Positions 1 through 64,000 of a DNA stretch of 64,000 nt are shown here, piece after piece. A program made the position numbers and the translations under genes. The number at the start of each line of letters is the position of its first letter. Position 1 is the stretch's first letter. Source of the DNA: Desulfurobacterium atlanticum. GTDB lineage: Bacteria; Aquificota; Aquificia; Desulfurobacteriales; Desulfurobacteriaceae. The DNA is taken from the NCBI RefSeq assembly GCF_900188395.1, contig NZ_FZOB01000001.1:62001-126000 (forward strand), written 5' to 3'. The notes under the pieces are model-generated. The model had not been told where the DNA came from. It saw nothing but the letters and a program-made list of their open reading frames with translations, and did not search any database.

Positions 1-2
1 CA

Positions 3-89
3 GGACCAGATTCTTGTATAAAATGCCATTTTCATGGTGGTACTGATAAAGTTTTAGGTACAATGGCTACTAAGCGTAGAACATTTTAG
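3..89 (+). CDS. C-terminal end of a probable c-type cytochrome (partial)
   Basis: Only the last 28 codons are inside the window; the frame enters from the left edge and stops with TAG at 87-89. It contains C-I-K-C-H, the CxxCH signature for covalent haem c attachment, close to the C-terminus, followed by a short basic tail. Such a late haem motif is usual in multihaem cytochromes, which would act in the periplasm. It converges on the next gene and overlaps its stop codon by a few bases. CxxCH can occur by chance in so short a piece, so the assignment is tentative. Confidence 0.5.
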   Translation, partial: GPDSCIKCHFHGGTDKVLGTMATKRRTF

Positions 90-508
90 TTTTTAAAAAA
101 CTTTATACCGCTTAAAAATAGGGCTGTTGATATACTGATATCTATAATTGAAACAGCTATAAGCAGGGTATGATTTCCTGATGCTATTTCTGATAGTTTA
201 GAACCTAAAAAAATCATTGCTGTCAGGAAAATGTAGAATTTTGTTTCAAACACCTGCCAGATTGTAGCTCTTTTTAAATTTTCTATTCGCTTTATTTTCT
301 TTTCGGCAGATTTTGAAAATATATATTTCCATTTAACTATTCCTAAAAGTATCCCTGAAATTAAAGCAGTTATTATCCAGACTTTTAAGGGTTTAATGCT
401 GAATGCTTCGTTGAGAAGAGAAGCACTTTTAAATGCTAAAACTATGCTGCCGCTATACCATATAGCAACAGCAATAGATTTTAGAATTTGTGGAGATACT
501 ATTAGCAT
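86..508 (-). CDS. Small four-helix membrane protein, function unknown
   Basis: 140 residues with about four hydrophobic segments (roughly 8-27, 43-60, 88-105 and 114-135) and a basic loop around residues 64-80 (K-S-A-E-K-K-I-K-R-I). I do not recognise a named family. It is the last gene of a minus-strand run after ferrochelatase and protoporphyrinogen oxidase, with 18 bases between it and the oxidase gene, so a role linked to haem handling or to the membrane step of haem synthesis is a guess from position only. No catalytic motif can be seen. Confidence 0.7.
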   Translation of the reverse strand: MLIVSPQILKSIAVAIWYSGSIVLAFKSASLLNEAFSIKPLKVWIITALISGILLGIVKWKYIFSKSAEKKIKRIENLKRATIWQVFETKFYIFLTAMIFLGSKLSEIASGNHTLLIAVSIIDISISTALFLSGIKFFKN

Positions 509-526
509 TTATTGTATATTCCCTGC

Positions 527-1897
527 TTATATATTTTTTACTACAGCTTCAGCTGTTTTAAGTGAGTTGTAAACACAATCGTTTACACCAACTCCCTTGT
601 AAGCGTTTGAGTTTAAATATAGTCCTTTGTGGTTGGTAGTTCTTTTAAAAATTTCTTCAACTTTTTCAAGGTGTCCGACTGTATAGTGAGGTATTCCCTT
701 TGTGTGTTTAAACACTTTTGTAATTTCCGGTTTGTGTCTTATCTTCATTATTTTTTTGATGTCTTTGTATGTAAACTTTGCTATCTCCTCCTCTCCTGCC
801 ATAGCAAGTTGAGGCTGTCTTGCTCCTCCAACCATAGCTCTTATAAGTGCTTTCCCCTCTGGTGCTCTATTTGGAAAGATACTTGAGTCCCACAGAACTC
901 CAAGTATCTTTCTGTTTTCTGTCCTTGGGACAAGAAAACCGAATCCATCAAGGTCATGGCCGAGTCCTTTTTTCCTGAAGCCAAAAGCGACAACTGCTAT
1001 AGGAGAATAATCTATCTCGTTTAATTTTTCAGAAAGCTCTTTATCAAAATTCTTGGTGAGAGAAGCAGCAACGTATGAAGGTGTGGCAAGTACTATGATA
1101 TCAAATGTTTCTTCAAATATTTCATCCCCTCTTTCGTAAACAATTTTCCACTTATCTTTCTCTTTTATAAGTTTTTTAACAGTTGTGTTTGTTAGAATTT
1201 CCCCTTTTATATTTTCAACAAGTGCATCTATAAGGTCTATCACACCATTTTTAAACGACATAAGAACACCGCCGGGACCTGCTGTAGCATCTTTTTTTTC
1301 CTTTTTCATTGCTAAAAGTCCTTTTATAAGCCCACCGTATTTTTTCTCAAGATGCCATACTGCAGGAAAAGCAGCTTTTACACTTAACCTGTCGGGATCT
1401 CCAGCAAAAATTCCGGCTGCCATAGGGTCTATCAATTTTTCTAATGATTCCTCTCCAATCCTTCTTTTTACAAATGAGGAAAGACTTTCATCAGAATCAT
1501 CCTCTTTTGGGGGAACAAAATATTCTGCTGCAAGACGAAGTTTTCCTTTAAAGGATAATACGTATGAAGCGAGAAAAGCTATCGGACTTTCAGGTAGTCT
1601 TACCAGTTTGCCGTTTACAAACACAAATCTTTTTCTTGCTTTATCTGAGCTTCTGTAAAGTCTATCTTCAATTCCAAGTTCCTTTACAAGCTCAAGTGTG
1701 TAAGGTTTATTGTCAAGAAAACCGTTTGGGCCTGTTTCTATAATGAATCCATTTTCATGGACTGTTCTCATTTTACCGCCGCACTGCTTTTCTTTCTCAA
1801 GCACTTTAACGGTAATATATCCACCGGATAACTTTTCAATATAAAAGGCTGTTGTTAAACCTGAAACACCAGCACCTATAACTGCAACTTTCTTCAT
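527..1897 (-). CDS. hemG: Protoporphyrinogen oxidase (FAD, HemY/HemG type)
   Basis: 456 residues, the usual length for the oxygen-type, FAD-dependent protoporphyrinogen oxidase that turns protoporphyrinogen IX into protoporphyrin IX. The N-terminus has the dinucleotide-binding fold (V-I-G-A-G-V-S-G-L, residues 6-14), followed by E-K and the G-G-K-M-R-T substrate-side motif. The C-terminus ends in the FAD-contacting G-V-G-V-N-D-C-V pattern of the amine-oxidase superfamily. The ribosome site AGGAGATAG-AA-ATG overlaps the stop codon of hemH, so the two are translationally coupled. An anaerobic organism could use another electron acceptor with this enzyme; the sequence does not say which. Also called hemY. 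Confidence 0.9.
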   Translation of the reverse strand: MKKVAVIGAGVSGLTTAFYIEKLSGGYITVKVLEKEKQCGGKMRTVHENGFIIETGPNGFLDNKPYTLELVKELGIEDRLYRSSDKARKRFVFVNGKLVRLPESPIAFLASYVLSFKGKLRLAAEYFVPPKEDDSDESLSSFVKRRIGEESLEKLIDPMAAGIFAGDPDRLSVKAAFPAVWHLEKKYGGLIKGLLAMKKEKKDATAGPGGVLMSFKNGVIDLIDALVENIKGEILTNTTVKKLIKEKDKWKIVYERGDEIFEETFDIIVLATPSYVAASLTKNFDKELSEKLNEIDYSPIAVVAFGFRKKGLGHDLDGFGFLVPRTENRKILGVLWDSSIFPNRAPEGKALIRAMVGGARQPQLAMAGEEEIAKFTYKDIKKIMKIRHKPEITKVFKHTKGIPHYTVGHLEKVEEIFKRTTNHKGLYLNSNAYKGVGVNDCVYNSLKTAEAVVKNI

Positions 1898-1899
1898 TT

Positions 1900-2820
1900 C
1901 TATCTCCTGAAAAGTTTTTCACATTCTGTTGCTATGGCTTTTATTAAATTATCATCTTTGTGGTTTAAGGGAACTCTTACATATCTCTCAATGCCTGCTT
2001 TTTCTGCTACTTCTTTATATTCTACATCAAGTTCAAAAAGGGTTTCTATATGCTCTGATATAAAACTTATAGGAAAAACAACAAGCTCTTTTACGCCCTT
2101 TTCCCCCAACTCTTCTATTGTTTCTTCAGTTGAGGGTTTTATCCATTCAATGGGACCAATTTTACTTTGAAATGAAAGTTTATAGGGAAATCCTCTGAAG
2201 TTTTCCATAACAAGGGAGATGGTTTCTTCAGTTTCATTTAAGTAAGGGTCTCCCTGCTGTATTAAATACTCGGGAAGACTGTGGGCGCTGAAAAGAATGA
2301 AAGGGTTTTTAAGCGTATTTATGGAGTTTTTTATCTGGTTTGTTATCCATTTTATGTAGTAGGGATTTTTGTTCCATGATTTAACAACTTTTGCAGATGG
2401 AAGTTCTTTCCTTATATCTCTTATGCAAGCTCCTGCTGTGGCAAGTGAATAGTGGGGGTAAAGTGTTATAGCTACAATTTCATCAGGATTGTATGCTTTT
2501 ATCTCTTTTACAGTTTCTGTAAGGAGAGGCTTGGAGTAAAGCATTCCTGTAAATGTTTTTATTCCTGTTAATTTTTCAACCTCTTTTGCTATTTCTACAG
2601 AATATTTTACTGTGGGGGAACCGCCTCCTATAGCTTCATAATTTGGTTTCACTTTTTTTGCTCTTATTGATGCAATTAAGTAAGCAAGAGGTTTTTGTAG
2701 AAAAGAAGGTACACCTAAATTTATAAGGTCTCTGTCTGAAAATAATCTGTATAGAAATGGTTTTATCTCTTTAAGTGTTGAAGGACCGCCCATATAAACT
2801 ATCAGTATAGCTCTTTTCAC
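1900..2820 (-). CDS. hemH: Ferrochelatase
   Basis: 306 residues, typical for bacterial ferrochelatase, which inserts ferrous iron into protoporphyrin IX as the last haem step. Visible family signatures are the start L-I-V-Y-M-G-G-P-S, the S-A-H-S-L-P motif with the metal-side His at about residue 180, and F-I-S-E-H-I-E-T-L-F-E-L-D near residues 253-265. It lies two bases upstream of the protoporphyrinogen oxidase gene, so substrate and product enzymes are made together. No membrane anchor or C-terminal extension is visible, so it should be soluble and peripheral to the inner membrane. Confidence 0.95.
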   Translation of the reverse strand: MKRAILIVYMGGPSTLKEIKPFLYRLFSDRDLINLGVPSFLQKPLAYLIASIRAKKVKPNYEAIGGGSPTVKYSVEIAKEVEKLTGIKTFTGMLYSKPLLTETVKEIKAYNPDEIVAITLYPHYSLATAGACIRDIRKELPSAKVVKSWNKNPYYIKWITNQIKNSINTLKNPFILFSAHSLPEYLIQQGDPYLNETEETISLVMENFRGFPYKLSFQSKIGPIEWIKPSTEETIEELGEKGVKELVVFPISFISEHIETLFELDVEYKEVAEKAGIERYVRVPLNHKDDNLIKAIATECEKLFRR

Positions 2821-2948
2821 TTTTATCTCCTGAGCTTAAAACTTGGTATTGAATAATAGCAGTTTTTTCTCTATCTGTCCTGAGAAAGAATGTTGCTATA
2901 AATTCAACTTCTCATATATTTAATAATAGCAATAAAAGGAGGGTGCTT

Positions 2949-3104
2949 ATGCAGATATACACCTTTAAGTGTCAGGATTGCGGAAAAGAGTTTGATGTTG
3001 AAATCTATACTCCCCTTCAGGTGCTTGAGATAAGGTGTCCTGAGTGCGGGTCTGAAGAACTTGAGGTTATAAATATCGTTAACATCTGTTCCCCGTTTGG
3101 CTGA
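2949..3104 (+). CDS. Small zinc-ribbon peptide (FmdB-like)
   Basis: 51-residue protein with two CxxC pairs (C8-x2-C11 and C30-x2-C33), the arrangement of an FmdB/rubredoxin-like zinc ribbon. A third cysteine sits near the end (N-I-C-S-P-F-G). The start is fixed by a strong ribosome site, AGGAGG, seven bases before ATG. The gene is monocistronic, divergent from hemH and closed by an inverted repeat. Members of this group are regulators or of unknown role; no function is claimed. Confidence 0.8.
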   Translation: MQIYTFKCQDCGKEFDVEIYTPLQVLEIRCPECGSEELEVINIVNICSPFG

Positions 3105-3114
3105 GGTTAAAGAT

Positions 3115-3133
3115 AGAGGGGAGTTTCCCCTCT
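3115..3133. terminator. Inverted repeat between convergent genes
   Basis: AGAGGGGA, three-base loop, TCCCCTCT: a perfect 8-bp stem just after the zinc-ribbon gene and at the 3' end of the convergent minus-strand gene. The U tract is poor on both strands, so it may act as a weak bidirectional terminator or mRNA end stabiliser. Confidence 0.5.
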
Positions 3134-3762
3134 TATACTTGTATGTGTATTCTTTTAACCTTTAAGTTTAAAATGTTTTCAGACAGGGATTTTAGGGAGT
3201 CAATCTGCTTTATTTCTTCAGGGTCAGTTATTCCGTTATAATTTATAAGATAAAAAGAGGGAGAGGTTCCATACGCTTTTTCGGTATCAAAGATAAAGCC
3301 GCAAACTGTTAAATTTCCTTGTGATATAAGCTTTTCAAATTCTGGAATTTTTTTTATTGTTTCAATCTGAAAATCTATATTAAGTTCTAGAAATGCACTG
3401 TTTAAAAGCTTTTCATCTTCGTAAAGGGGAGCTATTATTTCGTAGTTTTCTTCATAAATTTTCATAATAGATTTAAATTCAAACTCTCCTGCCGGGTATT
3501 CACTGGATATAAGTTCTTTAATTTTGGAACTGTTTGTATCTATTATTGATATTAGTTTTAGATTGTAGTTTTTGATAGCGTGGTGAACTGATGCAAGGTT
3601 TGTAACGGCCTGACAACCGGCATTTGAAATTATGAAGGGAGTTAACCGGTAAAATTTTTTGAGAAGAAGTAGTTTTGATGAGCATACCACGCAGGAGACC
3701 GGATTTTCAAATGTTTCATCCCAGTTTTCCGATAAGAGATTCTCTATAAATTTTATTACCAT
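3133..3762 (-). CDS. Degenerate beta-carbonic-anhydrase-like protein without zinc ligands
   Basis: 209 residues from the ATG at 3762, which overlaps the upstream stop as TGATG and has GGAG five bases before it. The sequence follows the beta-carbonic anhydrase layout of the authentic enzyme at 7963-8712. V-C-S-S-K-L stands where T-C-S-D-A-R should be; I-I-S-N-A-G matches V-I-R-N-I-G; a helix S-V-H-H-A-I matches S-I-D-Y-G-I; D-T-N-S-S stands where H-T-H-C-G should be; and a late G-N-L-T-V-C-G-F-I-F-D matches G-Q-L-A-V-V-G-A-V-Y-D. Only the first of four zinc ligands (Cys27) seems kept, and the catalytic Asp-Arg pair is lost. No signal peptide. It is most likely a non-catalytic, perhaps regulatory, paralogue. 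The homology is inferred by eye. Confidence 0.6.
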   Translation of the reverse strand: MVIKFIENLLSENWDETFENPVSCVVCSSKLLLLKKFYRLTPFIISNAGCQAVTNLASVHHAIKNYNLKLISIIDTNSSKIKELISSEYPAGEFEFKSIMKIYEENYEIIAPLYEDEKLLNSAFLELNIDFQIETIKKIPEFEKLISQGNLTVCGFIFDTEKAYGTSPSFYLINYNGITDPEEIKQIDSLKSLSENILNLKVKRIHIQV

Positions 3763-4232
3763 CAAATCTCCACAATTTCTGTTTCTCCGTTTAGCAAATT
3801 AAGTATAACAAAAGTTGAATTTCCCGTTAGATATCCGCAGAGTTCCCCTGGATTAATGATAACTGTGCCCTTTTCTTCTCTTATATCTATCCTGTGAGTA
3901 TGCCCGTAAAAGATGAAATCAACTGTTCCTGAAAGTTCATCTATGAAAATTGGCTCATGCATTATTATGGCAGTTTTTCCGTTAAGATTTGTTTTTACAG
4001 GAGGGTTTTCTAAATCTGGTGCTACGTTAAGCAATCCTTTAATTTCCCCGTCGTTGTTTCCAAACACTGCTACAAACTCTGCTTTGAGAGTTTTAAACCT
4101 TTTAAGAGAAAATGGGGAGATAATATCGCCGCAGTGAACTACTGTATCAACATCTATTTTGTTAATTTTTTCTATGCACTTTTCTATCTTTTCTATGTTG
4201 TCATGGCTGTCTGAAATAACGGCGACTCTCAT
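3762..4232 (-). CDS. YfcE/MJ0936-type metallophosphoesterase
   Basis: 156 residues, the full length of the small calcineurin-like phosphodiesterase family. All metal-binding blocks are present in order: I-S-D-S-H (residues 6-10), H-C-G-D, F-G-N-N-D-G, M-H-E and Y-G-H-T-H. Family members hydrolyse phosphodiesters such as cyclic nucleotides or bis-p-nitrophenyl phosphate with Mn or Ni; the true substrate here is unknown. It overlaps topA by four bases upstream and the degenerate carbonic anhydrase by one base downstream, so it belongs to the pyk-topA operon. Confidence 0.88.
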   Translation of the reverse strand: MRVAVISDSHDNIEKIEKCIEKINKIDVDTVVHCGDIISPFSLKRFKTLKAEFVAVFGNNDGEIKGLLNVAPDLENPPVKTNLNGKTAIIMHEPIFIDELSGTVDFIFYGHTHRIDIREEKGTVIINPGELCGYLTGNSTFVILNLLNGETEIVEI

Positions 4233-6334
4233 TTTTCTTCCACCTTTTCAGGAGGTTTATTTGAAACGTATTTACAATCAGGATATCTTGAGCAACCGTA
4301 AAATACCCTTCCCTTTTTACTCCTTCTTTCAACTATATCACCCTCTCCACATTCAGGACATTTACCGTAAGTTATACTTTCGGTGTATCTGCAATCCGGG
4401 TAGTTGGAGCAGGCTATAAATCTTCCAAATCTTCCCCTTTTTATTACAAGTTCACTTCCACAGTCGGGACATTTCTTTCCGGTTTTCTCATCCTCTTTTT
4501 TTCCGTTCTCTTTATATTTACATTCAGGATAGTTGGAGCAGGCTATAAATGACCCGTATCTTCCGTAGATTTTAAGAAGTTCTCCGCCACACTCGGGACA
4601 TCTCTTCCCTGTTGGTTCTCCTTTAAGTTCTTTAAGATTTTTCTGTGCGTTTTCAAGAAGGGATTTAAACTCTCCGAAGTAAAATTCTTTTAAGAGTTCT
4701 TTCCACTCTTTTTTTCCCTCTTCTATCTTGTCAAGCTCTTCTTCTATGTTTGCTGTAAATTTTATATCAACGATTTTTGGAAAGAGTTTCTTTAATATTC
4801 CGTTTATAAACTCTCCAAGCTCTGTAGGTTTAAGTTTCTGTTTTTCCTTCTCAACATAACCTCTCTGTATAATGTTTGAAATTATTGTTGCGTAAGTTGA
4901 AGGTCTTCCAACTCCTTCTTCTTCAAGTGCTTTAACGAGTGTTCCTTCGGTGTATCTTGGTGGTGGTTCTGTAAAGTGCTGGATACCTTTAATCTCTTTA
5001 AGTGCCAATTTTTCTCCCTCTTTTATATCAGGCAGGATTTTCTCTTCCACACTTATAGGATAAACTGTCATAAATCCGGGAAATTTAATTGTGCTTCCTG
5101 TGGCTTTGAAGCCAAGGCCGCTGCTTTCAAGGGTTGCTGACACAGTGTTAAATACTGCATCCTTCATCTGTGATGCTACAAATCTTCTCCAGATAAGGTC
5201 GTAGAGTTTATATTGTTCGGGAGTTAAGAAGTTTTTTACAGATTCTGGAGTTCTTTCTACCGATGTTGGCCTTATAGCTTCGTGGGCATCCTGTGCGCTT
5301 TTTGGGGTTTTTGTTTCATAGCTTCTTGCCTTTTGGGGGAGATATTCTTTTCCAAAAATTTTGCCTATGAAACTTCTTGCTTCTTTTACTGCTTCGTCTG
5401 AAACTCGTGTTGAGTCTGTTCTCATGTAAGTTATCAAACCGACCCGCTCGTTTCCTATGTCTATACCTTCATAAAGCTGCTGTGCTATTTGCATTGTCAT
5501 TTTTGCCGGGAAGCCGAATTTTTTTGAGGCTTCTTGCTGAAGGGTACTTGTTATGAAAGGTGGATAAGGTTTTCTTTTTCTCTCTTTTCTTTCAACGGAT
5601 GTTACTGTGAATTTTTGCTCTTTTTTTGCCCTTTCAACAAGCTCATTAGCTTTTTTCTCATCGGGAATGTCAAATTTTCCTAATTTTTTTCCGTCAACTG
5701 AAAACAGCTTAGCCGGTAATTCCTTGTTTTCCTTTTTAAACAGTGCTTCTATAGTCCAGTATTCTCTGGGCTTAAACTGCCTTATCTCTTCTTCCCTATC
5801 ACATATCAATCTTAAAGCTACTGATTGAACCCTGCCTGCAGAAAGAGCTTTTTTGAATCTTCGTGAAAGCATTGGAGAGATGGAGTATCCAACTATCCTG
5901 TCAAGTATTCTTCTTGCCTGCTGGGCATCTACTTTATTTTTGTCTATGGTATCTGCTTTTTCAAGGGCTTCTTTAATCGCCTTTTTTGTTATTTCATGAA
6001 ATCTAACTCTAAAAATTCCTTCTTTCTTTACTCTTTTAAGAATTTCAGCTATGTGCCAGCTTATCGCTTCTCCTTCTCTATCAGGGTCTGTTGCAAGGTA
6101 TATTTCATCTGCTTTTTTTGCTGCTTCTTTGATCTCTTTTACTATTTTCTGCTTCCCTTTAATAGTGGTGTATTTTGGTTTGAAATCTTTTTCTATGTCA
6201 ACTCCAAATTCTTTCTCCGGGAGATCTCTTATATGTCCCATTGATGCTTTTACAGTAAAATCTTTTCCAAGATATCTCTGAATTGTTTTAGCTTTGGCAG
6301 GAGACTCAACAATCAGTAGTTTTCTCTTTCCCAT
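4229..6334 (-). CDS. topA: DNA topoisomerase I
   Basis: 701 residues. The N-terminal TOPRIM domain shows L-L-I-V-E-S-P-A-K-A-K-T and D-P-D-R-E-G-E-A. The active-site region has the catalytic tyrosine in I-T-Y-M-R-T-D-S-T-R. The C-terminus carries three CxxC...C...C zinc ribbons (starting R-C-P-E-C-G, K-C-P-D-C-G and K-C-P-E-C-G-E), the usual DNA-binding tail. Type IA enzymes relax negatively supercoiled DNA through a single-strand passage. The ATG directly follows the pyk stop codon with no gap, and the 3' end overlaps the phosphoesterase gene, so transcription probably starts before pyk. Confidence 0.97.
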   Translation of the reverse strand: MGKRKLLIVESPAKAKTIQRYLGKDFTVKASMGHIRDLPEKEFGVDIEKDFKPKYTTIKGKQKIVKEIKEAAKKADEIYLATDPDREGEAISWHIAEILKRVKKEGIFRVRFHEITKKAIKEALEKADTIDKNKVDAQQARRILDRIVGYSISPMLSRRFKKALSAGRVQSVALRLICDREEEIRQFKPREYWTIEALFKKENKELPAKLFSVDGKKLGKFDIPDEKKANELVERAKKEQKFTVTSVERKERKRKPYPPFITSTLQQEASKKFGFPAKMTMQIAQQLYEGIDIGNERVGLITYMRTDSTRVSDEAVKEARSFIGKIFGKEYLPQKARSYETKTPKSAQDAHEAIRPTSVERTPESVKNFLTPEQYKLYDLIWRRFVASQMKDAVFNTVSATLESSGLGFKATGSTIKFPGFMTVYPISVEEKILPDIKEGEKLALKEIKGIQHFTEPPPRYTEGTLVKALEEEGVGRPSTYATIISNIIQRGYVEKEKQKLKPTELGEFINGILKKLFPKIVDIKFTANIEEELDKIEEGKKEWKELLKEFYFGEFKSLLENAQKNLKELKGEPTGKRCPECGGELLKIYGRYGSFIACSNYPECKYKENGKKEDEKTGKKCPDCGSELVIKRGRFGRFIACSNYPDCRYTESITYGKCPECGEGDIVERRSKKGRVFYGCSRYPDCKYVSNKPPEKVEEK

Positions 6335-7738
6335 TTATTTCACCTCAACGATTTTGACTAAATTTGTAGTTCCAGGCACTCCTGTTGGTGCACCAGCTAA
6401 AACTATAACCTTATCTCCAATTTTTGCAATCCCCCTTTCTTTGACCGCATGTATGGAAACTGCTATAAGCTTTTCTGTGGATTCTACAGGTGTTGTAAGG
6501 CAGGAATCAACTCCCCATACGAGATTAAGCTTCCTTCCCGTTTTTATATCGTGGGTTACGGCAAATACAGGAACTTTCGGCCTGAATTTTGCAACAGCCA
6601 ATGCTGTTGCTCCTGTTCTTGTAAACGCTATTATCGCTTTTATGTTCCCGGACTTTGCAAGTTCACATGCGGCTTTTGCAAGTGAATCTTGCAGACTATC
6701 AGGTTTTATATCTTCATACCTTTTAAATGGGTATATTTTTTCAGCTTCTTTTATAACATTTGCCATTGTTTCTATCACTTTTAGCGGATATTTACCTACT
6801 GCTGTTTCCTCTGAAAGCATCAGGGCATCGGTTCCGTCAAGCACAGCGTTTGCTATATCTGTTACTTCAGCTCTTGTAGGTATAGGCATGTCAACCATTG
6901 ACTTTAACATCTGGGTGGCTGTTATTACAGCTTTCCCTTTCCTGTTTGCTTTTTTTATAAGTGTTTTCTGTATTACAGGGACTTTCTCAATTGGAAGTTC
7001 AACACCTAAATCTCCTCTTGCTACCATTAAAAAGTCCGTTACTTCAAGAATTTCATCTATGTTTTCAACAGCTTCCGGTTTCTCTATTTTAGAAACAACA
7101 GGAATGTTTTTAGCGCTGAGCTCTTCCAGAAGATTTTTTAATTTTATTATGTCGGCAGCTTTTCTAACGAAAGAAAGGGCTATTATATCTGCTCCTTCTT
7201 TAACTGCAAATTTCACATCTTCAATATCTTTTTCTGTTAATGCAGGGATAGAAAGATTGCTGTGAGGCAGGTTTACACCTTTGTGGGATGTTAAAGGGCC
7301 ACCTACGACCACTTCACAAATAACTTTTTTCTCTTTTACATCTTTTACCTTCAACCTGAATGCACCATCAGCAAGAAGTATGGTTTCTCCTATCTTTACC
7401 TCTCTGTCAAGATATGGATAGTTCACAAATATTTCACCTTTTTCATGCTCTTTTTCTGGTGTCAGAATAATGGTGTCTCCCCTGTGAAGGAAAAGGGGTT
7501 CATTTTCTATCTTTCCTATCCGAATTTTCGGACCGCACAGGTCCACAAGAACAGGAATTTTTATACCTGTTGACTCCTCTACTTCTCTTACAAGTTCTAT
7601 TTTTTTTCTGTGTTCTTCGTATGTTCCGTGAGACATATTAAGCCTTACAACATTTAACCCTGCTCTTACAAGTTTTTCCAGTGTTTCTTTATTCTCTGTT
7701 GCAGGTCCAAGGGTTGCAACTATTTTTGTCCTTTTCAT
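6335..7738 (-). CDS. pyk: Pyruvate kinase
   Basis: About 467 residues. It begins R-T-K-I-V-A-T-L-G-P-A-T, the classical pyruvate kinase N-terminus, and has the catalytic M-V-A-R-G-D-L-G-V-E block and I-T-A-T-Q-M-L-K-S-M with the conserved lysine/threonine environment. It converts PEP and ADP to pyruvate and ATP. Two ATG codons stand in tandem; GAGG six bases before the second favours the start at 7738 over 7741. First gene of a four-gene minus-strand operon with topA. Confidence 0.95.
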   Translation of the reverse strand: MKRTKIVATLGPATENKETLEKLVRAGLNVVRLNMSHGTYEEHRKKIELVREVEESTGIKIPVLVDLCGPKIRIGKIENEPLFLHRGDTIILTPEKEHEKGEIFVNYPYLDREVKIGETILLADGAFRLKVKDVKEKKVICEVVVGGPLTSHKGVNLPHSNLSIPALTEKDIEDVKFAVKEGADIIALSFVRKAADIIKLKNLLEELSAKNIPVVSKIEKPEAVENIDEILEVTDFLMVARGDLGVELPIEKVPVIQKTLIKKANRKGKAVITATQMLKSMVDMPIPTRAEVTDIANAVLDGTDALMLSEETAVGKYPLKVIETMANVIKEAEKIYPFKRYEDIKPDSLQDSLAKAACELAKSGNIKAIIAFTRTGATALAVAKFRPKVPVFAVTHDIKTGRKLNLVWGVDSCLTTPVESTEKLIAVSIHAVKERGIAKIGDKVIVLAGAPTGVPGTTNLVKIVEVK

Positions 7739-7888
7739 CATTTACCTCTGAAGCGGTTTTGATGTTTTTTAAATATAGATGTTTTGAATTGGTTTTTACA
7801 TATTGTTTCTAAATTTTTACAGTTGCATAGTTTTAGATGATGTATTTAAACATGATTTAATAATTTAAAAATTCTTTATTAAAGTTGA

Positions 7889-7903
7889 ATATGTAAAACA
7901 TAT
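7889..7903. promoter_or_regulatory. Palindrome next to the carbonic anhydrase promoter
   Basis: ATATGT-AAA-ACATAT is a perfect inverted repeat with 6-bp arms and a 3-base spacer that ends just at the -35 element of the carbonic anhydrase promoter. Its position suits a regulator-binding site. AT-rich DNA gives such repeats by chance fairly often, so it is only a candidate. Confidence 0.4.
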
Positions 7904-7932
7904 TTGCAATTTGAAAATTTTTTATCTAAAAT
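7904..7932 (+). promoter_or_regulatory. Sigma-70-type promoter of the carbonic anhydrase gene
   Basis: TTGCAA (7904-7909), 17-base spacer, TAAAAT (7927-7932). Both boxes are near consensus and the spacing is ideal. The start codon follows at 7963 with a GGGAGG ribosome site. Confidence 0.65.
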
Positions 7933-7962
7933 TCACTAAAAATAAAACAGGGAGGTGCCGTA

Positions 7963-8712
7963 ATGGTAAAGAAACTGTTAGCAGCCATGGCTGCTGTGGC
8001 AATTATGGGGGGAACAGCGGTAGCTGGTGGACACGGAAAAGCAAAAACAACACCGGCAGAAGCACTAAAAGAAGTTGTGGAGGGGAACGCTAAGTGGGTT
8101 GAATCTCACACAAAATCTTACTTCAAACCTTATATGAATGCTCAGCACCCCATTGTAACTATGATTACATGTTCAGATGCAAGGGTTCATCCTACAGTAT
8201 TCTTTGAAGACCCAGTTGATAAAGTTTTTGTTATCAGAAACATTGGAAACCAGCTTGCAAACGCAAGAGGTTCTATAGACTACGGTATTTATCATCTTCA
8301 TACACCAATTCTTTTAATTTTAGGTCACACCCATTGTGGTGCTGTAAAAGCTGCTCTTCATGACTATTCTAAAGAGACCGAAGGTATCAAAAATGAGCTT
8401 GACCACCTTCATCTGCCACTTTCTAAAGTTTCTAAATCAGGTCCTTTTGAGAAAAGATGGCTTGAGGGTGTAGAGAAGAACGTAAACTATCAGGTTCAGG
8501 AAGCTCTTAACTTCTACAAGCCTTTCATTAAGAAAGGACAGCTTGCAGTTGTTGGTGCTGTTTATGACTTTATAAATGCTTACGGTAAAGGATACGGAAG
8601 AATTGTTATTCTTAACATCAACGGTGAAACAAATCCATCAAAACTTAAATATTCGCCTGTTATGAAATATCTTTCATCTTCAATGAAAAAAGCAGTGCTT
8701 GTTACAAAGTAA
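7963..8712 (+). CDS. Beta-class carbonic anhydrase, exported
   Basis: 249 residues. The first ~22 residues form a signal peptide (M-V-K-K, hydrophobic stretch, A-V-A-G-G), so the enzyme should act in the periplasm. Zinc ligands and catalytic dyad of the beta class are intact: C70-S-D72-A-R74 and H122-T-H-C125-G. It interconverts CO2 and bicarbonate; in an autotroph this would help CO2 supply or pH control at the cell surface. It is monocistronic between a good promoter and a strong GC hairpin. Compare the degenerate cytoplasmic relative at 3133-3762. Confidence 0.95.
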   Translation: MVKKLLAAMAAVAIMGGTAVAGGHGKAKTTPAEALKEVVEGNAKWVESHTKSYFKPYMNAQHPIVTMITCSDARVHPTVFFEDPVDKVFVIRNIGNQLANARGSIDYGIYHLHTPILLILGHTHCGAVKAALHDYSKETEGIKNELDHLHLPLSKVSKSGPFEKRWLEGVEKNVNYQVQEALNFYKPFIKKGQLAVVGAVYDFINAYGKGYGRIVILNINGETNPSKLKYSPVMKYLSSSMKKAVLVTK

Positions 8713-8718
8713 TTTATC

Positions 8719-8740
8719 GGGGGGAATTCCCCCCTTTCTT
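8719..8740 (+). terminator. Rho-independent terminator after carbonic anhydrase
   Basis: GGGGGG-AATT-CCCCCC followed by TTTCTTTAAT, starting six bases after the stop codon. Strong stem, moderate U tract. Confidence 0.75.
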
Positions 8741-8748
8741 TAATCTTT

Positions 8749-8787
8749 CTATACAGATTTCTATACAGACTATACAGACTATACAGA
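8749..8787. repeat. Short tandem repeat CTATACAGA
   Basis: Four copies of the 9-mer CTATACAGA; the last three are perfectly tandem (8761-8787) and the first is separated by three bases. The last copy contains the stop codon of the minus-strand FliK-like gene. Probably a slippage product; no function seen. Confidence 0.8.
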
Positions 8788-9672
8788 GATGTTTATTTTT
8801 CCTGAGTCTATGTGTACTTTAACTTTTTCCAGCAGTTTCTCTTTTTCTGTTTTTTCTTTTTTGTAAGTGATTGATACAGGGATAAATCCTGCTGATAAAA
8901 GTTTAGTTTTAAGTTCAGCATCTCTTTTTTTCAAGGCTTCAACTATTTCCTTATTTTCTGCTTTAAATTCAATGGAAACTTCGTTTGAAATTGCAAAGAT
9001 AGAAACGTTTATAAATAGGGAGTTTTTTGATATTTCAATCTCTACTTTGCATCCATCTTTGTCTTTTTCAAATAAAATCTCTACATCGGTATCATTTACT
9101 TTTAAAGGAAAGAATACTATGTTGCCTACGGGAAGGAAGTAGAATGCAAGCATTGAAAGGATTAATTTTCTAAAGTCTTTCTCGCTAAGATTACCTTTTG
9201 ATTGAATCAAAAGTTCTTTTACTGTTAAGAGAGTATCGGCTGCTCCTTTAGGTGAAAAAATCATTTTTATAAACTTTTTAAGCGTCTCATCTTCTATTTT
9301 TTTATCTCTTGAAGAGATCTCTTTGATCTCTTTTTTGAAAATTTCCGATATAACTTGTTTAATGGATTTACTGTCAAGGAAAGGTAGAAGTTTTAAGAGG
9401 ATAAACTGATTGCTCCATTTTTCATCAAGTTTTATTAATTTTAATTCAAGCTTAGGATACAAAGATTTGATGAGAAAAATAAGCTCTTCTCCTTCTGTGA
9501 ACTGTCTATCTGTTTCAACATCTGCAATGATTACTTTATTACCTAAAAGAATTTTTGCCTTGCCATCTTCGGTATATCCTAAAAATTTTACTTTTATCCT
9601 TTTTCCTTTCAGTTCTTCTGAGACATCTCCCTTCCTTTCTCCTGCAATTATAGAGGAGAGTAATTTCTCCAT
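8779..9672 (-). CDS. FliK-like (flagellar hook-length control type) protein, start uncertain
   Basis: 297 residues from the first ATG. The C-terminal ~100 residues alternate charged beta strands and end A-E-L-K-T-K-L-L-S-A-G-F-I-P-V, which resembles the Flg_hook domain of FliK-like proteins; the N-terminal half has a beta-rich K-R-I-K-V-K-F-L-G-Y segment. No other flagellar gene is in the window, so the call rests on pattern alone. The ATG at 9672 has no good ribosome site, while the frame stays open for 33 more codons to the stop of the upstream cysteine synthase gene. A GGGGGAG lies there, but only ATC/ATA codons follow. The protein may really start near 9754-9765. Confidence 0.5.
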   Translation of the reverse strand: MEKLLSSIIAGERKGDVSEELKGKRIKVKFLGYTEDGKAKILLGNKVIIADVETDRQFTEGEELIFLIKSLYPKLELKLIKLDEKWSNQFILLKLLPFLDSKSIKQVISEIFKKEIKEISSRDKKIEDETLKKFIKMIFSPKGAADTLLTVKELLIQSKGNLSEKDFRKLILSMLAFYFLPVGNIVFFPLKVNDTDVEILFEKDKDGCKVEIEISKNSLFINVSIFAISNEVSIEFKAENKEIVEALKKRDAELKTKLLSAGFIPVSITYKKEKTEKEKLLEKVKVHIDSGKINISV

Positions 9673-9771
9673 ATCACGACGGGAGAAATCCTGAAGCTTC
9701 GTCGGAAGGTTTCTGCTTATCGCTTCTGTTGGAATAATACCTTCTATTTTCCTTATCTCTATGATCTCCCC

Positions 9772-10680
9772 CTAAAACAGGTCTGTTGAAAGGTATCTTT
9801 CTCCTGTATCTGGAAATACTGTAACAGCAGGTTCTTTAAGGAATCCTTTCTCTGCAGCTTTTATGATGCCTGCCACGTTTGCACCGGAAGAGATTCCGAC
9901 CAATATTCCGTAGCTACCTGCAAGTTTCTGACAGTAATACTTTGCTTCATCATAGCTGACTGTTATAACTTCCGTTATAAGATTTCTATCAAGTATTTCA
10001 GGGATAAATCCTGCACCTATACCTTGAATTTTATGAATTCCCGGTTTACCTCCTGAAAGGACAGGAGATTCCTTAGGTTCAACGGCTATGATAGTGATAT
10101 TTTCATTTTCCTCTTTTAATCTTCTTCCGACACCTGTTAAGGTTCCGCCTGTGCCGACTCCAGCGATAAAAGTTTTTGGTAATTTTTTCAGCTGTTTGAG
10201 GATTTCAACGGCCGTTCCTTCGTAGTGGGCTTTTATGTTTGCTGGATTTTTAAATTGATTTGCGGGAACATATATATCAGGATTCTCTTTAACTCTTCTT
10301 TCTGCTTCTTTAACCGCTCCTGCCATTCCCTCTTCAGCCGGTGTTAATATAAGCTCTGCACCGTAAGCTTTTAAAATTTTCTTCCTTTCGTCACTCATGT
10401 TTTCAGGCATCACGATTGTGCAGCCGTAACCTTTTGCTGCACATACAAGGGCAAGGCCTATTCCTGTATTTCCGCTTGTGGCTTCTATAATTCTTTTTCC
10501 TTTTTTTAAAATTCCTTTCTCTTCCAAATCTCTGATTATGTAAAGGGCTATTCTGTCCTTTATACTTCCTCCGGGATTAAACATTTCAAGCTTTGCGTAG
10601 AAGGTCAACTCGTTTATTGTTAGTTCTATTAATGGGGTGTTTCCTATCAGTTCAAGGATACTTCTTGATAGTATACTCAT
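9772..10680 (-). CDS. cysK: Cysteine synthase (O-acetylserine sulfhydrylase)
   Basis: 302 residues, full length. It has the N-terminal L-I-G-N-T-P-L-I, the PLP lysine in G-G-S-I-K-D-R (Lys41), the A-T-S-G-N-T-G-I-G substrate loop and G-T-G-G-T-L-T-G-V-G for phosphate binding. It makes L-cysteine from O-acetylserine (or phosphoserine in some thermophile enzymes) and sulfide. The ATG follows AGGAG by six bases and lies 29 bases inside the end of the Trm10-like gene. CysM-type specificity cannot be ruled out. Confidence 0.92.
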   Translation of the reverse strand: MSILSRSILELIGNTPLIELTINELTFYAKLEMFNPGGSIKDRIALYIIRDLEEKGILKKGKRIIEATSGNTGIGLALVCAAKGYGCTIVMPENMSDERKKILKAYGAELILTPAEEGMAGAVKEAERRVKENPDIYVPANQFKNPANIKAHYEGTAVEILKQLKKLPKTFIAGVGTGGTLTGVGRRLKEENENITIIAVEPKESPVLSGGKPGIHKIQGIGAGFIPEILDRNLITEVITVSYDEAKYYCQKLAGSYGILVGISSGANVAGIIKAAEKGFLKEPAVTVFPDTGERYLSTDLF

Positions 10681-11728
10681 TCAGTTCTCCTGAATCTATG
10701 AAAGATTTAGTTTTTATTTTATCAATTAAGTCATCTTTTACCACTTTAAATCCATGAACATGTTTTCCACCTTTGCGAAAGTGAAATTCGGTAAGGTTAA
10801 ACTCCTTTTTAAGTGAAAGGTAATCGGAAAGAGGTAAAATCCTTTCTCTGCCCTTCTCTGTTTTTATTTTAAGGATTTTCTCCTGTAGTTTTTCCCTTAT
10901 AATTCTTAGTTTTCCCTGCCTTGTAAGGTTTCTTATTACAGCTTCATCAAGGGTTATCGGTAGTGTTAGAAAGTCGCATACAATTTTTGTAAGTTCGTTT
11001 ATCCTATCGGGAACAGGGGTTGTTGAACCTTTATATGTTATTTTTCTGTGAGGGGCATTTTTAAAAATTTCTCTCGTTGCTCCTGTCAGCCGCTCTCCGT
11101 GGTCAACAATTCCCCCAAAGATAAGGACTGTATCTGTATCTATCTCATCCTTTTCAAGAGTTTTCTCTCCATTGGGGTCAAGCACTATAATCTTTCTGTT
11201 TTTCGGTATCTTATTTCTGATTTTAAAGGGAATATGGGGATGGAAGAAGTTTTTAAGCACTGATATAGATTCTAAATTTTCATCCAGAATAAAAAAGTTA
11301 TCAGGGGTAAAGTAATCCTTTACAATTCCGTATGTAAGTTCTATCTGGTTTAAAAGTCCCTTTTTTTCTCTGTCTTTTAAGATATAAAAAAAGCTCATGT
11401 CTATGGCTATAGATGGAAACTGTAAATTTTTAAGAGTTAAGATTTTCTCTTCAGGAAAATCCTCGTTTCCCTTTACAATAACTGCATCAGCTTTAGTGTC
11501 TCCCTTTCCTATTAGAAAATTTACACAGTTTACCTTTTCTATAATTTTTCCAGGGATGATTTCTCCAAAGTATTCCTTTCTTACAACTTTCAGCCTGCCT
11601 GTTGCTATCTGATATGCAAGGCGGTTTATAAAGTCTCCTCTGCCGGGCTTCCTTAAACACTTTATATTTTTGATGTTCTGCTCTTTAAGCTTTTCAGAAA
11701 GTATCTCTTTTGCCTTTTTAAACTGCAT
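10652..11728 (-). CDS. Trm10-like SPOUT tRNA methyltransferase (m1G9/m1A9 type)
   Basis: 358 residues. The middle region A-I-D-M-S-F, then D-R-E-K-K-G-L-L-N-Q-I and L-T-Y-G, resembles the Trm10 opening block (I-D-x-S-F...E-K-x-S-L-x-x-Q). Later F-G-G-I-V-D-H-G-E-R resembles the G-G-I/L-V-D cofactor-knot motif, and P-V-P-D-R-I-N-E-L-T the archaeal Trm10 segment after the knot. Trm10 methylates N1 of purine 9 in tRNA and is mainly eukaryotic and archaeal. An N-terminal basic region of about 75 residues could bind tRNA. It overlaps the phosphoribosyltransferase gene by 11 bases and cysK by 29. The family call is by eye. Confidence 0.6.
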   Translation of the reverse strand: MQFKKAKEILSEKLKEQNIKNIKCLRKPGRGDFINRLAYQIATGRLKVVRKEYFGEIIPGKIIEKVNCVNFLIGKGDTKADAVIVKGNEDFPEEKILTLKNLQFPSIAIDMSFFYILKDREKKGLLNQIELTYGIVKDYFTPDNFFILDENLESISVLKNFFHPHIPFKIRNKIPKNRKIIVLDPNGEKTLEKDEIDTDTVLIFGGIVDHGERLTGATREIFKNAPHRKITYKGSTTPVPDRINELTKIVCDFLTLPITLDEAVIRNLTRQGKLRIIREKLQEKILKIKTEKGRERILPLSDYLSLKKEFNLTEFHFRKGGKHVHGFKVVKDDLIDKIKTKSFIDSGELNEYTIKKYP

Positions 11729-12377
11729 CGTTCCACCAGAGTTTTCTCTCTTTGAGATTATCTATGTAAGCTAACACCTCTTCATCTGTTAAGTCAGGAA
11801 AGCTTTCATAAAAACTTGCAACGGCAAAGGGAAGTTGGGTGCTTTCATGTAAAACTAAAACTTTGTCAAAATAGGGTTTGAGACGTTCAATCGTGTGAAT
11901 AGGGGCAACAGGTGCTACTGCCAGGATTTTTTCAGGATTTAACGTTTTTAGGAAATTTGAAGCTGCTATAGCTGTAAAACCTGAAGCAAATCCGTCATCT
12001 ATTATTATTGCTGTTTTTCCGTTTAAAGGTTTGTATCCTTTTCCTTCCCTGTAGATGAGGTTTCTCCTTAGAACCTCTTTGAAAACCTCTCTTCCAACTT
12101 CATTGATAGTTTTTCTATCAATAAGATTTTCAAAATCCGGGTTTAGAAATATTGTTCCGTCAATTGTTACTGCTCCAAATCCTGCTTCTGGATTCCACGG
12201 TATGGGTAGCTTCCTTACAACTATTATGTCCATGGGTATATTGTGTCTAACGGCAACCGGGTATGCTACAGGGACTCCTCCACGGGGAATGGCAAATATT
12301 ACACTGTTTTCCGGAAGCTTTAGGGAATGGCTTAGTACTTCTCCTGCATGGAGTCTGTCTCTAAATAGCGGTTTCAT
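11718..12377 (-). CDS. Phosphoribosyltransferase-fold protein
   Basis: About 219 residues. It has the type I PRTase pattern: A-I-P-R-G-G-V-P-V-A early on, and the PRPP loop I-I-I-D-D-G-F-A-S-G-F-T-A (two acids, G-x-x-S-G-x-T). An extra N-terminal F-R-D-R-L-H-A-G segment matches the group often annotated as predicted phosphoribosyltransferase, whose substrate is unknown. GAGG before ATG at 12377 supports that start over the in-frame GTG one codon upstream. It is first in the run with the Trm10-like and cysteine synthase genes. Confidence 0.85.
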   Translation of the reverse strand: MKPLFRDRLHAGEVLSHSLKLPENSVIFAIPRGGVPVAYPVAVRHNIPMDIIVVRKLPIPWNPEAGFGAVTIDGTIFLNPDFENLIDRKTINEVGREVFKEVLRRNLIYREGKGYKPLNGKTAIIIDDGFASGFTAIAASNFLKTLNPEKILAVAPVAPIHTIERLKPYFDKVLVLHESTQLPFAVASFYESFPDLTDEEVLAYIDNLKERKLWWNDAV

Positions 12378-12457
12378 CACACCTCGCTGATACGGTTGTT
12401 CTATTTAAGATTAGTGTTAAAATTTAACAAAATCAACAGTTAATCGGAGAAGTGGAA

Positions 12458-13636
12458 ATGAAAGGGATATCTGATGTTAAAGGTTTTTTATGCGGCACAG
12501 GGAGGGGAGGTATAAAGAAAACCGATAAGCCTGTTGAGAGAGATGATGTTCTTGTTATTGTTTCTGAAGTACCGGCGGTGGCTGCTGGAGTTTTTACGCA
12601 GAATGACATAAAAGCAGCACCTGTCAAAGTGTCTATGAAGCAGTTTTCTGTCTGTGAAAAAATTTCCGGGATTGTTGCAAATAGCGGAAATGCAAACGCC
12701 TGCACGGGAGAGCAGGGACTTAAAGATGCAGAGAAAATGGTAAATATATGTGAGGATTTAACCGGGAAAAAGCCTTTTATTGTTGCTTCCACAGGGGTTA
12801 TCGGAGAACCTTTACCTATGGATAGAGTGGAAAAAGGGATAAAAGAGGCTGTTAAAACTCTTGGAACAAAGAATAGCATTGAGGCTGCTACCGCTATTAT
12901 GACTACCGATACTTTCCCAAAAGTTGCTTTTTTTGATGGCGGTGAATTTTCCATAGGTGGTGTTGCTAAAGGTGCCGGAATGATAGACCCTGCTATGGCA
13001 ACGATGCTCTCTTTCGTGGCTACAGATGTTGAGATTGATAAAAACCTTTTGCAGGAGATTTTAACTGAAATTGTGGATGAAACTTTTAATGCAATAACTG
13101 TTGACGGTGATATGAGTACAAACGATACAGTCTTTATACTTGCAAACGGTATGTCTAAGGTTAAAATCGCCGATAGTAATGTTGAACTTTTTGCTGAAGG
13201 TTTGAGGAAAGTTATGGCTTCTCTTGCATATCAGATAGTTAAGGATGGCGAGGGAGCCACAAAGGTTGTAAGGATAGTTGTTGAAGGAGCTTTGACGAAA
13301 GAGGAGGCAAGAAAAGTAGCTCGCAAAATAGCCCTTTCGCCACTTGTTAAAACCGCTGTGTTTGGATGCGATCCGAACTGGGGCAGGATAATTGCTGCGG
13401 CAGGAAGTGCCTGCACAGGAATAGAGGAGAAAGCACTTGAGCTAAAAATAGGTGATTTTGTGCTTTTTAAAGGTGGTAGAGCAGAGTATAGAGAGGAGGA
13501 TGTTTATAGATACATGAAAGATAGTGATGAGATAGTTATAAAGCTTAATCTTGGAAAGGGAAAGGAGCGGTTTGAATATCTTACCTGCGATTTAACTTAC
13601 GATTATGTGAGGATAAATGCTGAATATAGAACGTGA
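12458..13636 (+). CDS. argJ: Bifunctional ornithine acetyltransferase / N-acetylglutamate synthase
   Basis: 392 residues from ATG 12458, which has GGAGA seven bases upstream; an in-frame GTG lies two codons earlier. The self-cleavage site is clear in G-M-I-D-P-A-M-A-T-M-L-S-F, where the threonine becomes the nucleophile of the beta chain after autoproteolysis. Also present are N-S-G-N-A-N-A-C-T-G and G-C-D-P-N-W-G-R-I. ArgJ moves the acetyl group from N-acetylornithine to glutamate in arginine synthesis. Its stop lies 20 bases inside coaX, so the two are coupled. Confidence 0.96.
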   Translation: MKGISDVKGFLCGTGRGGIKKTDKPVERDDVLVIVSEVPAVAAGVFTQNDIKAAPVKVSMKQFSVCEKISGIVANSGNANACTGEQGLKDAEKMVNICEDLTGKKPFIVASTGVIGEPLPMDRVEKGIKEAVKTLGTKNSIEAATAIMTTDTFPKVAFFDGGEFSIGGVAKGAGMIDPAMATMLSFVATDVEIDKNLLQEILTEIVDETFNAITVDGDMSTNDTVFILANGMSKVKIADSNVELFAEGLRKVMASLAYQIVKDGEGATKVVRIVVEGALTKEEARKVARKIALSPLVKTAVFGCDPNWGRIIAAAGSACTGIEEKALELKIGDFVLFKGGRAEYREEDVYRYMKDSDEIVIKLNLGKGKERFEYLTCDLTYDYVRINAEYRT

Positions 13637-14333
13637 AACTCCATTTTTGATAGATGCTGGAAATACTTTTGTAAAAGTTGCTGTAAAGGAGGAAGGGGGC
13701 TTTAAATTTGCTTTAAAAATTGAAACGGAAACGGTTAAGAAAGGGAATTTTCCTTTTAAAGGAAAAGTTGCAGTTGTTTCAAGTGTAGTTCCTTCAATAG
13801 AGGAAGTGATTAAGAGTAATTTTGAAAAGGTTTTCTTTGTTTCTGCACATTTGCCATTACCTTTGAAACTTGATTATAAAACACCTGAAACCTTAGGTGC
13901 TGATAGAATAGCTGCTGCTTGCGGATTTCTTGATTACGGCAGTAATGGAATTGTTGTTCTTGCCGGAACGGCTGTTGTTATTGATGTTGTTAAAGATGGT
14001 ATTTTTCAGGGTGGTGCTATCTTACCGGGCACTTCTTTGATGGCAAAGGTTCTTGGAAGGTTTACGGAGCAGTTGCCGGAAGTTGAAGGTTTTTTAAATG
14101 AGTATCCTGGTAAATCCACCGCTGAATCTATTATGTCGGGGATTGGACTTGCACTGGCAGGAGCGGTTGATAGAGCTTTGAAGATTGCAGATTTAAATGA
14201 TTCACCGGTTGTTTTAGCAGGTGGGTATGCAGAAGATTTGAGAAAGATGCTTGGTTACGGCATCGTTGATGAGTTTTTAATATTCAGGGGACTTTGGAAC
14301 ATTTACAGATGGAATAAAAAAGGGGGAGCTTAA
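13617..14333 (+). CDS. coaX: Type III pantothenate kinase
   Basis: 238 residues. It opens with F-L-I-D-A-G-N-T-F-V-K, the phosphate-binding D-x-G-N-T motif of CoaX, and has G-A-D-R-I-A-A-A and G-T-A-V-V-I-D-V plus G-G-A-I-L-P-G. It phosphorylates pantothenate, the first coenzyme A step, and is not inhibited by CoA in this family. GAGG seven bases before ATG supports the start inside the argJ end. A strong hairpin follows. Confidence 0.94.
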   Translation: MLNIERETPFLIDAGNTFVKVAVKEEGGFKFALKIETETVKKGNFPFKGKVAVVSSVVPSIEEVIKSNFEKVFFVSAHLPLPLKLDYKTPETLGADRIAAACGFLDYGSNGIVVLAGTAVVIDVVKDGIFQGGAILPGTSLMAKVLGRFTEQLPEVEGFLNEYPGKSTAESIMSGIGLALAGAVDRALKIADLNDSPVVLAGGYAEDLRKMLGYGIVDEFLIFRGLWNIYRWNKKGGA

Positions 14334-14348
14334 GCTCCCCCTTTTTTC
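14318..14348. terminator. Bidirectional rho-independent terminator
   Basis: A7 then GGGGGAGCTTAAGCTCCCCC then T6: a perfect palindromic stem with A tract on one side and T tract on the other, placed between the convergent coaX and groEL genes. It should end transcripts from both sides. Confidence 0.9.
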
Positions 14349-14350
14349 TA

Positions 14351-15994
<1,644 letters not shown>

Positions 15995-16020
15995 GGCTCT
16001 CACCTCCTCCTTGGTTTTTG

Positions 16021-16308
16021 TTATTCAACGATAGCTAAAATGTCTTCTTCTCTGATAATGAGAAGTTTTTCACCGTCAAGCTCAACTTCATTACCTGCAT
16101 ACTTGCTGTAAAGCACTTTATCTCCCTCTTTCACTTTAAGAGGTCTGATCTCACCGTTTTCAAGAAGTCTGCCTTCTCCAACAGCTACAACTTCTCCCAT
16201 CTGGGATTCTTCCTTAGCTGTGTCTGGAAGGATGATTCCTCCTGCAGTCTTCTGTTCCATCTCAACTTTCTTTACAACCACCCTATCGTATAGAGGCTTT
16301 AACTTCAT
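16021..16308 (-). CDS. groS: Co-chaperonin GroES (Hsp10)
   Basis: 95 residues from ATG 16308 ([12 protein letters not shown]), with AGGAGGG nine bases upstream. An in-frame ATG at 16344 would start inside the CIRCE operator and add 12 atypical residues, so it is rejected. The mobile loop [11 protein letters not shown] is intact. It caps GroEL. The gene is directly behind the CIRCE element and a sigma-70 promoter. Confidence 0.96.
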
Positions 16309-16333
16309 CTCTCTACCCTCCTTTCTCTGGTTT

Positions 16334-16360
16334 TTAGCACTCATCTTTGGTGAGTGCTAA
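16334..16360 (-). promoter_or_regulatory. CIRCE operator (HrcA site)
   Basis: TTAGCACTC, nine-base spacer, GAGTGCTAA: an exact match to the CIRCE consensus with perfect arms. It lies between the groES promoter and start codon, so HrcA is expected to repress groESL in the absence of heat stress. hrcA itself is not in the window. Confidence 0.97.
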
Positions 16361-16367
16361 TTTGTTC

Positions 16368-16395
16368 ACTATAAAATTTAGATAGATGGTGTTAA
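16368..16395 (-). promoter_or_regulatory. Sigma-70-type promoter of groESL
   Basis: On the minus strand TTAACA (16395-16390), 16-base spacer, TATAGT (16373-16368), ending eight bases before the CIRCE element. The layout vegetative promoter then CIRCE then groES is the classic HrcA arrangement. Confidence 0.75.
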
Positions 16396-16418
16396 GTGTC
16401 AAGGGGAGATAGTAAGAT

Positions 16419-16528
16419 GTTTGAAAAGATGGCGACAGGATATGGGAGATTTTTTGGGCGTAGCCCAAAGAATGACTGCCTTTTTTTCTGTCATTTTGAG
16501 CGTCAGCGAAGAATCTCATATTTTTGAA
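16419..16528. repeat. Dispersed palindromic repeat, copy 1
   Basis: Begins GTTTGAAAA and ends GAAGAATCTC...TTTTTGAAG; contains GGGCGTAGCCC, AATGACTGCC and TCATTTTGAGCG. It shares the modules GATTCTTCG, CTCAGAATGAC and GTCAT-CTGAG with five other intergenic places (17.6, 18.6, 19.4, 22.1 and 56.1 kb). Non-coding and able to fold into long hairpins; it fills most of the space between the groES promoter and the pilin gene. Confidence 0.7.
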
Positions 16529-16613
16529 GTCTAAGAAGGTATATGTGGAATCTTATTTAAAGAAAGATGATTGTTGTAAGGAATTTAATTAAAAAATGGC
16601 ATTTTGGATTGGA

Positions 16614-16970
16614 TTATAAAGCCCAGCAGTCTATTTTTCCGCTTGCAGGGTTTAAAGTGCATTTTATATCTAAGCTGTCTTTTTGATAAATACACTCTCC
16701 GTTTTCAAACCTGACAATACCTTCAGAATCTATGATAACCTTGCAGGAACCGTTGTAGCCTTCAAACTGGCAGATAGTCTGGTTTGATGCTGAATTATTG
16801 CAATAGTCTCCGCAAAGCTGCCTTGCACAGGTTGTTAACATTTTTTGGAGATTTGCCACTTCAGCGTTTCTCTTATACTTTGTGTAATAAGAAATAGAAA
16901 CTGCGGCGAGGATGAAGATTATAGCCACTGCTATAAGTAATTCAATAAGGGTAAAACCACGGTCTTCCAT
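16614..16970 (-). CDS. Type IV pilin-like protein, cysteine-rich
   Basis: 118 residues. The class III signal M-E-D-R-G|F-T-L-I-E-L-L-I-A-V-A-I has the cleavage glycine, the N-methylated phenylalanine and Glu5 of the mature pilin. The globular part has eight cysteines, unusually many for a pilin, suggesting several disulfides. It could be a minor pilin or a type II secretion pseudopilin. AGGTGA precedes the ATG. It lies downstream of another pilin gene but behind that gene's terminator, so its expression may depend on read-through or its own unseen promoter. Confidence 0.85.
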   Translation of the reverse strand: MEDRGFTLIELLIAVAIIFILAAVSISYYTKYKRNAEVANLQKMLTTCARQLCGDYCNNSASNQTICQFEGYNGSCKVIIDSEGIVRFENGECIYQKDSLDIKCTLNPASGKIDCWAL

Positions 16971-17013
16971 TTTTCACCTGTGTAACTGTAGTTAGATTTA
17001 GGGTTTTATCAAA

Positions 17014-17041
17014 AAAGTGGGGGATATTTATCCCCCTTTTT
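17014..17041 (-). terminator. Terminator downstream of the sigma-54-driven pilin gene
   Basis: GGGGGAT-ATTT-ATCCCCC, 7-bp stem, flanked by A and T tracts on both sides, 36 bases after the pilin stop codon. It separates the two pilin genes. Confidence 0.8.
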
Positions 17042-17076
17042 GCGTAAATTGGCTGTCATAAATTTATAAATGAGTT

Positions 17077-17424
17077 TTAATTTGTAGTACAGCTAACCAC
17101 GTTGTTGGTAATTGTACACGTAACACTTGTATTTTTGTATGTTACAGAAGTTTGATCGTTGCCATTAAATGAAATGTTACCAGTATCTGGATCTAAACTC
17201 AATGTTACAGTTGTGTTTTCACCAATTGTGCAATTCCATGTTACATCATTATTTTCTGCGTATGCTGCTGCCAATTCACTCATACATGTGGAAATTTGCC
17301 CGGCTACTGCTGATGCTATAGCATTTTTCTTATACTTTGTAAACTGAGGTATAGCCACAGCTGCAAGGATTGCGATGATTGCCACAACAATCAGCAGTTC
17401 TACCAGTGTAAACGCCTTTCTCAT
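17077..17424 (-). CDS. Type IV major-pilin-like protein
   Basis: 115 residues from ATG 17424, which GGAGGTG precedes by six bases; the frame is open upstream to 17577 but that part looks like non-coding promoter DNA. M-R-K-A|F-T-L-V-E-L-L-I-V-V-A-I has Glu5 and the long hydrophobic helix; the residue before Phe is Ala instead of the usual Gly, which prepilin peptidases tolerate in some species. Four cysteines in the globular part. The sigma-54-type promoter and twin upstream dyads fit control of a main pilus subunit by a PilR-like activator. Confidence 0.88.
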   Translation of the reverse strand: MRKAFTLVELLIVVAIIAILAAVAIPQFTKYKKNAIASAVAGQISTCMSELAAAYAENNDVTWNCTIGENTTVTLSLDPDTGNISFNGNDQTSVTYKNTSVTCTITNNVVSCTTN

Positions 17425-17485
17425 ATTACACCTCCTGTATTTAAAGTTTTTTGCTGACTTTATCAGCATCCAATATCTAATATAA

Positions 17486-17500
17486 GCATTTTTTATGCCA
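17486..17500 (-). promoter_or_regulatory. Sigma-54-type promoter of the pilin gene
   Basis: Minus-strand TGGCATAAAAAATGC fits the -24/-12 layout (TGGCA...TGC with GG and GC 12 bases apart). It leaves a leader of about 50 bases before the pilin ATG. Sigma-54 control of pilA through PilR is known in several proteobacteria. Confidence 0.65.
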
Positions 17501-17542
17501 CAGCCAGAAGAACGGAAAATGAGGAGATAGGGGAGGTTTTTA

Positions 17543-17598
17543 TGACGAAAATTGTCACCTTTCCTGGTTTTGGCCACTTTTCATGACAAATCTTGTCA
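17543..17598. promoter_or_regulatory. Twin dyads, likely sites for a sigma-54 activator
   Basis: TGACGAAAATTGTCA (17543-17557) and TGACAAATCTTGTCA (17584-17598) share TGAC-N7-GTCA, both followed by CC. Their centres are 41 bp apart, close to four helical turns, and lie about 75 and 116 bp upstream of the predicted start site. This is where NtrC/PilR-type activators bind. Confidence 0.6.
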
Positions 17599-17628
17599 CC
17601 TTTTTATAGTAATACTTTGAGATATACT

Positions 17629-17690
17629 GAGATTCTTCGCTGGCGCTCAGAATGACAAAGAGAGTCATTCTGAGGGTGAAGCCCGAAAAG
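17629..17690. repeat. Dispersed palindromic repeat, copy 2
   Basis: Contains GAGATTCTTCGCTGGCGCTC, then AGAATGAC, and the inverse GTCATTCTGAGG then GAAGCCCGAA. AATGAC and GTCATT form an inverted pair. Lies between the pilin regulatory region and the rfbD-like gene. The rest of the 350-base gap is described under the promoter and dyads; no gene was seen in it. Confidence 0.75.
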
Positions 17691-17717
17691 TCTATTAGGT
17701 GTTTCAGTTTCTTTTTT

Positions 17718-17731
17718 GGTTAAAATTAACC
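17718..17731. promoter_or_regulatory. Perfect palindrome before the rfbD-like gene
   Basis: GGTTAAAATTAACC is perfectly self-complementary over 14 bp and stands 43 bases before the GTG start. TAAAAT at 17735-17740 could be the -10 box, so a protein bound at the palindrome could cover the promoter. Candidate operator only. Confidence 0.35.
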
Positions 17732-17774
17732 TGATAAAATTTTAAAGGAGATTTTCTGTCATAAAGGGGGGAAT

Positions 17775-18620
17775 GTGATAGTTATAACAGGTGGCAAAGG
17801 GCAGCTTGGTAGGGAGTTTATCAAAGCTTTAAACAGGGCTGAAGTTCCCTATAAAGCGTTTGATAAAAGTGAGCTTGATATTTCATCCGGTGAGAAGGTT
17901 TTAAGTGTTATAAGGGATATAAAACCTGATGTGATAATAAATTGTGCTGCTTACAATCAGGTTGACAGGGCGGAGACAGAGTATGAAATGGCGTATAAGG
18001 TGAATGTTATAGGGGTTGAGAATCTTGCTGTTGCTGCAAAGGAAGTGGGGGCTTTCTTTGTCCATTACAGCAGTGATTATGTTTTTGACGGTAAAAAGGA
18101 AGATGGTCTTTACACTGAAAAAGATACTCCATCACCTTTGAATGAGTATGGAAAGAGTAAACTTCTTGGAGAGGAGAGAGTAAAAGCTGTTCTTGATAAC
18201 TATCTTATTTTAAGGGTAAGCTGGGTTTACGGAGAGGGGAAGCAGAATTTTATCCATAAGCTTTTATCGTGGGCTGAAAGGGACAGTTATCTTAAGGTTG
18301 CCTGTGATGAGTTTTCTGTTCCCACATACACCGGTGTTATAGTGGATGTTACTCTGAAAGCTATTGAACAGGGACTTTCAGGCCTTTACCACCTGACAAA
18401 TTCAGGTTTTACATCAAGGTTTGAGTGGGCAAGGGCTGTTTTTGAAATACTTGGTGTGGATAAATTTATAAGGCCTGTCCCTTCATCTGTTTTTTCTCTT
18501 CCTGCAAAAAGACCTCTATTTTCCCCGATGAGTAATAAGAAAATCTCAAAAGAGCTTTCTGTATCCATCCCTTACTGGGAGGAGTCTTTAAGAGAATTTT
18601 TAGGATGTTTAAAAGGATGA
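17775..18620 (+). CDS. rfbD: dTDP-4-dehydrorhamnose reductase
   Basis: 281 residues, GTG start with GGGGGG a few bases upstream. Short-chain dehydrogenase fold: I-T-G-G-K-G-Q-L-G-R at the N-terminus, H-Y-S-S-D-Y-V-F-D-G, and the Y-G-K-S-K catalytic Tyr/Lys. RfbD reduces dTDP-4-keto-rhamnose to dTDP-L-rhamnose for surface polysaccharides. The other rml genes are not in the window. A NusG paralogue follows on the same strand, which fits long polysaccharide operons controlled by such factors. Confidence 0.88.
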   Translation: MIVITGGKGQLGREFIKALNRAEVPYKAFDKSELDISSGEKVLSVIRDIKPDVIINCAAYNQVDRAETEYEMAYKVNVIGVENLAVAAKEVGAFFVHYSSDYVFDGKKEDGLYTEKDTPSPLNEYGKSKLLGEERVKAVLDNYLILRVSWVYGEGKQNFIHKLLSWAERDSYLKVACDEFSVPTYTGVIVDVTLKAIEQGLSGLYHLTNSGFTSRFEWARAVFEILGVDKFIRPVPSSVFSLPAKRPLFSPMSNKKISKELSVSIPYWEESLREFLGCLKG

Positions 18621-18628
18621 TTGTAAGC

Positions 18629-18714
18629 TTTGAGAGATTCTTCGCTAACGCTCAGAATGACTTTTTTATTGTTCTGATGTTGCTTTACAGCCGGAGAATC
18701 TCAGTATTTTTGAA
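18629..18714. repeat. Dispersed palindromic repeat, copy 3
   Basis: AGAGATTCTTCGCTAACGCTC then AGAATGAC on the left and GGAGAATCTCAGTATTTTTG on the right: GAGATTCT and AGAATCTC form an inverted pair about 70 bases apart. The middle part differs from other copies, as if one arm was replaced. Confidence 0.7.
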
Positions 18715-18752
18715 ATAATTTAGAGGAGTTTTAAAACAGATTCAGAGAAATT

Positions 18753-18781
18753 TTGATAAACTTCCACTTTCAAGGTTATAT
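18753..18781 (+). promoter_or_regulatory. Sigma-70-type promoter of the NusG paralogue
   Basis: TTGATA (18753-18758), 17-base spacer, TTATAT (18776-18781); start codon at 18825 behind GAGGAG. Confidence 0.6.
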
Positions 18782-18824
18782 TTAAAGTCTCTGAAATTTC
18801 GAAAACGGGAAGAGGAGAAGTTTT

Positions 18825-19325
18825 ATGGAAGATATTTTGTACGAGAAGAAGTGGTACATAGTTGCTTTAAAACCGAGGAAGGAGAAAGTTGTTTTTGCCC
18901 AGCTTGATAGAATCGGTGTTGAGTATTTCTATCCTGTTGCAAAGATAAAGAAAGGGAAGCTTTTAAAAGAGGAGCCTTTATTTCCAGGATATATGTTTGC
19001 AAAATTTTCTATAGCTGAAAATTTTAACAATGTAAGGTTTGCAAGAGGTGTAAGGGATATTGTTAGATTTGGAAAAAATATTCCTTTTGTGGATGATGGT
19101 TTTATAGAGGTTTTAAAAGAGAAAGTTGGTGATGTGATAGAGTTTGGAAAGCCTGCTGTTTCTGAAGGGGAGCTTGTCAGGATAAAAGAGGGTCCTTTTA
19201 GAGGATTGATAGGACAGATACTTTCTGTTAAAAGGGGAGATGAAAGGGTTGTGTTACTTTTAAAAAGTGCTTCCCTTTCTTCAAAAGTTGAGCTTCCTGT
19301 TTCTTTTGTTGAAAAGATAAGTTGA
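18825..19325 (+). CDS. NusG-family specialised transcription factor (RfaH/LoaP-like)
   Basis: 166 residues: NusG N-terminal domain (K-W-Y-I-V-A-L-K-P-R-K-E-K start, P-L-F-P-G-Y-M-F-A-K-F) and a C-terminal KOW domain from about residue 110 (G-E-L-V-R-I-K-E-G-P-F-R-G-L-I-G). It lacks the insertions of housekeeping NusG and is not near secE or ribosomal genes, which suggests a specialised paralogue acting on particular long operons, such as those for cell-surface polysaccharides. RNA polymerase binding during elongation is the known family role. Its targets cannot be read from this window. Confidence 0.82.
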   Translation: MEDILYEKKWYIVALKPRKEKVVFAQLDRIGVEYFYPVAKIKKGKLLKEEPLFPGYMFAKFSIAENFNNVRFARGVRDIVRFGKNIPFVDDGFIEVLKEKVGDVIEFGKPAVSEGELVRIKEGPFRGLIGQILSVKRGDERVVLLLKSASLSSKVELPVSFVEKIS

Positions 19326-19347
19326 AAATTAAGAGTGAAATTGTAGA

Positions 19348-19383
19348 AAATTTTTAGATTCTTCGGGCGTAGCCTAATAATAG
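19348..19383. repeat. Dispersed palindromic repeat, truncated copy 4
   Basis: Only the left module remains: TTAGATTCTTCGGGCGTAGCC followed by unrelated sequence up to the terminator. GGGCGTAGCC links it to copy 1. Confidence 0.5.
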
Positions 19384-19398
19384 GTGTTAAATAGAAAA

Positions 19399-19427
19399 GG
19401 GGCTTTAAGCCCCCCCTTTTTGTTTTT
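19399..19427. terminator. Rho-independent terminator between convergent genes
   Basis: GGGGCT-TTA-AGCCCC followed by CCCTTTTTGTTTTTT, with AAAA on the other side. Ends the NusG-paralogue transcript and may also serve the aconitase gene from the other strand. Confidence 0.85.
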
Positions 19428-19436
19428 TAGGCAACT

Positions 19437-21389
19437 TTATTGAATTTTTCCTTCAAACTTATCCTTAACATATTTGAGAACACCACCGGCCTTAATGATT
19501 TTAACCTGTCTTTCGTTGAGGCCGTGTTTTGTAGGAATTGAAATTCCTTTTGTTCTGTTTATAACTGTTATTATGTTGTCTTCACCTGGGGCGAAGTTTG
19601 ATGTGTCTATTTCAAGAATGTCTCCCTGGTCTATCTTGTCATAATCTTCAGGATTTACAAATATGAGCGGAAGAATACCGAAGTTTATAAGGTTTGCCCT
19701 GTGTATTCTTGCGTAGGATTTTGCAATTACAGCTTTAATACCAAGATACATCGGACCGATAGCTGCGTGTTCCCTTGAAGAGCCCTGTCCGTAGTTTTCA
19801 CCACCCACGATAAATCCGCCGCCTTTCTCCTTTGCACGTTTTGCAAAGTTTTCATCAACAACACTGTAAACGTATTCAGAAATGGCAGGAATGTTTGAAC
19901 GAAGCGGAAGAATTTTTGCCCCGCCCGGGATAATGTGGTCTGTTGTTATGTTGTCACCTACTTTAAGGAGAACTTCTCCTTCAAGTTTATCTCCAAGCGG
20001 CTCTTTATAACCTATGTAGTTTATTGTTGGTCCTTTCCATACTTCAACTTCATCAGGGTCTGCGGCAGGAGCAAAAATCATTGAATCATCAATTTCAAAT
20101 TTTTCAGGAAGGAAGATTTTTATCTCTTCAAGTCCGAGGTCTCTCGGATCCTTCATCTCTCCTGTCATTGCGATGGCTGCTGCTGTTTCGGGAGATGCAA
20201 GGTAAACCTGAGCATCCTTTGTTCCTGAACGGCCGAGGAAGTTTCTGTTAAATGTTCTAACAGAAACTCCTCCAGATGGTGGTGAAAAGCCCATTCCTAT
20301 ACACGGTCCGCATGCACACTCAAGGAATCTGAATCCTGCCCTTAAAAGAACATCATACATTCCTTCCTTATCTATCATTCTGAGAACCTGCTTTGAGCCG
20401 GGTGAGATGGCTGCAGATACCATTGGGTGAACAGTTTTTTTAGCCTGCTCAAACATTTTTGCAACCATCATAAGGTCTCTGTATGATGAGTTTGTACATG
20501 AACCGATTGCAACCTGGTGAACTTTCATTCCTTCAAGTTCTTTTACCTTCTTAACTTCGTCAGGCATGTGGGGACATGCGATTAAAGGTTCAAGTTCAGA
20601 AAGGTCAATGTCTATAACTTCGTCATACTCAGCGTCAGGGTCTGCTTCAAGCCTTCTCCACTGGGCTTCTCTTCCCTGTGCTTTCATAAAGATGTATGTT
20701 TGCTCGTCACTTGGGAAAATAGAAGAAGTTGCTCCAAGCTCTGCTCCCATGTTTGTTATGGTTGCTCTTTCAGGTACTGTGAGGTATTTAACACCTTCAC
20801 CGCCATATTCAAATACTTTTCCAACACCGCCTTTAACAGAAAGTCTTCTTAAAAGCTCAAGAATAACATCTTTTGCTGAAACGAATGGTCTTAATTTTCC
20901 GTAGAGGTTTACTCTTACGACTTTTGGCATGTTAAGGTAGAAAGGTTCTCCTGCCATTGCAAGAGCGATGTCCATTCCTCCGGCACCTATTGCAAGTGAA
21001 CCTATACCGCCTGCTGTTGGAGTGTGGGAGTCAGAACCAAGGAGAGTTTTTCCCGGAATTGCAAATCTTTCAAGGTGGATCTGATGGCATATACCGTTTC
21101 CTGCTTTTGAGAAGTAAACGCCGTATTTTGCAGCTACAGTTTGAAGAAACAGATGGTCGTTTGCATTTTCAGGTCCGCCAGCCTGAATAGTGTTGTGGTC
21201 AACGTAGGAAACTGAAAGCTCTGTTTGAACTTTAGGAAGCCCCATGGATTCAAAGTGAAGGTATGCCATGGTTCCTGTAGCATCCTGTGTAAGTGTCTGG
21301 TCAATCTTGATGGCTATCGGTTTGCCGGCCACCATTTCACCTTCTACAAGGTGAGTTTTGATTATTTTCTGTACGATGTTTAATCCCAT
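19437..21389 (-). CDS. acnA: Aconitate hydratase
   Basis: 650 residues, close to the length of aconitases in Aquificota and of mitochondrial type. The [4Fe-4S] ligands are visible in I-G-S-C-T-N-S-S and C-A-C-G-P-C-I-G-M-G. The C-terminal swivel domain shows N-Y-G-Q-G-S-S-R-E-H-A. It interconverts citrate and isocitrate; in an autotroph with the reductive TCA cycle it works toward citrate. It is next to a fumarase subunit gene on the same strand, another TCA step. The choice among aconitase subfamily names is tentative. Confidence 0.93.
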   Translation of the reverse strand: MGLNIVQKIIKTHLVEGEMVAGKPIAIKIDQTLTQDATGTMAYLHFESMGLPKVQTELSVSYVDHNTIQAGGPENANDHLFLQTVAAKYGVYFSKAGNGICHQIHLERFAIPGKTLLGSDSHTPTAGGIGSLAIGAGGMDIALAMAGEPFYLNMPKVVRVNLYGKLRPFVSAKDVILELLRRLSVKGGVGKVFEYGGEGVKYLTVPERATITNMGAELGATSSIFPSDEQTYIFMKAQGREAQWRRLEADPDAEYDEVIDIDLSELEPLIACPHMPDEVKKVKELEGMKVHQVAIGSCTNSSYRDLMMVAKMFEQAKKTVHPMVSAAISPGSKQVLRMIDKEGMYDVLLRAGFRFLECACGPCIGMGFSPPSGGVSVRTFNRNFLGRSGTKDAQVYLASPETAAAIAMTGEMKDPRDLGLEEIKIFLPEKFEIDDSMIFAPAADPDEVEVWKGPTINYIGYKEPLGDKLEGEVLLKVGDNITTDHIIPGGAKILPLRSNIPAISEYVYSVVDENFAKRAKEKGGGFIVGGENYGQGSSREHAAIGPMYLGIKAVIAKSYARIHRANLINFGILPLIFVNPEDYDKIDQGDILEIDTSNFAPGEDNIITVINRTKGISIPTKHGLNERQVKIIKAGGVLKYVKDKFEGKIQ

Positions 21390-21476
21390 CGTGCCTCTCC
21401 TTATTTTGGTATTTTGCAGTTTAATTTGTTGTTAAAATTATGTAAAAAAATTGTAAAAAAATCAACATTTTAAAGA

Positions 21477-22043
21477 TTAAAATTCAAAAAGCTCCTGATA
21501 CTGTTTTCTTCCCATCTCATAAAGGTCGTTGCCGTAAATATCGTTTACCACAAAAGCAGGAAAGTCTTCAACAACAAGTCTTCTTATCGCTTCAGGGCCT
21601 AAATCTTCGTAGGCAACAATTTCGGCCGATTTTATACATCTTGCCAGATATGCAGCTGCTCCTCCTATTGCTCCAAAATAGATTCCTTTAAATTTTTTTA
21701 TTGCATCCTTTACTTCCTGATTTCTTTTACCTTTACCTATCATCCCTTTAAGCCCTATTTCAAGAAGCTTTGGAGCGTAGGGGTCCATTCTGTAGCTTGT
21801 GGTGGGGCCAACTGAGCCTATGGGCATTCCCGGCTTTGCAGGTGCAGGACCTGCGTAATAGATAATCTGTCCTTCTATTTCTATAGGAGGTTTTTCTCCT
21901 CTTTCAACTGCTTCAACAATTCTTTTGTGAGCGGCATCTCTTGCTGTGTAGATTGTTCCAGAAATAAGGACAAAATCACCGGCTTTAAGATTTTCTATTA
22001 TTTTTTCGTCTGTTATAGGCGCTTGGATTTTTATAGGTTCCAT
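21477..22043 (-). CDS. Class I fumarate hydratase, beta subunit
   Basis: 188 residues matching the C-terminal half of iron-sulfur fumarases: G-T-I-Y-T-A-R-D-A-A-H-K-R, then G-P-T-T-S-Y-R-M-D-P-Y, G-M-I-G-K-G and F-P-A-F-V-V-N-D. In many thermophiles and archaea the enzyme is split into alpha (cluster-binding) and beta subunits; the alpha gene is not next to it here. A tartrate dehydratase beta subunit would look similar. GGAGG precedes the ATG. Confidence 0.88.
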   Translation of the reverse strand: MEPIKIQAPITDEKIIENLKAGDFVLISGTIYTARDAAHKRIVEAVERGEKPPIEIEGQIIYYAGPAPAKPGMPIGSVGPTTSYRMDPYAPKLLEIGLKGMIGKGKRNQEVKDAIKKFKGIYFGAIGGAAAYLARCIKSAEIVAYEDLGPEAIRRLVVEDFPAFVVNDIYGNDLYEMGRKQYQELFEF

Positions 22044-22119
22044 TGTTCCTCCTGAAATGTTAAGTTTGAGAAGTCATTTTATCAATTAATTTTGAAGAGG
22101 AAAAATGGAGAAAGAAAGT

Positions 22120-22252
22120 GTTTGAAAATTCTCATTTGTTTCTAAAAGGTATTGAGATTCTTCGGCTGCAAAGCAGCCTCAGAATGACGAAAAAAGTCAT
22201 CCTGAGGGCAAAGCCCGAAGGATCTCTTAAAGTTCATAGCCATTTTTCAAAC
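22120..22252. mobile_element. MITE-like dispersed element, copy 5 (133 bp)
   Basis: Bounded by inverted ends GTTTGAAAA and TTTTCAAAC. Inside: GAGATTCTTCGGCTGCAAAG, GCCTCAGAATGAC, GTCATCCTGAGGGCAAAGC, CCGAAGGATCTCTTAAAG. The arms GAGATTCTTCGG and CCGAAGGATCTC pair, as do CAGAATGAC and GTCATCCTG, so the whole unit can fold into one long hairpin. No open frame. Nearly identical in layout and length to the copy at 56077-56205. No target duplication seen. Confidence 0.75.
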
Positions 22253-22297
22253 GGCCTCAATGGAGAAAAAGGTGAAGGAAGGAGGAAAAATCCTCCA

Positions 22298-23221
22298 CTA
22301 TAGATTTTCTATTTGAAAAGTTCCTGGTATTTTTTCCTGCTCTTTTGTGCCGGATTTGTCATCAAGCTCTACAAGTTCGTAACATTTTCTTGCGTATATC
22401 TCTTTTACAAGCTTTGCGTTAAGGGCATGTCCTGTTTTATATCCTTCAATCTCAGCAAGAAGGGGAAATCCGAGCACGTAAAGGTCGCCTATAAGGTCAA
22501 GAGTTTTGTGAGCTACAAACTCGTTTTCCATTCTAAGACCTGTAGGATTTAAGATGTTGTATTTGTCTATCACGATAGCATTATCAAGACTGCCGCCCTT
22601 TGCCAGTCCTTTTGATTTTAGCCATTCTACCTCTTCAACAAAACAGAATGTTCTTGCCTTTGCTAAAAGTTTTACAAAGTTATTTAGAGAGTGAGTATAA
22701 CTAATTGTTTGATATTGAACTTTCCTGTATGTGTGGTTAAAGGAGATTGTATTTTTTACTGAAAGATAGTTTGATGGGATGGCAGTAAGGTATTTATCTT
22801 CCTCTTTTACCTCTACGATTTCTTTCAGTTTCAGATACTTTCTTTTTCTGTTTTGTTTCTTTATTCCTGCACTTTCAAAAAGATAGATGTAGGGTGCTGC
22901 ACTGCCGTCAAGTATAGGCACTTCTTCGTTATCTATAAAAATGTAAAGGTTATCGATGCCAAATGCTGAAAGAGCGGCCAGGAGGTGCTCCACAGTTTTT
23001 ATGTAAATACCGTCCTTTTCAAGATTGGTTGCATAGAAAAGGTTTGTGGTGTTTTCTGGAGAAACTTTTATTTCAGGAAGGGATTCTATATCGTTTCTTA
23101 TAAAAACTATTCCTGTATCTGGCGGTGCAGGAGTTATTCTTACGTTTACTTTTTCTCCTGTGTGAAGTCCGATTCCGCTAAACGTTATCTCTCTTGCTAC
23201 TGTCTGTTGATAAATCTGCAT
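22298..23221 (-). CDS. lpxC: UDP-3-O-acyl-N-acetylglucosamine deacetylase
   Basis: 307 residues from ATG 23221 (M-Q-I-Y-Q-Q-T-V-A-R-E-I-T-F-S-G-I-G-L-H-T-G), chosen because GGAG lies six bases before it; the frame is open to 23308 with unlikely hydrophobic residues. Zinc and catalytic motifs are present: T-V-E-H-L-L-A-A-L, H-K-T-L-D-L-I-G-D-L and G-H-A-L-N. This zinc amidase commits the cell to lipid A synthesis, so the organism has an outer membrane with lipopolysaccharide. Confidence 0.95.
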   Translation of the reverse strand: MQIYQQTVAREITFSGIGLHTGEKVNVRITPAPPDTGIVFIRNDIESLPEIKVSPENTTNLFYATNLEKDGIYIKTVEHLLAALSAFGIDNLYIFIDNEEVPILDGSAAPYIYLFESAGIKKQNRKRKYLKLKEIVEVKEEDKYLTAIPSNYLSVKNTISFNHTYRKVQYQTISYTHSLNNFVKLLAKARTFCFVEEVEWLKSKGLAKGGSLDNAIVIDKYNILNPTGLRMENEFVAHKTLDLIGDLYVLGFPLLAEIEGYKTGHALNAKLVKEIYARKCYELVELDDKSGTKEQEKIPGTFQIENL

Positions 23222-23362
23222 TCTAAACTCCATAAGTATATGGTATTTCAGGATAAGTAAAGCAAAATATATGCCAGAGGTTAGGAAGAAAAAAGTATTT
23301 GAAATCAACAGTTTAAATTTTGCAGTTTAACAACTGTTAAGGGGTTTTTTGCAATTTTGCAA

Positions 23363-24064
23363 TTAAAATCTGACACTCACCTCTCCTGCAAATAACCTTT
23401 TGATTTCTCCATCTTTTTCAGCTATCAAAAAACCTTCTCTGTCAAATCCGAGGACTTTTGCTGTGAACTTTTCTTTTTCCGTTTTAATCGTGATTTCATC
23501 TCCTTTCTGTATCAAGGATAGGTTTTCAAACTCTGCAATATTAAACTCTCCTGAAACAGTTTTTTGATAATAGCTTATTACGTTATCTGTAACCATTTCT
23601 GTTATAACTTTTCTGTCAGCCTTAATTTTTTCAATTGAAAGGGATGTTGCAGGTATATCAGCTCCTGCAAGCTCTTCTGCTGTGTGGTAAAGATTTATTC
23701 CTATACCGATGATTATCTTATCTCTTGTTGCTTCTGGCAGGATACCGCAGATTTTCCTGCCGTTTATAAGGATGTCGTTTGGCCATTTTATAGTGAAGCC
23801 ACTTCTTAATCTGTTTAAGACCTTTGCAACGCCTACCGCAGTTGACAGACTGAGTAACTGTAGGTTTTCAAAATTGTCAGGTTTTCTGAAGAGAAACGAT
23901 ATATAAAGCCCTCTATTTTTGGGGGATATCCACTTTTTTCCTCTTCTTCCTTTTCCATTTGTCTGGTTTTTTGCAGTTACAACGGTAACTGGAGAAAAGT
24001 TTTCCCTTTTCAGAAATTCGTTGGTGGAATCTACAGTTTCAAGGTTTATAATCTTTATGTTCAT
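23363..24064 (-). CDS. birA: Biotin-[acetyl-CoA-carboxylase] ligase, without repressor domain
   Basis: 233 residues. The biotinyl-AMP loop appears as G-K-G-R-R-G-K-K-W, followed by K-W-P-N-D-I-L-I-N-G-R-K-I-C-G-I-L, the catalytic lysine block. There is no N-terminal helix-turn-helix, so it is a class I ligase and should not regulate biotin genes. Its substrate is probably the AccB protein encoded at 36151-36603. Divergent from the methyltransferase gene with 21 bases between start codons. Confidence 0.93.
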   Translation of the reverse strand: MNIKIINLETVDSTNEFLKRENFSPVTVVTAKNQTNGKGRRGKKWISPKNRGLYISFLFRKPDNFENLQLLSLSTAVGVAKVLNRLRSGFTIKWPNDILINGRKICGILPEATRDKIIIGIGINLYHTAEELAGADIPATSLSIEKIKADRKVITEMVTDNVISYYQKTVSGEFNIAEFENLSLIQKGDEITIKTEKEKFTAKVLGFDREGFLIAEKDGEIKRLFAGEVSVRF

Positions 24065-24085
24065 TATTTCTCCGGGAGGTTTATT

Positions 24086-24865
24086 TTGGAAGTTGTTGTT
24101 ACTACCGAAAAATCACCTGCAAAGGATATTATAGAAGATGCAAGACAGCTTGCAAAAAAGTTTAATGCAGAGTATGTGTATAGAAGGCACAGCACTATAG
24201 AATCTATAAAAAAGAGATACAAAAAAAATGTTCTTGTTGTTTCCCGTGATGGATTGATTTTACACACTCTTACAGGCAGTAAGCTGTTTTTTCATCCCGG
24301 TCTTGTGAAGATAAGACTTTTGAACTACATACAAACAGGTAAAGAAGCGATGGTTGAAGCGATGAACCTTAAGAAGGGAGATAGGGTTCTTGACTGTAAT
24401 CTGGGTCTTGCTCAGGATGCTGTTATCTGTGCCTTTGTAACAGGGGAAAAGGTTGTTGGAGTTGAAAAGAATCCTGTAATTGCAGAGATAGTTTCAAGGG
24501 GATTAAAAAGCTTTAAACCTAAAGGGAAGTTGAAGGTTGCGGAGGATGCTTTTAGAAGGATAGAGGTTAATGTGGGAGATAACAGTGAATTTCTGAAAAG
24601 TCTTCCGGATAACGCTTTTGATATTGTTTATTTTTCCCCGATGTTTATAAAACCTAAATGGAAATGTGATGTTATGCAGCCGTTTAGAGAGGTGGCAGTA
24701 AAGGATTTTATTGCTCCAGAAACCTTAAAAGAAGCTGAAAGGGTTGCCAGGAAGCGGGTGGTTATAAAGGTAAATAAGGGAGTAAAGGAGATGTTCCCTT
24801 TTCTTGAAAGCTATACACTTCAGAAAAGTGCTACAAATGTTGAGTATCTCTATAAAGATGTTTAA
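24086..24865 (+). CDS. RsmJ-like class I methyltransferase
   Basis: 259 residues, TTG start fixed by GGAGG six bases upstream. A ~75-residue N-terminal region precedes a Rossmann methyltransferase fold: L-K-K-G-D-R-V-L-D-C-N-L-G-L-A-Q-D-A, then G-V-E-K-N-P and an F-D-I-V-Y-F-S-P-M-F motif IV. The layout resembles RsmJ (16S rRNA m2G1516), but the substrate is not proved. The KaiC-like gene starts 12 bases later, so they share a transcript. Confidence 0.75.
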   Translation: MEVVVTTEKSPAKDIIEDARQLAKKFNAEYVYRRHSTIESIKKRYKKNVLVVSRDGLILHTLTGSKLFFHPGLVKIRLLNYIQTGKEAMVEAMNLKKGDRVLDCNLGLAQDAVICAFVTGEKVVGVEKNPVIAEIVSRGLKSFKPKGKLKVAEDAFRRIEVNVGDNSEFLKSLPDNAFDIVYFSPMFIKPKWKCDVMQPFREVAVKDFIAPETLKEAERVARKRVVIKVNKGVKEMFPFLESYTLQKSATNVEYLYKDV

Positions 24866-24877
24866 AGGGGGTGGACT

Positions 24878-25762
24878 ATGGGGGATTTTAGAGAGAGAGA
24901 ACCTCAGGTTATGAAAGAGAATGTTTACTTATTAAAAGATGCGATGGAGAAAGCTCCCCGGCTAAGAGGTGTTCCTACAGGTGTTAAGGGACTTGATGAG
25001 CTGTTTTTTAAAGTTGAGTGGGAAAACGGAAAACCTGTAAGGAAACCACTTGGTGGAATTCCTGAATATGCGGTTATCAATTTAACCGGGATGCCAGATA
25101 CTGGAAAGAGTTTAATTGCCGAACAGTTTACGGTAAAGCAGGCTTCCCTTGGACAGAAAGTTTGTTTTATAACTGTTGAAAGTCCTGCCTCTTTTGTGGC
25201 AGCTTCTTTAAGAGAGAGAGCCACGGCTATGGGAATAGAGTTTGAAAAGATAGAGAACAATATCATTTTGATAGATGCGGCAAGCAACTCCCGTTTAAGG
25301 GACGATGTTCCTACTATGCTTGATACACTTGCTTACGTTTATAGAACCTATAAAGCTCATAGAACGGTTATCGATTCTATTACGGGACTTTTTGAGGCTA
25401 AAGAGATGCTGGCAAGGTCAATAGTAAGAGCCTTTTTTAACTTTATGAAAAAGTGGTATCAGACTGCTATATTTGTTTCTCAGAAAAGGAGCGGTCATGA
25501 AGGGCTTTCTGCAGAAGCTGCCGGTGGTTATGCTGTAGGTCATATTGTTGATTCAACGATGGTTCTTTCTAAAGAGGTGATACTTTCAGAATCAAGGGCA
25601 AGAAGCTACAAGGTTGATTTTGGTGATATTGTTAGACTGTTCAGGATTGATGGATGTAGAATGTGCGGGCACGATACAAAAGTTCATCTTATGAATATAA
25701 CCGAGCTTGGACTTGTTGAGATAGGGCCGCCGCTTGTTGAAGTGTTAAAAAGGAAGGGGTGA
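24878..25762 (+). CDS. Single-domain KaiC-like RecA-family ATPase
   Basis: 294 residues, one RecA/KaiC domain with Walker A G-M-P-D-T-G-K-S at 71-78, an E-S-P-A-S-F segment, Walker B-like R-T-V-I-D-S-I-T-G-L, and a C-terminal C-R-M-C-G-H that could bind zinc. T-G-V-K-G-L-D-E-L-F is the typical KaiC opening. Such single-domain proteins are common in archaea and hyperthermophilic bacteria and are not clock proteins there; role unknown. No kaiA/kaiB nearby. Confidence 0.8.
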   Translation: MGDFREREPQVMKENVYLLKDAMEKAPRLRGVPTGVKGLDELFFKVEWENGKPVRKPLGGIPEYAVINLTGMPDTGKSLIAEQFTVKQASLGQKVCFITVESPASFVAASLRERATAMGIEFEKIENNIILIDAASNSRLRDDVPTMLDTLAYVYRTYKAHRTVIDSITGLFEAKEMLARSIVRAFFNFMKKWYQTAIFVSQKRSGHEGLSAEAAGGYAVGHIVDSTMVLSKEVILSESRARSYKVDFGDIVRLFRIDGCRMCGHDTKVHLMNITELGLVEIGPPLVEVLKRKG

Positions 25763-25784
25763 TTTTACCCCTTCTTTGTTTTTG
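25753..25784. terminator. Rho-independent terminator overlapping two gene ends
   Basis: GAAGGGGT, six-base loop, ACCCCTTC, then TTTGTTTTT. The stem covers the stop codons of the KaiC-like gene and of the convergent metG. Confidence 0.8.
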
Positions 25785-27330
25785 CTATTTTAACTTCCCC
25801 GTCAACATACTCTATACGGGGGAATAGAATTTCCGGTTTGTTTAAAGTTTTTCCCGCTTTTAGACCACCCCACTTTTTGAAACTTTCTACTTTAAACTCT
25901 TCTTCATCAAGGTTTAGCATCTCTTTCATCTTCTTACCGGCAGCAGGCATAAATGGGGAGACAAATGCGGTTATGAATCTTAAGGCTTCAACCATGTTGT
26001 AAAGAACCCTGTTTAGCTCTTCTTTATCTTCTTTGTTAAGGCTCCACGGAGCGGTTCTGTCAATGTAAAGGTTAACAAAGTTAATAAACTGCCATATCTC
26101 TTCAAGGGCTTTTGTAAGTTCACCTTTTGGAATTAATTTTTCTATCTTTTCAAAGGTTTTAACAGCCTTTTCTTCAAGTTCTCTATCGATCTCTGTTATA
26201 TTTCCGGACGGTTCTGGAACGGTGCTGTTTCTGTATTTTTTCACCATGGAAAGAGTTCTATTAAACAGGTTTCCAAGGTCGTTTGCAAGCTCTCCGTTTA
26301 TCCGTGCCACAAGCTTTGAGTGGGAGAAATCACCGTCAAGTCCGAATGTAACTTCTCTGAACATGAAAAATCTTACCTGATCAATTCCGAACTTTTCAAC
26401 AAGCTCGTAAGGGTTGATAACATTTCCTTTTGATTTACTCATCTTTTCACCTTCAACAGTCCACCATCCGTGAGCAAAGACTTCCTTTGGAACATCAAGT
26501 CCTGCTGACATTAAGAAGGCAGGCCAGTAGATGGCATGGAAACGGAGAATATCCTTTCCCACAAGGTGAAGGTCTGCAGGCCAGTAGCGGCTAACTTTTT
26601 CCGTATCATCGGGATAACCGATAGCTGTAAGATAGTTTGTCAGTGCGTCAAACCATACGTAGATTACATGGTTTTCGTTTAACGGCACAGGGATTCCCCA
26701 TGTAAAGCTTGTTCTGCTTATGGATAGATCTTTTAACCCCTGTTTTACAAAGTTTACAACTTCATTTTTCCTGAAATCCGGTTTTATAAATTCAGGATTT
26801 TCTTCATACAGTTTTAAAAGTTTATCTTCATATTTTGAAAGGCGGAAGAAGTAAGATTCCTCTTTGACCTTTTCTACAGGCCTTTTACACATTGGACACA
26901 GTTTACCTTCAAGAAGGTCTTTCTCTGTGTAGTAGGTTTCACAGGGGACGCAGTACCATCCTTCATACTCTCCAAGATAGATATCTCCGTTCTCGTAGCA
27001 TTTCATAAAGATGTGTTGGACTGCTTTGATGTGATCTGGATCTGTTGTTCTTATAAATCTGTCGTAAGATATGTTTAGTTTTTCCCAGAGTTCTTTAAAC
27101 CGTGGGACGAGAGAGTCAACAAACTCTTTTGGAGACATTCCTTTCTTTTCTGCGGCTTTCTGAATTTTAAGTCCGTGCTCGTCTGTTCCTGTTAAAAAGA
27201 AAACATCTTTTCCCATAAATCTTTCAAACCTGGCGATTATGTCTGCGGCTGTTGTTGTGTAAGCGTGCCCTAAATGGGGAACATCGTTAACGTAGTATAT
27301 AGGTGTTGTTACGTAAAATTTCTCTTTCAT
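25765..27330 (-). CDS. metG: Methionyl-tRNA synthetase
   Basis: 521 residues from ATG 27330 (M-K-E-K-F-Y-V-T-T-P-I-Y-Y-V-N-D), supported by GGAG six bases upstream. H-L-G-H stands for the HIGH motif, and K-M-S-K-S-K-G-N is complete. A zinc knot with two CxxC pairs (W-Y-C-V-P-C and L-C-P-M-C) sits in the connective domain. There is no C-terminal EMAP/Trbp dimerisation domain, so any such partner must be encoded elsewhere, as known in Aquifex. Confidence 0.96.
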   Translation of the reverse strand: MKEKFYVTTPIYYVNDVPHLGHAYTTTAADIIARFERFMGKDVFFLTGTDEHGLKIQKAAEKKGMSPKEFVDSLVPRFKELWEKLNISYDRFIRTTDPDHIKAVQHIFMKCYENGDIYLGEYEGWYCVPCETYYTEKDLLEGKLCPMCKRPVEKVKEESYFFRLSKYEDKLLKLYEENPEFIKPDFRKNEVVNFVKQGLKDLSISRTSFTWGIPVPLNENHVIYVWFDALTNYLTAIGYPDDTEKVSRYWPADLHLVGKDILRFHAIYWPAFLMSAGLDVPKEVFAHGWWTVEGEKMSKSKGNVINPYELVEKFGIDQVRFFMFREVTFGLDGDFSHSKLVARINGELANDLGNLFNRTLSMVKKYRNSTVPEPSGNITEIDRELEEKAVKTFEKIEKLIPKGELTKALEEIWQFINFVNLYIDRTAPWSLNKEDKEELNRVLYNMVEALRFITAFVSPFMPAAGKKMKEMLNLDEEEFKVESFKKWGGLKAGKTLNKPEILFPRIEYVDGEVKIAKTKKG

Positions 27331-27375
27331 GTATGTCTCCTGCAAGTTTAATGTTTTTTCTGTGAGGGTATTTTA

Positions 27376-27972
27376 CTATTTCGGCATCTGTTTTAACATT
27401 TTTTCCACATACTTGCCTATTATGTCAAATTCAATATTTACAACGTCTCCCGGTTTTTTGAATTTAAGGTTTGTTTCTTCAAATGTTGTTGGAATAACAG
27501 CAACGGAAAAGCTACTTTCACTTATTGAAGCTATGGTTAAGCTTATTCCATCAATGCCGATAGAGCCTTTTTCAACTATTAAGTGACCAAATTTTGAAGG
27601 TGTTTTAAAGGAGAAAAGGAAACTATCACCTACTCTTTTGATTGATGTTATTTTTGTAATTGTATCAACATGTCCCTGAAGAATATGTCCGCCCAATCTG
27701 TCAGACAGCTTTAATGCTCTTTCAAGGTTAACAATATCTCCTGCTCTCAAGTATCTGAAACCGCTCTTTTCTATTGTTTCAAAAGAAACATCAAAACTTA
27801 AGGAGTCTCTTTCTATTTCTGTTACTGTAAGACATATTCCGTTAACGGCTATACTGTCTCCCTTTTTGGTTTCTTCTATCACTTTTTTACATTTAACTGT
27901 CAGGCTTGAGTTTTTTCCCTGCCTTAAAATCTGCTTAATTTTTCCAGTTTCCTCAACAATTCCTGTAAACAT
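27376..27972 (-). CDS. ribE: Riboflavin synthase, alpha chain
   Basis: 198 residues with the internal duplication of the family: two beta-barrel halves, each with a V-N-G-I-C-L-T-V or I-D-G-I-S-L-T-I block. It opens M-F-T-G-I-V-E-E-T-G and has L-G-G-H-I-L-Q-G-H-V-D-T. It dismutates two 6,7-dimethyl-8-ribityllumazine molecules to riboflavin. No FMN riboswitch is visible upstream. A stand-alone riboflavin-type reductase gene lies 3 kb away. Confidence 0.95.
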   Translation of the reverse strand: MFTGIVEETGKIKQILRQGKNSSLTVKCKKVIEETKKGDSIAVNGICLTVTEIERDSLSFDVSFETIEKSGFRYLRAGDIVNLERALKLSDRLGGHILQGHVDTITKITSIKRVGDSFLFSFKTPSKFGHLIVEKGSIGIDGISLTIASISESSFSVAVIPTTFEETNLKFKKPGDVVNIEFDIIGKYVEKMLKQMPK

Positions 27973-28046
27973 TTAAAAACTCCTTAAAGTTCTACATGGT
28001 AAAATTACAAACTGACTTTGAAATTATAACGTTTAAGGGGACAAAG

Positions 28047-28970
28047 TTGAGAATAGCAACAATAGATATAGGAACCAATTCAACCCGTATGCTTATTGCC
28101 GATGTTGAAAACGGGCAGGTAAAACCTCTGTTTAAAACAGGTAAAGTAACGCGACTTGGTCAGGGGGTGAAGAAAAACGGGTATCTTTTAAAAGAGAGTA
28201 TAGAAAGAACGATAAAGGTTCTGGAAGAGTTTAAGAAGATAATTGAAAGGTATGAAGCTGAAAAGGTGATTGCGGTAACAACAGAGGCTGCAAGATTGGC
28301 AAAAAATGCTGATGAGTTTTTGAATAGGGTTAAAGAGCTCGGTATAGAGTTAAAAATTCTTTCTGACAGGGAAGAAGCAGAGCTTGTTTATATTGCCAAT
28401 GTTTTCCACTTTAAACCTTCTGTAAGTGCGATGACTGTTGACCTTGGTGGAGGCAGCACGGAAATAGCTTACGGAGAAGGGGAAAGATTACTTTACTATG
28501 AAAGCTTGAAATTTGGTGTTGTTGTTCTTCTTGAGAATTTCATCCATTCAGACCCGCCGACAGAAGAAGAATTTACTAATCTGGAGGGATTTATAAAAAA
28601 TAATCTTGAAAATTTTAAGAAAAGGGCCGGGATTAAAGAGCCTTTTGTTGTTTACGGCGTAGGTGGGACTATAACTTCTGTTGTTGCTATGGAAGAGAGG
28701 ATGACTGTTTACGATACTGATAAGGTTCACGGTTATACAGTAACTTACAGTTTAATAAAAAAGTGGTATAAAAAGGTTGTCTCTATGAAAACTGAAGAGA
28801 GAAAAAATATAGTTGGTCTTGAGGCCGGAAGGGCGGATGTGATTGTGCCGGGACTTGCATTTTTTAAAGTGTTCTGTGAAGTATTTGATGTTGATAAGAT
28901 TACAGTAAGTGAACTTGGATTACTATACGGATTAGCTTTAAAGGAGGCCAGAAGATGTCAAAAAGGATAG
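28047..28970 (+). CDS. ppx: Exopolyphosphatase / pppGpp phosphohydrolase (Ppx/GppA)
   Basis: 307 residues if the TTG at 28047 is used; AAGGGG stands six bases before it, and R-I-A-T-I-D-I-G-T-N-S-T-R is then the N-terminus, as in the family. An ATG at 27996 would add 17 residues without a clear ribosome site. ASKHA phosphate motifs are D-I-G-T-N-S, V-D-L-G-G-G-S-T-E and G-V-G-G-T-I. It removes phosphate from polyphosphate or pppGpp. The end overlaps ugd by 16 bases. Confidence 0.88.
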   Translation: MRIATIDIGTNSTRMLIADVENGQVKPLFKTGKVTRLGQGVKKNGYLLKESIERTIKVLEEFKKIIERYEAEKVIAVTTEAARLAKNADEFLNRVKELGIELKILSDREEAELVYIANVFHFKPSVSAMTVDLGGGSTEIAYGEGERLLYYESLKFGVVVLLENFIHSDPPTEEEFTNLEGFIKNNLENFKKRAGIKEPFVVYGVGGTITSVVAMEERMTVYDTDKVHGYTVTYSLIKKWYKKVVSMKTEERKNIVGLEAGRADVIVPGLAFFKVFCEVFDVDKITVSELGLLYGLALKEARRCQKG

Positions 28971-30289
28971 CTGTTGTAGGGACAGGTTACGTTGGACTTG
29001 TATCTGGAGCGTGCTTTGCGTATTTAGGGCATAAGGTTATAGGACTTGATATTGACCCTGAAAAGATAGAAAGGCTGAAAAAAGGGGAGGTGCCCATATA
29101 TGAACCTGGACTTGATAAGATTTTAAGGCAGGCAATAGACAACAAAAACATAGAGTTTACAACAGATTACGGGTATGCTGTAAAAAACTCCGATTTTATC
29201 TTTATCGCTGTGGGAACACCTTCAAGAGATGACGGTTCTGCTGACCTTTCATACGTTGAGAGTGCTTATAGAAGTATAGTTGAAGAGATGGAAGAGGGAG
29301 ATTTTAAAATCATAGTTAATAAATCAACCGTTCCTGTCGGTACAGGAAGATGGGCAAAAGAGTTTATCTCTTCTCTTTTAAGAGAGAAAGGATTTAAAGA
29401 GCCTGAAAAGATGTTTGAAGTTGTTTCAAATCCTGAGTTTTTAAGGGAAGGTAAAGCTGTTGAAGACTTTATGAATCCCGATAGAGTTGTTGTGGGAGCT
29501 GATAACAGAGATTATGCGGGAATGGTTGCTTCCCTTTATGAGAAACTTCAACCTGCAATGATAATAACAGACCTTCCGACGGCTGAAATGATTAAATACG
29601 CTTCAAACTCCTTCCTTGCCACAAAAATCTCGTTTATAAATGAGATTGCCAACATTTGTGAGAGAGCGGGAGCAGATGTTTCCGTTGTTGCAAGGGGGAT
29701 GGGACTTGACCACAGAATAAGTCCTCACTTTTTAAATGCAGGGTGTGGTTTCGGCGGAAGCTGTTTCCCTAAAGATGTAAAGGCACTTGTTTACACTGCG
29801 AAGCAGTATAATGTTGAACCTGAACTTTTAACAGCAACGCTTGATGTGAATGAGAAACAGAAAGTAAAGCCTGTAGAGAAACTTGAAAAATATTTTGATG
29901 CTCTCAATGGAAAAACTGTAGCTTTATGGGGGCTTGCATTTAAACCTGATACTGATGATATGAGAGAAGCTCCTTCAATATCAATTGTTAGAAAGCTTCT
30001 TGAAAAAGGAGCAACGGTAAAGGCTTATGATCCTGTTGCTATGGAGAATGCTAAAAAGGTGTTTAAAGGTGAGATAGAAAAGTATCCTGAAAAGCTTATT
30101 TTCTGTGATGATAAATATGATACCCTTGAAGGAAGCGATGCATTAATCCTTGTGACGGAGTGGTCAGAGTTTAAAGATGTTGATTTTGATAGGTTCAGGA
30201 ATAAAGTTATAATTGATGGAAGGAATCTCTGGGAGCCTTCTATAGTTAGGCAGTATGCAAAAGCTTATGAAGGCATTGGGAAACCTTAA
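28955..30289 (+). CDS. ugd: UDP-glucose 6-dehydrogenase
   Basis: 444 residues. NAD fold V-G-T-G-Y-V-G-L-V-S-G, middle domain with the K-S-T-V-P-V-G-T-G block, catalytic cysteine in G-F-G-G-S-C-F-P-K-D, and W-G-L-A-F-K-P-D-T-D-D. It oxidises UDP-glucose to UDP-glucuronate for surface polysaccharides. AGGAGG precedes the ATG inside the end of ppx. Confidence 0.95.
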   Translation: MSKRIAVVGTGYVGLVSGACFAYLGHKVIGLDIDPEKIERLKKGEVPIYEPGLDKILRQAIDNKNIEFTTDYGYAVKNSDFIFIAVGTPSRDDGSADLSYVESAYRSIVEEMEEGDFKIIVNKSTVPVGTGRWAKEFISSLLREKGFKEPEKMFEVVSNPEFLREGKAVEDFMNPDRVVVGADNRDYAGMVASLYEKLQPAMIITDLPTAEMIKYASNSFLATKISFINEIANICERAGADVSVVARGMGLDHRISPHFLNAGCGFGGSCFPKDVKALVYTAKQYNVEPELLTATLDVNEKQKVKPVEKLEKYFDALNGKTVALWGLAFKPDTDDMREAPSISIVRKLLEKGATVKAYDPVAMENAKKVFKGEIEKYPEKLIFCDDKYDTLEGSDALILVTEWSEFKDVDFDRFRNKVIIDGRNLWEPSIVRQYAKAYEGIGKP

Positions 30290-30302
30290 TTTGGAGTGAT
30301 TT

Positions 30303-30926
30303 ATGAATATAACGAGCAAAAGGGATACTTTGAAAAAACTTTACTCTCCTTTCGGTTCTGTATTTGCAAAGGCAAATATTCATCCTAACGTTATTACTTT
30401 TTCCGCCCTTGTGGTCGGGACAATTGCAGCATTTATGTATTACAAAGGGCATCCTGTTATAGGTGCTTTTTTGCTTTTTACTTCAGGCGTTCTTGATTTG
30501 TGTGATGGTTATGTTGCTGTAAATAACAGAAAAGCTACGAAATTTGGAGCTGTATTTGACTGGATTGCTGATAAGTGGGTTGATGGATTTGTTCTGGGTA
30601 GTGTTGCTTTAAGGTATGCTGGTGACTGGATAGCACTTTTTGTGGTCGTTGTTTCTATGCTTCATACATTTATTAAGCCTGTTGTTTATTCAGAGATAGG
30701 TTATGAGATAAGGGAAACAGGAAAAATAAAAGATCCTCTTGAAAACACGGGATTTTTTGGAAGACCTGAAACTTTTGTTACCCTTTTTGCAGCTTCTCTA
30801 ATCTATCCGTTTAACAATCAGATTTTAAGATATGCAATTGAGTTCATAGGTGTTATGAGTTTTCTTTCTCTTATGCAGAGGATATTCTATCTTTACAAAA
30901 ATTACGGCAGAGAGTATGAGGAGTAG
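30303..30926 (+). CDS. CDP-alcohol phosphatidyltransferase family membrane protein
   Basis: 207 residues with about five to six membrane helices. The family motif D-G-x2-A-R-x8-G-x3-D-x3-D appears as D-G-Y-V-A-V, nine residues, G-A-V-F-D-W-I-A-D: all metal-binding Asp and both Gly are kept but the motif arginine is valine. Spacing is exact. Family members make phosphatidyl-glycerol, -inositol or archaeal-type lipids from a CDP-lipid; which alcohol is used cannot be told. The next gene begins three bases after the stop. Confidence 0.8.
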   Translation: MNITSKRDTLKKLYSPFGSVFAKANIHPNVITFSALVVGTIAAFMYYKGHPVIGAFLLFTSGVLDLCDGYVAVNNRKATKFGAVFDWIADKWVDGFVLGSVALRYAGDWIALFVVVVSMLHTFIKPVVYSEIGYEIRETGKIKDPLENTGFFGRPETFVTLFAASLIYPFNNQILRYAIEFIGVMSFLSLMQRIFYLYKNYGREYEE

Positions 30927-30929
30927 ATT

Positions 30930-31604
30930 ATGAATAGACCTTACGTGATGATAGTTTCTGAAGTAACTATAGATGGGAAGCTTACTCTTGATGAGGGGGT
31001 TTCAAGTAAAGAGATAATGAAGCTTATGGATGATGAAGCCAATAAATACCTTCACCAGGTAAGAGCCGAGTGTGATGGGATAATGGTTGGAGCTACGACA
31101 GTGAGAATTGACAATCCCAGCCTTACCGTAAGGTATGTGGAAGGTGAAAGTCCGATAAGAATCATACCTGCTTCAACAGGAGATCTCCCTCTTGATGCAA
31201 ACATTTTTGATGTTGCAAAAGCTCCTACAATTATTGCTGTAAGCAAAAAATGTTCTGAAGATAAGATTAAAGCTATGAAAGAGAAGGGAGCTGATGTAAT
31301 TGTTGCTGGTGAAAATAAAGTTGATTTTGTTGAGCTTTTAGAAAAGCTTTATGAAATGGGCATTAAAAAGCTTATGGTTGAAGGTGGCTCAAAGGTAAAC
31401 TGGGAGATGATTAAAAATGACCTTGTTGATGAGATAAGGCTTATCCATCTTCCTGTTGTGGTTGGCGGTGATAATGTTCCTTCTCTTGTTTCAGGTGAGG
31501 GTTTTAAAAAGCTTGAGCTTGTTAAAAGGTATGATATTAAGGCTGTTTTTAAGTGTGGAAATCAGGTTATTACAGAGTATGTAAGGAAAAATTCGGGGAG
31601 TTAA
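30930..31604 (+). CDS. Stand-alone RibD-type (archaeal-like) pyrimidine reductase
   Basis: 224 residues: only the reductase half of RibD, without the deaminase. P-Y-V-M-I-V-S-E-V-T-I-D-G-K-L-T, I-M-V-G-A-T-T-V-R-I-D-N-P, L-M-V-E-G-G-S-K and the H-L-P-V-V-V-G-G-D block match the 2,5-diamino-6-ribosylamino-pyrimidinone 5'-phosphate reductase of archaea (MJ0671 type). It would use NADPH in riboflavin synthesis. A bacterial-type RibD elsewhere in the genome would make this a paralogue. Confidence 0.83.
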   Translation: MNRPYVMIVSEVTIDGKLTLDEGVSSKEIMKLMDDEANKYLHQVRAECDGIMVGATTVRIDNPSLTVRYVEGESPIRIIPASTGDLPLDANIFDVAKAPTIIAVSKKCSEDKIKAMKEKGADVIVAGENKVDFVELLEKLYEMGIKKLMVEGGSKVNWEMIKNDLVDEIRLIHLPVVVGGDNVPSLVSGEGFKKLELVKRYDIKAVFKCGNQVITEYVRKNSGS

Positions 31605-31616
31605 TCTCCCCTTTTA
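31595..31616 (+). terminator. Hairpin terminator after the reductase gene
   Basis: GGGGAG-TTAAT-CTCCCC followed by TTTTAAAT; overlaps the stop codon. It precedes the ABC permease genes, so these may have separate expression or receive read-through. Confidence 0.65.
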
Positions 31617-31627
31617 AATAGGGAGAA

Positions 31628-32611
31628 ATGTTTAAGTATATCGTAAAGAGGTTTCTTCATTTTATTCCCCTTATACTTGGTATGACTTTTGTATCGTTTT
31701 TAATAATAAAACTTGCTCCGGGAGATTTTCTAACATCTCTCAGGATGAATCCTTCAATTTCCGAAGAAACTATAAAAGCTCTTGAGAAAAGCTATGGCTT
31801 AAACGAGCCTCTGATAAAACAGTACTTTTTGTGGTTGTGGAATGCTCTCCACTTTAATCTTGGTTACTCTTTTTCCTATCACAGACCTGTTCTTTCACTG
31901 ATAGGTGAAAGGGTGGGGAACACTCTTTCTCTTACTGTCACAGCTTTTATCGTTTCATGGCTTGTGGCTGTGCCTCTGGGAATAGTTGCAGCTTACTATA
32001 GAAACAGGTTTGTGGATAGAATTATTACATCTTTCTCTCTTATAGGACTTTCAATTCCGTCATTCTTTCTTGCTTTTATTTTGATGTTTCTTGCAGCAAA
32101 GACAGGATGGTTTCCTATAGGCGGAGTAGTATCTCAAAATTATGAATCTCTTTCTGTTCTGGGAAAAATAGTTGACAGGTTAAAGCACATGTTTATTCCG
32201 TTAACTGCTATGGTTGTTGGCGGGATATCGGGACTTGTCAGGCTCATCAGGGGAACTGTAATTGAAGAGCTTGAAAAGGAGTATGTTAAGCTTGCTGTTG
32301 CCAAAGGGTTGCCCGTAAGAGTGATTTTATTTAAACATGTTTTAAGAAATGCTTTAAATCCTTTTATAACTCTTATAGGGTTTGATATAGCCGGACTGCT
32401 ATCAGGAGCTGCTCTTATTGAGATTATAACTGCCTGGCCGGGAATGGGGCGGCTTATGTTTGATGCTGTTATGGCTCAGGACTTTTTTGTTGTAATGGGT
32501 GCTCTTTATATAGGCGGGATAATGCTTATAATCGGTAACCTTATGGCTGATATTCTTCTTGCCCTTAATGATCCGAGAATAAGGGAAAAAGAGATAGAGG
32601 GAAGGTTGTGA
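31628..32611 (+). CDS. Oligopeptide/dipeptide ABC transporter permease, DppB type
   Basis: 327 residues, six transmembrane segments with the permease start M-F-K-Y-I-V-K-R-F and the EAA-type loop A-V-A-K-G-L-P near residue 220, L-R-N-A-L-N-P-F following. It partners with the DppC-type protein that overlaps it by four bases. Neither binding protein nor ATPases are adjacent; these must be encoded elsewhere. Confidence 0.92.
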   Translation: MFKYIVKRFLHFIPLILGMTFVSFLIIKLAPGDFLTSLRMNPSISEETIKALEKSYGLNEPLIKQYFLWLWNALHFNLGYSFSYHRPVLSLIGERVGNTLSLTVTAFIVSWLVAVPLGIVAAYYRNRFVDRIITSFSLIGLSIPSFFLAFILMFLAAKTGWFPIGGVVSQNYESLSVLGKIVDRLKHMFIPLTAMVVGGISGLVRLIRGTVIEELEKEYVKLAVAKGLPVRVILFKHVLRNALNPFITLIGFDIAGLLSGAALIEIITAWPGMGRLMFDAVMAQDFFVVMGALYIGGIMLIIGNLMADILLALNDPRIREKEIEGRL

Positions 32612-33660
32612 GAGAGTTTGTAAAGAAGCTTTACAGAAAGCATAAGCCGGGAGCTGTTGCTTTTGTTTTTTTATGCTTACTTTATTTTATCGCTATATTT
32701 GCCGATTTTATTGCACCTTACCCTTACGATATTCAGTTTCGTCATACTCCCTACCATCCGCCAACACCTGTCCACTTTTTTGATGAAAAAGGAAATTTTC
32801 ATTTAAGACCTTTTGTTTATGGACATAAATTGGTTGACCCTGTTTTTAAAACCTACACTACTGTGTGGGAGGAAAAATATCCTTTAAAGTTTTTTGTAAA
32901 AGGAGAACCGCACTATCTTTTTGGCTTTATAAAAACGGATATTCATCTTTTTGGAGTGGAAGGTAACGGAAAAGTCTTTCTCTTTGGGACAGATAGACTT
33001 GGAAGGGATATATTTTCGCGAATTATTTACGGAACCCGTATATCTCTTACTATAGGGCTTGTTGGTGTTGCAATTTCATTTTCCATAGGTCTGATAGTTG
33101 GAGCAATTTCCGGATATTTTGGAGGGATTACCGATACGGTGATTATGCGTCTGGTTGAACTGCTCATGGTTTTTCCTTCCTTTTACCTTCTTCTTGCCCT
33201 TCGTTCAATGTTTCCTGTTGATATTCCAAGTATTGCTGTGTTTTTTATAATTGTGGCGATACTTTCCCTTATAGGATGGACAGGCCTTGCGAGGGTTGTA
33301 AGGGGAATGGCTCTTTCCATAAGGGAGAGCGATTTTGTAAAAGCTGCTAAGGTTTTAGGCGGTAGCAGTTTTTACATTATCAGAAAACACATTATCCCAA
33401 ATACTTTATCCTACATTATTGTAGCAGCTACGCTCTCTATTCCAGGTTATATTCTGGGAGAGTCAGCTTTAAGTTTAATCGGGCTTGGTGTTCAGGAGCC
33501 TTATCCATCATGGGGTAATATGCTGTCAGAGGTTCAAAACGTTACAAAGCTTACCTCTTTTCCGTGGCTTCTTGCTCCAGGTATAGCTATATTCCTTGTT
33601 ATAATTGCTTTCAACCTTTTAGGTGATGCTTTAAGAGATTATTTTGATGTTAAGCTTTAA
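32608..33660 (+). CDS. Oligopeptide ABC transporter permease, DppC/YejE type, with long periplasmic insertion
   Basis: 350 residues, GTG start overlapping the oppB-type stop. After the first helix there is an insertion of about 80 residues (40-130: P-Y-H-P-P-T-P-V-H-F-F...F-G-F-I-K-T-D), then F-G-T-D-R-L-G-R-D-I-F-S-R, the standard DppC block, five helices and the E-S-A-L-S-L-I-G-L-G-V-Q-E-P-Y-P-S-W-G-N end. The insertion recalls YejE-like permeases. It likely imports peptides or related solutes. Confidence 0.9.
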   Translation: MREFVKKLYRKHKPGAVAFVFLCLLYFIAIFADFIAPYPYDIQFRHTPYHPPTPVHFFDEKGNFHLRPFVYGHKLVDPVFKTYTTVWEEKYPLKFFVKGEPHYLFGFIKTDIHLFGVEGNGKVFLFGTDRLGRDIFSRIIYGTRISLTIGLVGVAISFSIGLIVGAISGYFGGITDTVIMRLVELLMVFPSFYLLLALRSMFPVDIPSIAVFFIIVAILSLIGWTGLARVVRGMALSIRESDFVKAAKVLGGSSFYIIRKHIIPNTLSYIIVAATLSIPGYILGESALSLIGLGVQEPYPSWGNMLSEVQNVTKLTSFPWLLAPGIAIFLVIIAFNLLGDALRDYFDVKL

Positions 33661-34148
33661 GATTTATAAAGAATAGTAGTTATTGAATGCTTATAAACAA
33701 GCATTTTTCCCATGTAGGAGTTTACCCTTAAAACAAATCTATCAAATCCCTTTAATCTCCCTTCTATTTTTGAGCCGTTTCTGAAAAAGATTAAGATCCT
33801 TTTGTTTATAAGATTTCTCAGTGTTCTGCTTTGCACACCGCCAAGAAGTGAAGATGCAACTATTTTGTAACCTTCTGCAAGTTTTTTGTTTATTTCTTCC
33901 TCCTGCTGGGGGGTTAATACAGGAGGCACTGTTGCAAAAGATGCAGGTCTTATTATTATCTCTTCACCGTTAACTTCATAATTAATATCGCCGGAAGCTT
34001 TAAGGCTGTTTAGAAGAGGGATTATTACTTCCTGTTTGACATCAAGGGTTTTCATGAATTCATGAATGGTTCCTCTAAACTCTCCGTGTTCTTCAAGAAA
34101 ATCTATAAGCTCAAGTTGAAGTTCCTCAAGTGTTTTGTATCTCTTCAT
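33657..34148 (-). CDS. Winged-helix/Hfq fusion protein B
   Basis: 163 residues in two domains. Residues 5-68 look like a winged helix (F-R-G-T-I-H-E-F-M-K helix, then V-I-I-P-L-L-N-S-L-K and a wing G-D-I-N-Y-E-V). After a linker with P-P-V-L-T-P-Q-Q, residues 104-162 form an Hfq domain: N-K-R-I-L-I-F-F-R-N-G-S-K-I-E-G, G-F-D-R-F-V-L and V-Y-K-H-S-I. Residues equivalent to E. coli Hfq Gln8, Phe42 and Tyr55-Lys56-His57 (proximal U-rich RNA face) appear kept. It lies seven bases after its paralogue and overlaps the convergent permease by four bases. RNA and DNA binding are inferred from domains only. Confidence 0.75.
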   Translation of the reverse strand: MKRYKTLEELQLELIDFLEEHGEFRGTIHEFMKTLDVKQEVIIPLLNSLKASGDINYEVNGEEIIIRPASFATVPPVLTPQQEEEINKKLAEGYKIVASSLLGGVQSRTLRNLINKRILIFFRNGSKIEGRLKGFDRFVLRVNSYMGKMLVYKHSITTILYKS

Positions 34149-34155
34149 TTTTCAC

Positions 34156-34662
34156 CTATTCATATATTATTGTGGCTATTGCGTGTTTATAGACAAGGGA
34201 TTTCCCTTTGGGAGCTGTCATGGAGAGAGTAAAGTTGTCAAAATCAAGTAGCTTCCCTTCAAGCCTTGTTCCGCTTATCAAGAATACAGTTATCTCTTTG
34301 CCAAGAAGAGAGGAGAGCACTTCATCCTGAAGAGAAGTTTTTCTTTTTTTCTTTTCTATTTTAGCTTCTTCCTGTGGTGCTTCTTTTTGCTCTTCTTGAG
34401 TGGAGATAGAAGTTTCTTCACTGTCTTTTATCTCTTTTGCAGTTTCTTCTTTGGCCATTGTGATGTGAAGCCCCTTTCCTCTCTTTGACTCTGCTTTAAG
34501 TAAACCTTCTTCTTCAAGCTCTGATATGGCTTTTCTTACAAGATAGGCACTTGTGTTTGTTAACTGTGCTAACTCTTCTACTGTTCCTGAGTATTCACCA
34601 AACTCTTTAAGATACTCTTTCAGCCATGTTTTTATTTTCTCATGCTTTGGAATTGTGGACAT
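34156..34662 (-). CDS. Winged-helix/Hfq fusion protein A
   Basis: 168 residues. Residues 7-69 form a GntR/MarR-like winged helix (Y-S-G-T-V-E-E-L-A-Q-L-T, A-Y-L-V-R-K-A-I-S-E-L-E-E-E-G-L-L). Residues 70-108 are a highly charged Glu/Lys linker. Residues 110-168 are a clear Hfq domain: S-L-Q-D at the start, I-T-V-F-L-I-S-G-T-R-L-E-G, F-D-N-F-T-L and the hallmark V-Y-K-H-A-I. Gln8, Phe42 and Tyr-Lys-His of the uridine-binding rim are all present. AGGAGG before ATG. No miaA or hflX neighbour, the usual hfq context. Probably this lineage's Hfq, joined to a DNA-binding domain. Confidence 0.82.
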   Translation of the reverse strand: MSTIPKHEKIKTWLKEYLKEFGEYSGTVEELAQLTNTSAYLVRKAISELEEEGLLKAESKRGKGLHITMAKEETAKEIKDSEETSISTQEEQKEAPQEEAKIEKKKRKTSLQDEVLSSLLGKEITVFLISGTRLEGKLLDFDNFTLSMTAPKGKSLVYKHAIATIIYE

Positions 34663-34782
34663 TAGACCTCCTGAATTTTGTTAATTACTTTTTGTTCTAC
34701 GAATCTTTTAGATACTTTTGCAGAAAATAAAAAATATTTCAACAGACAGCCCTTCAAAAAGATTAATCAAAATTTAATATTT

Positions 34783-36135
34783 TTAGTTTGAAAGTATTCT
34801 TTCTAAAATTTTATCTTCTAAAACTTTGGTGTCAAGGTCTCCTTTTAAGAAATTTTCATCTTCTATAAGTTTAAGATGAAACGGAATGGTTGTTTTTATG
34901 TTTCCTTCTATGAAAAATTCCGAGAGTGCTCTTTTTCCACGTTTTATGGCATCGTTTCTGTTTTCCCCGTGAACTATAAGCTTTGCTATAAGAGAGTCGT
35001 AGTAAGGCGGAATTGTGTATCCTTCGTAGATATGGGTGTCAACTCTTGTTCCGAAGCCTCCAGGTAGAAGCAGTTTTTCCACTTTGCCGGGAGTTGGTCT
35101 GAAATTCTTTTTATAATCTTCAACATTTATTCTAAACTCAATGGCGTGGCCTTTAAGTTCAGGGTCTGCCATTTCAAGTTTTTCTCCTTCGGCAGTCTTT
35201 ATCTGAAGTGCTATAAGGTCTTTTCCTGTTATCATTTCGGTAACAGGGTGTTCTACCTGAATTCTTGTGTTCATTTCAATAAAATAAAAATTTTTATCTT
35301 CATCAACCAGGAACTCAACTGTTCCGGCTCCTTCATATTTTATATACTGTGCAAGCTTTCTTGCTGCTTCGTAGAGTTTTTGACGGAGATTTTCATCCAC
35401 AAACGGAGATGGAGCTTCTTCAAGAACTTTCTGATGTCTTCTCTGGAGAGAACATTCTCTCTCTCCAAAAATTATCACATTTCCATGTTTGTCAGCTATC
35501 ACCTGAATTTCTATGTGCCTTGGTTTTAGAATAAGTTTTTCAACGTATACTTCTCCATTTCCAAAAGCTGCTTCTGCTTCTGCCATTGCAGTTTCTATAA
35601 GCTCTTTTGCACCTTCTTCAGATTCTATAATTCTCATTCCTCTTCCACCACCACCGTGGGCAGCTTTTACAAGGACGGGGAATCCTATCTCTTTCGCGAT
35701 TTGAAGAGCTTCTTCAGCATTTTTAACTACATCACTACCCGGGACTATAGGTATTCCTGCCTTTTTAGCTATGCTTCTTGCCTGAGCTTTATCTCCCATA
35801 ACAACCATTGTCTCTGAAGATGGACCTATAAATTCTATTCCACATGCTCTGCATACTTCTGCAAATCCGGGGTTTTCTGATAGAAAGCCGTATCCCGGAT
35901 GAATGGCGTCCGCTCCCGATATTTCGGCTGCAGAGATTATAGCCGGAATGTTTAAATAACTTGATGCAGGTTTCTCTCCACCTATGCAGATAGCTTCATC
36001 AGCAAGAAAGACCGGTAGAGAATCTTTATCAGCAGTTGAATAGATGGCAACGGTTTTTATTCCAAGCTCTTTACAGGTTCTTATTATTCTTACAGCTATT
36101 TCACCTCTGTTGGCGATTAATATCTTTTTAAACAT
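34783..36135 (-). CDS. accC: Acetyl-CoA carboxylase, biotin carboxylase subunit
   Basis: 450 residues, the standard length. ATP-grasp features: [14 protein letters not shown] start, [33 protein letters not shown]. It carboxylates biotin on AccB, using bicarbonate and ATP. It sits behind accB by 15 bases. A pyruvate carboxylase A subunit looks alike, but the neighbour accB points to acetyl-CoA carboxylase. The carboxyltransferase genes are elsewhere. Confidence 0.93.
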
Positions 36136-36150
36136 GCAAAACTCCAGATT

Positions 36151-36603
36151 TTATACTTTTTCTATATGAAACAGCGGCTGGTCAAATTCTACAGGCTGTC
36201 CATCTTCTACAAGTATTTTTACAACTCTTCCTGAAACGTCAGATTCAATCTCATTCATCACTTTTAAAGCTTCTATTATGCAAAGGGTTTGCCCTTTCTC
36301 TACAAAATCACCTTCTTTAACAAAAGGTTCAGCTCCGGGAGATGGAGCTCTGTAGAACGTTCCAACAATCGGTGATTTTACTACATGGATATTCTCAGGT
36401 TCTGCAATGCTTTCTTCTTTTGGATGTTCCTGCTTAACAGAATGGTAGGCAGGTTCTGGGATTTTCTCTATAATCACGGGTTGAGAAGAGGGCTTTTGCC
36501 TTGTGTATTTAGCTTTCAGCTTCATCCCTTCAACTTCTATTTCTATCTCTTCAATACTACTATTTTCAAGGGATTTTAAAAGTTTTTCAATTTTTTCTAT
36601 CAC
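36151..36603 (-). CDS. accB: Biotin carboxyl carrier protein of acetyl-CoA carboxylase
   Basis: 150 residues: an N-terminal helical part, a proline-rich linker (K-P-S-S-Q-P-V-I) and the biotinyl domain from about residue 75. The biotin-bearing lysine is in E-A-L-K-V-M-N-E-I, where Leu and Val replace the usual Met residues on each side. [10 protein letters not shown] and the thumb P-S-P-G-A-E-P-F are typical of AccB. Between efp and accC, an order common in bacteria. Confidence 0.94.
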
Positions 36604-36616
36604 AGTAGCCTCCAGT

Positions 36617-37186
36617 TTACTTGTTCACCCGTTCCAAATACTTTCCTGTTTCTGTATCCACTTTTATATATTCACCTACGTTTATAAATGTTGGAACCTG
36701 AACAACGGCTCCTGTTTCAACGGTTGCAGGCTTTAAAACGTTGTTTACTGTATCACCTTTAAAGCCCGGTTCTGTTTCTATAACTTTAAGAACAACTGTT
36801 TTTGGAAGTTTTATGGAGATAGGCTCTCCTTTGTAAAACTGAACCTGAACAGAGTCGTTCTCTTTCAGGAAATTTGCTTTATCCCCTACGTTTTCTGACG
36901 GCACACCTATCTGTTCGTATGTTTTTGTATCCATAAAGTAGAAGAATGTGCCATCGTTGTAAAGATACTCCATCTCTCTCTCTTCAAAGTCTGCAAGTTC
37001 AAGTTTTTCACCAACTTTGTAAGTTTTTTCAACCACATTTCCGGTTTTAAGATTTTTAAGCTTTATTCTTGCAAAAGCCTGTCCTTTTCCCGGTTTAACA
37101 TGCTGGTAATCTACTATCTCGTAAGGCTCGCCATTGATTTCAAGTTTCATTCCTTTTGATATTTGGTTAACATCTATTGAAGCCAT
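36617..37186 (-). CDS. efp: Translation elongation factor P
   Basis: 189 residues, three OB-like domains. The tip lysine is Lys34 in [11 protein letters not shown], the residue that EpmA/B modifies in E. coli; whether it is modified here is unknown, no epm gene is nearby. EF-P rescues ribosomes stalled on polyproline. AGGAGG precedes ATG; first gene of efp-accB-accC. Confidence 0.96.
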
Positions 37187-37248
37187 TAAAACCTCCTCTA
37201 TACTCGCGAATATTTCAAAATATTATACACAAATTGTTTTAAAGTTGG

Positions 37249-40200
37249 TTAGTCAGGCAGTCCTGTACTTCCTATGCTTACTTCTTCAACTTCCCTTTCG
37301 TTTAAAGGCACCACTTTTCTCAGTTTTTCAAATATGAAATGGTTTTCAAGAATTTCTGCTGCCCGTTCACTTTTTGTGAATCTATAGTGCTTGCTTATTA
37401 GGACTTTCAGAAAATCTGCATCTTTTTGAGATAGTTCCTTTACTTTAACATAGTTTCTGTTTATTTTCTGCTCTATTTTACCGTCAAGAATGTATGCTAC
37501 TCCACCTGTCATTCCCGCTCCAAAATTCATTCCAACTTCACCAAGGATAACAACAACACCTCTTACCATATATTCACACCCATGCTGTCCTATACCTTCA
37601 ACTACAGCAACAGCACCGCTGTTTCTTACTGCAAATCTTTCACCGACTTTTCCTGATGCAAACAGCATTCCACCTGTTGCACCGTAAAGGAGAGTGTTGC
37701 CGGCTATAACATTTTCGTAATGTTTTCCTTTAAAGTTGTCTGCGAAATTTAAAACTATTAATCCTCCTCCCATTCCTTTACCGACGTAATCATTGGCAAT
37801 TCCTTTAAGATAAAGAGATATGCCGTTTGTTAAAAATGCTCCGAAACTCTGTCCAGCTGTTCCTTTAAATGTAAGCTTGATAAGGTCTTTCGGAGCATTG
37901 CTTCCAAAGTGTTTATTTACTATGTATGCAAGTGGAATGCCAACTCCTCTGTCAACATTTTTTATCAGGTATGTTTTTCTAAAAGGTTCACCGTTTTCAA
38001 TGAACGGCTTTGCGTCTTCAACAATCCGTTCGTTTAACGGGGAAGAGATCGGATTGTATGGTTCTTTTACTCTTATGAAAGGTAGTGATGGTGAGGTTAT
38101 ATAACCAAAATCAACAGAAGAAGCTTTTGAGTGTTTTTTCAATTTTTCCATATCAGGCTTTAGAAGTTCACTTTTTCCCGTTATCTCCTTCAGGTTTTTA
38201 TAACCAAGCCGGGCAAGGTGTCTTCTTACATCTTCAGCCAGCAGTTTAAAGTAATTTATAACGCTTTCAACCTTGCCTTTAAACCTTTTTATCCTTTCTT
38301 CATCCTGTGTGGCTATGCCTACAGGGCATCTGTTTGTGTGGCATTCTCTGTCCATCACGCACCCTTCGGCTATCATGGCAGCCGTGCCGATTCCAAACTC
38401 CTCGGCTCCAAGGAGAGCAGCAATTATGATATCTCTTCCACACTTTATTCCGCCATCAACCCTTAAGGTGACGTTTTCTCTCAATCCATTTTCAATAAGC
38501 GTTCTGTGAGTTTCAGGAAGTCCTATCTCCCAGGGAAGCCCGGCTCCTTTTATTGAAGTTATCGGTGAAGCTCCTGTTCCTCCGTCACTGCCTGAAATCT
38601 GAATAACGTCAGCTTTTGCTTTAGCAACCCCTGCTGCTACAGTTCCAACTCCGGATTCAGCAACAAGTTTTACCGCTATTTTTGCTTTTGGATTTGCCAG
38701 TTTCAGGTCATATATAAGCTGTGCAAGGTCTTCTATTGAGTAGATATCGTGATGTGGAGGTGGCGAGATTAGTGTCACTCCCGGAATGGAAAATCTCAGT
38801 TGGGCTATATATTTTGTTACCTTTTTGCCTGGAAGGTGTCCTCCTTCTCCCGGTTTTGCTCCCTGGGCAATTTTTATCTCAATCTCTTCAGCAGATGCAA
38901 GGTAAGAAGGGGTTACACCGAATCTTCCTGAAGCTACCTGTTTTATTTTGCTGTTTTTTGCGGCGTAGTATCTTTCAGGGTCTTCCCCTCCTTCTCCGCT
39001 ACAGCTTTTTGCTCCTAAAAGGTTCATCGCTTCTGCAAGAACCTCATGAGCTTCTTTTGATAAAGCTCCGACTGACATTCCTGGAACCATCAGGTGTTTG
39101 ACTATGCTTTCTACCGGTTCAACCTCTTCTATCGGTATGGGTTTTCTGTCCGATTCTATTTTTAAAAGATCTCTTATGTAAATAGGATTTTCGTTATAGT
39201 AATCGTAAAGTTTTTCAAACTCTTCAAAGTTTCCTGTTTTTGCACTTTTTAAAATTGCTCTTACTACTTGCGGAGAGAAACCGTGTTTCTCTTTACCTGG
39301 TTTAAATCTTAAAGCGCCTGATTCTGGAATATCTTCAAGAGTTTCTGAAGCATTGCAGTTTCTATTTATCTCTCTCTCTATGTCCTTAAGTGTCATACCA
39401 CCTATAGGGGAGAATGTGTGAGGGAAAAATTTATCCACCACCTCTTTTGAAAGGCCGAGTATGTCAAAATTCTGACTCAGATGGTATGAAGATAGCAGGG
39501 AGATTCCCATTTTTGACATTATTTTAAGAAGACCGTTATTTACAGCTTTTTTGTAGTTATCAATGAGAGTTTCATACGGCAGGTTCAGTTCAATTACGCG
39601 GGTTTTAAGGTATTCAAACACAAGGTAGGGATAAACCGCACTTGCTCCAAAAGCAACAAGGGCTGCTATTTCATGTGTTGTTTTTACCTCTCCTGTTTCA
39701 ACAACGATAGAGATTTTGTGCATGAGATTTTCTTTCTTTAAAAAGTTTAAAAGTCCTGAAACTGCAAGAAGTGAAGGAATAGGCTTTTTGCAGTTTCTAT
39801 CAGAAAGGATAACAACATCAATATCGTGCTTTTCTATCGCTTCTTTTACACTTTTAAAAAGGTTTTCTATGGCTGTTTCAAGATCTTCTTTAAACTCAAG
39901 TTTAAAGGTTTCCACTTTCATAAATGAGGCGTTTTTCAGGTTTTCAAATTGACCGGGAGTAAGCAGTGGAGATTCAAGTTCAATTCTTCTTGGCAGCTTT
40001 CCTTCTCTCTCAAGGAAATTTACTTTTCCACCAAGTCGTATTTTCAATGACATTACAACCCTTTCTCTTATAGGGTCAATGGGAGGATTTGTAACCTGAG
40101 CAAATTTCTGCTTAAAGAAGCGGAAAAGGGAAAAAGGTGCATCGGATATGAATGGAAGAGGCGTGTCATCTCCCATGGAAAAAACAGGTTCTTTTCCAAA

Positions 40201-41577
40201 TTCTGCCATTTCGTCAATAATAAACTCAAGGTCCTCTTTTGAGTATCCAAATTTAATTAATTCTTCTCTTAGTTTACTTTCGTTAACGAGAGAGTTTTCA
40301 AGAGTTGTTTTAAGGTCTGAAAGCTTGAAAAGTTTTCTCCTTATCTCTCTCCTTAAATCTCTCTGACGGGCTATGCGTTTTAACACCTCTTTGTTTGTTT
40401 CAACTGTTCCAAATTCTGTGTTTACGACAACTATCTCTCCGGGAGAGAGTCTGTTGTGGGAAACTACTTTGCTCTCATCTATTTCAATCATTCCCTCTTC
40501 AGAGCCAAATATAACAGTTTCGTCTTCTGTTATTGTATATCTGGCAGGGCGCAGTCCGTTTCTATCAAGTTTTCCTCCTACCACTTTTCCGTCTGTAAAT
40601 GCAACTGCAGCAGGTCCGTCCCACGGCTTCATTAAAAGAAGATGATATAGGAAAAATGCCCTTTCTTCATCATCAAGATCAAGCATTTCATAAGCAGGTG
40701 GGATTAAAACACTTATTGCCTCTTCAGGTTGATAACCTGATAACACCATGAGTTCAAAAACTCTGTCAAGAGATGCAGAATCACTTTCGTCAAAGTTTAT
40801 TACAGGTAATGCGTCTTTTATTCTGTTACCGAAACGGGAGCTTTTTATTATCGGTTCAACTATTTTTATAAAGTTTCTATTTGCTGTTATTGTGTTTATT
40901 TCTCCGTTGTGGGCTATCATTCTGAGAGGCTGAGCAAGTTTCCATTCAGGATTTGTGTTTGTTGAATATCTCTGGTGAAATACAGCAATTGCTGTTTTAA
41001 AAAGGTCATTGTTAAGGTCAGGATAAAATTTTTGAAGGTCAGGAGCAAGAAGCATCCCTTTGTAAACTATAAGTTTATCAGAGAAAGATAAAACGTAATT
41101 ATTTTTGGAAATTTGTCTTAATGCTTTCTCAATCTTTCTTCTTAAAATGTAAAGGTCAATTTCACCGGGAAATGGAGTTATTATCTGAATAATGAAAGGA
41201 AGGCTTTTTCTGGCAATTTCGCCACATTCGTTGATGTTAACAGGAACTTCCCTCCACAGAAAAGGAAGGTTTTTCTCTTTTAGAATATTTTCAACAGTTT
41301 TAATACTTTTATCAACCTGTCTGCTGTCTATAAAAAAGGTTCCAACTGCTATCTCATCTCCGAAATTTTCCCCTGCTTTTTCAACCTCTTTTCTAAAAAA
41401 TTCCACAGGTAGCTGGAAAAGGACGCCTGAACCATCGCCTGTTCTTCCGTCGGCAAGAACGGCTCCTCTGTGTGTAAGGTTTGAAACTGCGCTAAGTGCT
41501 TGATGAAGAATTTTGTAGCTTTTATATCCGTTTATATCAGCTATAAATCCAACACCGCAGGAGTCTTTATGTTTCAT
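37249..41577 (-). CDS. gltB: Glutamate synthase, large subunit
   Basis: 1442 residues. The class II amidotransferase cysteine lies very early (M-K-H-K-D-S-C-G-V-G-F), exposed after a short propeptide is removed. Central and FMN-binding domains follow (G-E-G-G-E-D-P-E-R and D-G-G-T-G-A-S-P), the [3Fe-4S] ligands C-V-M-D-R-E-C-H-T-N-R-C-P-V-G-I-A-T-Q, and the C-terminal GXGXG-type beta-helix. It makes two glutamates from glutamine and 2-oxoglutarate. gltD is not adjacent, so electrons may come from ferredoxin or from a distant small subunit. Confidence 0.96.
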   Translation of the reverse strand: MKHKDSCGVGFIADINGYKSYKILHQALSAVSNLTHRGAVLADGRTGDGSGVLFQLPVEFFRKEVEKAGENFGDEIAVGTFFIDSRQVDKSIKTVENILKEKNLPFLWREVPVNINECGEIARKSLPFIIQIITPFPGEIDLYILRRKIEKALRQISKNNYVLSFSDKLIVYKGMLLAPDLQKFYPDLNNDLFKTAIAVFHQRYSTNTNPEWKLAQPLRMIAHNGEINTITANRNFIKIVEPIIKSSRFGNRIKDALPVINFDESDSASLDRVFELMVLSGYQPEEAISVLIPPAYEMLDLDDEERAFFLYHLLLMKPWDGPAAVAFTDGKVVGGKLDRNGLRPARYTITEDETVIFGSEEGMIEIDESKVVSHNRLSPGEIVVVNTEFGTVETNKEVLKRIARQRDLRREIRRKLFKLSDLKTTLENSLVNESKLREELIKFGYSKEDLEFIIDEMAEFGKEPVFSMGDDTPLPFISDAPFSLFRFFKQKFAQVTNPPIDPIRERVVMSLKIRLGGKVNFLEREGKLPRRIELESPLLTPGQFENLKNASFMKVETFKLEFKEDLETAIENLFKSVKEAIEKHDIDVVILSDRNCKKPIPSLLAVSGLLNFLKKENLMHKISIVVETGEVKTTHEIAALVAFGASAVYPYLVFEYLKTRVIELNLPYETLIDNYKKAVNNGLLKIMSKMGISLLSSYHLSQNFDILGLSKEVVDKFFPHTFSPIGGMTLKDIEREINRNCNASETLEDIPESGALRFKPGKEKHGFSPQVVRAILKSAKTGNFEEFEKLYDYYNENPIYIRDLLKIESDRKPIPIEEVEPVESIVKHLMVPGMSVGALSKEAHEVLAEAMNLLGAKSCSGEGGEDPERYYAAKNSKIKQVASGRFGVTPSYLASAEEIEIKIAQGAKPGEGGHLPGKKVTKYIAQLRFSIPGVTLISPPPHHDIYSIEDLAQLIYDLKLANPKAKIAVKLVAESGVGTVAAGVAKAKADVIQISGSDGGTGASPITSIKGAGLPWEIGLPETHRTLIENGLRENVTLRVDGGIKCGRDIIIAALLGAEEFGIGTAAMIAEGCVMDRECHTNRCPVGIATQDEERIKRFKGKVESVINYFKLLAEDVRRHLARLGYKNLKEITGKSELLKPDMEKLKKHSKASSVDFGYITSPSLPFIRVKEPYNPISSPLNERIVEDAKPFIENGEPFRKTYLIKNVDRGVGIPLAYIVNKHFGSNAPKDLIKLTFKGTAGQSFGAFLTNGISLYLKGIANDYVGKGMGGGLIVLNFADNFKGKHYENVIAGNTLLYGATGGMLFASGKVGERFAVRNSGAVAVVEGIGQHGCEYMVRGVVVILGEVGMNFGAGMTGGVAYILDGKIEQKINRNYVKVKELSQKDADFLKVLISKHYRFTKSERAAEILENHFIFEKLRKVVPLNEREVEEVSIGSTGLPD

Positions 41578-41588
41578 TGTGCTTCTCC

Positions 41589-42173
41589 TTAAAAATGAAT
41601 TATGTATTTTCCATTAAACGATTGAGCATCTTCAATACCTATATATTTTGTTGTTCCTTCTTTAAATTTCTGGAATCTTTTAGATGGATAGATACAATAA
41701 TCAGGGTTAATGGTTTCCACTATCTCTTTTAAAAGTTTGTTTTCAGGAGATAGCATTGATACGAAGATGTTAACTTTTGGGATTTTTAGCTTTTCAAAAG
41801 TGGCAAAAAGGGCAAGAATATCTTCATTGAAGATGTATCCCATATCTTTTTTAGGAAATTTTCCTTTGTTTCTTTTTGCCCATTCTTTTCGTGTGAATTT
41901 GTATGTTTGTGGATGAAAAATACCACTTAGTCCGCAAAAGTAGATATTTTTGTATTTAAAAATTCTTGACATAAAATCAACACCGTCGCTTTTTGAAAGA
42001 ATTTCAAAGTCTTTCTCTTTACCATGTATGTAAAACCACGTTCTTTTGAGAGTTAAAGGACGGGATAGATTCATCGGTCCAAAAGCTATTGTAATATCAG
42101 GAGATGTAACTTCAACAAGCCCTTTTAACCTTTTATCGTGCCCGTTTAACGGTCCAACTATTAAAAAATCCAT
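41589..42173 (-). CDS. Degenerate calcineurin-like phosphoesterase-fold protein
   Basis: 194 residues. The order of short blocks follows small metallophosphoesterases: F-L-I-V-G-P-L-N-G-H (in place of the Asp-x-His block), I-A-F-G-P-M-N (in place of the Cys-Gly-Asp block), Y-I-H-G-K-E-K-D (in place of Gly-Asn-His-Glu), I-Y-F-C-G-L-S-G-I-F, and V-N-I-F-V-S-M-L-S-P. The metal-binding Asp, Asn and His residues are mostly missing. It therefore looks like a non-catalytic relative. Sits between ftsY and gltB, 11 bases before gltB. Function unknown. Confidence 0.5.
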   Translation of the reverse strand: MDFLIVGPLNGHDKRLKGLVEVTSPDITIAFGPMNLSRPLTLKRTWFYIHGKEKDFEILSKSDGVDFMSRIFKYKNIYFCGLSGIFHPQTYKFTRKEWAKRNKGKFPKKDMGYIFNEDILALFATFEKLKIPKVNIFVSMLSPENKLLKEIVETINPDYCIYPSKRFQKFKEGTTKYIGIEDAQSFNGKYIIHF

Positions 42174-42193
42174 AAAAAACTCCAGAGAAGGTT

Positions 42194-43603
42194 TTAAGAA
42201 AATAGTCCTTCAACAAATTCCTCAGGATTGAATTTCCTTAAATCTTCTATTTTTTCGCCGATTCCAACATATTTTATTGGAATTTTAAGTTCGTTTGAGA
42301 TGGCAATAACAATTCCGCCTTTTGCTGTCCCATCAAGCTTTGTCAGTGCAATTCCTGTAACATCTGTTATCTCCTTGAACGCCTTTGCCTGAGAAATTGC
42401 ATTCTGCCCGGTGTTTGCGTCAAGGACAAGAAGGATTTCAGAAGGTTCTCCGGGAAGCTCTTTACTGACAACTTTTTTGATTTTTTGTATCTCTTTCATC
42501 AGTCTATCTTTATTGTGAAGTCTTCCGGCAGTATCTATAATGAGCACGTCATCTCCTTTGGCTTTAACACTTTGAACAGCATCAAAAACCACAGATGCAG
42601 GGTCGGCGCCTTCATTTCCTTTTATGATTCTTGCTCCCGATCTTTGAGCCCATACCTCAAGCTGTTCTATTGCCGCTGCTCTAAAAGTGTCTGCTGCTGC
42701 AAGAACAACACTTTTTCCTTCATCTTTTAGCTGTTTTGCAAGTTTTCCTATGGTGGTTGTTTTTCCAACACCGTTTACACCAAGCACTAAAATTACAAAT
42801 GGTTTGTGGTCTATTTTCAGCTCTCCTTTATGTTTTAAGAGAATGCTTTTAAGTCTGCTTTTAAGAAGTTCAAGAATTTTGTCCGACTCTTTGATTTTTT
42901 TCTTTTTGGCTTCTCTTTTAAGCTCTTCTATAAGCTCAAGAGTTGTTTTTACTCCTATATCTGCAAGTATAAGTTTCTCTTCAAGCTCTTCAAAAAACTC
43001 TTCGTTAACTTCCCTTCCTTTAAATACAGAGAAATTAAGGGCTTCTCGCGTTTTCTTTAAACCTTCTTTAAAGCTTTTAAAAATTCCGCCTTTTTTCTCC
43101 TCTGTTGCCTTTTCTATCTCTTTTTTAAGTTCGTTTAACTCATCTTTGTAGCTCTCTGGTGTAAAGGGTTCTATTTCAGATATAATTTTCTTTGCCTGGT
43201 CATAAAACCCTTCTTCTATTAAAAGCTTTGAAAGTTCAAATCCTGCTAAAAATTTTTCCTGTTTGTTTTCAGATTGATATGCTGTTTCAAAAAGGTTTCT
43301 GGCTTTTGATAAATTTTTGTTTTCATACTTTTCAAGGATTCCCGATATTAAAGCAGCTGTGTATTTTCCTGCCTTCTCTTCTATAAGGTTTGTATCTATA
43401 TCAACGTCTCTGTAAGAGATTTTCTCTTTTAATAGTGTTGCTGCTTCAACAACAAGTTCTCCGTTGCTGTAGTGAATGGCGTTGGCTATTCCTTCTGTGA
43501 ATTTCTTTATATTTTTGTCTGCAAGTTTAAGCCACAACTGTGGTTGATTGGGATTCTCTTTTAACTCATCTTCAATAGATTTCTTTCTGAAAAACCCGAG
43601 CAT
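42194..43603 (-). CDS. ftsY: Signal recognition particle receptor FtsY, with helical N-terminal extension
   Basis: 469 residues. The NG GTPase domain covers about residues 185-469: L-G-V-N-G-V-G-K-T-T-T-I-G-K-L-A, D-T-F-R-A-A-A-I-E-Q-L, D-T-A-G-R and T-K-L-D-G-T-A-K-G-G. The first ~170 residues are helical with paired-helix spacing like TPR repeats (A-R-N-L-F-E-T-A-Y, F-Y-D-Q-A-K-K-I), instead of the short acidic A domain found in most bacteria. It docks ribosome-SRP complexes at the inner membrane. Confidence 0.94.
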   Translation of the reverse strand: MLGFFRKKSIEDELKENPNQPQLWLKLADKNIKKFTEGIANAIHYSNGELVVEAATLLKEKISYRDVDIDTNLIEEKAGKYTAALISGILEKYENKNLSKARNLFETAYQSENKQEKFLAGFELSKLLIEEGFYDQAKKIISEIEPFTPESYKDELNELKKEIEKATEEKKGGIFKSFKEGLKKTREALNFSVFKGREVNEEFFEELEEKLILADIGVKTTLELIEELKREAKKKKIKESDKILELLKSRLKSILLKHKGELKIDHKPFVILVLGVNGVGKTTTIGKLAKQLKDEGKSVVLAAADTFRAAAIEQLEVWAQRSGARIIKGNEGADPASVVFDAVQSVKAKGDDVLIIDTAGRLHNKDRLMKEIQKIKKVVSKELPGEPSEILLVLDANTGQNAISQAKAFKEITDVTGIALTKLDGTAKGGIVIAISNELKIPIKYVGIGEKIEDLRKFNPEEFVEGLFS

Positions 43604-43739
43604 TTTCGGCTCCTTACGATTAAAATAATTTGGTAAACTGTCCTGGCTAAATTTATTTCTTTAAACAACTTTTTCAAAAGTGCTGATGGTAAGGAATGCA
43701 ATATATTATATCAGGTTAAACATTTAGATGAGGTTGGTT

Positions 43740-44363
43740 ATGGATTTAAGACTTTACGGAATAACCGATGAGAGGTTTATGGGGCTTAAGGACATTGCTG
43801 AAAAAGTTGCCGCTGCAATAGAGGGAGGGGTAACTGTAATTCAATACAGAGCTAAAAAGAAAGAAGCGATAGATATGTATGAAGAGGCTTTAAAGGTAAG
43901 AGAGATTACAAAAAAGTATCACATTCCTTTTATAGTAAATGACAGGGTTGATCTTGCGATTGCTGTTGGGGCTGATGGTGTCCATGTGGGGCAGAAAGAT
44001 CTACCTGTTTCTGTTGTGAGGAAAATGGTCGGGGAAAGTTTTATTGTGGGTCTTTCAACCCATAATCTTTTAGAGGTGGAAAGGGCAGATAGAGAAAATG
44101 TTAACTATATAGGATTTGGACCGATTTTTCTGACAAACACGAAAGAGAAACCTGACCCTGTTGTGGGAACGAAACTTTTGAAAGAAGCTGTTTCTGTTTC
44201 AACTCACCCTGTTGTTGCGATAGGTGGGATTAATAGCGATAATATAAGAGAAGTTTTAGAATGTAAGCCTGCGGGTGTCTCTGTTGTAAGAGGTATCTTT
44301 CAGGGAGACCCTTATGAAAATGCAAAAAAGTTAAGAGAGATAATAGATGCTGAGATGGGCTGA
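43740..44363 (+). CDS. thiE: Thiamine-phosphate synthase
   Basis: 207 residues from ATG 43740, which GAGG precedes by six bases; an in-frame ATG at 43728 contains that ribosome site and is less likely. TIM barrel with L-Y-G-I-T-D, V-I-Q-Y-R-A-K, F-I-V-N-D-R-V-D-L-A, G-A-D-G-V-H-V-G-Q-K-D and A-I-G-G-I. It joins HMP pyrophosphate and thiazole phosphate. No TPP riboswitch pattern is visible in the 136 bases upstream. First gene of a six-gene operon. Confidence 0.94.
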   Translation: MDLRLYGITDERFMGLKDIAEKVAAAIEGGVTVIQYRAKKKEAIDMYEEALKVREITKKYHIPFIVNDRVDLAIAVGADGVHVGQKDLPVSVVRKMVGESFIVGLSTHNLLEVERADRENVNYIGFGPIFLTNTKEKPDPVVGTKLLKEAVSVSTHPVVAIGGINSDNIREVLECKPAGVSVVRGIFQGDPYENAKKLREIIDAEMG

Positions 44364-45429
44364 AATCTATCTTAATAGGCTTAAGAACAATTACAACTCT
44401 TTAAAAAAATTTACAGGAAGAAAGAAAATAATTGCCGTTGTTAAAGCAAATGCTTACGGCCACGGCAGTGTTCCCGTTTCCCTTTTTCTTGAGAGGGAAA
44501 CAGATGTTGATATGTTTGCTGTTGCGACTATTGATGAAGGAAAGGAACTTAGAGAAGGGGGAGTAAAAAGCCCGATTCTTGTTATGAGCAATCCTTTAAT
44601 TGAAGGTGTTGATGAGGTAAAAGAGCTTAATTTGACCCCCGTAGTTTTTGATTTTGAAAGTCTTGAAATAGCTGTAAAAAATGGTATAGGTTTTCACCTT
44701 AAAGTTGATACAGGTATGGGAAGATTAGGATTTCTTCCTTATCAGTGGGAGAGTGTTCTTGAAAAGCTGGATTTTTCACTTCTTAAAGGGGTTATGAGCC
44801 ATTTTGCAGATTCTGATACTGATGTTGAGTTTACACGTTATCAGTATAATATGTTTATACCGCTTATTAAAAAAGTTCTGTCTGTTAAAAAGGTTGCTGT
44901 TCATATAGATAACAGTGGGGCTGTTCCTCTTTCTCTTGACGGACTTTTAACCCATTCAAGGATAGGCCTTGCTCTTTACGGGAGTAAACCGTATCCTGAT
45001 TTTCCTGTTCCGGTTGAGCAGGTCATGGAGGTTAAATCAAAAGTTATAGATGTGAAAACGCTACCTCCAGATTGGGGTGTTTCTTACGGAAGAACGTATA
45101 TTACAAGAAAGAGTGAAAAGATAGCGGTTGTTGCTTTTGGTTATGCCGATGGATTTATCCGTTCACTTTCAAACAACTGGCAGGTAAAGATAAACGGTTG
45201 TTTTGCTCCTGTTATTGGAAGAATCTGCATGGATATGACTGTTGTTTCTGTTGAAAGGATTGATACAAAGGTTGGTGATGAAGTTGTTATTACAGACAGA
45301 GCTCTTACTTTTGATAAAATGGCTGAGAAAGCGGGAACCATATCTTATGAAATTATGTGTGATATAAGTCCCAGGGTTAAAAGGATTTTCTTTGAGAGGG
45401 AAGATGGAAAGATACTATCTCGTTTTTGA
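44347..45429 (+). CDS. alr: Alanine racemase
   Basis: 360 residues, PLP fold type III. PLP lysine in I-A-V-V-K-A-N-A-Y-G-H-G, M-G-R-L-G-F in the barrel, and the second catalytic tyrosine region V-S-Y-G-R-T-Y. It supplies D-alanine for peptidoglycan. Its start overlaps thiE by 17 bases and its end overlaps prmA by 26. Confidence 0.95.
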   Translation: MLRWAEIYLNRLKNNYNSLKKFTGRKKIIAVVKANAYGHGSVPVSLFLERETDVDMFAVATIDEGKELREGGVKSPILVMSNPLIEGVDEVKELNLTPVVFDFESLEIAVKNGIGFHLKVDTGMGRLGFLPYQWESVLEKLDFSLLKGVMSHFADSDTDVEFTRYQYNMFIPLIKKVLSVKKVAVHIDNSGAVPLSLDGLLTHSRIGLALYGSKPYPDFPVPVEQVMEVKSKVIDVKTLPPDWGVSYGRTYITRKSEKIAVVAFGYADGFIRSLSNNWQVKINGCFAPVIGRICMDMTVVSVERIDTKVGDEVVITDRALTFDKMAEKAGTISYEIMCDISPRVKRIFFEREDGKILSRF

Positions 45430-46225
45430 TTTTGCCATACCATTTCAGATGAGAGATATTGCTGATGGAATGTTTTTTGAAGCAGGTTGCAAAGGGGTGG
45501 AGGATTTAAAGGAGGAGAACGGAATTTATTATGTAAGAGTTTATTTTGATGGGAATGCTGATTTTCATCCTGAAGAGACTCCACTTAAAGAGTATCTTAT
45601 AGGTTCTTTTCGTATAGAGGAGCAGGACTGGAATGAGAACTGGAAGGAGCATTTTAAACCTGTTGAAATAGGAAAATCTATCGTTGTTGTTCCTTCCTGG
45701 CTTAAGGAAGAGTTTAATCCAGAGGATAGAATTCCCATTTACATCTATCCAGGTCAGACATTTGGTACAGGGAGTCATGAGTCAACAAAACTTATGATGA
45801 AGCTTATGGAAGAGTATGTTTTTCCAGATTGTTCTTTTCTTGATGTTGGAAGCGGTAGTGGTATTCTTTCAATTCTTGCAAAGAAGCTTGGTGCAGGGAA
45901 GGTTGTGGCGTGTGATATTCAAAAAGAGGCAAAGGATGAACTTGAATTAAATTCGCTGATAAACGGTGTTTCAGGTGTTGAGTTTGTTCACGGAAGTGTT
46001 GATAGAGTTAAAGGACAGTTTGATATTGTTGTTGCAAACATAGAGAAACACCTGCTTCTTCCAATTTTTCCGGAAATTGTCCGAAAAGTTTCGCAAACTC
46101 TCCTTATTTCCGGGATTCTTGAATCCCAGGAAAGTGATATGGTGAAAGAGATTGAAAAACATGGTTTTACCGTAGAAAAAGTTGAAAGGGAAAATGGATG
46201 GATAGCTGTAGCTGCCAGAAAGTAA
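45404..46225 (+). CDS. prmA: Ribosomal protein L11 methyltransferase
   Basis: 273 residues from ATG 45404; an in-frame TTG lies four codons earlier. The N-terminal ferredoxin-like substrate domain is followed by F-G-T-G-S-H-E-S-T and L-D-V-G-S-G-S-G-I-L-S-I-L-A, the S-adenosylmethionine site, then V-V-A-N-I (N-P-P-like motif of PrmA). It methylates L11 in the ribosome. Embedded in the overlapping thiE-selB operon. Confidence 0.92.
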   Translation: MERYYLVFDFAIPFQMRDIADGMFFEAGCKGVEDLKEENGIYYVRVYFDGNADFHPEETPLKEYLIGSFRIEEQDWNENWKEHFKPVEIGKSIVVVPSWLKEEFNPEDRIPIYIYPGQTFGTGSHESTKLMMKLMEEYVFPDCSFLDVGSGSGILSILAKKLGAGKVVACDIQKEAKDELELNSLINGVSGVEFVHGSVDRVKGQFDIVVANIEKHLLLPIFPEIVRKVSQTLLISGILESQESDMVKEIEKHGFTVEKVERENGWIAVAARK

Positions 46226-47046
46226 ATGTTGACCTTCATATGCATACAACCTGTTCAGACGGGACAGATTCTCCTGGAGAGATTGTTAAGCTTGCCGCTT
46301 CAAAAAATCTGAAAGTTATAAGTATTACCGATCATGATACGGTTTCAGGTGTTCAAAAAGCTGTAGAGGTAGCAAAGAGAGAAGGGATAGAATTTATTCC
46401 GGGAATAGAAGTTACTGCAGATACCTCTTTCCTGCCCTCTGATGCGGAGTTTCATATACTCGGATACTTTATAGACATAGAATCTTCTGCCATAAAGGAG
46501 CTTGTTGAGTTTTTCTCTAAGACGAGAGAGAAGAGAAACAGGCTTTTAATAGAAAGGCTTGAAGATGCAGGTTATGATATTCACTATGAAGATGTTGAAT
46601 CGTTGTTTGGTAAAAACTTTGGGAAACCGAACATTGTTACTCTTCTTGTTGAAAAAAAGATTGTTCCTACAAGAAAGGAAGCTTTTTCTCTTATTAAGAA
46701 ATACAGGGTGAAAAGAGAAAAGCTTGATTACAGAGAGATTTTCAGGCTTTTAAAAGAGGCAAACGGTATTCCTGTTGTTGCCCATCCGCCTACTCTTAAA
46801 ATTCCAAGAAATTACTATCTATCTTTTTTCACGAAACTGAAAGAGGAAGGTCTTGAAGGTGTTGAGATAATTCATTCTATCCATACGCCTGCAGATGTTG
46901 AAGCTTTAAAAGGTGTTGTAAAAGAACTTTCTCTCCTTTCCACAGGTGGCAGTGATTACCACGGTTATAATAAACCGGACATAGCTCTTGGTATGCTTAA
47001 TATAAAACTTGAAGATTTAAATTTCGGGATTTTCACCGGGGTGTGA
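46198..47046 (+). CDS. PHP-domain phosphoesterase (RNase AM / YciV-like)
   Basis: 282 residues. Metal motifs of the PHP fold are complete: V-D-L-H-M-H-T-T-C-S-D-G-T, S-I-T-D-H-D-T-V-S-G, F-I-P-G-I-E-V, V-A-H-P-P and G-G-S-D-Y-H-G. Family members trim RNA 5' ends or remove nucleoside 3',5'-bisphosphate phosphate. An N-terminal C-S-C may be extra to the fold. It overlaps prmA by 28 bases and ends just before gpsA. Confidence 0.88.
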   Translation: MDSCSCQKVNVDLHMHTTCSDGTDSPGEIVKLAASKNLKVISITDHDTVSGVQKAVEVAKREGIEFIPGIEVTADTSFLPSDAEFHILGYFIDIESSAIKELVEFFSKTREKRNRLLIERLEDAGYDIHYEDVESLFGKNFGKPNIVTLLVEKKIVPTRKEAFSLIKKYRVKREKLDYREIFRLLKEANGIPVVAHPPTLKIPRNYYLSFFTKLKEEGLEGVEIIHSIHTPADVEALKGVVKELSLLSTGGSDYHGYNKPDIALGMLNIKLEDLNFGIFTGV

Positions 47047-47048
47047 TT

Positions 47049-48020
47049 ATGATTTTAGGTGTGCTTGGTTCAGGAAGCTGGGGTTCTGCCATTGCCGTTC
47101 ATTTTGGAAGGCTTGGATTTAAAGTTATTCAGTGGTGTAGAGAAGAGGATGTGGCTGAAAGTATAAATAGGGAACGGGAAAACAGAAGATACCTTCCGGG
47201 AATTTCCTATCCTGATACGGTGGAAGCTATTTCAGATGTTGAACGGTTTTTTAAGAGAGTGGGAGATGTGATTTTTTCCGTTATTCCTGCTCAATTTAGC
47301 AGGGATTTCTGGAGCCGTTTCAAAGATGAGCTTAAAAGGAGAAGGGTTATCTGTGCAAGTAAAGGAATAGAGATAAGTTCTTTAAATCTTCTGTCTCAGG
47401 TTTATAAAGAGGTTGTCGGTGGAAAGTATTTTGTTCTTTCTGGTCCCACATTTGCCCGTGAGGTAGCAAAAGGGCTTCCTTCTGCTGCTGTTGTTGCAGG
47501 TGAGGATAAGGAGGAAACGTTTGCTCTTGTTAACATGCTCAGCAGTAAAATTTTCAGGCTTTACTCCTCTAACGATGTTATCGGTGTTGAAACAGGCGGT
47601 GCTATGAAAAATGTTGTTGCGATTGCTGCTGGAATTTCAGATGGGATGGGTCTTGGCAACAATGCAAGGGCGGCTCTTATAACCAGGGGACTTCATGAGA
47701 TTAAAAACCTTGGTGTAAGATTGGGTGCTCAGGAAAGAACGTTTTACGGTCTTTCAGGTATGGGAGACCTTATCCTGACATGCACAGGGGATTTATCAAG
47801 AAACAGACAGTTTGGACTTTCAATAGGTAAAAGAACCGGTAAAGTTGACGAGAAATATGTTGTTGAGGGTGTTCACACTGTGAGAGCGGCTGTTGAGCTT
47901 GCCAAAAAACTTAATGTTGAAATGCCGATAGCTGAAGCTGTTTATTCTGTTGTTCACGATGGTAAAGACCCTGAAAGGGTTATGGTGGAGCTTCTCTCAA
48001 GACCGGTGAAGGAAGAATGA
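47049..48020 (+). CDS. gpsA: Glycerol-3-phosphate dehydrogenase [NAD(P)+]
   Basis: 323 residues from ATG 47049, with an in-frame GTG two codons earlier. L-G-S-G-S-W-G-S-A-I is the nucleotide-binding loop; A-S-K-G-I-E, S-G-P-T-F-A-R-E-V and G-A-M-K-N-V-V-A-I-A-A-G with the catalytic lysine are intact. It makes sn-glycerol 3-phosphate for phospholipids. Its stop overlaps the selB start as ATGA. Confidence 0.95.
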   Translation: MILGVLGSGSWGSAIAVHFGRLGFKVIQWCREEDVAESINRERENRRYLPGISYPDTVEAISDVERFFKRVGDVIFSVIPAQFSRDFWSRFKDELKRRRVICASKGIEISSLNLLSQVYKEVVGGKYFVLSGPTFAREVAKGLPSAAVVAGEDKEETFALVNMLSSKIFRLYSSNDVIGVETGGAMKNVVAIAAGISDGMGLGNNARAALITRGLHEIKNLGVRLGAQERTFYGLSGMGDLILTCTGDLSRNRQFGLSIGKRTGKVDEKYVVEGVHTVRAAVELAKKLNVEMPIAEAVYSVVHDGKDPERVMVELLSRPVKEE

Positions 48021-49885
48021 AAAAGAGTGTAACAATAGGAACGGCTGGCCATATTGACCACGGAAAAACATCCCTTGTAAAGCGGTTAACAGGTGTTGAT
48101 ACCGACAGGCTAAAAGAAGAGAAAGAAAGGGGCATGACCATAGAGCTTGGGTTTGCCCACATGAAGCTTGGAGATTATCTGATAAGTATTGTTGATGTTC
48201 CCGGCCATGAAAAATTTATAAAAAATATGGTTGCAGGAGCTCAGGGAATAGACGGTGTTCTTTTTGTGATAGCCGCTGATGAAGGAGTTATGCCTCAAAC
48301 AAAAGAGCATCTCACAGTTTGTGAAATGCTCGGTATAAAAAAGGGAATAGTCGTTCTTACAAAGGTTGACATGGTTGATGATGAGTGGCTTGAACTTGTT
48401 GAAGAGGACGTCAGGGATTATTTAAAAGGTTCTTTCCTTGAAAATGCTCCCTTTGTCAGGGTTTCTTCAAAAACTGGAGAAGGGTTTGACATTTTAAAAG
48501 AGGAGATTCTAAAACTTGTAAAAAATATTCCGGAAAATAAAGAGTATTCATTTCCAAGACTTCCTGTTGACAGAGTTTTTTCTGTTAAAGGTTTTGGCAC
48601 CGTTGTTACTGGAACACTTTCTGGAGGCTTGATAGAGGAAGGAGAAGAGTTATCTGTTTATCCCTCTTTGAAGAGTTTGAAGGTGAAAGGGATTCAGGTT
48701 GCAGGAGAAAAAGTTTCAAAGGCTTATCCGGGTCAGAGGGTTGCCTTAAATGTTTCTCTTTCTTTAAATGAGATTGAAAGGGGAGACATTTTAGCTCCTG
48801 CTGGTATTTTAGACGGCAGTAATCTGATAGATGCTGTTATAACATTTTCAAAAAATATGGAACCTTTTGAAAAAAGGAAACGTATCCATTTTCATTATCT
48901 TACTCAAATGGTTGAAGGAGAGATTGTTTTAATAGATAAAGATGTAGCTGAACCTGCCTCTTCTTCCAGGGTGCAGATTATTCTTGATAGAGAAATTTTT
49001 CCGGTTTACGGTGATAGGTTTATCTTAAGGAGCATAACTCCTTCAGAGGTTATAGGTGGGGGTATGATTCTCCATCCTCTTGAAAGAAAACGTTATAGGA
49101 AAAAGTTTAAGCAGGAATTTGTTGAAAAGATAAAACAGCTTGAAGAAGGCAGAAAAAAAGCTCTTAAAGTTTTTGTTTCTCAGTTTGAACCTCTTGAAGT
49201 ATCAAAACTTCCACAGTTTCTTAATCTTTACGGTGAGAATTTAAATCTCTTTCTCAAAGAAGTGGAAGAAATGGGGGATATTGTCAGGGTTGGAGATTTC
49301 CTTTATAGAAGAGATAGTGTTGATAAAGTTTTTAGAAAAGCGTTGGAGTTTGTTTCCGATTTTCACAAAAAGTATCCTGTTCTTGAAGGGATTAACAGGG
49401 AAACTCTTAAAAGTTTTCTCAATGTTGACTCTGCTCTTTTTGAAAAGGTGATTTCAGAATCTGCGGAGCTTCTTTCTGTTTCAAAATATGTGAAATTGAA
49501 AGATTTTAATCCTTACCTTGATGAAACTTTTAAAAAGATTAAAGAAAAAGTTGATACTGTTCTTTTAAGGGAAAAATTTTCTCCCCCGTCTGTTGAAAAG
49601 CTGAGAGAAGAGATTGGTGAACCGAAAGATAAGTTTTACGCCCTTCTGGAATTTCTTCAAAAAAACGGATATAAAATGGCAGGGGAGTTTCTTATCCATC
49701 CTGAGATTTTTGATGAGATAGTTGAGAAACTTAAATCGTTTAAAGCTACCGGTTCCTTTAAAGTTGCAGAATTTAAAGACCTTCTTTCCATTTCAAGAAA
49801 ACATGCAATTCCTTTACTTGAACTGCTTGATAGAGAAGGTATAACAGAGAGAGAAGCTGATGGAACAAGGAAATTGAAAGTATAA
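48017..49885 (+). CDS. selB: Selenocysteine-specific elongation factor SelB
   Basis: 622 residues. GTPase domain with G-H-I-D-H-G-K-T-S, D-V-P-G-H-E-K-F and L-T-K-V-D-M; SelB-like domains II-III with V-F-S-V-K-G-F-G-T-V-V-T-G-T; then the C-terminal half (about 370-622) of repeated winged helices that bind the SECIS hairpin. It brings Sec-tRNA to UGA codons. selA, selD, selC and a selenoprotein gene were not found in the window. Last gene of the thiE operon. Confidence 0.95.
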   Translation: MKKSVTIGTAGHIDHGKTSLVKRLTGVDTDRLKEEKERGMTIELGFAHMKLGDYLISIVDVPGHEKFIKNMVAGAQGIDGVLFVIAADEGVMPQTKEHLTVCEMLGIKKGIVVLTKVDMVDDEWLELVEEDVRDYLKGSFLENAPFVRVSSKTGEGFDILKEEILKLVKNIPENKEYSFPRLPVDRVFSVKGFGTVVTGTLSGGLIEEGEELSVYPSLKSLKVKGIQVAGEKVSKAYPGQRVALNVSLSLNEIERGDILAPAGILDGSNLIDAVITFSKNMEPFEKRKRIHFHYLTQMVEGEIVLIDKDVAEPASSSRVQIILDREIFPVYGDRFILRSITPSEVIGGGMILHPLERKRYRKKFKQEFVEKIKQLEEGRKKALKVFVSQFEPLEVSKLPQFLNLYGENLNLFLKEVEEMGDIVRVGDFLYRRDSVDKVFRKALEFVSDFHKKYPVLEGINRETLKSFLNVDSALFEKVISESAELLSVSKYVKLKDFNPYLDETFKKIKEKVDTVLLREKFSPPSVEKLREEIGEPKDKFYALLEFLQKNGYKMAGEFLIHPEIFDEIVEKLKSFKATGSFKVAEFKDLLSISRKHAIPLLELLDREGITEREADGTRKLKV

Positions 49886-49911
49886 ATTCTGGCTTACTTT
49901 CTCAAAAACGG

Positions 49912-49940
49912 TTGCAAATTGGAAATCTCAGTAATATAAT
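49912..49940 (+). promoter_or_regulatory. Strong sigma-70-type promoter of rpsU
   Basis: TTGCAA (49912-49917), 17-base spacer, TATAAT (49935-49940), one of the best -10 boxes in the window, 39 bases before the rpsU start, with AAGGAGG as ribosome site. Confidence 0.8.
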
Positions 49941-49978
49941 CCGTTTAGCAAAATTATCAGAAAAGGAGGCGATGCTTA

Positions 49979-50206
49979 ATGGCAACAATTTATGTCCGTG
50001 ACGGAGAGCCATTTGAGAAGGCGCTGAAAAGATTTAAGAAACTGTGTGAGAAAGAGGGTATTCTTACAGAGATTAAGAGAAGGGAATACTACGAGAAACC
50101 AAGTGAAAAGAGAAAAAGAAAGGCTATGGCAGCAAGAAAGCGTCTGATCAAGGCTCTCAAAAAGCGCGGTCTTTTGCCACCAAAGGGTAAGAAAAAGAAG
50201 AAGTAA
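49979..50206 (+). CDS. rpsU: 30S ribosomal protein S21
   Basis: 75 residues. [18 protein letters not shown] is the standard start, then R-R-E-Y-Y-E-K-P-S and a very basic tail K-G-K-K-K-K-K. S21 sits near the anti-Shine-Dalgarno end of 16S rRNA. yqeY follows 20 bases later, a widely conserved pair. Confidence 0.96.
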
Positions 50207-50226
50207 TCCGATAGGCGGAGCTTATA

Positions 50227-50676
50227 ATGGGTATAAAAGAGCAGCTTAAGAATGATATGAAAGAGGCGATGAAAGCCAAAGATAAGGTGAAGCTCAGCAC
50301 CATAAGAATGATTATGTCTCTTATAAAGAATGCTGAAATAGATAAGCGTGGCGAGCTTACAGATGAAGAGGTTATCAGCTTACTTCAGAAGTATGCCAAA
50401 CAGCGTAAAGAATCCATAGAGATGTATGAGAGAGGTGGCAGACAGGACCTTGTGGAGAAAGAGAAAGCCGAGCTTGCCATTGTTGAGTCGTATCTTCCAG
50501 AGCAACTTGATGAAAATGAGATAAAAAATATAGTAAAATCTACAATAGAAGAAGTTGGTGCTTCCTCTGTGAAAGATATGGGTAAGGTAATGAAGGCAGT
50601 TATGCCTAAACTTAGAGGAAGGGCTGACGGCTCTGTTGTAAACAGGATTGTTAAGGAACTTCTTTCTGGAGAATAA
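50227..50676 (+). CDS. yqeY: GatB/YqeY domain protein
   Basis: 149 residues, the full YqeY family length: L-K-N-D-M-K-E-A-M-K-A-K-D start, V-I-S-L-L-Q-K-Y-A-K-Q-R-K-E-S and the C-terminal G-K-V-M-K-A-V-M-P-K-L-R-G-R-A-D-G. The domain is shared with the tail of GatB and GatE and may bind tRNA; the free protein's role is unsettled. In the rpsU operon. Confidence 0.92.
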   Translation: MGIKEQLKNDMKEAMKAKDKVKLSTIRMIMSLIKNAEIDKRGELTDEEVISLLQKYAKQRKESIEMYERGGRQDLVEKEKAELAIVESYLPEQLDENEIKNIVKSTIEEVGASSVKDMGKVMKAVMPKLRGRADGSVVNRIVKELLSGE

Positions 50677-50740
50677 AAGTTATGGCTTATAATCGGGGCG
50701 TTCACACTCCTTTGGTGTATTGGAGGGGGTATTCATACTA

Positions 50741-53023
50741 ATGTTCAAAGGAGTGTGGCGCCACCTTGGATTTGATACCCTTCTTGAAAAAACCGCTTCT
50801 CTTGCCAAAAGTGAATCCGGGAAAGAAGCTGTTCTTTCAATAAAACCTTTAAACGATAAAATTGAAATTACCGAAAGGGGACTTTTTACCCTTGAGTTTG
50901 TAAGACTTCTTTCTGAAAGACACTTTCCTCTTGAAACTTTCCCTGATATATCTGCCATTATTGAAAAACTTAAAGTTGAAGGGGTTGTTCTTTCTGTTGA
51001 AGAGATTTTAAAGGTAAGGTCTGTCTGTGTTCAGTCAAAAAATGTTAAAAGATTTTTAAATGAAATAAGAGAAAGGTTTCCAAGACTTTCTGCATTTTCT
51101 CACGCTCTTTCATCGTTTCTTGAGCTAAGAGAGATGGTTGACTCTGCCATAGATGAGAGTGGAGAGATTCTTGATACGGCTTCTTCCAATCTAAAGCTTA
51201 TAAGGAGTGAAAAAAGCAGGATTGCTGATAAGATAAAGAAAAGGTTGGAGTCTCTTGTAAGGAGAAATGAGGATATCTGTCCTGAGCAGATAATAACTAT
51301 AAGAAACAGCAGATATGTTGTCCTTGCAAGAGCAGGATACCGAAAAAGGTTTCCGGGGATAGTTCACGACAGGTCTGCTTCCGGTCAGATGGTTTATGTG
51401 GAACCGACATTTATAGTGGAAGATAATAACAGGCTCAGAGACCTTGAGATAGAGGAACAGAAAGAGATAAAGAGAATTCTTTCAGAGATAAGCAGAAAAA
51501 TCAGGGAAAACAGGTATCGTCTTGAAAGCGCGTATCAAACACTTGTGGAGCTTGATAAAAGATATGCTGTGGCGTATATGAGCTATAAGCTGAAAGGGAC
51601 TCTTCCAGATGTTGGAGATTTTATTGATATTAAAGATGCAAAGCACCCTCTTCTTGCTCTTTCAGGGAAGGAGGTTGTCCCTGTTGACATTAAGCTACGT
51701 AGAGGGCTTGTTATAACAGGGCCAAATACCGGGGGAAAAACTGTTATTCTTAAAACTATTGGAATTTTTGTCCTTATGTCTCAGAGCGGTTTCCTTATTC
51801 CCTGTGCTGAAGGGAGTAAAATCAGGCTTTTTAATAAAGTGATGGCGGATATAGGTGATGAGCAGAGCATAGAGCAGAGTTTAAGCACCTTTAGCGCCCA
51901 TGTAAAAAATATTTCCGAAATACTTCTTGAAGCTGATAGAAACACTCTTGTTCTGCTTGATGAGCTTGGAGCAGGGACTGACCCTGTTGAAGGGGCGAGT
52001 CTTGGTGTTGCAATTCTTGACTATCTTAAAGAGAAACAGGTGTTTTCGGTTGTTACGACCCACTTTACACCTATTAAGCTTTATGCGTATAAAGACCCTT
52101 TTTACGATGTTGCTTCTGTCCTTTTTGATGAGAAGAGCCTGAAACCTCTTTATCGGCTTGCCTACGGAGTTATAGGAAAAAGTTATGCTTTTGTTATAGC
52201 AAGGCGTTACGGAATGCCCGATAAGGTGATAGAAAAAGCTGAAAAGCTTATTTCCTCTGATGATAAGCTTGCTTCAGATATAATTTCAGCCCTTGAATCT
52301 GAGTATGTTGCCCTTCAGGATGAAAGGAAGAATTTATTAAAGTTGAAAGAAGAACTTGAGAGAGAAAAGAAAGCACTTGAAGGAGAGAAGAAAATACTTA
52401 AGGAAAAAGGGGTTAAGGAACTTCAGGAATACATAACCCATTTTAAAGAAAAAAGTGAAAAGCTTCTTTCAGAGATAAATGATGAGAAGTTAAGACGCAG
52501 GGTTAAAGAGCTTTTAAAGGAAGCAAAAGGTAAAGTTGAGAAACTTGAAGAAGAAAGCAGTAAGGATGTTAAAAATAAAATAGAGCCCGGTATGGTTGTA
52601 AAACTTAAGGGAAGCGGAAGAAAAGGAACTGTTATTGAGGTTGACTTAAACAGGAAGATTGTAAAAATTGCTGTAGGTTCTCTTAAAATGGATGTTAAAT
52701 TTGCTCAAATAGAGTCGGTTGAGAAACCGCCTGAGAAGGTTGAGCCAAAAATAAAAGTTAACGCCAGAATGCCTGAGAGATTTTTCCCGGAACTTAAAAT
52801 TCTTGGCATGAGAGGGGATGAAGCCCTTGATGCTGTTGAGAAGTTTCTTGATGATGCCCGTATTGCAGGATTTTCCCGTGTAAAAATAGTGCACGGACAC
52901 GGAACGGGAATTCTTAAAAGGCTTATAAGAACGTATCTTAAAGATTCTCCCTACGTTAAATCTTTCCGTCCCGGTAAGATAGAGGAAGGGGGGGACGGAG
53001 TTACGGTGGTTGAGCTTAAGTAG
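50741..53023 (+). CDS. mutS2: Endonuclease MutS2
   Basis: 760 residues from ATG 50741 (M-F-K-G-V-W-R-H-L-G-F-D), with GGAGGGGG 11 bases upstream; a TTG seven codons earlier overlaps that site. ABC-type ATPase with Walker A G-P-N-T-G-G-K-T and L-D-E-L-G-A-G-T-D-P; a long coiled coil at about 510-600; C-terminal Smr nuclease domain with L-G-M-R-G-D-E-A and H-G-H-G-T-G. MutS2 acts on branched DNA or collided ribosomes in other species. There is no MutS1 mismatch-recognition domain. Confidence 0.95.
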   Translation: MFKGVWRHLGFDTLLEKTASLAKSESGKEAVLSIKPLNDKIEITERGLFTLEFVRLLSERHFPLETFPDISAIIEKLKVEGVVLSVEEILKVRSVCVQSKNVKRFLNEIRERFPRLSAFSHALSSFLELREMVDSAIDESGEILDTASSNLKLIRSEKSRIADKIKKRLESLVRRNEDICPEQIITIRNSRYVVLARAGYRKRFPGIVHDRSASGQMVYVEPTFIVEDNNRLRDLEIEEQKEIKRILSEISRKIRENRYRLESAYQTLVELDKRYAVAYMSYKLKGTLPDVGDFIDIKDAKHPLLALSGKEVVPVDIKLRRGLVITGPNTGGKTVILKTIGIFVLMSQSGFLIPCAEGSKIRLFNKVMADIGDEQSIEQSLSTFSAHVKNISEILLEADRNTLVLLDELGAGTDPVEGASLGVAILDYLKEKQVFSVVTTHFTPIKLYAYKDPFYDVASVLFDEKSLKPLYRLAYGVIGKSYAFVIARRYGMPDKVIEKAEKLISSDDKLASDIISALESEYVALQDERKNLLKLKEELEREKKALEGEKKILKEKGVKELQEYITHFKEKSEKLLSEINDEKLRRRVKELLKEAKGKVEKLEEESSKDVKNKIEPGMVVKLKGSGRKGTVIEVDLNRKIVKIAVGSLKMDVKFAQIESVEKPPEKVEPKIKVNARMPERFFPELKILGMRGDEALDAVEKFLDDARIAGFSRVKIVHGHGTGILKRLIRTYLKDSPYVKSFRPGKIEEGGDGVTVVELK

Positions 53024-53027
53024 TGTT

Positions 53028-53345
53028 TTACAGTGTCACGCTTTTAATCCATTCAAGATACTCCTTACTTCCGCTGTTTACAGGAATTGAGATAATTTCA
53101 GGCACTTCGTATGAATGGTTTTCTTTGATAGCTTTTTCCACTTTTTCAAAGAGACTCTCTTTTGTTTTTATAAAAAGTAGATGTTCTTCGCTTTTCTCTA
53201 CCTTCCCCTGCCATCTATATACGCTTTTTATTGAAGGTATAATTTGAACACATGCTGCTAACTTTTCCGATACAAGTGTTTCAGCAATTTTTTCAGCTTC
53301 TTTTTCCGTTTCTGTGGTTGTTATTACCGTTATAAATTTTTCCAC
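53028..53345 (-). CDS. cutA: Divalent-ion tolerance protein CutA
   Basis: 105 residues, GTG start with AGGAGG upstream. F-I-T-V-I-T-T-T-E-T, K-L-A-A-C-V-Q-I, I-K-S-V-Y-R-W-Q-G-K-V and H-S-Y-E-V-P-E-I are all standard. Forms a very stable trimer; despite its name the physiological role is unclear. Its start lies 53 bases inside the end of the upstream gene. Confidence 0.94.
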   Translation of the reverse strand: MEKFITVITTTETEKEAEKIAETLVSEKLAACVQIIPSIKSVYRWQGKVEKSEEHLLFIKTKESLFEKVEKAIKENHSYEVPEIISIPVNSGSKEYLEWIKSVTL

Positions 53346-53952
53346 TTTTCTCCTCCTTTAATTCAAATATAAATTCACAGTATTTTTTCCCGTGGTAGAT
53401 AGTGTTTTCTCCGTTTCCTCTGTGAAATTTAAACTCTGGAAACGCTTTCTGGAAAAATAGATTATCAACCCTGCAGAACATCTGTGTAAGATGGGGAAAA
53501 TTTATTTCTTTGAAAAATTGGTAGATAATGCATTCTTTTATTCTGAAATGGCAGATGGTTTCTGTGCATTTTACGTCCTCCACTGTGTTGAATCTAGAGA
53601 TACCTTCTTTTTCCATTTTTTCTCTGAATTTTAAAAGTCTTTTCATCGGGGTTAAATGTTTCTCTTTTGGAAGAAACTTTTCCATTTCCTTTATGCTGGT
53701 TGCCATCACTACTTTTTCTGTAATTTCCTCTCCTTTTTCTTTTCCATACTTTTGAGAGAGTTCAATGTAAATAGCGGGAATAAACGCAAGCCGTTTTATC
53801 AATTGGGCAGCTTCTCCCTTTCTCCTGGACCATGATGATTTTTTGTATATTTTACCGGAAAGGATGGTAGCAGAAATCAGAAGTTTGGGCCAGTGCCATC
53901 CTGTTTCCTTGTGTAAAACCTTTATTGTGATGAGAATTTCTCCCGGTTCCAT
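53293..53952 (-). CDS. L-2-amino-thiazoline-4-carboxylic acid hydrolase-like protein
   Basis: 219 residues from ATG 53952, with GAGG eight bases before it. The C-terminal half has the pattern of the ATC-hydrolase family: V-K-C-T-E-T-I-C-H-F-R, then P-H-L-T-Q-M-F-C-R-V-D, F-K-F-H-R-G and G-K-K-Y-C-E-F-I-F. Several conserved cysteines suggest metal or thiol chemistry. The true substrate is unknown; most family members are not characterised. The last 16 or so residues (polar, N-G-N-N-N-H-R-N-G) overlap cutA in another frame. Confidence 0.65.
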   Translation of the reverse strand: MEPGEILITIKVLHKETGWHWPKLLISATILSGKIYKKSSWSRRKGEAAQLIKRLAFIPAIYIELSQKYGKEKGEEITEKVVMATSIKEMEKFLPKEKHLTPMKRLLKFREKMEKEGISRFNTVEDVKCTETICHFRIKECIIYQFFKEINFPHLTQMFCRVDNLFFQKAFPEFKFHRGNGENTIYHGKKYCEFIFELKEEKSGKIYNGNNNHRNGKRS

Positions 53953-53984
53953 TTGCAATACCTCAATGTTCAGAGAAATTGTAA

Positions 53985-53990
53985 TATAAT
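53985..53990 (+). promoter_or_regulatory. Probable -10 box of comM
   Basis: Perfect TATAAT 20 bases before the comM ATG. No good -35 box at the usual distance, so the call is partial. Confidence 0.4.
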
Positions 53991-54009
53991 AATTGCTAAA
54001 GAGGTTAAA

Positions 54010-55527
54010 ATGGTAGCTGAAATAAAAAGTTATACCGTTTTAGGGGTTGATGCTGTTGAAGTTACTGTTCAGGTTGATGCAGGCAGAGGACTTCCTTCAG
54101 TTGCCATTGTTGGTCTTCCTGATTCTGCAGTAAAGGAGAGCAGGGAGAGAGTAAGGTCTGCACTTATAAATTCCGGTTTCCCTTTTCCAGCCAGAAAGGT
54201 TGTTATAAATCTTGCTCCTGCTGACCTTAAAAAAGAGGGGACAATATACGACCTTCCCATTTCCATAGGGATTCTGTTTTCTCAAAACATCGTTTCTGGT
54301 AGAAAACTTAAAGATTATCTTATAGCCGGTGAGCTTGGTTTAAACGGTGAAGTTCGCAGGGTGAAAGGAGCTCTTGCCTGCGCTATTCTTGCAAGAGAGA
54401 AGGGATATAAAGGGGTTATTCTTCCAGTTAACAATGCAGAAGAAGCTTCGCTTATAAGTGGTATTGAAATTGTTCCGGTTAAAACTCTTACCGAAACGGT
54501 TGCGTTTTTAAATGGAGATTTAACTATAGAGCCGTTTAAAAGAGAGGGGGATTTTAGAGAGTCAAAGTTTGATATTGATATGGCTGATGTTTCTGGACAG
54601 TTTCACGCAAAAAGGGCTGTTGAGATAGCTGCGGCAGGTGGGCATAATCTTCTTTTCTTTGGTCCTCCCGGGTCTGGCAAGACGATGATAGCAAGGAGAA
54701 TTCCAACGATACTTCCTCTGATGACAGAACAGGAGATTATTGAGACAACGAAAGTTTACAGTGCAGCAGGCTTGCTTTCTGAGGGTGTTATTGATAAAAG
54801 GCCATTCAGGTCACCACATCACCTTGTTTCTGATGTTGCAATGGTTGGTGGCGGTAGCAGTCTTAAACCTGGAGAAGTAAGTCTTGCTCATAATGGTGTT
54901 TTGTTTCTTGATGAGTTTCCGGAGTTTAAAAGGTCTGTTATAGAAGCTTTGAGACAGCCTCTTGAAGATGGGATGGTAACGGTTTCCCGTATTTCAGGAA
55001 CCGTTTCTTTTCCTGCAAGGTTTATGTTTGTTGCGGCTATGAATCCATGTCCCTGCGGATTTTACGGGTTTGAAGATGATGTTCACCAGTGTAGCTGTTC
55101 TCCTGTTCAGGTAAAAAGGTATCTTTCAAAAGTTTCCGGCCCAATTCTTGATAGAATAGATATTCACGTTTCCCTTCCGGCTGTTAAACCTGATGAACTT
55201 TCAAAGATGGAATGTGGAGAGACTTCAGCATCTATCAGGGAAAGGATTGAAAAGGCTCATGCTGTTCAGAGGGAGCGGTTTAAAGGATTAAAAATCTCTT
55301 TCAATTCCCATATGGGAAGCACTGAGATTCGTAAGTTCTGTTCTCTTTCTTCTGATGCTAAAGCTATTCTTGAAAAAGCTGTTTCAACGTTCAGGCTTTC
55401 TGCAAGAGGGTATAACAGAATACTGAAATTAGCAAGAACCATTGCAGACCTTGAGGGAGAAGAGATTATTAAATCCCATCATGTGGCTGAAGCTGTGAGT
55501 TTTAGAGAGGTTATAAAAATCAATTGA
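54010..55527 (+). CDS. comM: Mg-chelatase-like AAA+ ATPase ComM/YifB
   Basis: 505 residues from ATG 54010 (M-V-A-E-I-K-S-Y-T-V-L-G), with GAGG six bases upstream; the frame is open 19 codons further but without features. N-terminal Lon-protease-like (ChlI) domain with V-G-L-P-D-S-A-V-K-E-S; AAA+ core with G-P-P-G-S-G-K-T and L-D-E-F-P-E-F; cysteine cluster P-C-P-C-G...C-S-C-S. In naturally competent bacteria ComM is a helicase that moves branches during integration of donor DNA. Confidence 0.93.
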   Translation: MVAEIKSYTVLGVDAVEVTVQVDAGRGLPSVAIVGLPDSAVKESRERVRSALINSGFPFPARKVVINLAPADLKKEGTIYDLPISIGILFSQNIVSGRKLKDYLIAGELGLNGEVRRVKGALACAILAREKGYKGVILPVNNAEEASLISGIEIVPVKTLTETVAFLNGDLTIEPFKREGDFRESKFDIDMADVSGQFHAKRAVEIAAAGGHNLLFFGPPGSGKTMIARRIPTILPLMTEQEIIETTKVYSAAGLLSEGVIDKRPFRSPHHLVSDVAMVGGGSSLKPGEVSLAHNGVLFLDEFPEFKRSVIEALRQPLEDGMVTVSRISGTVSFPARFMFVAAMNPCPCGFYGFEDDVHQCSCSPVQVKRYLSKVSGPILDRIDIHVSLPAVKPDELSKMECGETSASIRERIEKAHAVQRERFKGLKISFNSHMGSTEIRKFCSLSSDAKAILEKAVSTFRLSARGYNRILKLARTIADLEGEEIIKSHHVAEAVSFREVIKIN

Positions 55528-55589
55528 TTTAGATAGAATATGGTTGTATATTGTTAGTGCCTGGATTACAAAATTTTTGCCAATGCAAT

Positions 55590-55997
55590 TTAAAATCCCA
55601 CTCTTCTATTTGTGATTTCGTTTTTCTTTGAAACATTTTTATCTTTTAAATGGTCTGTGTATTTGATTCTTGAAAGGAAATCACATATCCTGGCAACTTC
55701 AACTTCCTTTTCCTTTTCATATAAAAGTTTGGCAGCAGAAAGTTCAGGATACTTTTTTCTCAATTTAAAGAAGAACTCTTTTGGTAGTGGTTTGATTTCC
55801 AGAATATCAAACAATCTGCTTGGTCTTGTAAGAGCAGAATCTATCTCCTTAAAGTGAATATTGGTGCTTATTATGATTTTTGGTTTTCTTGGAATGAAAC
55901 CATCGGTGGCAGAAAGAATAGTTGAAATTATGTTGGAGATTTCATCGTCTTCACCGCGTTTAAATGAAGGGCAGTCAAAGCCATCCGTTTCGTTTTT
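55590..55997 (-). pseudogene. Remnant of an AAA+ ATPase (C-terminal part)
   Basis: The minus frame is open from 55997 to the stop at 55590 but has no sound start. It encodes the late part of an AAA+ core: D-D-E-I-S-N-I-I-S-T-I-L, A-T-D-G-F, I-I-I-S-T-N (sensor 1), E-I-D-S-A-L-T-R-P-S-R-L-F-D (sensor/arginine region), then a helical lid. Walker A and most of Walker B are missing; a stop (TGA at 56000-55998) cuts the frame upstream. It lies beside the decayed end of the CRISPR array and looks like debris of a lost gene. Confidence 0.65.
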
Positions 55998-56039
55998 TCA
56001 AAAGCTTATACCATTTTATTATGGTAGAGTGTCTAAGGA

Positions 56040-56074
56040 AAATTAATCCATCATGTTTTTCATGGCATTTCAAT
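56040..56074. repeat. Decayed CRISPR repeat outside the array
   Basis: TTAATCCATCATG followed by TTTTTCATGGCATTTCAA matches the array repeat at about 25 of 35 positions, including TAATCC, TTTTTCA and GGCATTTCAA in register. It is 163 bases from the first array repeat, with a MITE-like element in between. Confidence 0.6.
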
Positions 56075-56076
56075 TT

Positions 56077-56205
56077 GCTTGAAATCTTTTAGCTTTCAAA
56101 GGTGTTGAGATTCTTCGGTTGCAAAGCAACCTCAGAATGACAGAGAAAGTCATCCTGAGGGCAAAGCCCGAAGGATCTCTTAAAGTTTATAGCCACTTTT
56201 CAAGC
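56077..56205. mobile_element. MITE-like dispersed element, copy 6 (129 bp)
   Basis: Inverted ends GCTTGAAA and TTTCAAGC. Same internal order as the copy at 22120: GAGATTCTTCGGTTGCAAAG, CAACCTCAGAATGAC, GTCATCCTGAGGGCAAAGC, CCGAAGGATCTCTTAAAG. Non-coding, folds into a long hairpin. It starts two bases after a decayed CRISPR repeat and ends 32 bases before the first array repeat. Confidence 0.75.
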
Positions 56206-56237
56206 ATCCTTCCCTTCCTGTCTGTTAAAAAAACGAA

Positions 56238-57104
56238 AAGCATATCCCTCGCATTTTTCAGGGCATTTCAACATTTGTAGAAACTAAAAGATTTGTACTA
56301 ATTGAGTTCCGTCGTAATCCCTCGCATTTTTCAGGGCATTTCAACTATTGAAGACATAGAAAGTGTAGTAAGAAGATTTCCAGGTCGTAATCCCTCGCAT
56401 TTTTCAGGGCATTTCAACTATTCTTCAAATCTTCCTGAGCCTTTAAAGGAAGAAGTGGAAATTGTCGTAATCCCTCGCATTTTTCAGGGCATTTCAACAG
56501 CAATATATCAATATTAAATGTCTACAACTCTTTTGATGTCGTAATCCCTCGCATTTTTCAGGGCATTTCAACAGTTACCTTTAACATCCACCTTTCCATT
56601 AAGAATAAAAAGTCGTAATCCCTCGCATTTTTCAGGGCATTTCAACTTGGCCTCAGAAGTAGATGAGGCCGAATAAAAAAATATAAAGTCGTAATCCCTC
56701 GCATTTTTCAGGGCATTTCAACAAGAAAAGAGGGGAAGTAGAACATGCGGGGATAAGGTTACCTGTGTCGTAATCCCTCGCATTTTTCAGGGCATTTCAA
56801 CGCAAAAAAACAAACAGATAACAAACCAAGTCGTAATGTCGTAATCCCTCGCATTTTTCAGGGCATTTCAACTCGTAAGAATCAAATGGAATATTGTCTA
56901 TCATATTTTTAAGTCGTAATCCCTCGCATTTTTCAGGGCATTTCAACATGGAGCAAGACTGAACTTGTGGTGGATTGGTATGTTACTTAGAGTCGTAATC
57001 CCTCGCATTTTTCAGGGCATTTCAACTGTGATGAAAATTAGAGAAACCAATAAGTACATTCTGATTGAAGTCGTAATCCCTCGCATTTTTCAGGGCATTT
57101 CAAC
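56238..57104 (-). CRISPR. CRISPR array, 12 repeats and 11 spacers
   Basis: The 35-bp repeat starts GTCGTAATCCCTCGC and ends CAGGGCATTTCAAC on the plus strand; on the likely transcribed minus strand it starts GTTGAAATGCCC and ends GGGATTACGAC. Repeat starts: 56238, 56311, 56384, 56464, 56538, 56612, 56688, 56767, 56838, 56913, 56992, 57070. Eleven are identical; the one at 56238 differs in its first six bases, marking the old, leader-distal end. Spacers are 36-45 bp. CCCT and AGGG can pair inside the repeat. The ATTACGAC end resembles 5' handles of type III crRNAs such as ATTGCGAC of Thermus. The cas genes are at the right end. Confidence 0.97.
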
Positions 57105-57259
57105 AGTGGCAAAATCCAGACATTGAAACTCAATAGTTTCAAAACTTAAAATTTTGATAAATATCTAATATGCATTGCAATACAAAACCTCTGACCCTGT
57201 AAAAATTTGCCTTATTCACTTTACAAAGAGCAGTTATCTTTAAGAATTATACCAAAAAT
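57105..57259 (-). promoter_or_regulatory. CRISPR leader
   Basis: AT-rich, non-coding, 155 bases between the last cas2 stop and the array, at the end with perfect repeats. A TATAAT on the minus strand (57251-57246) may be the -10 box of the pre-crRNA promoter. Assigned as leader from array polarity and cas gene position. Confidence 0.6.
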
Positions 57260-57583
57260 TTAAAAGAAAAAGTCGTATATGAGAGAATTTTGGAAGTTTC
57301 CAAATCTTGAGATGGCTTTAGAGCTTCTTTCATCAAGAGGATACAGGTAAAACCTGTCTGTTTCTTTTCTTAAGTATTTACTTACATCCATAATTAACTG
57401 CATTTTTTCAGATGATGAAAGTTCAATTTCAAACACGCTTAATTGGGTTCTAATTCCGTATTTAAATAACAGTTTCATTATTCTGTTTCTTCTCTTCGCT
57501 GAAAGTTTCCTTTCAAGTTTGCTTCCGTCTCTAACGCATATATCGTAAACAGCAAGATATTTATAAATTCTGGTTCTTTTCAT
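57260..57583 (-). CDS. cas2: Cas2-like protein, divergent second copy
   Basis: 107 residues. Ferredoxin-like Cas2 fold: Y-L-A-V-Y-D-I-C-V-R-D (Asp14 in the metal place), a basic helix R-R-N-R-I-M-K-L-L-F-K-Y-G-I-R-T-Q-L-S-V-F-E-I-E-L, and R-F-Y-L-Y-P-L. It has an insertion between the first strand and helix (D-G-S-K-L-E-R-K-L-S-A-K) and an extra N-terminus, unlike its neighbour. The start overlaps the first cas2 by four bases. It probably forms part of the spacer-integration complex. Confidence 0.82.
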   Translation of the reverse strand: MKRTRIYKYLAVYDICVRDGSKLERKLSAKRRNRIMKLLFKYGIRTQLSVFEIELSSSEKMQLIMDVSKYLRKETDRFYLYPLDERSSKAISRFGNFQNSLIYDFFF

Positions 57584-57849
57584 AGTATGTAACTCTCATT
57601 TTGTTTTTCTTTTATTCCCAGTTTGACTATGTCGTTTATCACATAATTTGAAACGGGAAAGATATAAACTTTGTCTGTGGAACTATCTATCAGCGATTCT
57701 ATTTTCTCTTTCAGAGTTTCAAGTTCTTTTTCTGTCAGGTCAACCTCAAAACAGCTGAATTGAACTCTTCTGCCATAGTTTTTGAGAAGTTTCATAAGTT
57801 TGTTTCGTATCTTATCATCGCTTATATCGTAGGTTATAACGTAGAACAT
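57580..57849 (-). CDS. cas2: CRISPR-associated protein Cas2
   Basis: 89 residues, canonical length. M-F-Y-V-I-T-Y-D-I-S-D with Asp8, L-L-K-N-Y-G-R-R-V-Q-F-S-C-F-E-V-D-L and K-V-Y-I-F-P-V. Cas2 dimers bridge two Cas1 dimers and act as a ruler for new spacers. It overlaps cas1 by 16 bases and the divergent second cas2 by four. Confidence 0.93.
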   Translation of the reverse strand: MFYVITYDISDDKIRNKLMKLLKNYGRRVQFSCFEVDLTEKELETLKEKIESLIDSSTDKVYIFPVSNYVINDIVKLGIKEKQNESYIL

Positions 57850-58784
57850 CTTTTAAGTTCCTGTTTAATAGTTTTTATGAATTCTCCAATTTTTGAAAAG
57901 TATGTATCTTCTTTGTTGTGAATAACAATATCTGTAAAATACTTGAGGTAGATTTTCAGAGCATCTCCTTTAAGGTAAACTTTCCCCGATTCTTTTAGAA
58001 AATCGTTTTCATCAAAAAAACCATCGTTAAGCGTGTTAAAGACAAGAAGGGACAGCTCTGGCCTTACAAGTTCTAAAAGGTCGGAGCAAAGTGCAGCGTG
58101 TTTTCCTCTTTTGACGTGAAAGAAGCCGTAATAAGGGTCAAGTCCAGCAGATATAACAACAGGGTGTAAAACAGAATAGAAAAGTGTGTAGGTTAGACTT
58201 AAAAGGGCGTTTACCGGGTCTTTGGGTGGATAGTATTCTCTCTTTTCAAAGTAGAAAGGGCTTTCGTTAAAAGAAGCAAGTTTTGAGAAGAGGAAGCGAG
58301 AGATTGTTCCATCAACTCCAAGAAGAGAGTCTGTATTCTCTGCACTTTTGAGAGAAGCAGAAACAGAGTCTTTCCACTCAAGGACTGGAGAAAAGCTCAT
58401 TCCAGATTCTTTATATAAACCGGCAAGAACTTTCACAACACTTTCAAGTTTCTGGTTTAAAAGTTTTTTTGTTAGATTGATGCAGAGTTCTGGGTTTTTG
58501 AAGAACAGATATTGATAACCTCTATAACGGTTATCACTTCCAATAAACTCCGGGTAAACAACGCTTATAAGCCTTCCAAATTTGTTAAGAATAAAAAGGT
58601 ATCTACCTCTTGTTGATAGAAATTTAATTGCTGAAACGGTTATATTAACGTTACCCATCAAAAATACATGACTTATTGCTCCTATCGGGATTCTGTGTTT
58701 TTTTCCATCAGTTTCTACTATAAGTTCATTTCCATCTTTTGAAACTTTTGTTCCATTTGTTGTTATGAAGAGAAATCCTTTCAT
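57834..58784 (-). CDS. cas1: CRISPR-associated integrase Cas1
   Basis: 316 residues. The N-terminal beta domain is followed by the helical catalytic domain: L-L-G-V-D-G-T-I-S-R-F-L-F, D-P-Y-Y-G-F-F-H-V-K-R and A-A-L-C-S-D-L-L-E-L-V-R-P. His223 and Asp235 match the conserved metal ligands; the first ligand, Glu in nearly all Cas1 proteins, is Asp158 here. It integrates protospacers at the leader end of the array. The gene is nine bases after the Card1-like gene and overlaps cas2. Confidence 0.94.
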   Translation of the reverse strand: MKGFLFITTNGTKVSKDGNELIVETDGKKHRIPIGAISHVFLMGNVNITVSAIKFLSTRGRYLFILNKFGRLISVVYPEFIGSDNRYRGYQYLFFKNPELCINLTKKLLNQKLESVVKVLAGLYKESGMSFSPVLEWKDSVSASLKSAENTDSLLGVDGTISRFLFSKLASFNESPFYFEKREYYPPKDPVNALLSLTYTLFYSVLHPVVISAGLDPYYGFFHVKRGKHAALCSDLLELVRPELSLLVFNTLNDGFFDENDFLKESGKVYLKGDALKIYLKYFTDIVIHNKEDTYFSKIGEFIKTIKQELKRCSTL

Positions 58785-58793
58785 CGTTTCCCT

Positions 58794-59924
58794 TTAAATC
58801 TGGTTTCCTATTATCTCTTCAATGGTTAAAACGGTTATGTCAAGGAGATTGGCTCTTCTTTTTAAGAAGGTAAAGGAGCTGGAATTTCGGTGTATGTTTC
58901 TGTATCGTTTTCCTTCTGGAGTTTTAAAGTAGTCCTTCCATTCAGGCAGGTTTGGGTTGTAGGGTTGTCTGGGAGCATTGGGAAACTTCTCAAGCTCAGG
59001 TGGTTTGTCGTATATAGATGGGGAAGCCACACACAGATAACCTTTGCCAAAATCCCCTCCAACTCTTTTTGTAAGTTCATGTAATTCGTAAATATGCTTG
59101 AAAGTCAGGTTGTTGATTTTTCCTGTTTTGCAGGAGAAAAGATATAAACGATTGTTTTTTACAGCTATAACGTCAATTTCATTGGTTATAGAAGAGTTAT
59201 ACCATGAAAGTTTTACTCCGATATGTATATCAAAAAAGTCTTTTTCTGTGAGTTTCAGGAATAAAAACTCTTCAAACCATTTTCCACCTATGTAGTTTCT
59301 ATCAATAACAGGAAATGTTTTTCCAGAACGTTTAATGATGTTGTGTTTTAGGGCAAGGGATATAAATTCATGAGGGGTATCTTTCGTAAAGTAGCCTGTT
59401 TCAAACGCTTTTTTCATAAATGTGGAAAGTTTTTTAAAATTTATTCCTATGTAGTTTGTCATTTTTTTTCTGTAAAAAATTGTGTTTATCTCTGAAATCT
59501 CTTCTTCTATTTTGAAGCCATACATTGCCGAGTGTAGTTCCACATCAACAATATCCGGTTTTACTTTTAGAACCGTTTTTCCTTCAAAATTTATTATCTT
59601 TCCATCGGGGGTGTAGTAAAGGAGAGCGTCTTTACCAAAACGGTCAAACAGGATAAAAGAGGTATATTTTGTTCCACAGTTTAAGAGAAGTTTTGTTGAG
59701 TTTATGTCTTCTACAGCTTTTAGTATGCTTTCCCGGGAATAAGGGTTTATGTATCTTACTTCTACATCTATGCCTTTGTATGTGAGAACATTTTTTATAA
59801 AAGATTCAAATTTTTTCATTTGTGAAGTTGATAAAAGGATTACTTTTTCAGGTAAAAGGGAAAGTGCTGATACTACAATCGGAAAAGTTTGAGTTGAAAC
59901 TGGAGAGATTAAAAATTCTTTCAT
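58794..59924 (-). CDS. Card1/Can2-like CARF nuclease (DUF1887)
   Basis: 376 residues. The N-terminal CARF-type sensor domain (about 1-130) has I-S-P-V-S-T-Q-T and L-N-C-G-T-K-Y-T-S-F. After a winged-helix-like link (K-H-N-I-I-K-R-S-G), a PD-(D/E)xK nuclease domain shows G-G-K-W-F-E-E-F, N-E249-I-D251-V-I-A-V and S-C-K266-T-G. Card1/Can2 enzymes are switched on by cyclic tetra-adenylate made by type III Cas10 and cut single-stranded DNA, RNA or supercoiled DNA. No cas10 is in the window. First gene of the operon with cas1 and both cas2 genes. Confidence 0.88.
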   Translation of the reverse strand: MKEFLISPVSTQTFPIVVSALSLLPEKVILLSTSQMKKFESFIKNVLTYKGIDVEVRYINPYSRESILKAVEDINSTKLLLNCGTKYTSFILFDRFGKDALLYYTPDGKIINFEGKTVLKVKPDIVDVELHSAMYGFKIEEEISEINTIFYRKKMTNYIGINFKKLSTFMKKAFETGYFTKDTPHEFISLALKHNIIKRSGKTFPVIDRNYIGGKWFEEFLFLKLTEKDFFDIHIGVKLSWYNSSITNEIDVIAVKNNRLYLFSCKTGKINNLTFKHIYELHELTKRVGGDFGKGYLCVASPSIYDKPPELEKFPNAPRQPYNPNLPEWKDYFKTPEGKRYRNIHRNSSSFTFLKRRANLLDITVLTIEEIIGNQI

Positions 59925-59977
59925 TACAGGTTCTCCGTATCCCCCATTTCTATTATTTTACCAAATTGAAAAGTTGC

Positions 59978-60205
59978 TTATCTAACTTTTGAAAGGAGAT
60001 AGAAAATTAACGATATGATAATGCTTATTAAAATACTTGTTGTGATTGGAAAGTAGAACACAAAGTTATCTCTTTTTATGTAGATATCACCGGGCAATCT
60101 GCCCAGAGGGAATCCGCCAGGTAGTTTTGAAATGAGAATCAGCAAAAAGCCGAAGAAAGCTATCATAAGTCCAAAATACAGAAGCATTTTTCCTATCTCT
60201 TCCAT
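59978..60205 (-). CDS. DUF2905 small membrane protein
   Basis: 75 residues, two membrane helices with the conserved middle P-G-G-F-P-L-G-R-L-P-G-D-I-Y-I-K-R of DUF2905. Function unknown. GGAGG before ATG; it begins ten bases after the 7TM-HD gene, so the two probably share a transcript. Confidence 0.9.
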   Translation of the reverse strand: MEEIGKMLLYFGLMIAFFGFLLILISKLPGGFPLGRLPGDIYIKRDNFVFYFPITTSILISIIISLIFYLLSKVR

Positions 60206-60214
60206 AAACCCTCC

Positions 60215-62335
60215 TTACTGGTTCTGGGCTTTTTCAGAAGAGTTGTCAGGATATTCAACTCTGTTGTGATAGATACCTGATAAAACTTTCTTAAACACTT
60301 TTTCTATAAGTGCTATCTCTTTAAGACTTAAACCGCTCTGATTCAGCTGACCGTCTTCAACATCTTCCATTATCAGTTTATGAACAAGTTTATCTATATC
60401 AACATCTTTTTTATCTCTTACTGATTTAACTGCCGCTTCTATAGTGTCTGCAAGCATAACTATCCCTGCTTCCTTAAATTGCGGTTTCGGTCCCGGGTAG
60501 CGGAAAACTTTCTCATCAATCTCTTTTTTCTGTTCTTTAGCTTTTGCGTAAAAATACTTCATAAGCTTTGTTCCGTGGTGCTGTTTTATGATGTCTATTA
60601 TGGGCTGCGGTAGGTTGTATTTTTTTCCCAGTTCCACTCCGTATTCAACATGGGATTTCAGGATTGCTGCACTTTTTTCAGGTGGTATGGTTTCGTGAAT
60701 GTTTATTCCGTTCTGCTGATTTTCCACAAAAGCCTGAGGATTTTTAAGCTTTCCTATATCGTGGAAGAGGCCTCCTGCTTTGGCAAGGAGAGAGTTTGCT
60801 CCTATTGTTTCAGCCGCTGCTTCTGCAAGGGTGCTTACCATTACAGAGTGGCTGTAAGTTCCAGGAGCTTTTAGAACAAGTTTTCTTAAAAGTGGATGGT
60901 TTAAGTTGATAAGTTCCATGTAAACCATATCTGTTGTAAATTTGAAGATGGAGCCAAAAAGCGGGAGAAGTCCTATAACTATGACAGAAGCTATTAACGA
61001 ACCAAGAATTGCAAGAATCGGATAGAAGATAAATTCTCTTTTAAATACAAGCCCGTTTGAGTATATAAGCAGAAGAATCTGGAAAACAGCTATTCCAAGG
61101 CCTGCAAGGAAACTGCTTTTGTAGATAACGTTTCTATCCTGATAACTTCTTGAGTCAAGACAGGAAAACACAGAGCCTGCAACAACAGGAATTATAAAAA
61201 AGTGCGGTTTTGACAAAATAAATGATGGAAGAATGGATACCGGGATTGAGTGGATAAAAGCAACTTTTTTGTTCAGGAAAAGAGAAACAAAAATCACAGA
61301 AGTTATTACGGGAATATATATCAATCCTTCCTTAACAGGTATGTTCATAGCTTCAGCCATAAGCTTTGCAAGAAATGTGAAAAATCTTATAAGGAAAACA
61401 TCAAGAGTTATCACAACGTATGAAAACGTTATGTTTTTAACATCTTTGGCTGCGGTAGGGCTTACGATGAAATAGAGACGGTAAACTATGTAAAACATTA
61501 TTAAAGATATGAGAAAAATGGAAATGTATCTGTTTGCCGTTTTGTTGCTGTCTTTTAGTTTTCTTATAGCGTTTATTTTCTGGACATCTTCTTCAGTAAG
61601 TCGGCTTCCTTTTTTTACTATCAGTTCTCCCTTCTTTATTTCATACAAAACAGGTTTTACCTGCTTTAAAATTCTCTCCCTTGCTTTGAAAGTAGCTTTT
61701 TCACTGTATTTAATGTTTGGAACGATAAGCGGTTCTATAAATGTGTATATCTCTTTACCCTTTTTCCTTCCGTAAAAGTTTCTCAGTTCTGCGGATATTC
61801 TTTTTTTAACTTTTGAAACGGTGTAAAAAGATGAGATATTTTTTTCTGTTGAGGTTGAAGTAAGCGGGTTTACAACTTTAACGGTTTTCCCTTTAAACTT
61901 TTCAAAAGTTTTATCATCAATTACGCCGACTGAGTAGTATCTTTCAAGAAGGTCTATTATAAATTCTGGTTTTACGCTGCTGCCGGTTTTATCTGTTGAG
62001 TTTTCTGCTTGGGATGTGTAAAACTTTTTAAGAACGGTTTCTTTGATTGAAGAAAACGCCTGAGGGTCAACTTTAAATACAGGTTTCAGCTGTTTTAAAG
62101 CGGTTTCAATCTTCTTTTCTGTAGCTTTTTTATCTTCAACAATAAGATTTGCCGGGGAGCGGATATCAACAGGAGATATCTCTTTAACTTTTAATTTTGG
62201 AATGCTGCCAAATCCTACGGGAAGCATGATAAAAGTGATAAAAGCTGAAAGCACCACCGCCAGTATAGGTAAACTGACTTTTTCTGTTAATTCTATTAGA
62301 AATTCTTTGATTCCCTTACTCTTCATTTTCCTCAT
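60215..62335 (-). CDS. 7TM-HD (HDIG) membrane phosphodiesterase, PgpH-like
   Basis: 706 residues. An N-terminal membrane helix, a ~240-residue extracytoplasmic 7TMR-HDED domain, about seven helices (roughly 270-480), then a cytoplasmic HD domain with G-G-L-F-H-D-I-G-K and H-H-G-T. PgpH-type relatives break down cyclic di-AMP. The ATG lies inside the phoH end (20-base overlap); a second ATG three codons later is also possible. The phoH-pgpH order is widely conserved, often with ybeY next, which is missing here. Confidence 0.92.
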   Translation of the reverse strand: MRKMKSKGIKEFLIELTEKVSLPILAVVLSAFITFIMLPVGFGSIPKLKVKEISPVDIRSPANLIVEDKKATEKKIETALKQLKPVFKVDPQAFSSIKETVLKKFYTSQAENSTDKTGSSVKPEFIIDLLERYYSVGVIDDKTFEKFKGKTVKVVNPLTSTSTEKNISSFYTVSKVKKRISAELRNFYGRKKGKEIYTFIEPLIVPNIKYSEKATFKARERILKQVKPVLYEIKKGELIVKKGSRLTEEDVQKINAIRKLKDSNKTANRYISIFLISLIMFYIVYRLYFIVSPTAAKDVKNITFSYVVITLDVFLIRFFTFLAKLMAEAMNIPVKEGLIYIPVITSVIFVSLFLNKKVAFIHSIPVSILPSFILSKPHFFIIPVVAGSVFSCLDSRSYQDRNVIYKSSFLAGLGIAVFQILLLIYSNGLVFKREFIFYPILAILGSLIASVIVIGLLPLFGSIFKFTTDMVYMELINLNHPLLRKLVLKAPGTYSHSVMVSTLAEAAAETIGANSLLAKAGGLFHDIGKLKNPQAFVENQQNGINIHETIPPEKSAAILKSHVEYGVELGKKYNLPQPIIDIIKQHHGTKLMKYFYAKAKEQKKEIDEKVFRYPGPKPQFKEAGIVMLADTIEAAVKSVRDKKDVDIDKLVHKLIMEDVEDGQLNQSGLSLKEIALIEKVFKKVLSGIYHNRVEYPDNSSEKAQNQ

Positions 62336-63257
62336 AAGCCTTTATGATTTCCTGAACAAGTTTATGTCTTACAACATCATCTCTTTTAAATTCAATAATC
62401 TCTATGCCGTCTATTTCTCTTAAAATCTTTGTTGCTTCAACAAGCCCAGAATCTCTCTTTTTCGGAAGATCAATCTGAGTTATATCTCCTGTTATCACAA
62501 CTTTTGAGTTAAATCCAAGACGTGTTAAAAACATTTTCATCTGTTCTCTTGTTGTGTTTTGAGCTTCATCAAGGATTATAAAAGCATCGTTTAAGGTTCT
62601 TCCCCGCATATAGGCAAGAGGGGCTATTTCAATAATGTTTCTTTCAATCAGAAGATTGACTTTGTCAGGTTCTATCATCTCAAAAAGGGCATCGTAAAGC
62701 GGTTTCAGATAAGGGTCTATCTTTTCCTGAAGAGTTCCCGGTAAAAAGCCGAGTTTTTCCCCGGCTTCAACGGCTGGTCTTGTAAGTATAAGTTTGTTCA
62801 CCTGCCCTTTCTTGAAAGCTGCGACTGCTGCTGCAACTGCAAGGTAAGTTTTTCCGGTTCCAGCAGGCCCAATTCCGAAAACAATTGTGTTCTTTCTAAT
62901 TGCGTTTATGTATTTTCTCTGAGTGGGTGTTTTTGCCGTTATCTTTTTTCCTCTGTATGTTGTAACTATCGTATCATCTTTAACAACAACAGAATCGGCA
63001 TCTCTTTCAAGCTGGTTGATATACATCTGAACATCGCTTTTTGAAAGGGAGTAGCCGGAGTGAAAGAGATCTTCAATATCTTTAAAGAATTTCTGCAGTT
63101 TAACTTCTTTATCTTTAGTTCCTTTAACTATTATGTCCGTTCCTCGTGAGCCGATATCAACGTTTAGAATTTTCGCTATCTTTTTAAGGTTTTCTTCACC
63201 GTGTCCTACAAGGGTGTAAAACTCTTCCGGTGTTAATTCAAGAGATATCTTTATCAA
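62316..63257 (-). CDS. phoH: PhoH-like ATPase
   Basis: About 313 residues if the TTG at 63257 is the start, after which I-K-I-S-L-E-L-T-P-E-E is the usual beginning; GGAGG lies 11 bases upstream. An ATG at 63356 in the same frame would add 33 residues without a ribosome site. G-I-G-P-A-G-T-G-K-T-Y-L-A-V is Walker A, I-I-L-D-E-A-Q-N-T-T Walker B, and I-T-G-D-I-T-Q-I-D-L sensor. An RNA-binding KH-like part precedes the ATPase. Role in RNA metabolism is likely. Confidence 0.93.
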   Translation of the reverse strand: MIKISLELTPEEFYTLVGHGEENLKKIAKILNVDIGSRGTDIIVKGTKDKEVKLQKFFKDIEDLFHSGYSLSKSDVQMYINQLERDADSVVVKDDTIVTTYRGKKITAKTPTQRKYINAIRKNTIVFGIGPAGTGKTYLAVAAAVAAFKKGQVNKLILTRPAVEAGEKLGFLPGTLQEKIDPYLKPLYDALFEMIEPDKVNLLIERNIIEIAPLAYMRGRTLNDAFIILDEAQNTTREQMKMFLTRLGFNSKVVITGDITQIDLPKKRDSGLVEATKILREIDGIEIIEFKRDDVVRHKLVQEIIKAYEENEE

Positions 63258-63391
63258 GCCTTTCTGTACCTCCGTAATTTTCTTTTGAGTAATGAAGATA
63301 GGAAATATAATTCTATTTGCAATAATACCACTTTCAGGATAGTTTTTACTTTTCATTCTATTAATTTTAAACGGATTAAACGGAGGCAGAA

Positions 63392-64000
63392 ATGGGTTTT
63401 AACTGTGGAATAGTGGGACTTCCAAATGTTGGAAAATCAACTCTTTTTAACGCACTGACAAACTCTGCGAAGGCAGCTGCTGCCAATTTTCCCTTTTGCA
63501 CCATTGAACCGAACGTAGGAGTGGTTGAAGTTCCAGATGAAAGATTGCAGAAAATAGCCGAAATAGTAAATCCTAAAAGAATAGTTCCCACAACTATAGA
63601 GTTTGTGGATATTGCAGGCCTTGTAAAAGGGGCAAGTAAAGGAGAAGGGCTTGGTAATCAGTTTTTGGGGAATATAAGAAGTGTTGATGCGATAGCTCAT
63701 GTTGTTAGATGTTTTGAAGATCCGAATGTTGTTCATGTTGACGGTGGTGTTAATCCAATTAGGGATATTGAAACCATAAATATGGAGCTGATTTTTAAAG
63801 ACCTTGAAACTGTTGAGAAGAGGCTTCAAAAGGTCTCAAAGCAGGCTAAGTCGGGAGATAAGGCTGCAAGAAAAGAAGTTGAAATTTTGACGAAGCTTAA
63901 AGAGATACTTGAAAACGGAGAAAGAATTTATCCGCATATGGAAGAGTTTGGAGAGGATGAGATAAAACTTGTGAAAGAGCTTGGGCTTCTCACGGCAAAG
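63392..64000 (+). CDS. ychF: Obg-like ATPase YchF (partial, 3' end outside the window)
   Basis: 203 codons are visible. [22 protein letters not shown] start, switch region [12 protein letters not shown]3 motif [11 protein letters not shown]. YchF/OLA1 binds the ribosome and prefers ATP over GTP. AGGAGG-type site (CGGAGG) before the ATG. The gene is divergent from phoH. Confidence 0.96.

Follow-up and report, generated by a model that had tools for sequence, protein, structure and literature searches.

The window analyzed here, a 64,000-nucleotide stretch of the Desulfurobacterium atlanticum genome (1.74 Mb; Aquificota, family Desulfurobacteriaceae, whose members live at hot vents), carries two adjacent genes, hfqA and hfqB, each encoding a protein that starts with a winged helix and ends, after a linker, in an Hfq domain. 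The initial annotation had described them as two neighboring winged-helix/Hfq fusions, and this architecture is well supported by the open reading frames, Pfam, AF2 models, Foldseek and the genomes of relatives. Concerning function, we tentatively favor a co-expressed, dedicated Hfq pair in which HfqA would link RNA binding on its proximal face to DNA, with HfqB as its partner with an acidic arm, a reading that we regard as possible rather than probable. The features on which the analysis relies, with their positions in the window, are the following:

33657-34148, minus strand: HfqB fusion gene, 163 aa, ATG start (open reading frame; Pfam Hfq)
33660-33839, minus strand: HfqB Hfq domain (aa 104-163), very basic (Pfam Hfq, charge, residue alignment)
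33840-33944, minus strand: HfqB linker (aa 69-103; model confidence low from aa 71 onward)
33945-34139, minus strand: HfqB winged-helix domain (aa 4-68), acidic (AF2, Foldseek, charge)
34156-34662, minus strand: HfqA fusion gene, 168 aa, ATG start (open reading frame; Pfam Hfq above cut-off)
34159-34341, minus strand: HfqA Hfq domain (aa 108-168; Pfam, phmmer, Foldseek, residue alignment)
34342-34452, minus strand: HfqA linker (aa 71-107), Lys/Glu-rich, flexible (low identity, low pLDDT)
34453-34647, minus strand: HfqA winged-helix domain (aa 6-70), GntR-like, with a basic wing (Pfam GntR, AF2, Foldseek, conservation, charge)
34783-36135, minus strand: accC, biotin carboxylase (open reading frame, synteny; name from sequence)
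36151-36603, minus strand: accB, biotin carboxyl carrier protein (NCBIfam TIGR00531 above cut-off)
36617-37186, minus strand: efp, elongation factor P (NCBIfam TIGR00038 above cut-off; synteny)

HfqA and HfqB can be aligned end to end (29% identity, E 2e-20; profile-to-profile E 7e-23), and their description as paralogues is supported. The use of YKHA versus YKHS to tell the two apart is not, since YKHA is constant in HfqA whereas the last position of the motif in HfqB may be either A or S. Only 7 bp separate hfqA from hfqB in the window, and the genes overlap in some relatives. A chance or frame-merge artefact is ruled out by the presence of the same two-gene arrangement in 20 genomes. Neither protein contains a cysteine, and an N-terminal C2H2 zinc finger is therefore absent. 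No RNA families were found across 30-40 kb of the window.

The initial annotation had also proposed looking for this architecture in other Aquificota, and we found it across the Desulfurobacteriaceae. The adjacent pair is present in 20 of the 20 genomes of the family in which both genes are readable, representing 7 genera with the window genome counted. Orthologues of HfqA, 61-82% identical to it, occur in 20 other genomes of the family. Beyond the 20 genomes with the pair, one genome (G015) has HfqA without a readable HfqB, its contig ending there, and the sole genome of the family lacking both genes is 62% complete. A longer stretch was compared in nine genomes from seven genera: the order accB-accC-hfqA-hfqB was constant and efp headed the cluster in eight of them, while accC was upstream of hfqA in every member of the family that was read. 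In the window, the cluster efp-accB-accC-hfqA-hfqB (33657-37186) groups the Hfq fusions with genes for a translation factor and for fatty-acid synthesis.

Two genomes of a sister family in the same order (G022 and G023) encode an adjacent, diverged pair downstream of rpe (L025, 1486-2442; L026, 818-1755; wider context in L192 and L193). As the pair is present there, it is probably older than the Desulfurobacteriaceae. Its HfqA-type winged helix shares 42-43% identity with that of HfqA; the C-termini give marginal matches only (LSM E 0.0019 for one protein, Hfq E 0.025-0.03), and no Hfq above threshold was found in either genome. This decay of the Sm part next to a better-kept winged helix could mean that the essential function is something other than RNA binding. 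A wide scan of 84,980 species, one genome each, with patterns built from Desulfurobacteriaceae Hfq, gave no full-length relatives outside that family, although independent winged-helix/Hfq fusions could escape such patterns; 12 other matches that we inspected were plain or tandem Hfq. A mobile-element origin was rejected, considering that HfqB has no relative in viral contigs or phages and that plasmids gave HfqA only plain hfq.

A separate hfq, whose search had been suggested along with the fusions, does exist. Three Hfq matches were obtained in the D. atlanticum genome, namely HfqA, HfqB and an ordinary Hfq of 79 aa encoded between miaA and hflX. The idea that the fusions replaced the ordinary hfq is ruled out, as the latter is kept beside miaA/hflX. 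Most other Aquificota genomes encode two stand-alone Hfq proteins (L027-L033, L055-L063, L164-L183): a short, tail-less type beside hflX, and often miaA too, with a reduced arginine rim, and a second type with an intact rim, often beside an ADP-ribosylglycohydrolase-like gene. The paper on the Aquifex aeolicus Hfq structure treats one homolog, and the word "paralog" is absent from it (PMC5379935). We also built a tree on 66 Hfq columns, for which the software flagged the small number of columns and the meeting of long branches. HfqA, HfqB, the ordinary Hfq of the family and the two stand-alone types each formed one group; HfqA and HfqB clustered together, and the ordinary Hfq joined the hflX-linked type with moderate support. 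On whether the fusions derive from the second stand-alone Aquificota Hfq the tree, in which long branches meet, gives no resolution. The most likely course is a single fusion of a winged helix to Hfq and a later duplication, both preceding the radiation of the Desulfurobacteriaceae and probably dating back to the Desulfurobacteriales ancestor.

The N-terminal arms of the two proteins are unlike each other. The first 70 residues of HfqA alone score 28.0 with Pfam GntR (cut-off 27), compared with 25.4 for the whole protein, and the AF2 model shows a winged helix with blocks at pLDDT 81-89. Foldseek matched this domain to the DNA-binding domain of AraR on its operator (5d4r) with a probability of 1.00, at an E of only ~0.003. 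Within the family, R61, G62, G64 and L65 of this domain are invariant and K63 is kept in >90%; the family mean net charge is about neutral for the winged helix (+0.4) and +3.1 for the wing. HfqA does not keep all of the residues with which the recognition helix makes contact in GntR structures. By Pfam, a GntR-subfamily effector domain is absent from the C-terminus of HfqA, where Hfq is found instead. The linker of HfqA is acidic (mean net charge -4.3), poorly conserved (mean pairwise identity 0.33) and variable in length, and residues 72-106 are disordered in the AF2 model (pLDDT <50).

For the N-terminus of HfqB, nothing scored above any Pfam cut-off, GntR included. Residues 21-70 nonetheless form a winged helix in the AF2 model (pLDDT ~79-88), and Foldseek retrieved winged-helix proteins at a probability of 1.00 (MarR, Z-alpha, ArsR-like and similar). 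The domain has a mean net charge of -7.4 (range -9 to -5), with -4.3 in the wing, and is acidic in all 20 sequences. Within the family, the winged helices of HfqA and those of HfqB each show a mean pairwise identity of ~0.70, and the charge split between the two arms is consistent across the family. The initial annotation had given a DNA-binding domain to both proteins; this is partly supported, as the GntR match and basic wing of HfqA make DNA binding credible for that protein, whereas the helix and wing of HfqB, acidic in 20/20 sequences, make it an implausible DNA binder. The opposite charges within HfqB, whose Hfq domain is basic, suggest self-covering or contact with a partner. In our operator search no operator-like palindrome stood out upstream of hfqA, where only A/T-rich inverted repeats were seen, and one short palindrome was present upstream of efp.

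Alternatively, the winged helices may bind RNA, the ribosome or a protein instead of DNA, as in SelB and eS19, and the pair would then be a translation-linked RNA-binding complex, an explanation that we regard as rather doubtful. It draws on the Foldseek list of HfqB, which includes Z-alpha with Z-RNA and the winged helix of SelB, on weak Pfam matches to SelB-wing_1 and Ribosomal_S19e in some members, on the usual position of efp at the head of the cluster and on the acidic HfqB domain, which speaks against DNA binding. However, the top winged-helix matches of HfqA are DNA-binding regulators (GntR, the operator-bound AraR domain and DasR) and its wing is basic. Moreover, the pair of the sister family adjoins rpe and not efp; therefore, the link with efp may be incidental.

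We then considered the C-terminal halves. Pfam Hfq (PF17209, curated cut-off 27 bits) matched HfqA with 53.6 bits (E 1.8e-14) and HfqB with 47.6 bits (E 1.3e-12), as well as 20/20 HfqB members, and phmmer matched dozens of solved Hfq structures to the C-terminal part of both fusions. An Hfq domain, placed by the initial annotation at residues 104-163 of either protein, is thus recognized at the C-terminus of both, in HfqA at residues 108-168. With the NCBIfam Hfq equivalog TIGR02383, HfqA (55.9 bits) and HfqB (46.4 bits) fall under the cut-off of 61.7; therefore, judged by sequence, both are diverged Hfq. The Hfq domain of HfqA was modeled by AF2 at pLDDT mostly 69-83, falling to 59 in a single block of 10 residues, and Foldseek aligned HfqA with Hfq structures at a probability of 1.00 and a TM by target of ~0.65, the E being only ~0.003. 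The C-terminal half of the HfqB model is without confident structure, and its Hfq identity comes from the sequences of 20/20 orthologues. Mean pairwise identity is 0.88 for the Hfq domain of HfqA, 0.77 for that of HfqB and 0.85 for the core of the ordinary Hfq, and the HfqA domain is under a constraint like that of the ordinary protein. The family mean net charge is +1.3 for the Hfq domain of HfqA and +10.7 for that of HfqB.

The proximal face of Hfq binds U-rich RNA, while its arginine rim promotes the annealing of sRNAs to mRNAs. We surveyed 41 fusion sequences in E. coli Hfq numbering, with the proximal, rim and distal sites assigned as in PMC5379935 and in general Hfq biochemistry. Results showed that Q8, D40, K56 and H57 of the proximal pocket are invariant in 41/41 fusions, the only variants in the pocket being Y55F once and F42Y in two, so that the proximal RNA-binding residues are in place as initially annotated. 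The arginine rim R16/R17/R19 is lost in all 41, with a rim loop two residues shorter, and Q33 of the distal face is likewise replaced by E in every sequence; residue 41 differs between the paralogues, being N in HfqA but R in HfqB. By contrast, R16, K17, R/K19, Q33, Q41 and Q52 are all retained in the ordinary Hfq that these genomes encode. The fusions should therefore hold U-rich RNA proximally, lacking the annealing rim and with an altered distal face. Given these changes of rim and distal face, it is unlikely that HfqA or HfqB links sRNA to mRNA in the manner of E. coli Hfq.

The same residues bear on whether the pair could consist of transcription factors whose Hfq domains mainly serve oligomerization or ligand sensing, as in winged-helix/WYL proteins, and not as RNA chaperones. 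We consider this unlikely. PafBC, in which a winged helix is combined with an Sm fold (PMC6789036), offers a parallel; the fusions have lost or altered their rim and distal sites, and in the sister-family pair an HfqA-type winged helix of ~43% identity accompanies an Sm part that is down to marginal LSM/Hfq scores. On the other hand, all 41 sequences of the family retain the proximal residues that contact RNA, and oligomerization alone should need less.

Architectural proteins of the nucleoid are usually strongly basic. A nucleoid-associated complex in which multi-armed rings would bend or bridge DNA at little-specific sites is improbable, for although E. coli Hfq is nucleoid-associated (as cited in PMC3543421), several arms on one ring would bridge DNA and hfqA/hfqB are present throughout the Desulfurobacteriaceae, the basic wing occurs in HfqA only, whose winged helix has a family mean of just +0.4 and whose linker is acidic.

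We return to our favored reading of HfqA and HfqB as co-expressed, dedicated Hfq paralogues. Their C-terminal domains would most likely form rings, either homomeric or mixed, holding U-rich RNA, such as the 3' ends of terminators, in the proximal pore, which is intact. Since the arginine rim is missing, they would bind this RNA but would not anneal it as ordinary Hfq does. The GntR-like winged helices of HfqA, carried on flexible linkers, may anchor the RNA-binding ring at DNA sites, with a possible regulatory role. The acidic winged helix of HfqB, as a non-binder of DNA, would more likely be an arm for protein contact or an autoinhibitory arm covering the basic surface of its own Hfq domain. 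A more specific form, raised in the initial annotation as mixed rings, is an HfqA-HfqB ring that is anchored at specific DNA sites by the HfqA winged helices and whose pore catches U-rich RNA ends. We see this form as a speculative one, with the chances against it; if true, it would be a DNA-anchored Hfq coupling transcription sites to transcripts, beside an ordinary annealing Hfq.

As a rule, Hfq acts as a free RNA chaperone, and its association with DNA is weak and debated. A winged-helix Hfq pair, conserved throughout a bacterial family beside an ordinary Hfq, is a natural system for testing the targeting of Hfq to DNA. The pair also makes it possible to test whether proximal-face RNA binding has a function of its own without the annealing rim, and whether mixed Hfq rings exist in bacteria, comparable to the mixed Sm rings of eukaryotes.

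The initial annotation knew of no described system of this type. In the open text of PubMed Central, the scope of our search, with subscription literature outside it, we found no description of a winged-helix/Hfq fusion and no paper dealing with Hfq together with Desulfurobacterium; related architectures nonetheless provide precedents. Compared with bacterial Hfq (PF17209), as in E. coli or A. aeolicus (PDB 5szd, PMC5379935), HfqA and HfqB share the YKH motif, the Q8/D40/F42 pocket and probably the Sm fold, but they are fused to a winged helix, lack the C-terminal tail, have a rim that is two residues shorter and devoid of arginines, and carry Glu in place of Gln33. Tandem Hfq proteins (NCBIfam PRK14091) are also non-standard Hfq with an extra domain, but that domain is a second Hfq and not a winged helix; in Sphingomonadaceae we noted two Hfq domains in one 164-aa protein (L095, 6004-6498). 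The winged helix of HfqA resembles that of GntR-family regulators, passing the Pfam cut-off when taken by itself though not within the whole protein, but HfqA ends in Hfq and not in a GntR effector domain. Regulators combining a winged helix with an Sm fold (WYL) are common (PMC6789036), and PafBC resembles our proteins in its N-terminal winged helix, its Sm fold and its paralogous pair, PafB and PafC (PMC6789036). The WYL domain of PafBC, however, differs from Hfq in sequence and precedes a WCX domain, and no WYL was found among the Pfam matches of HfqA and HfqB up to E 10. Finally, zinc-finger/Hfq-like proteins of thermococcal and methanococcal plasmids, for which recruitment to DNA was proposed by their authors (PMC3543421), likewise carry an Hfq-like domain preceded by one that is presumed to bind DNA; they are, however, single genes of archaeal plasmids with a C2H2 finger, whereas HfqA and HfqB form a paralogous winged-helix pair on a bacterial chromosome.
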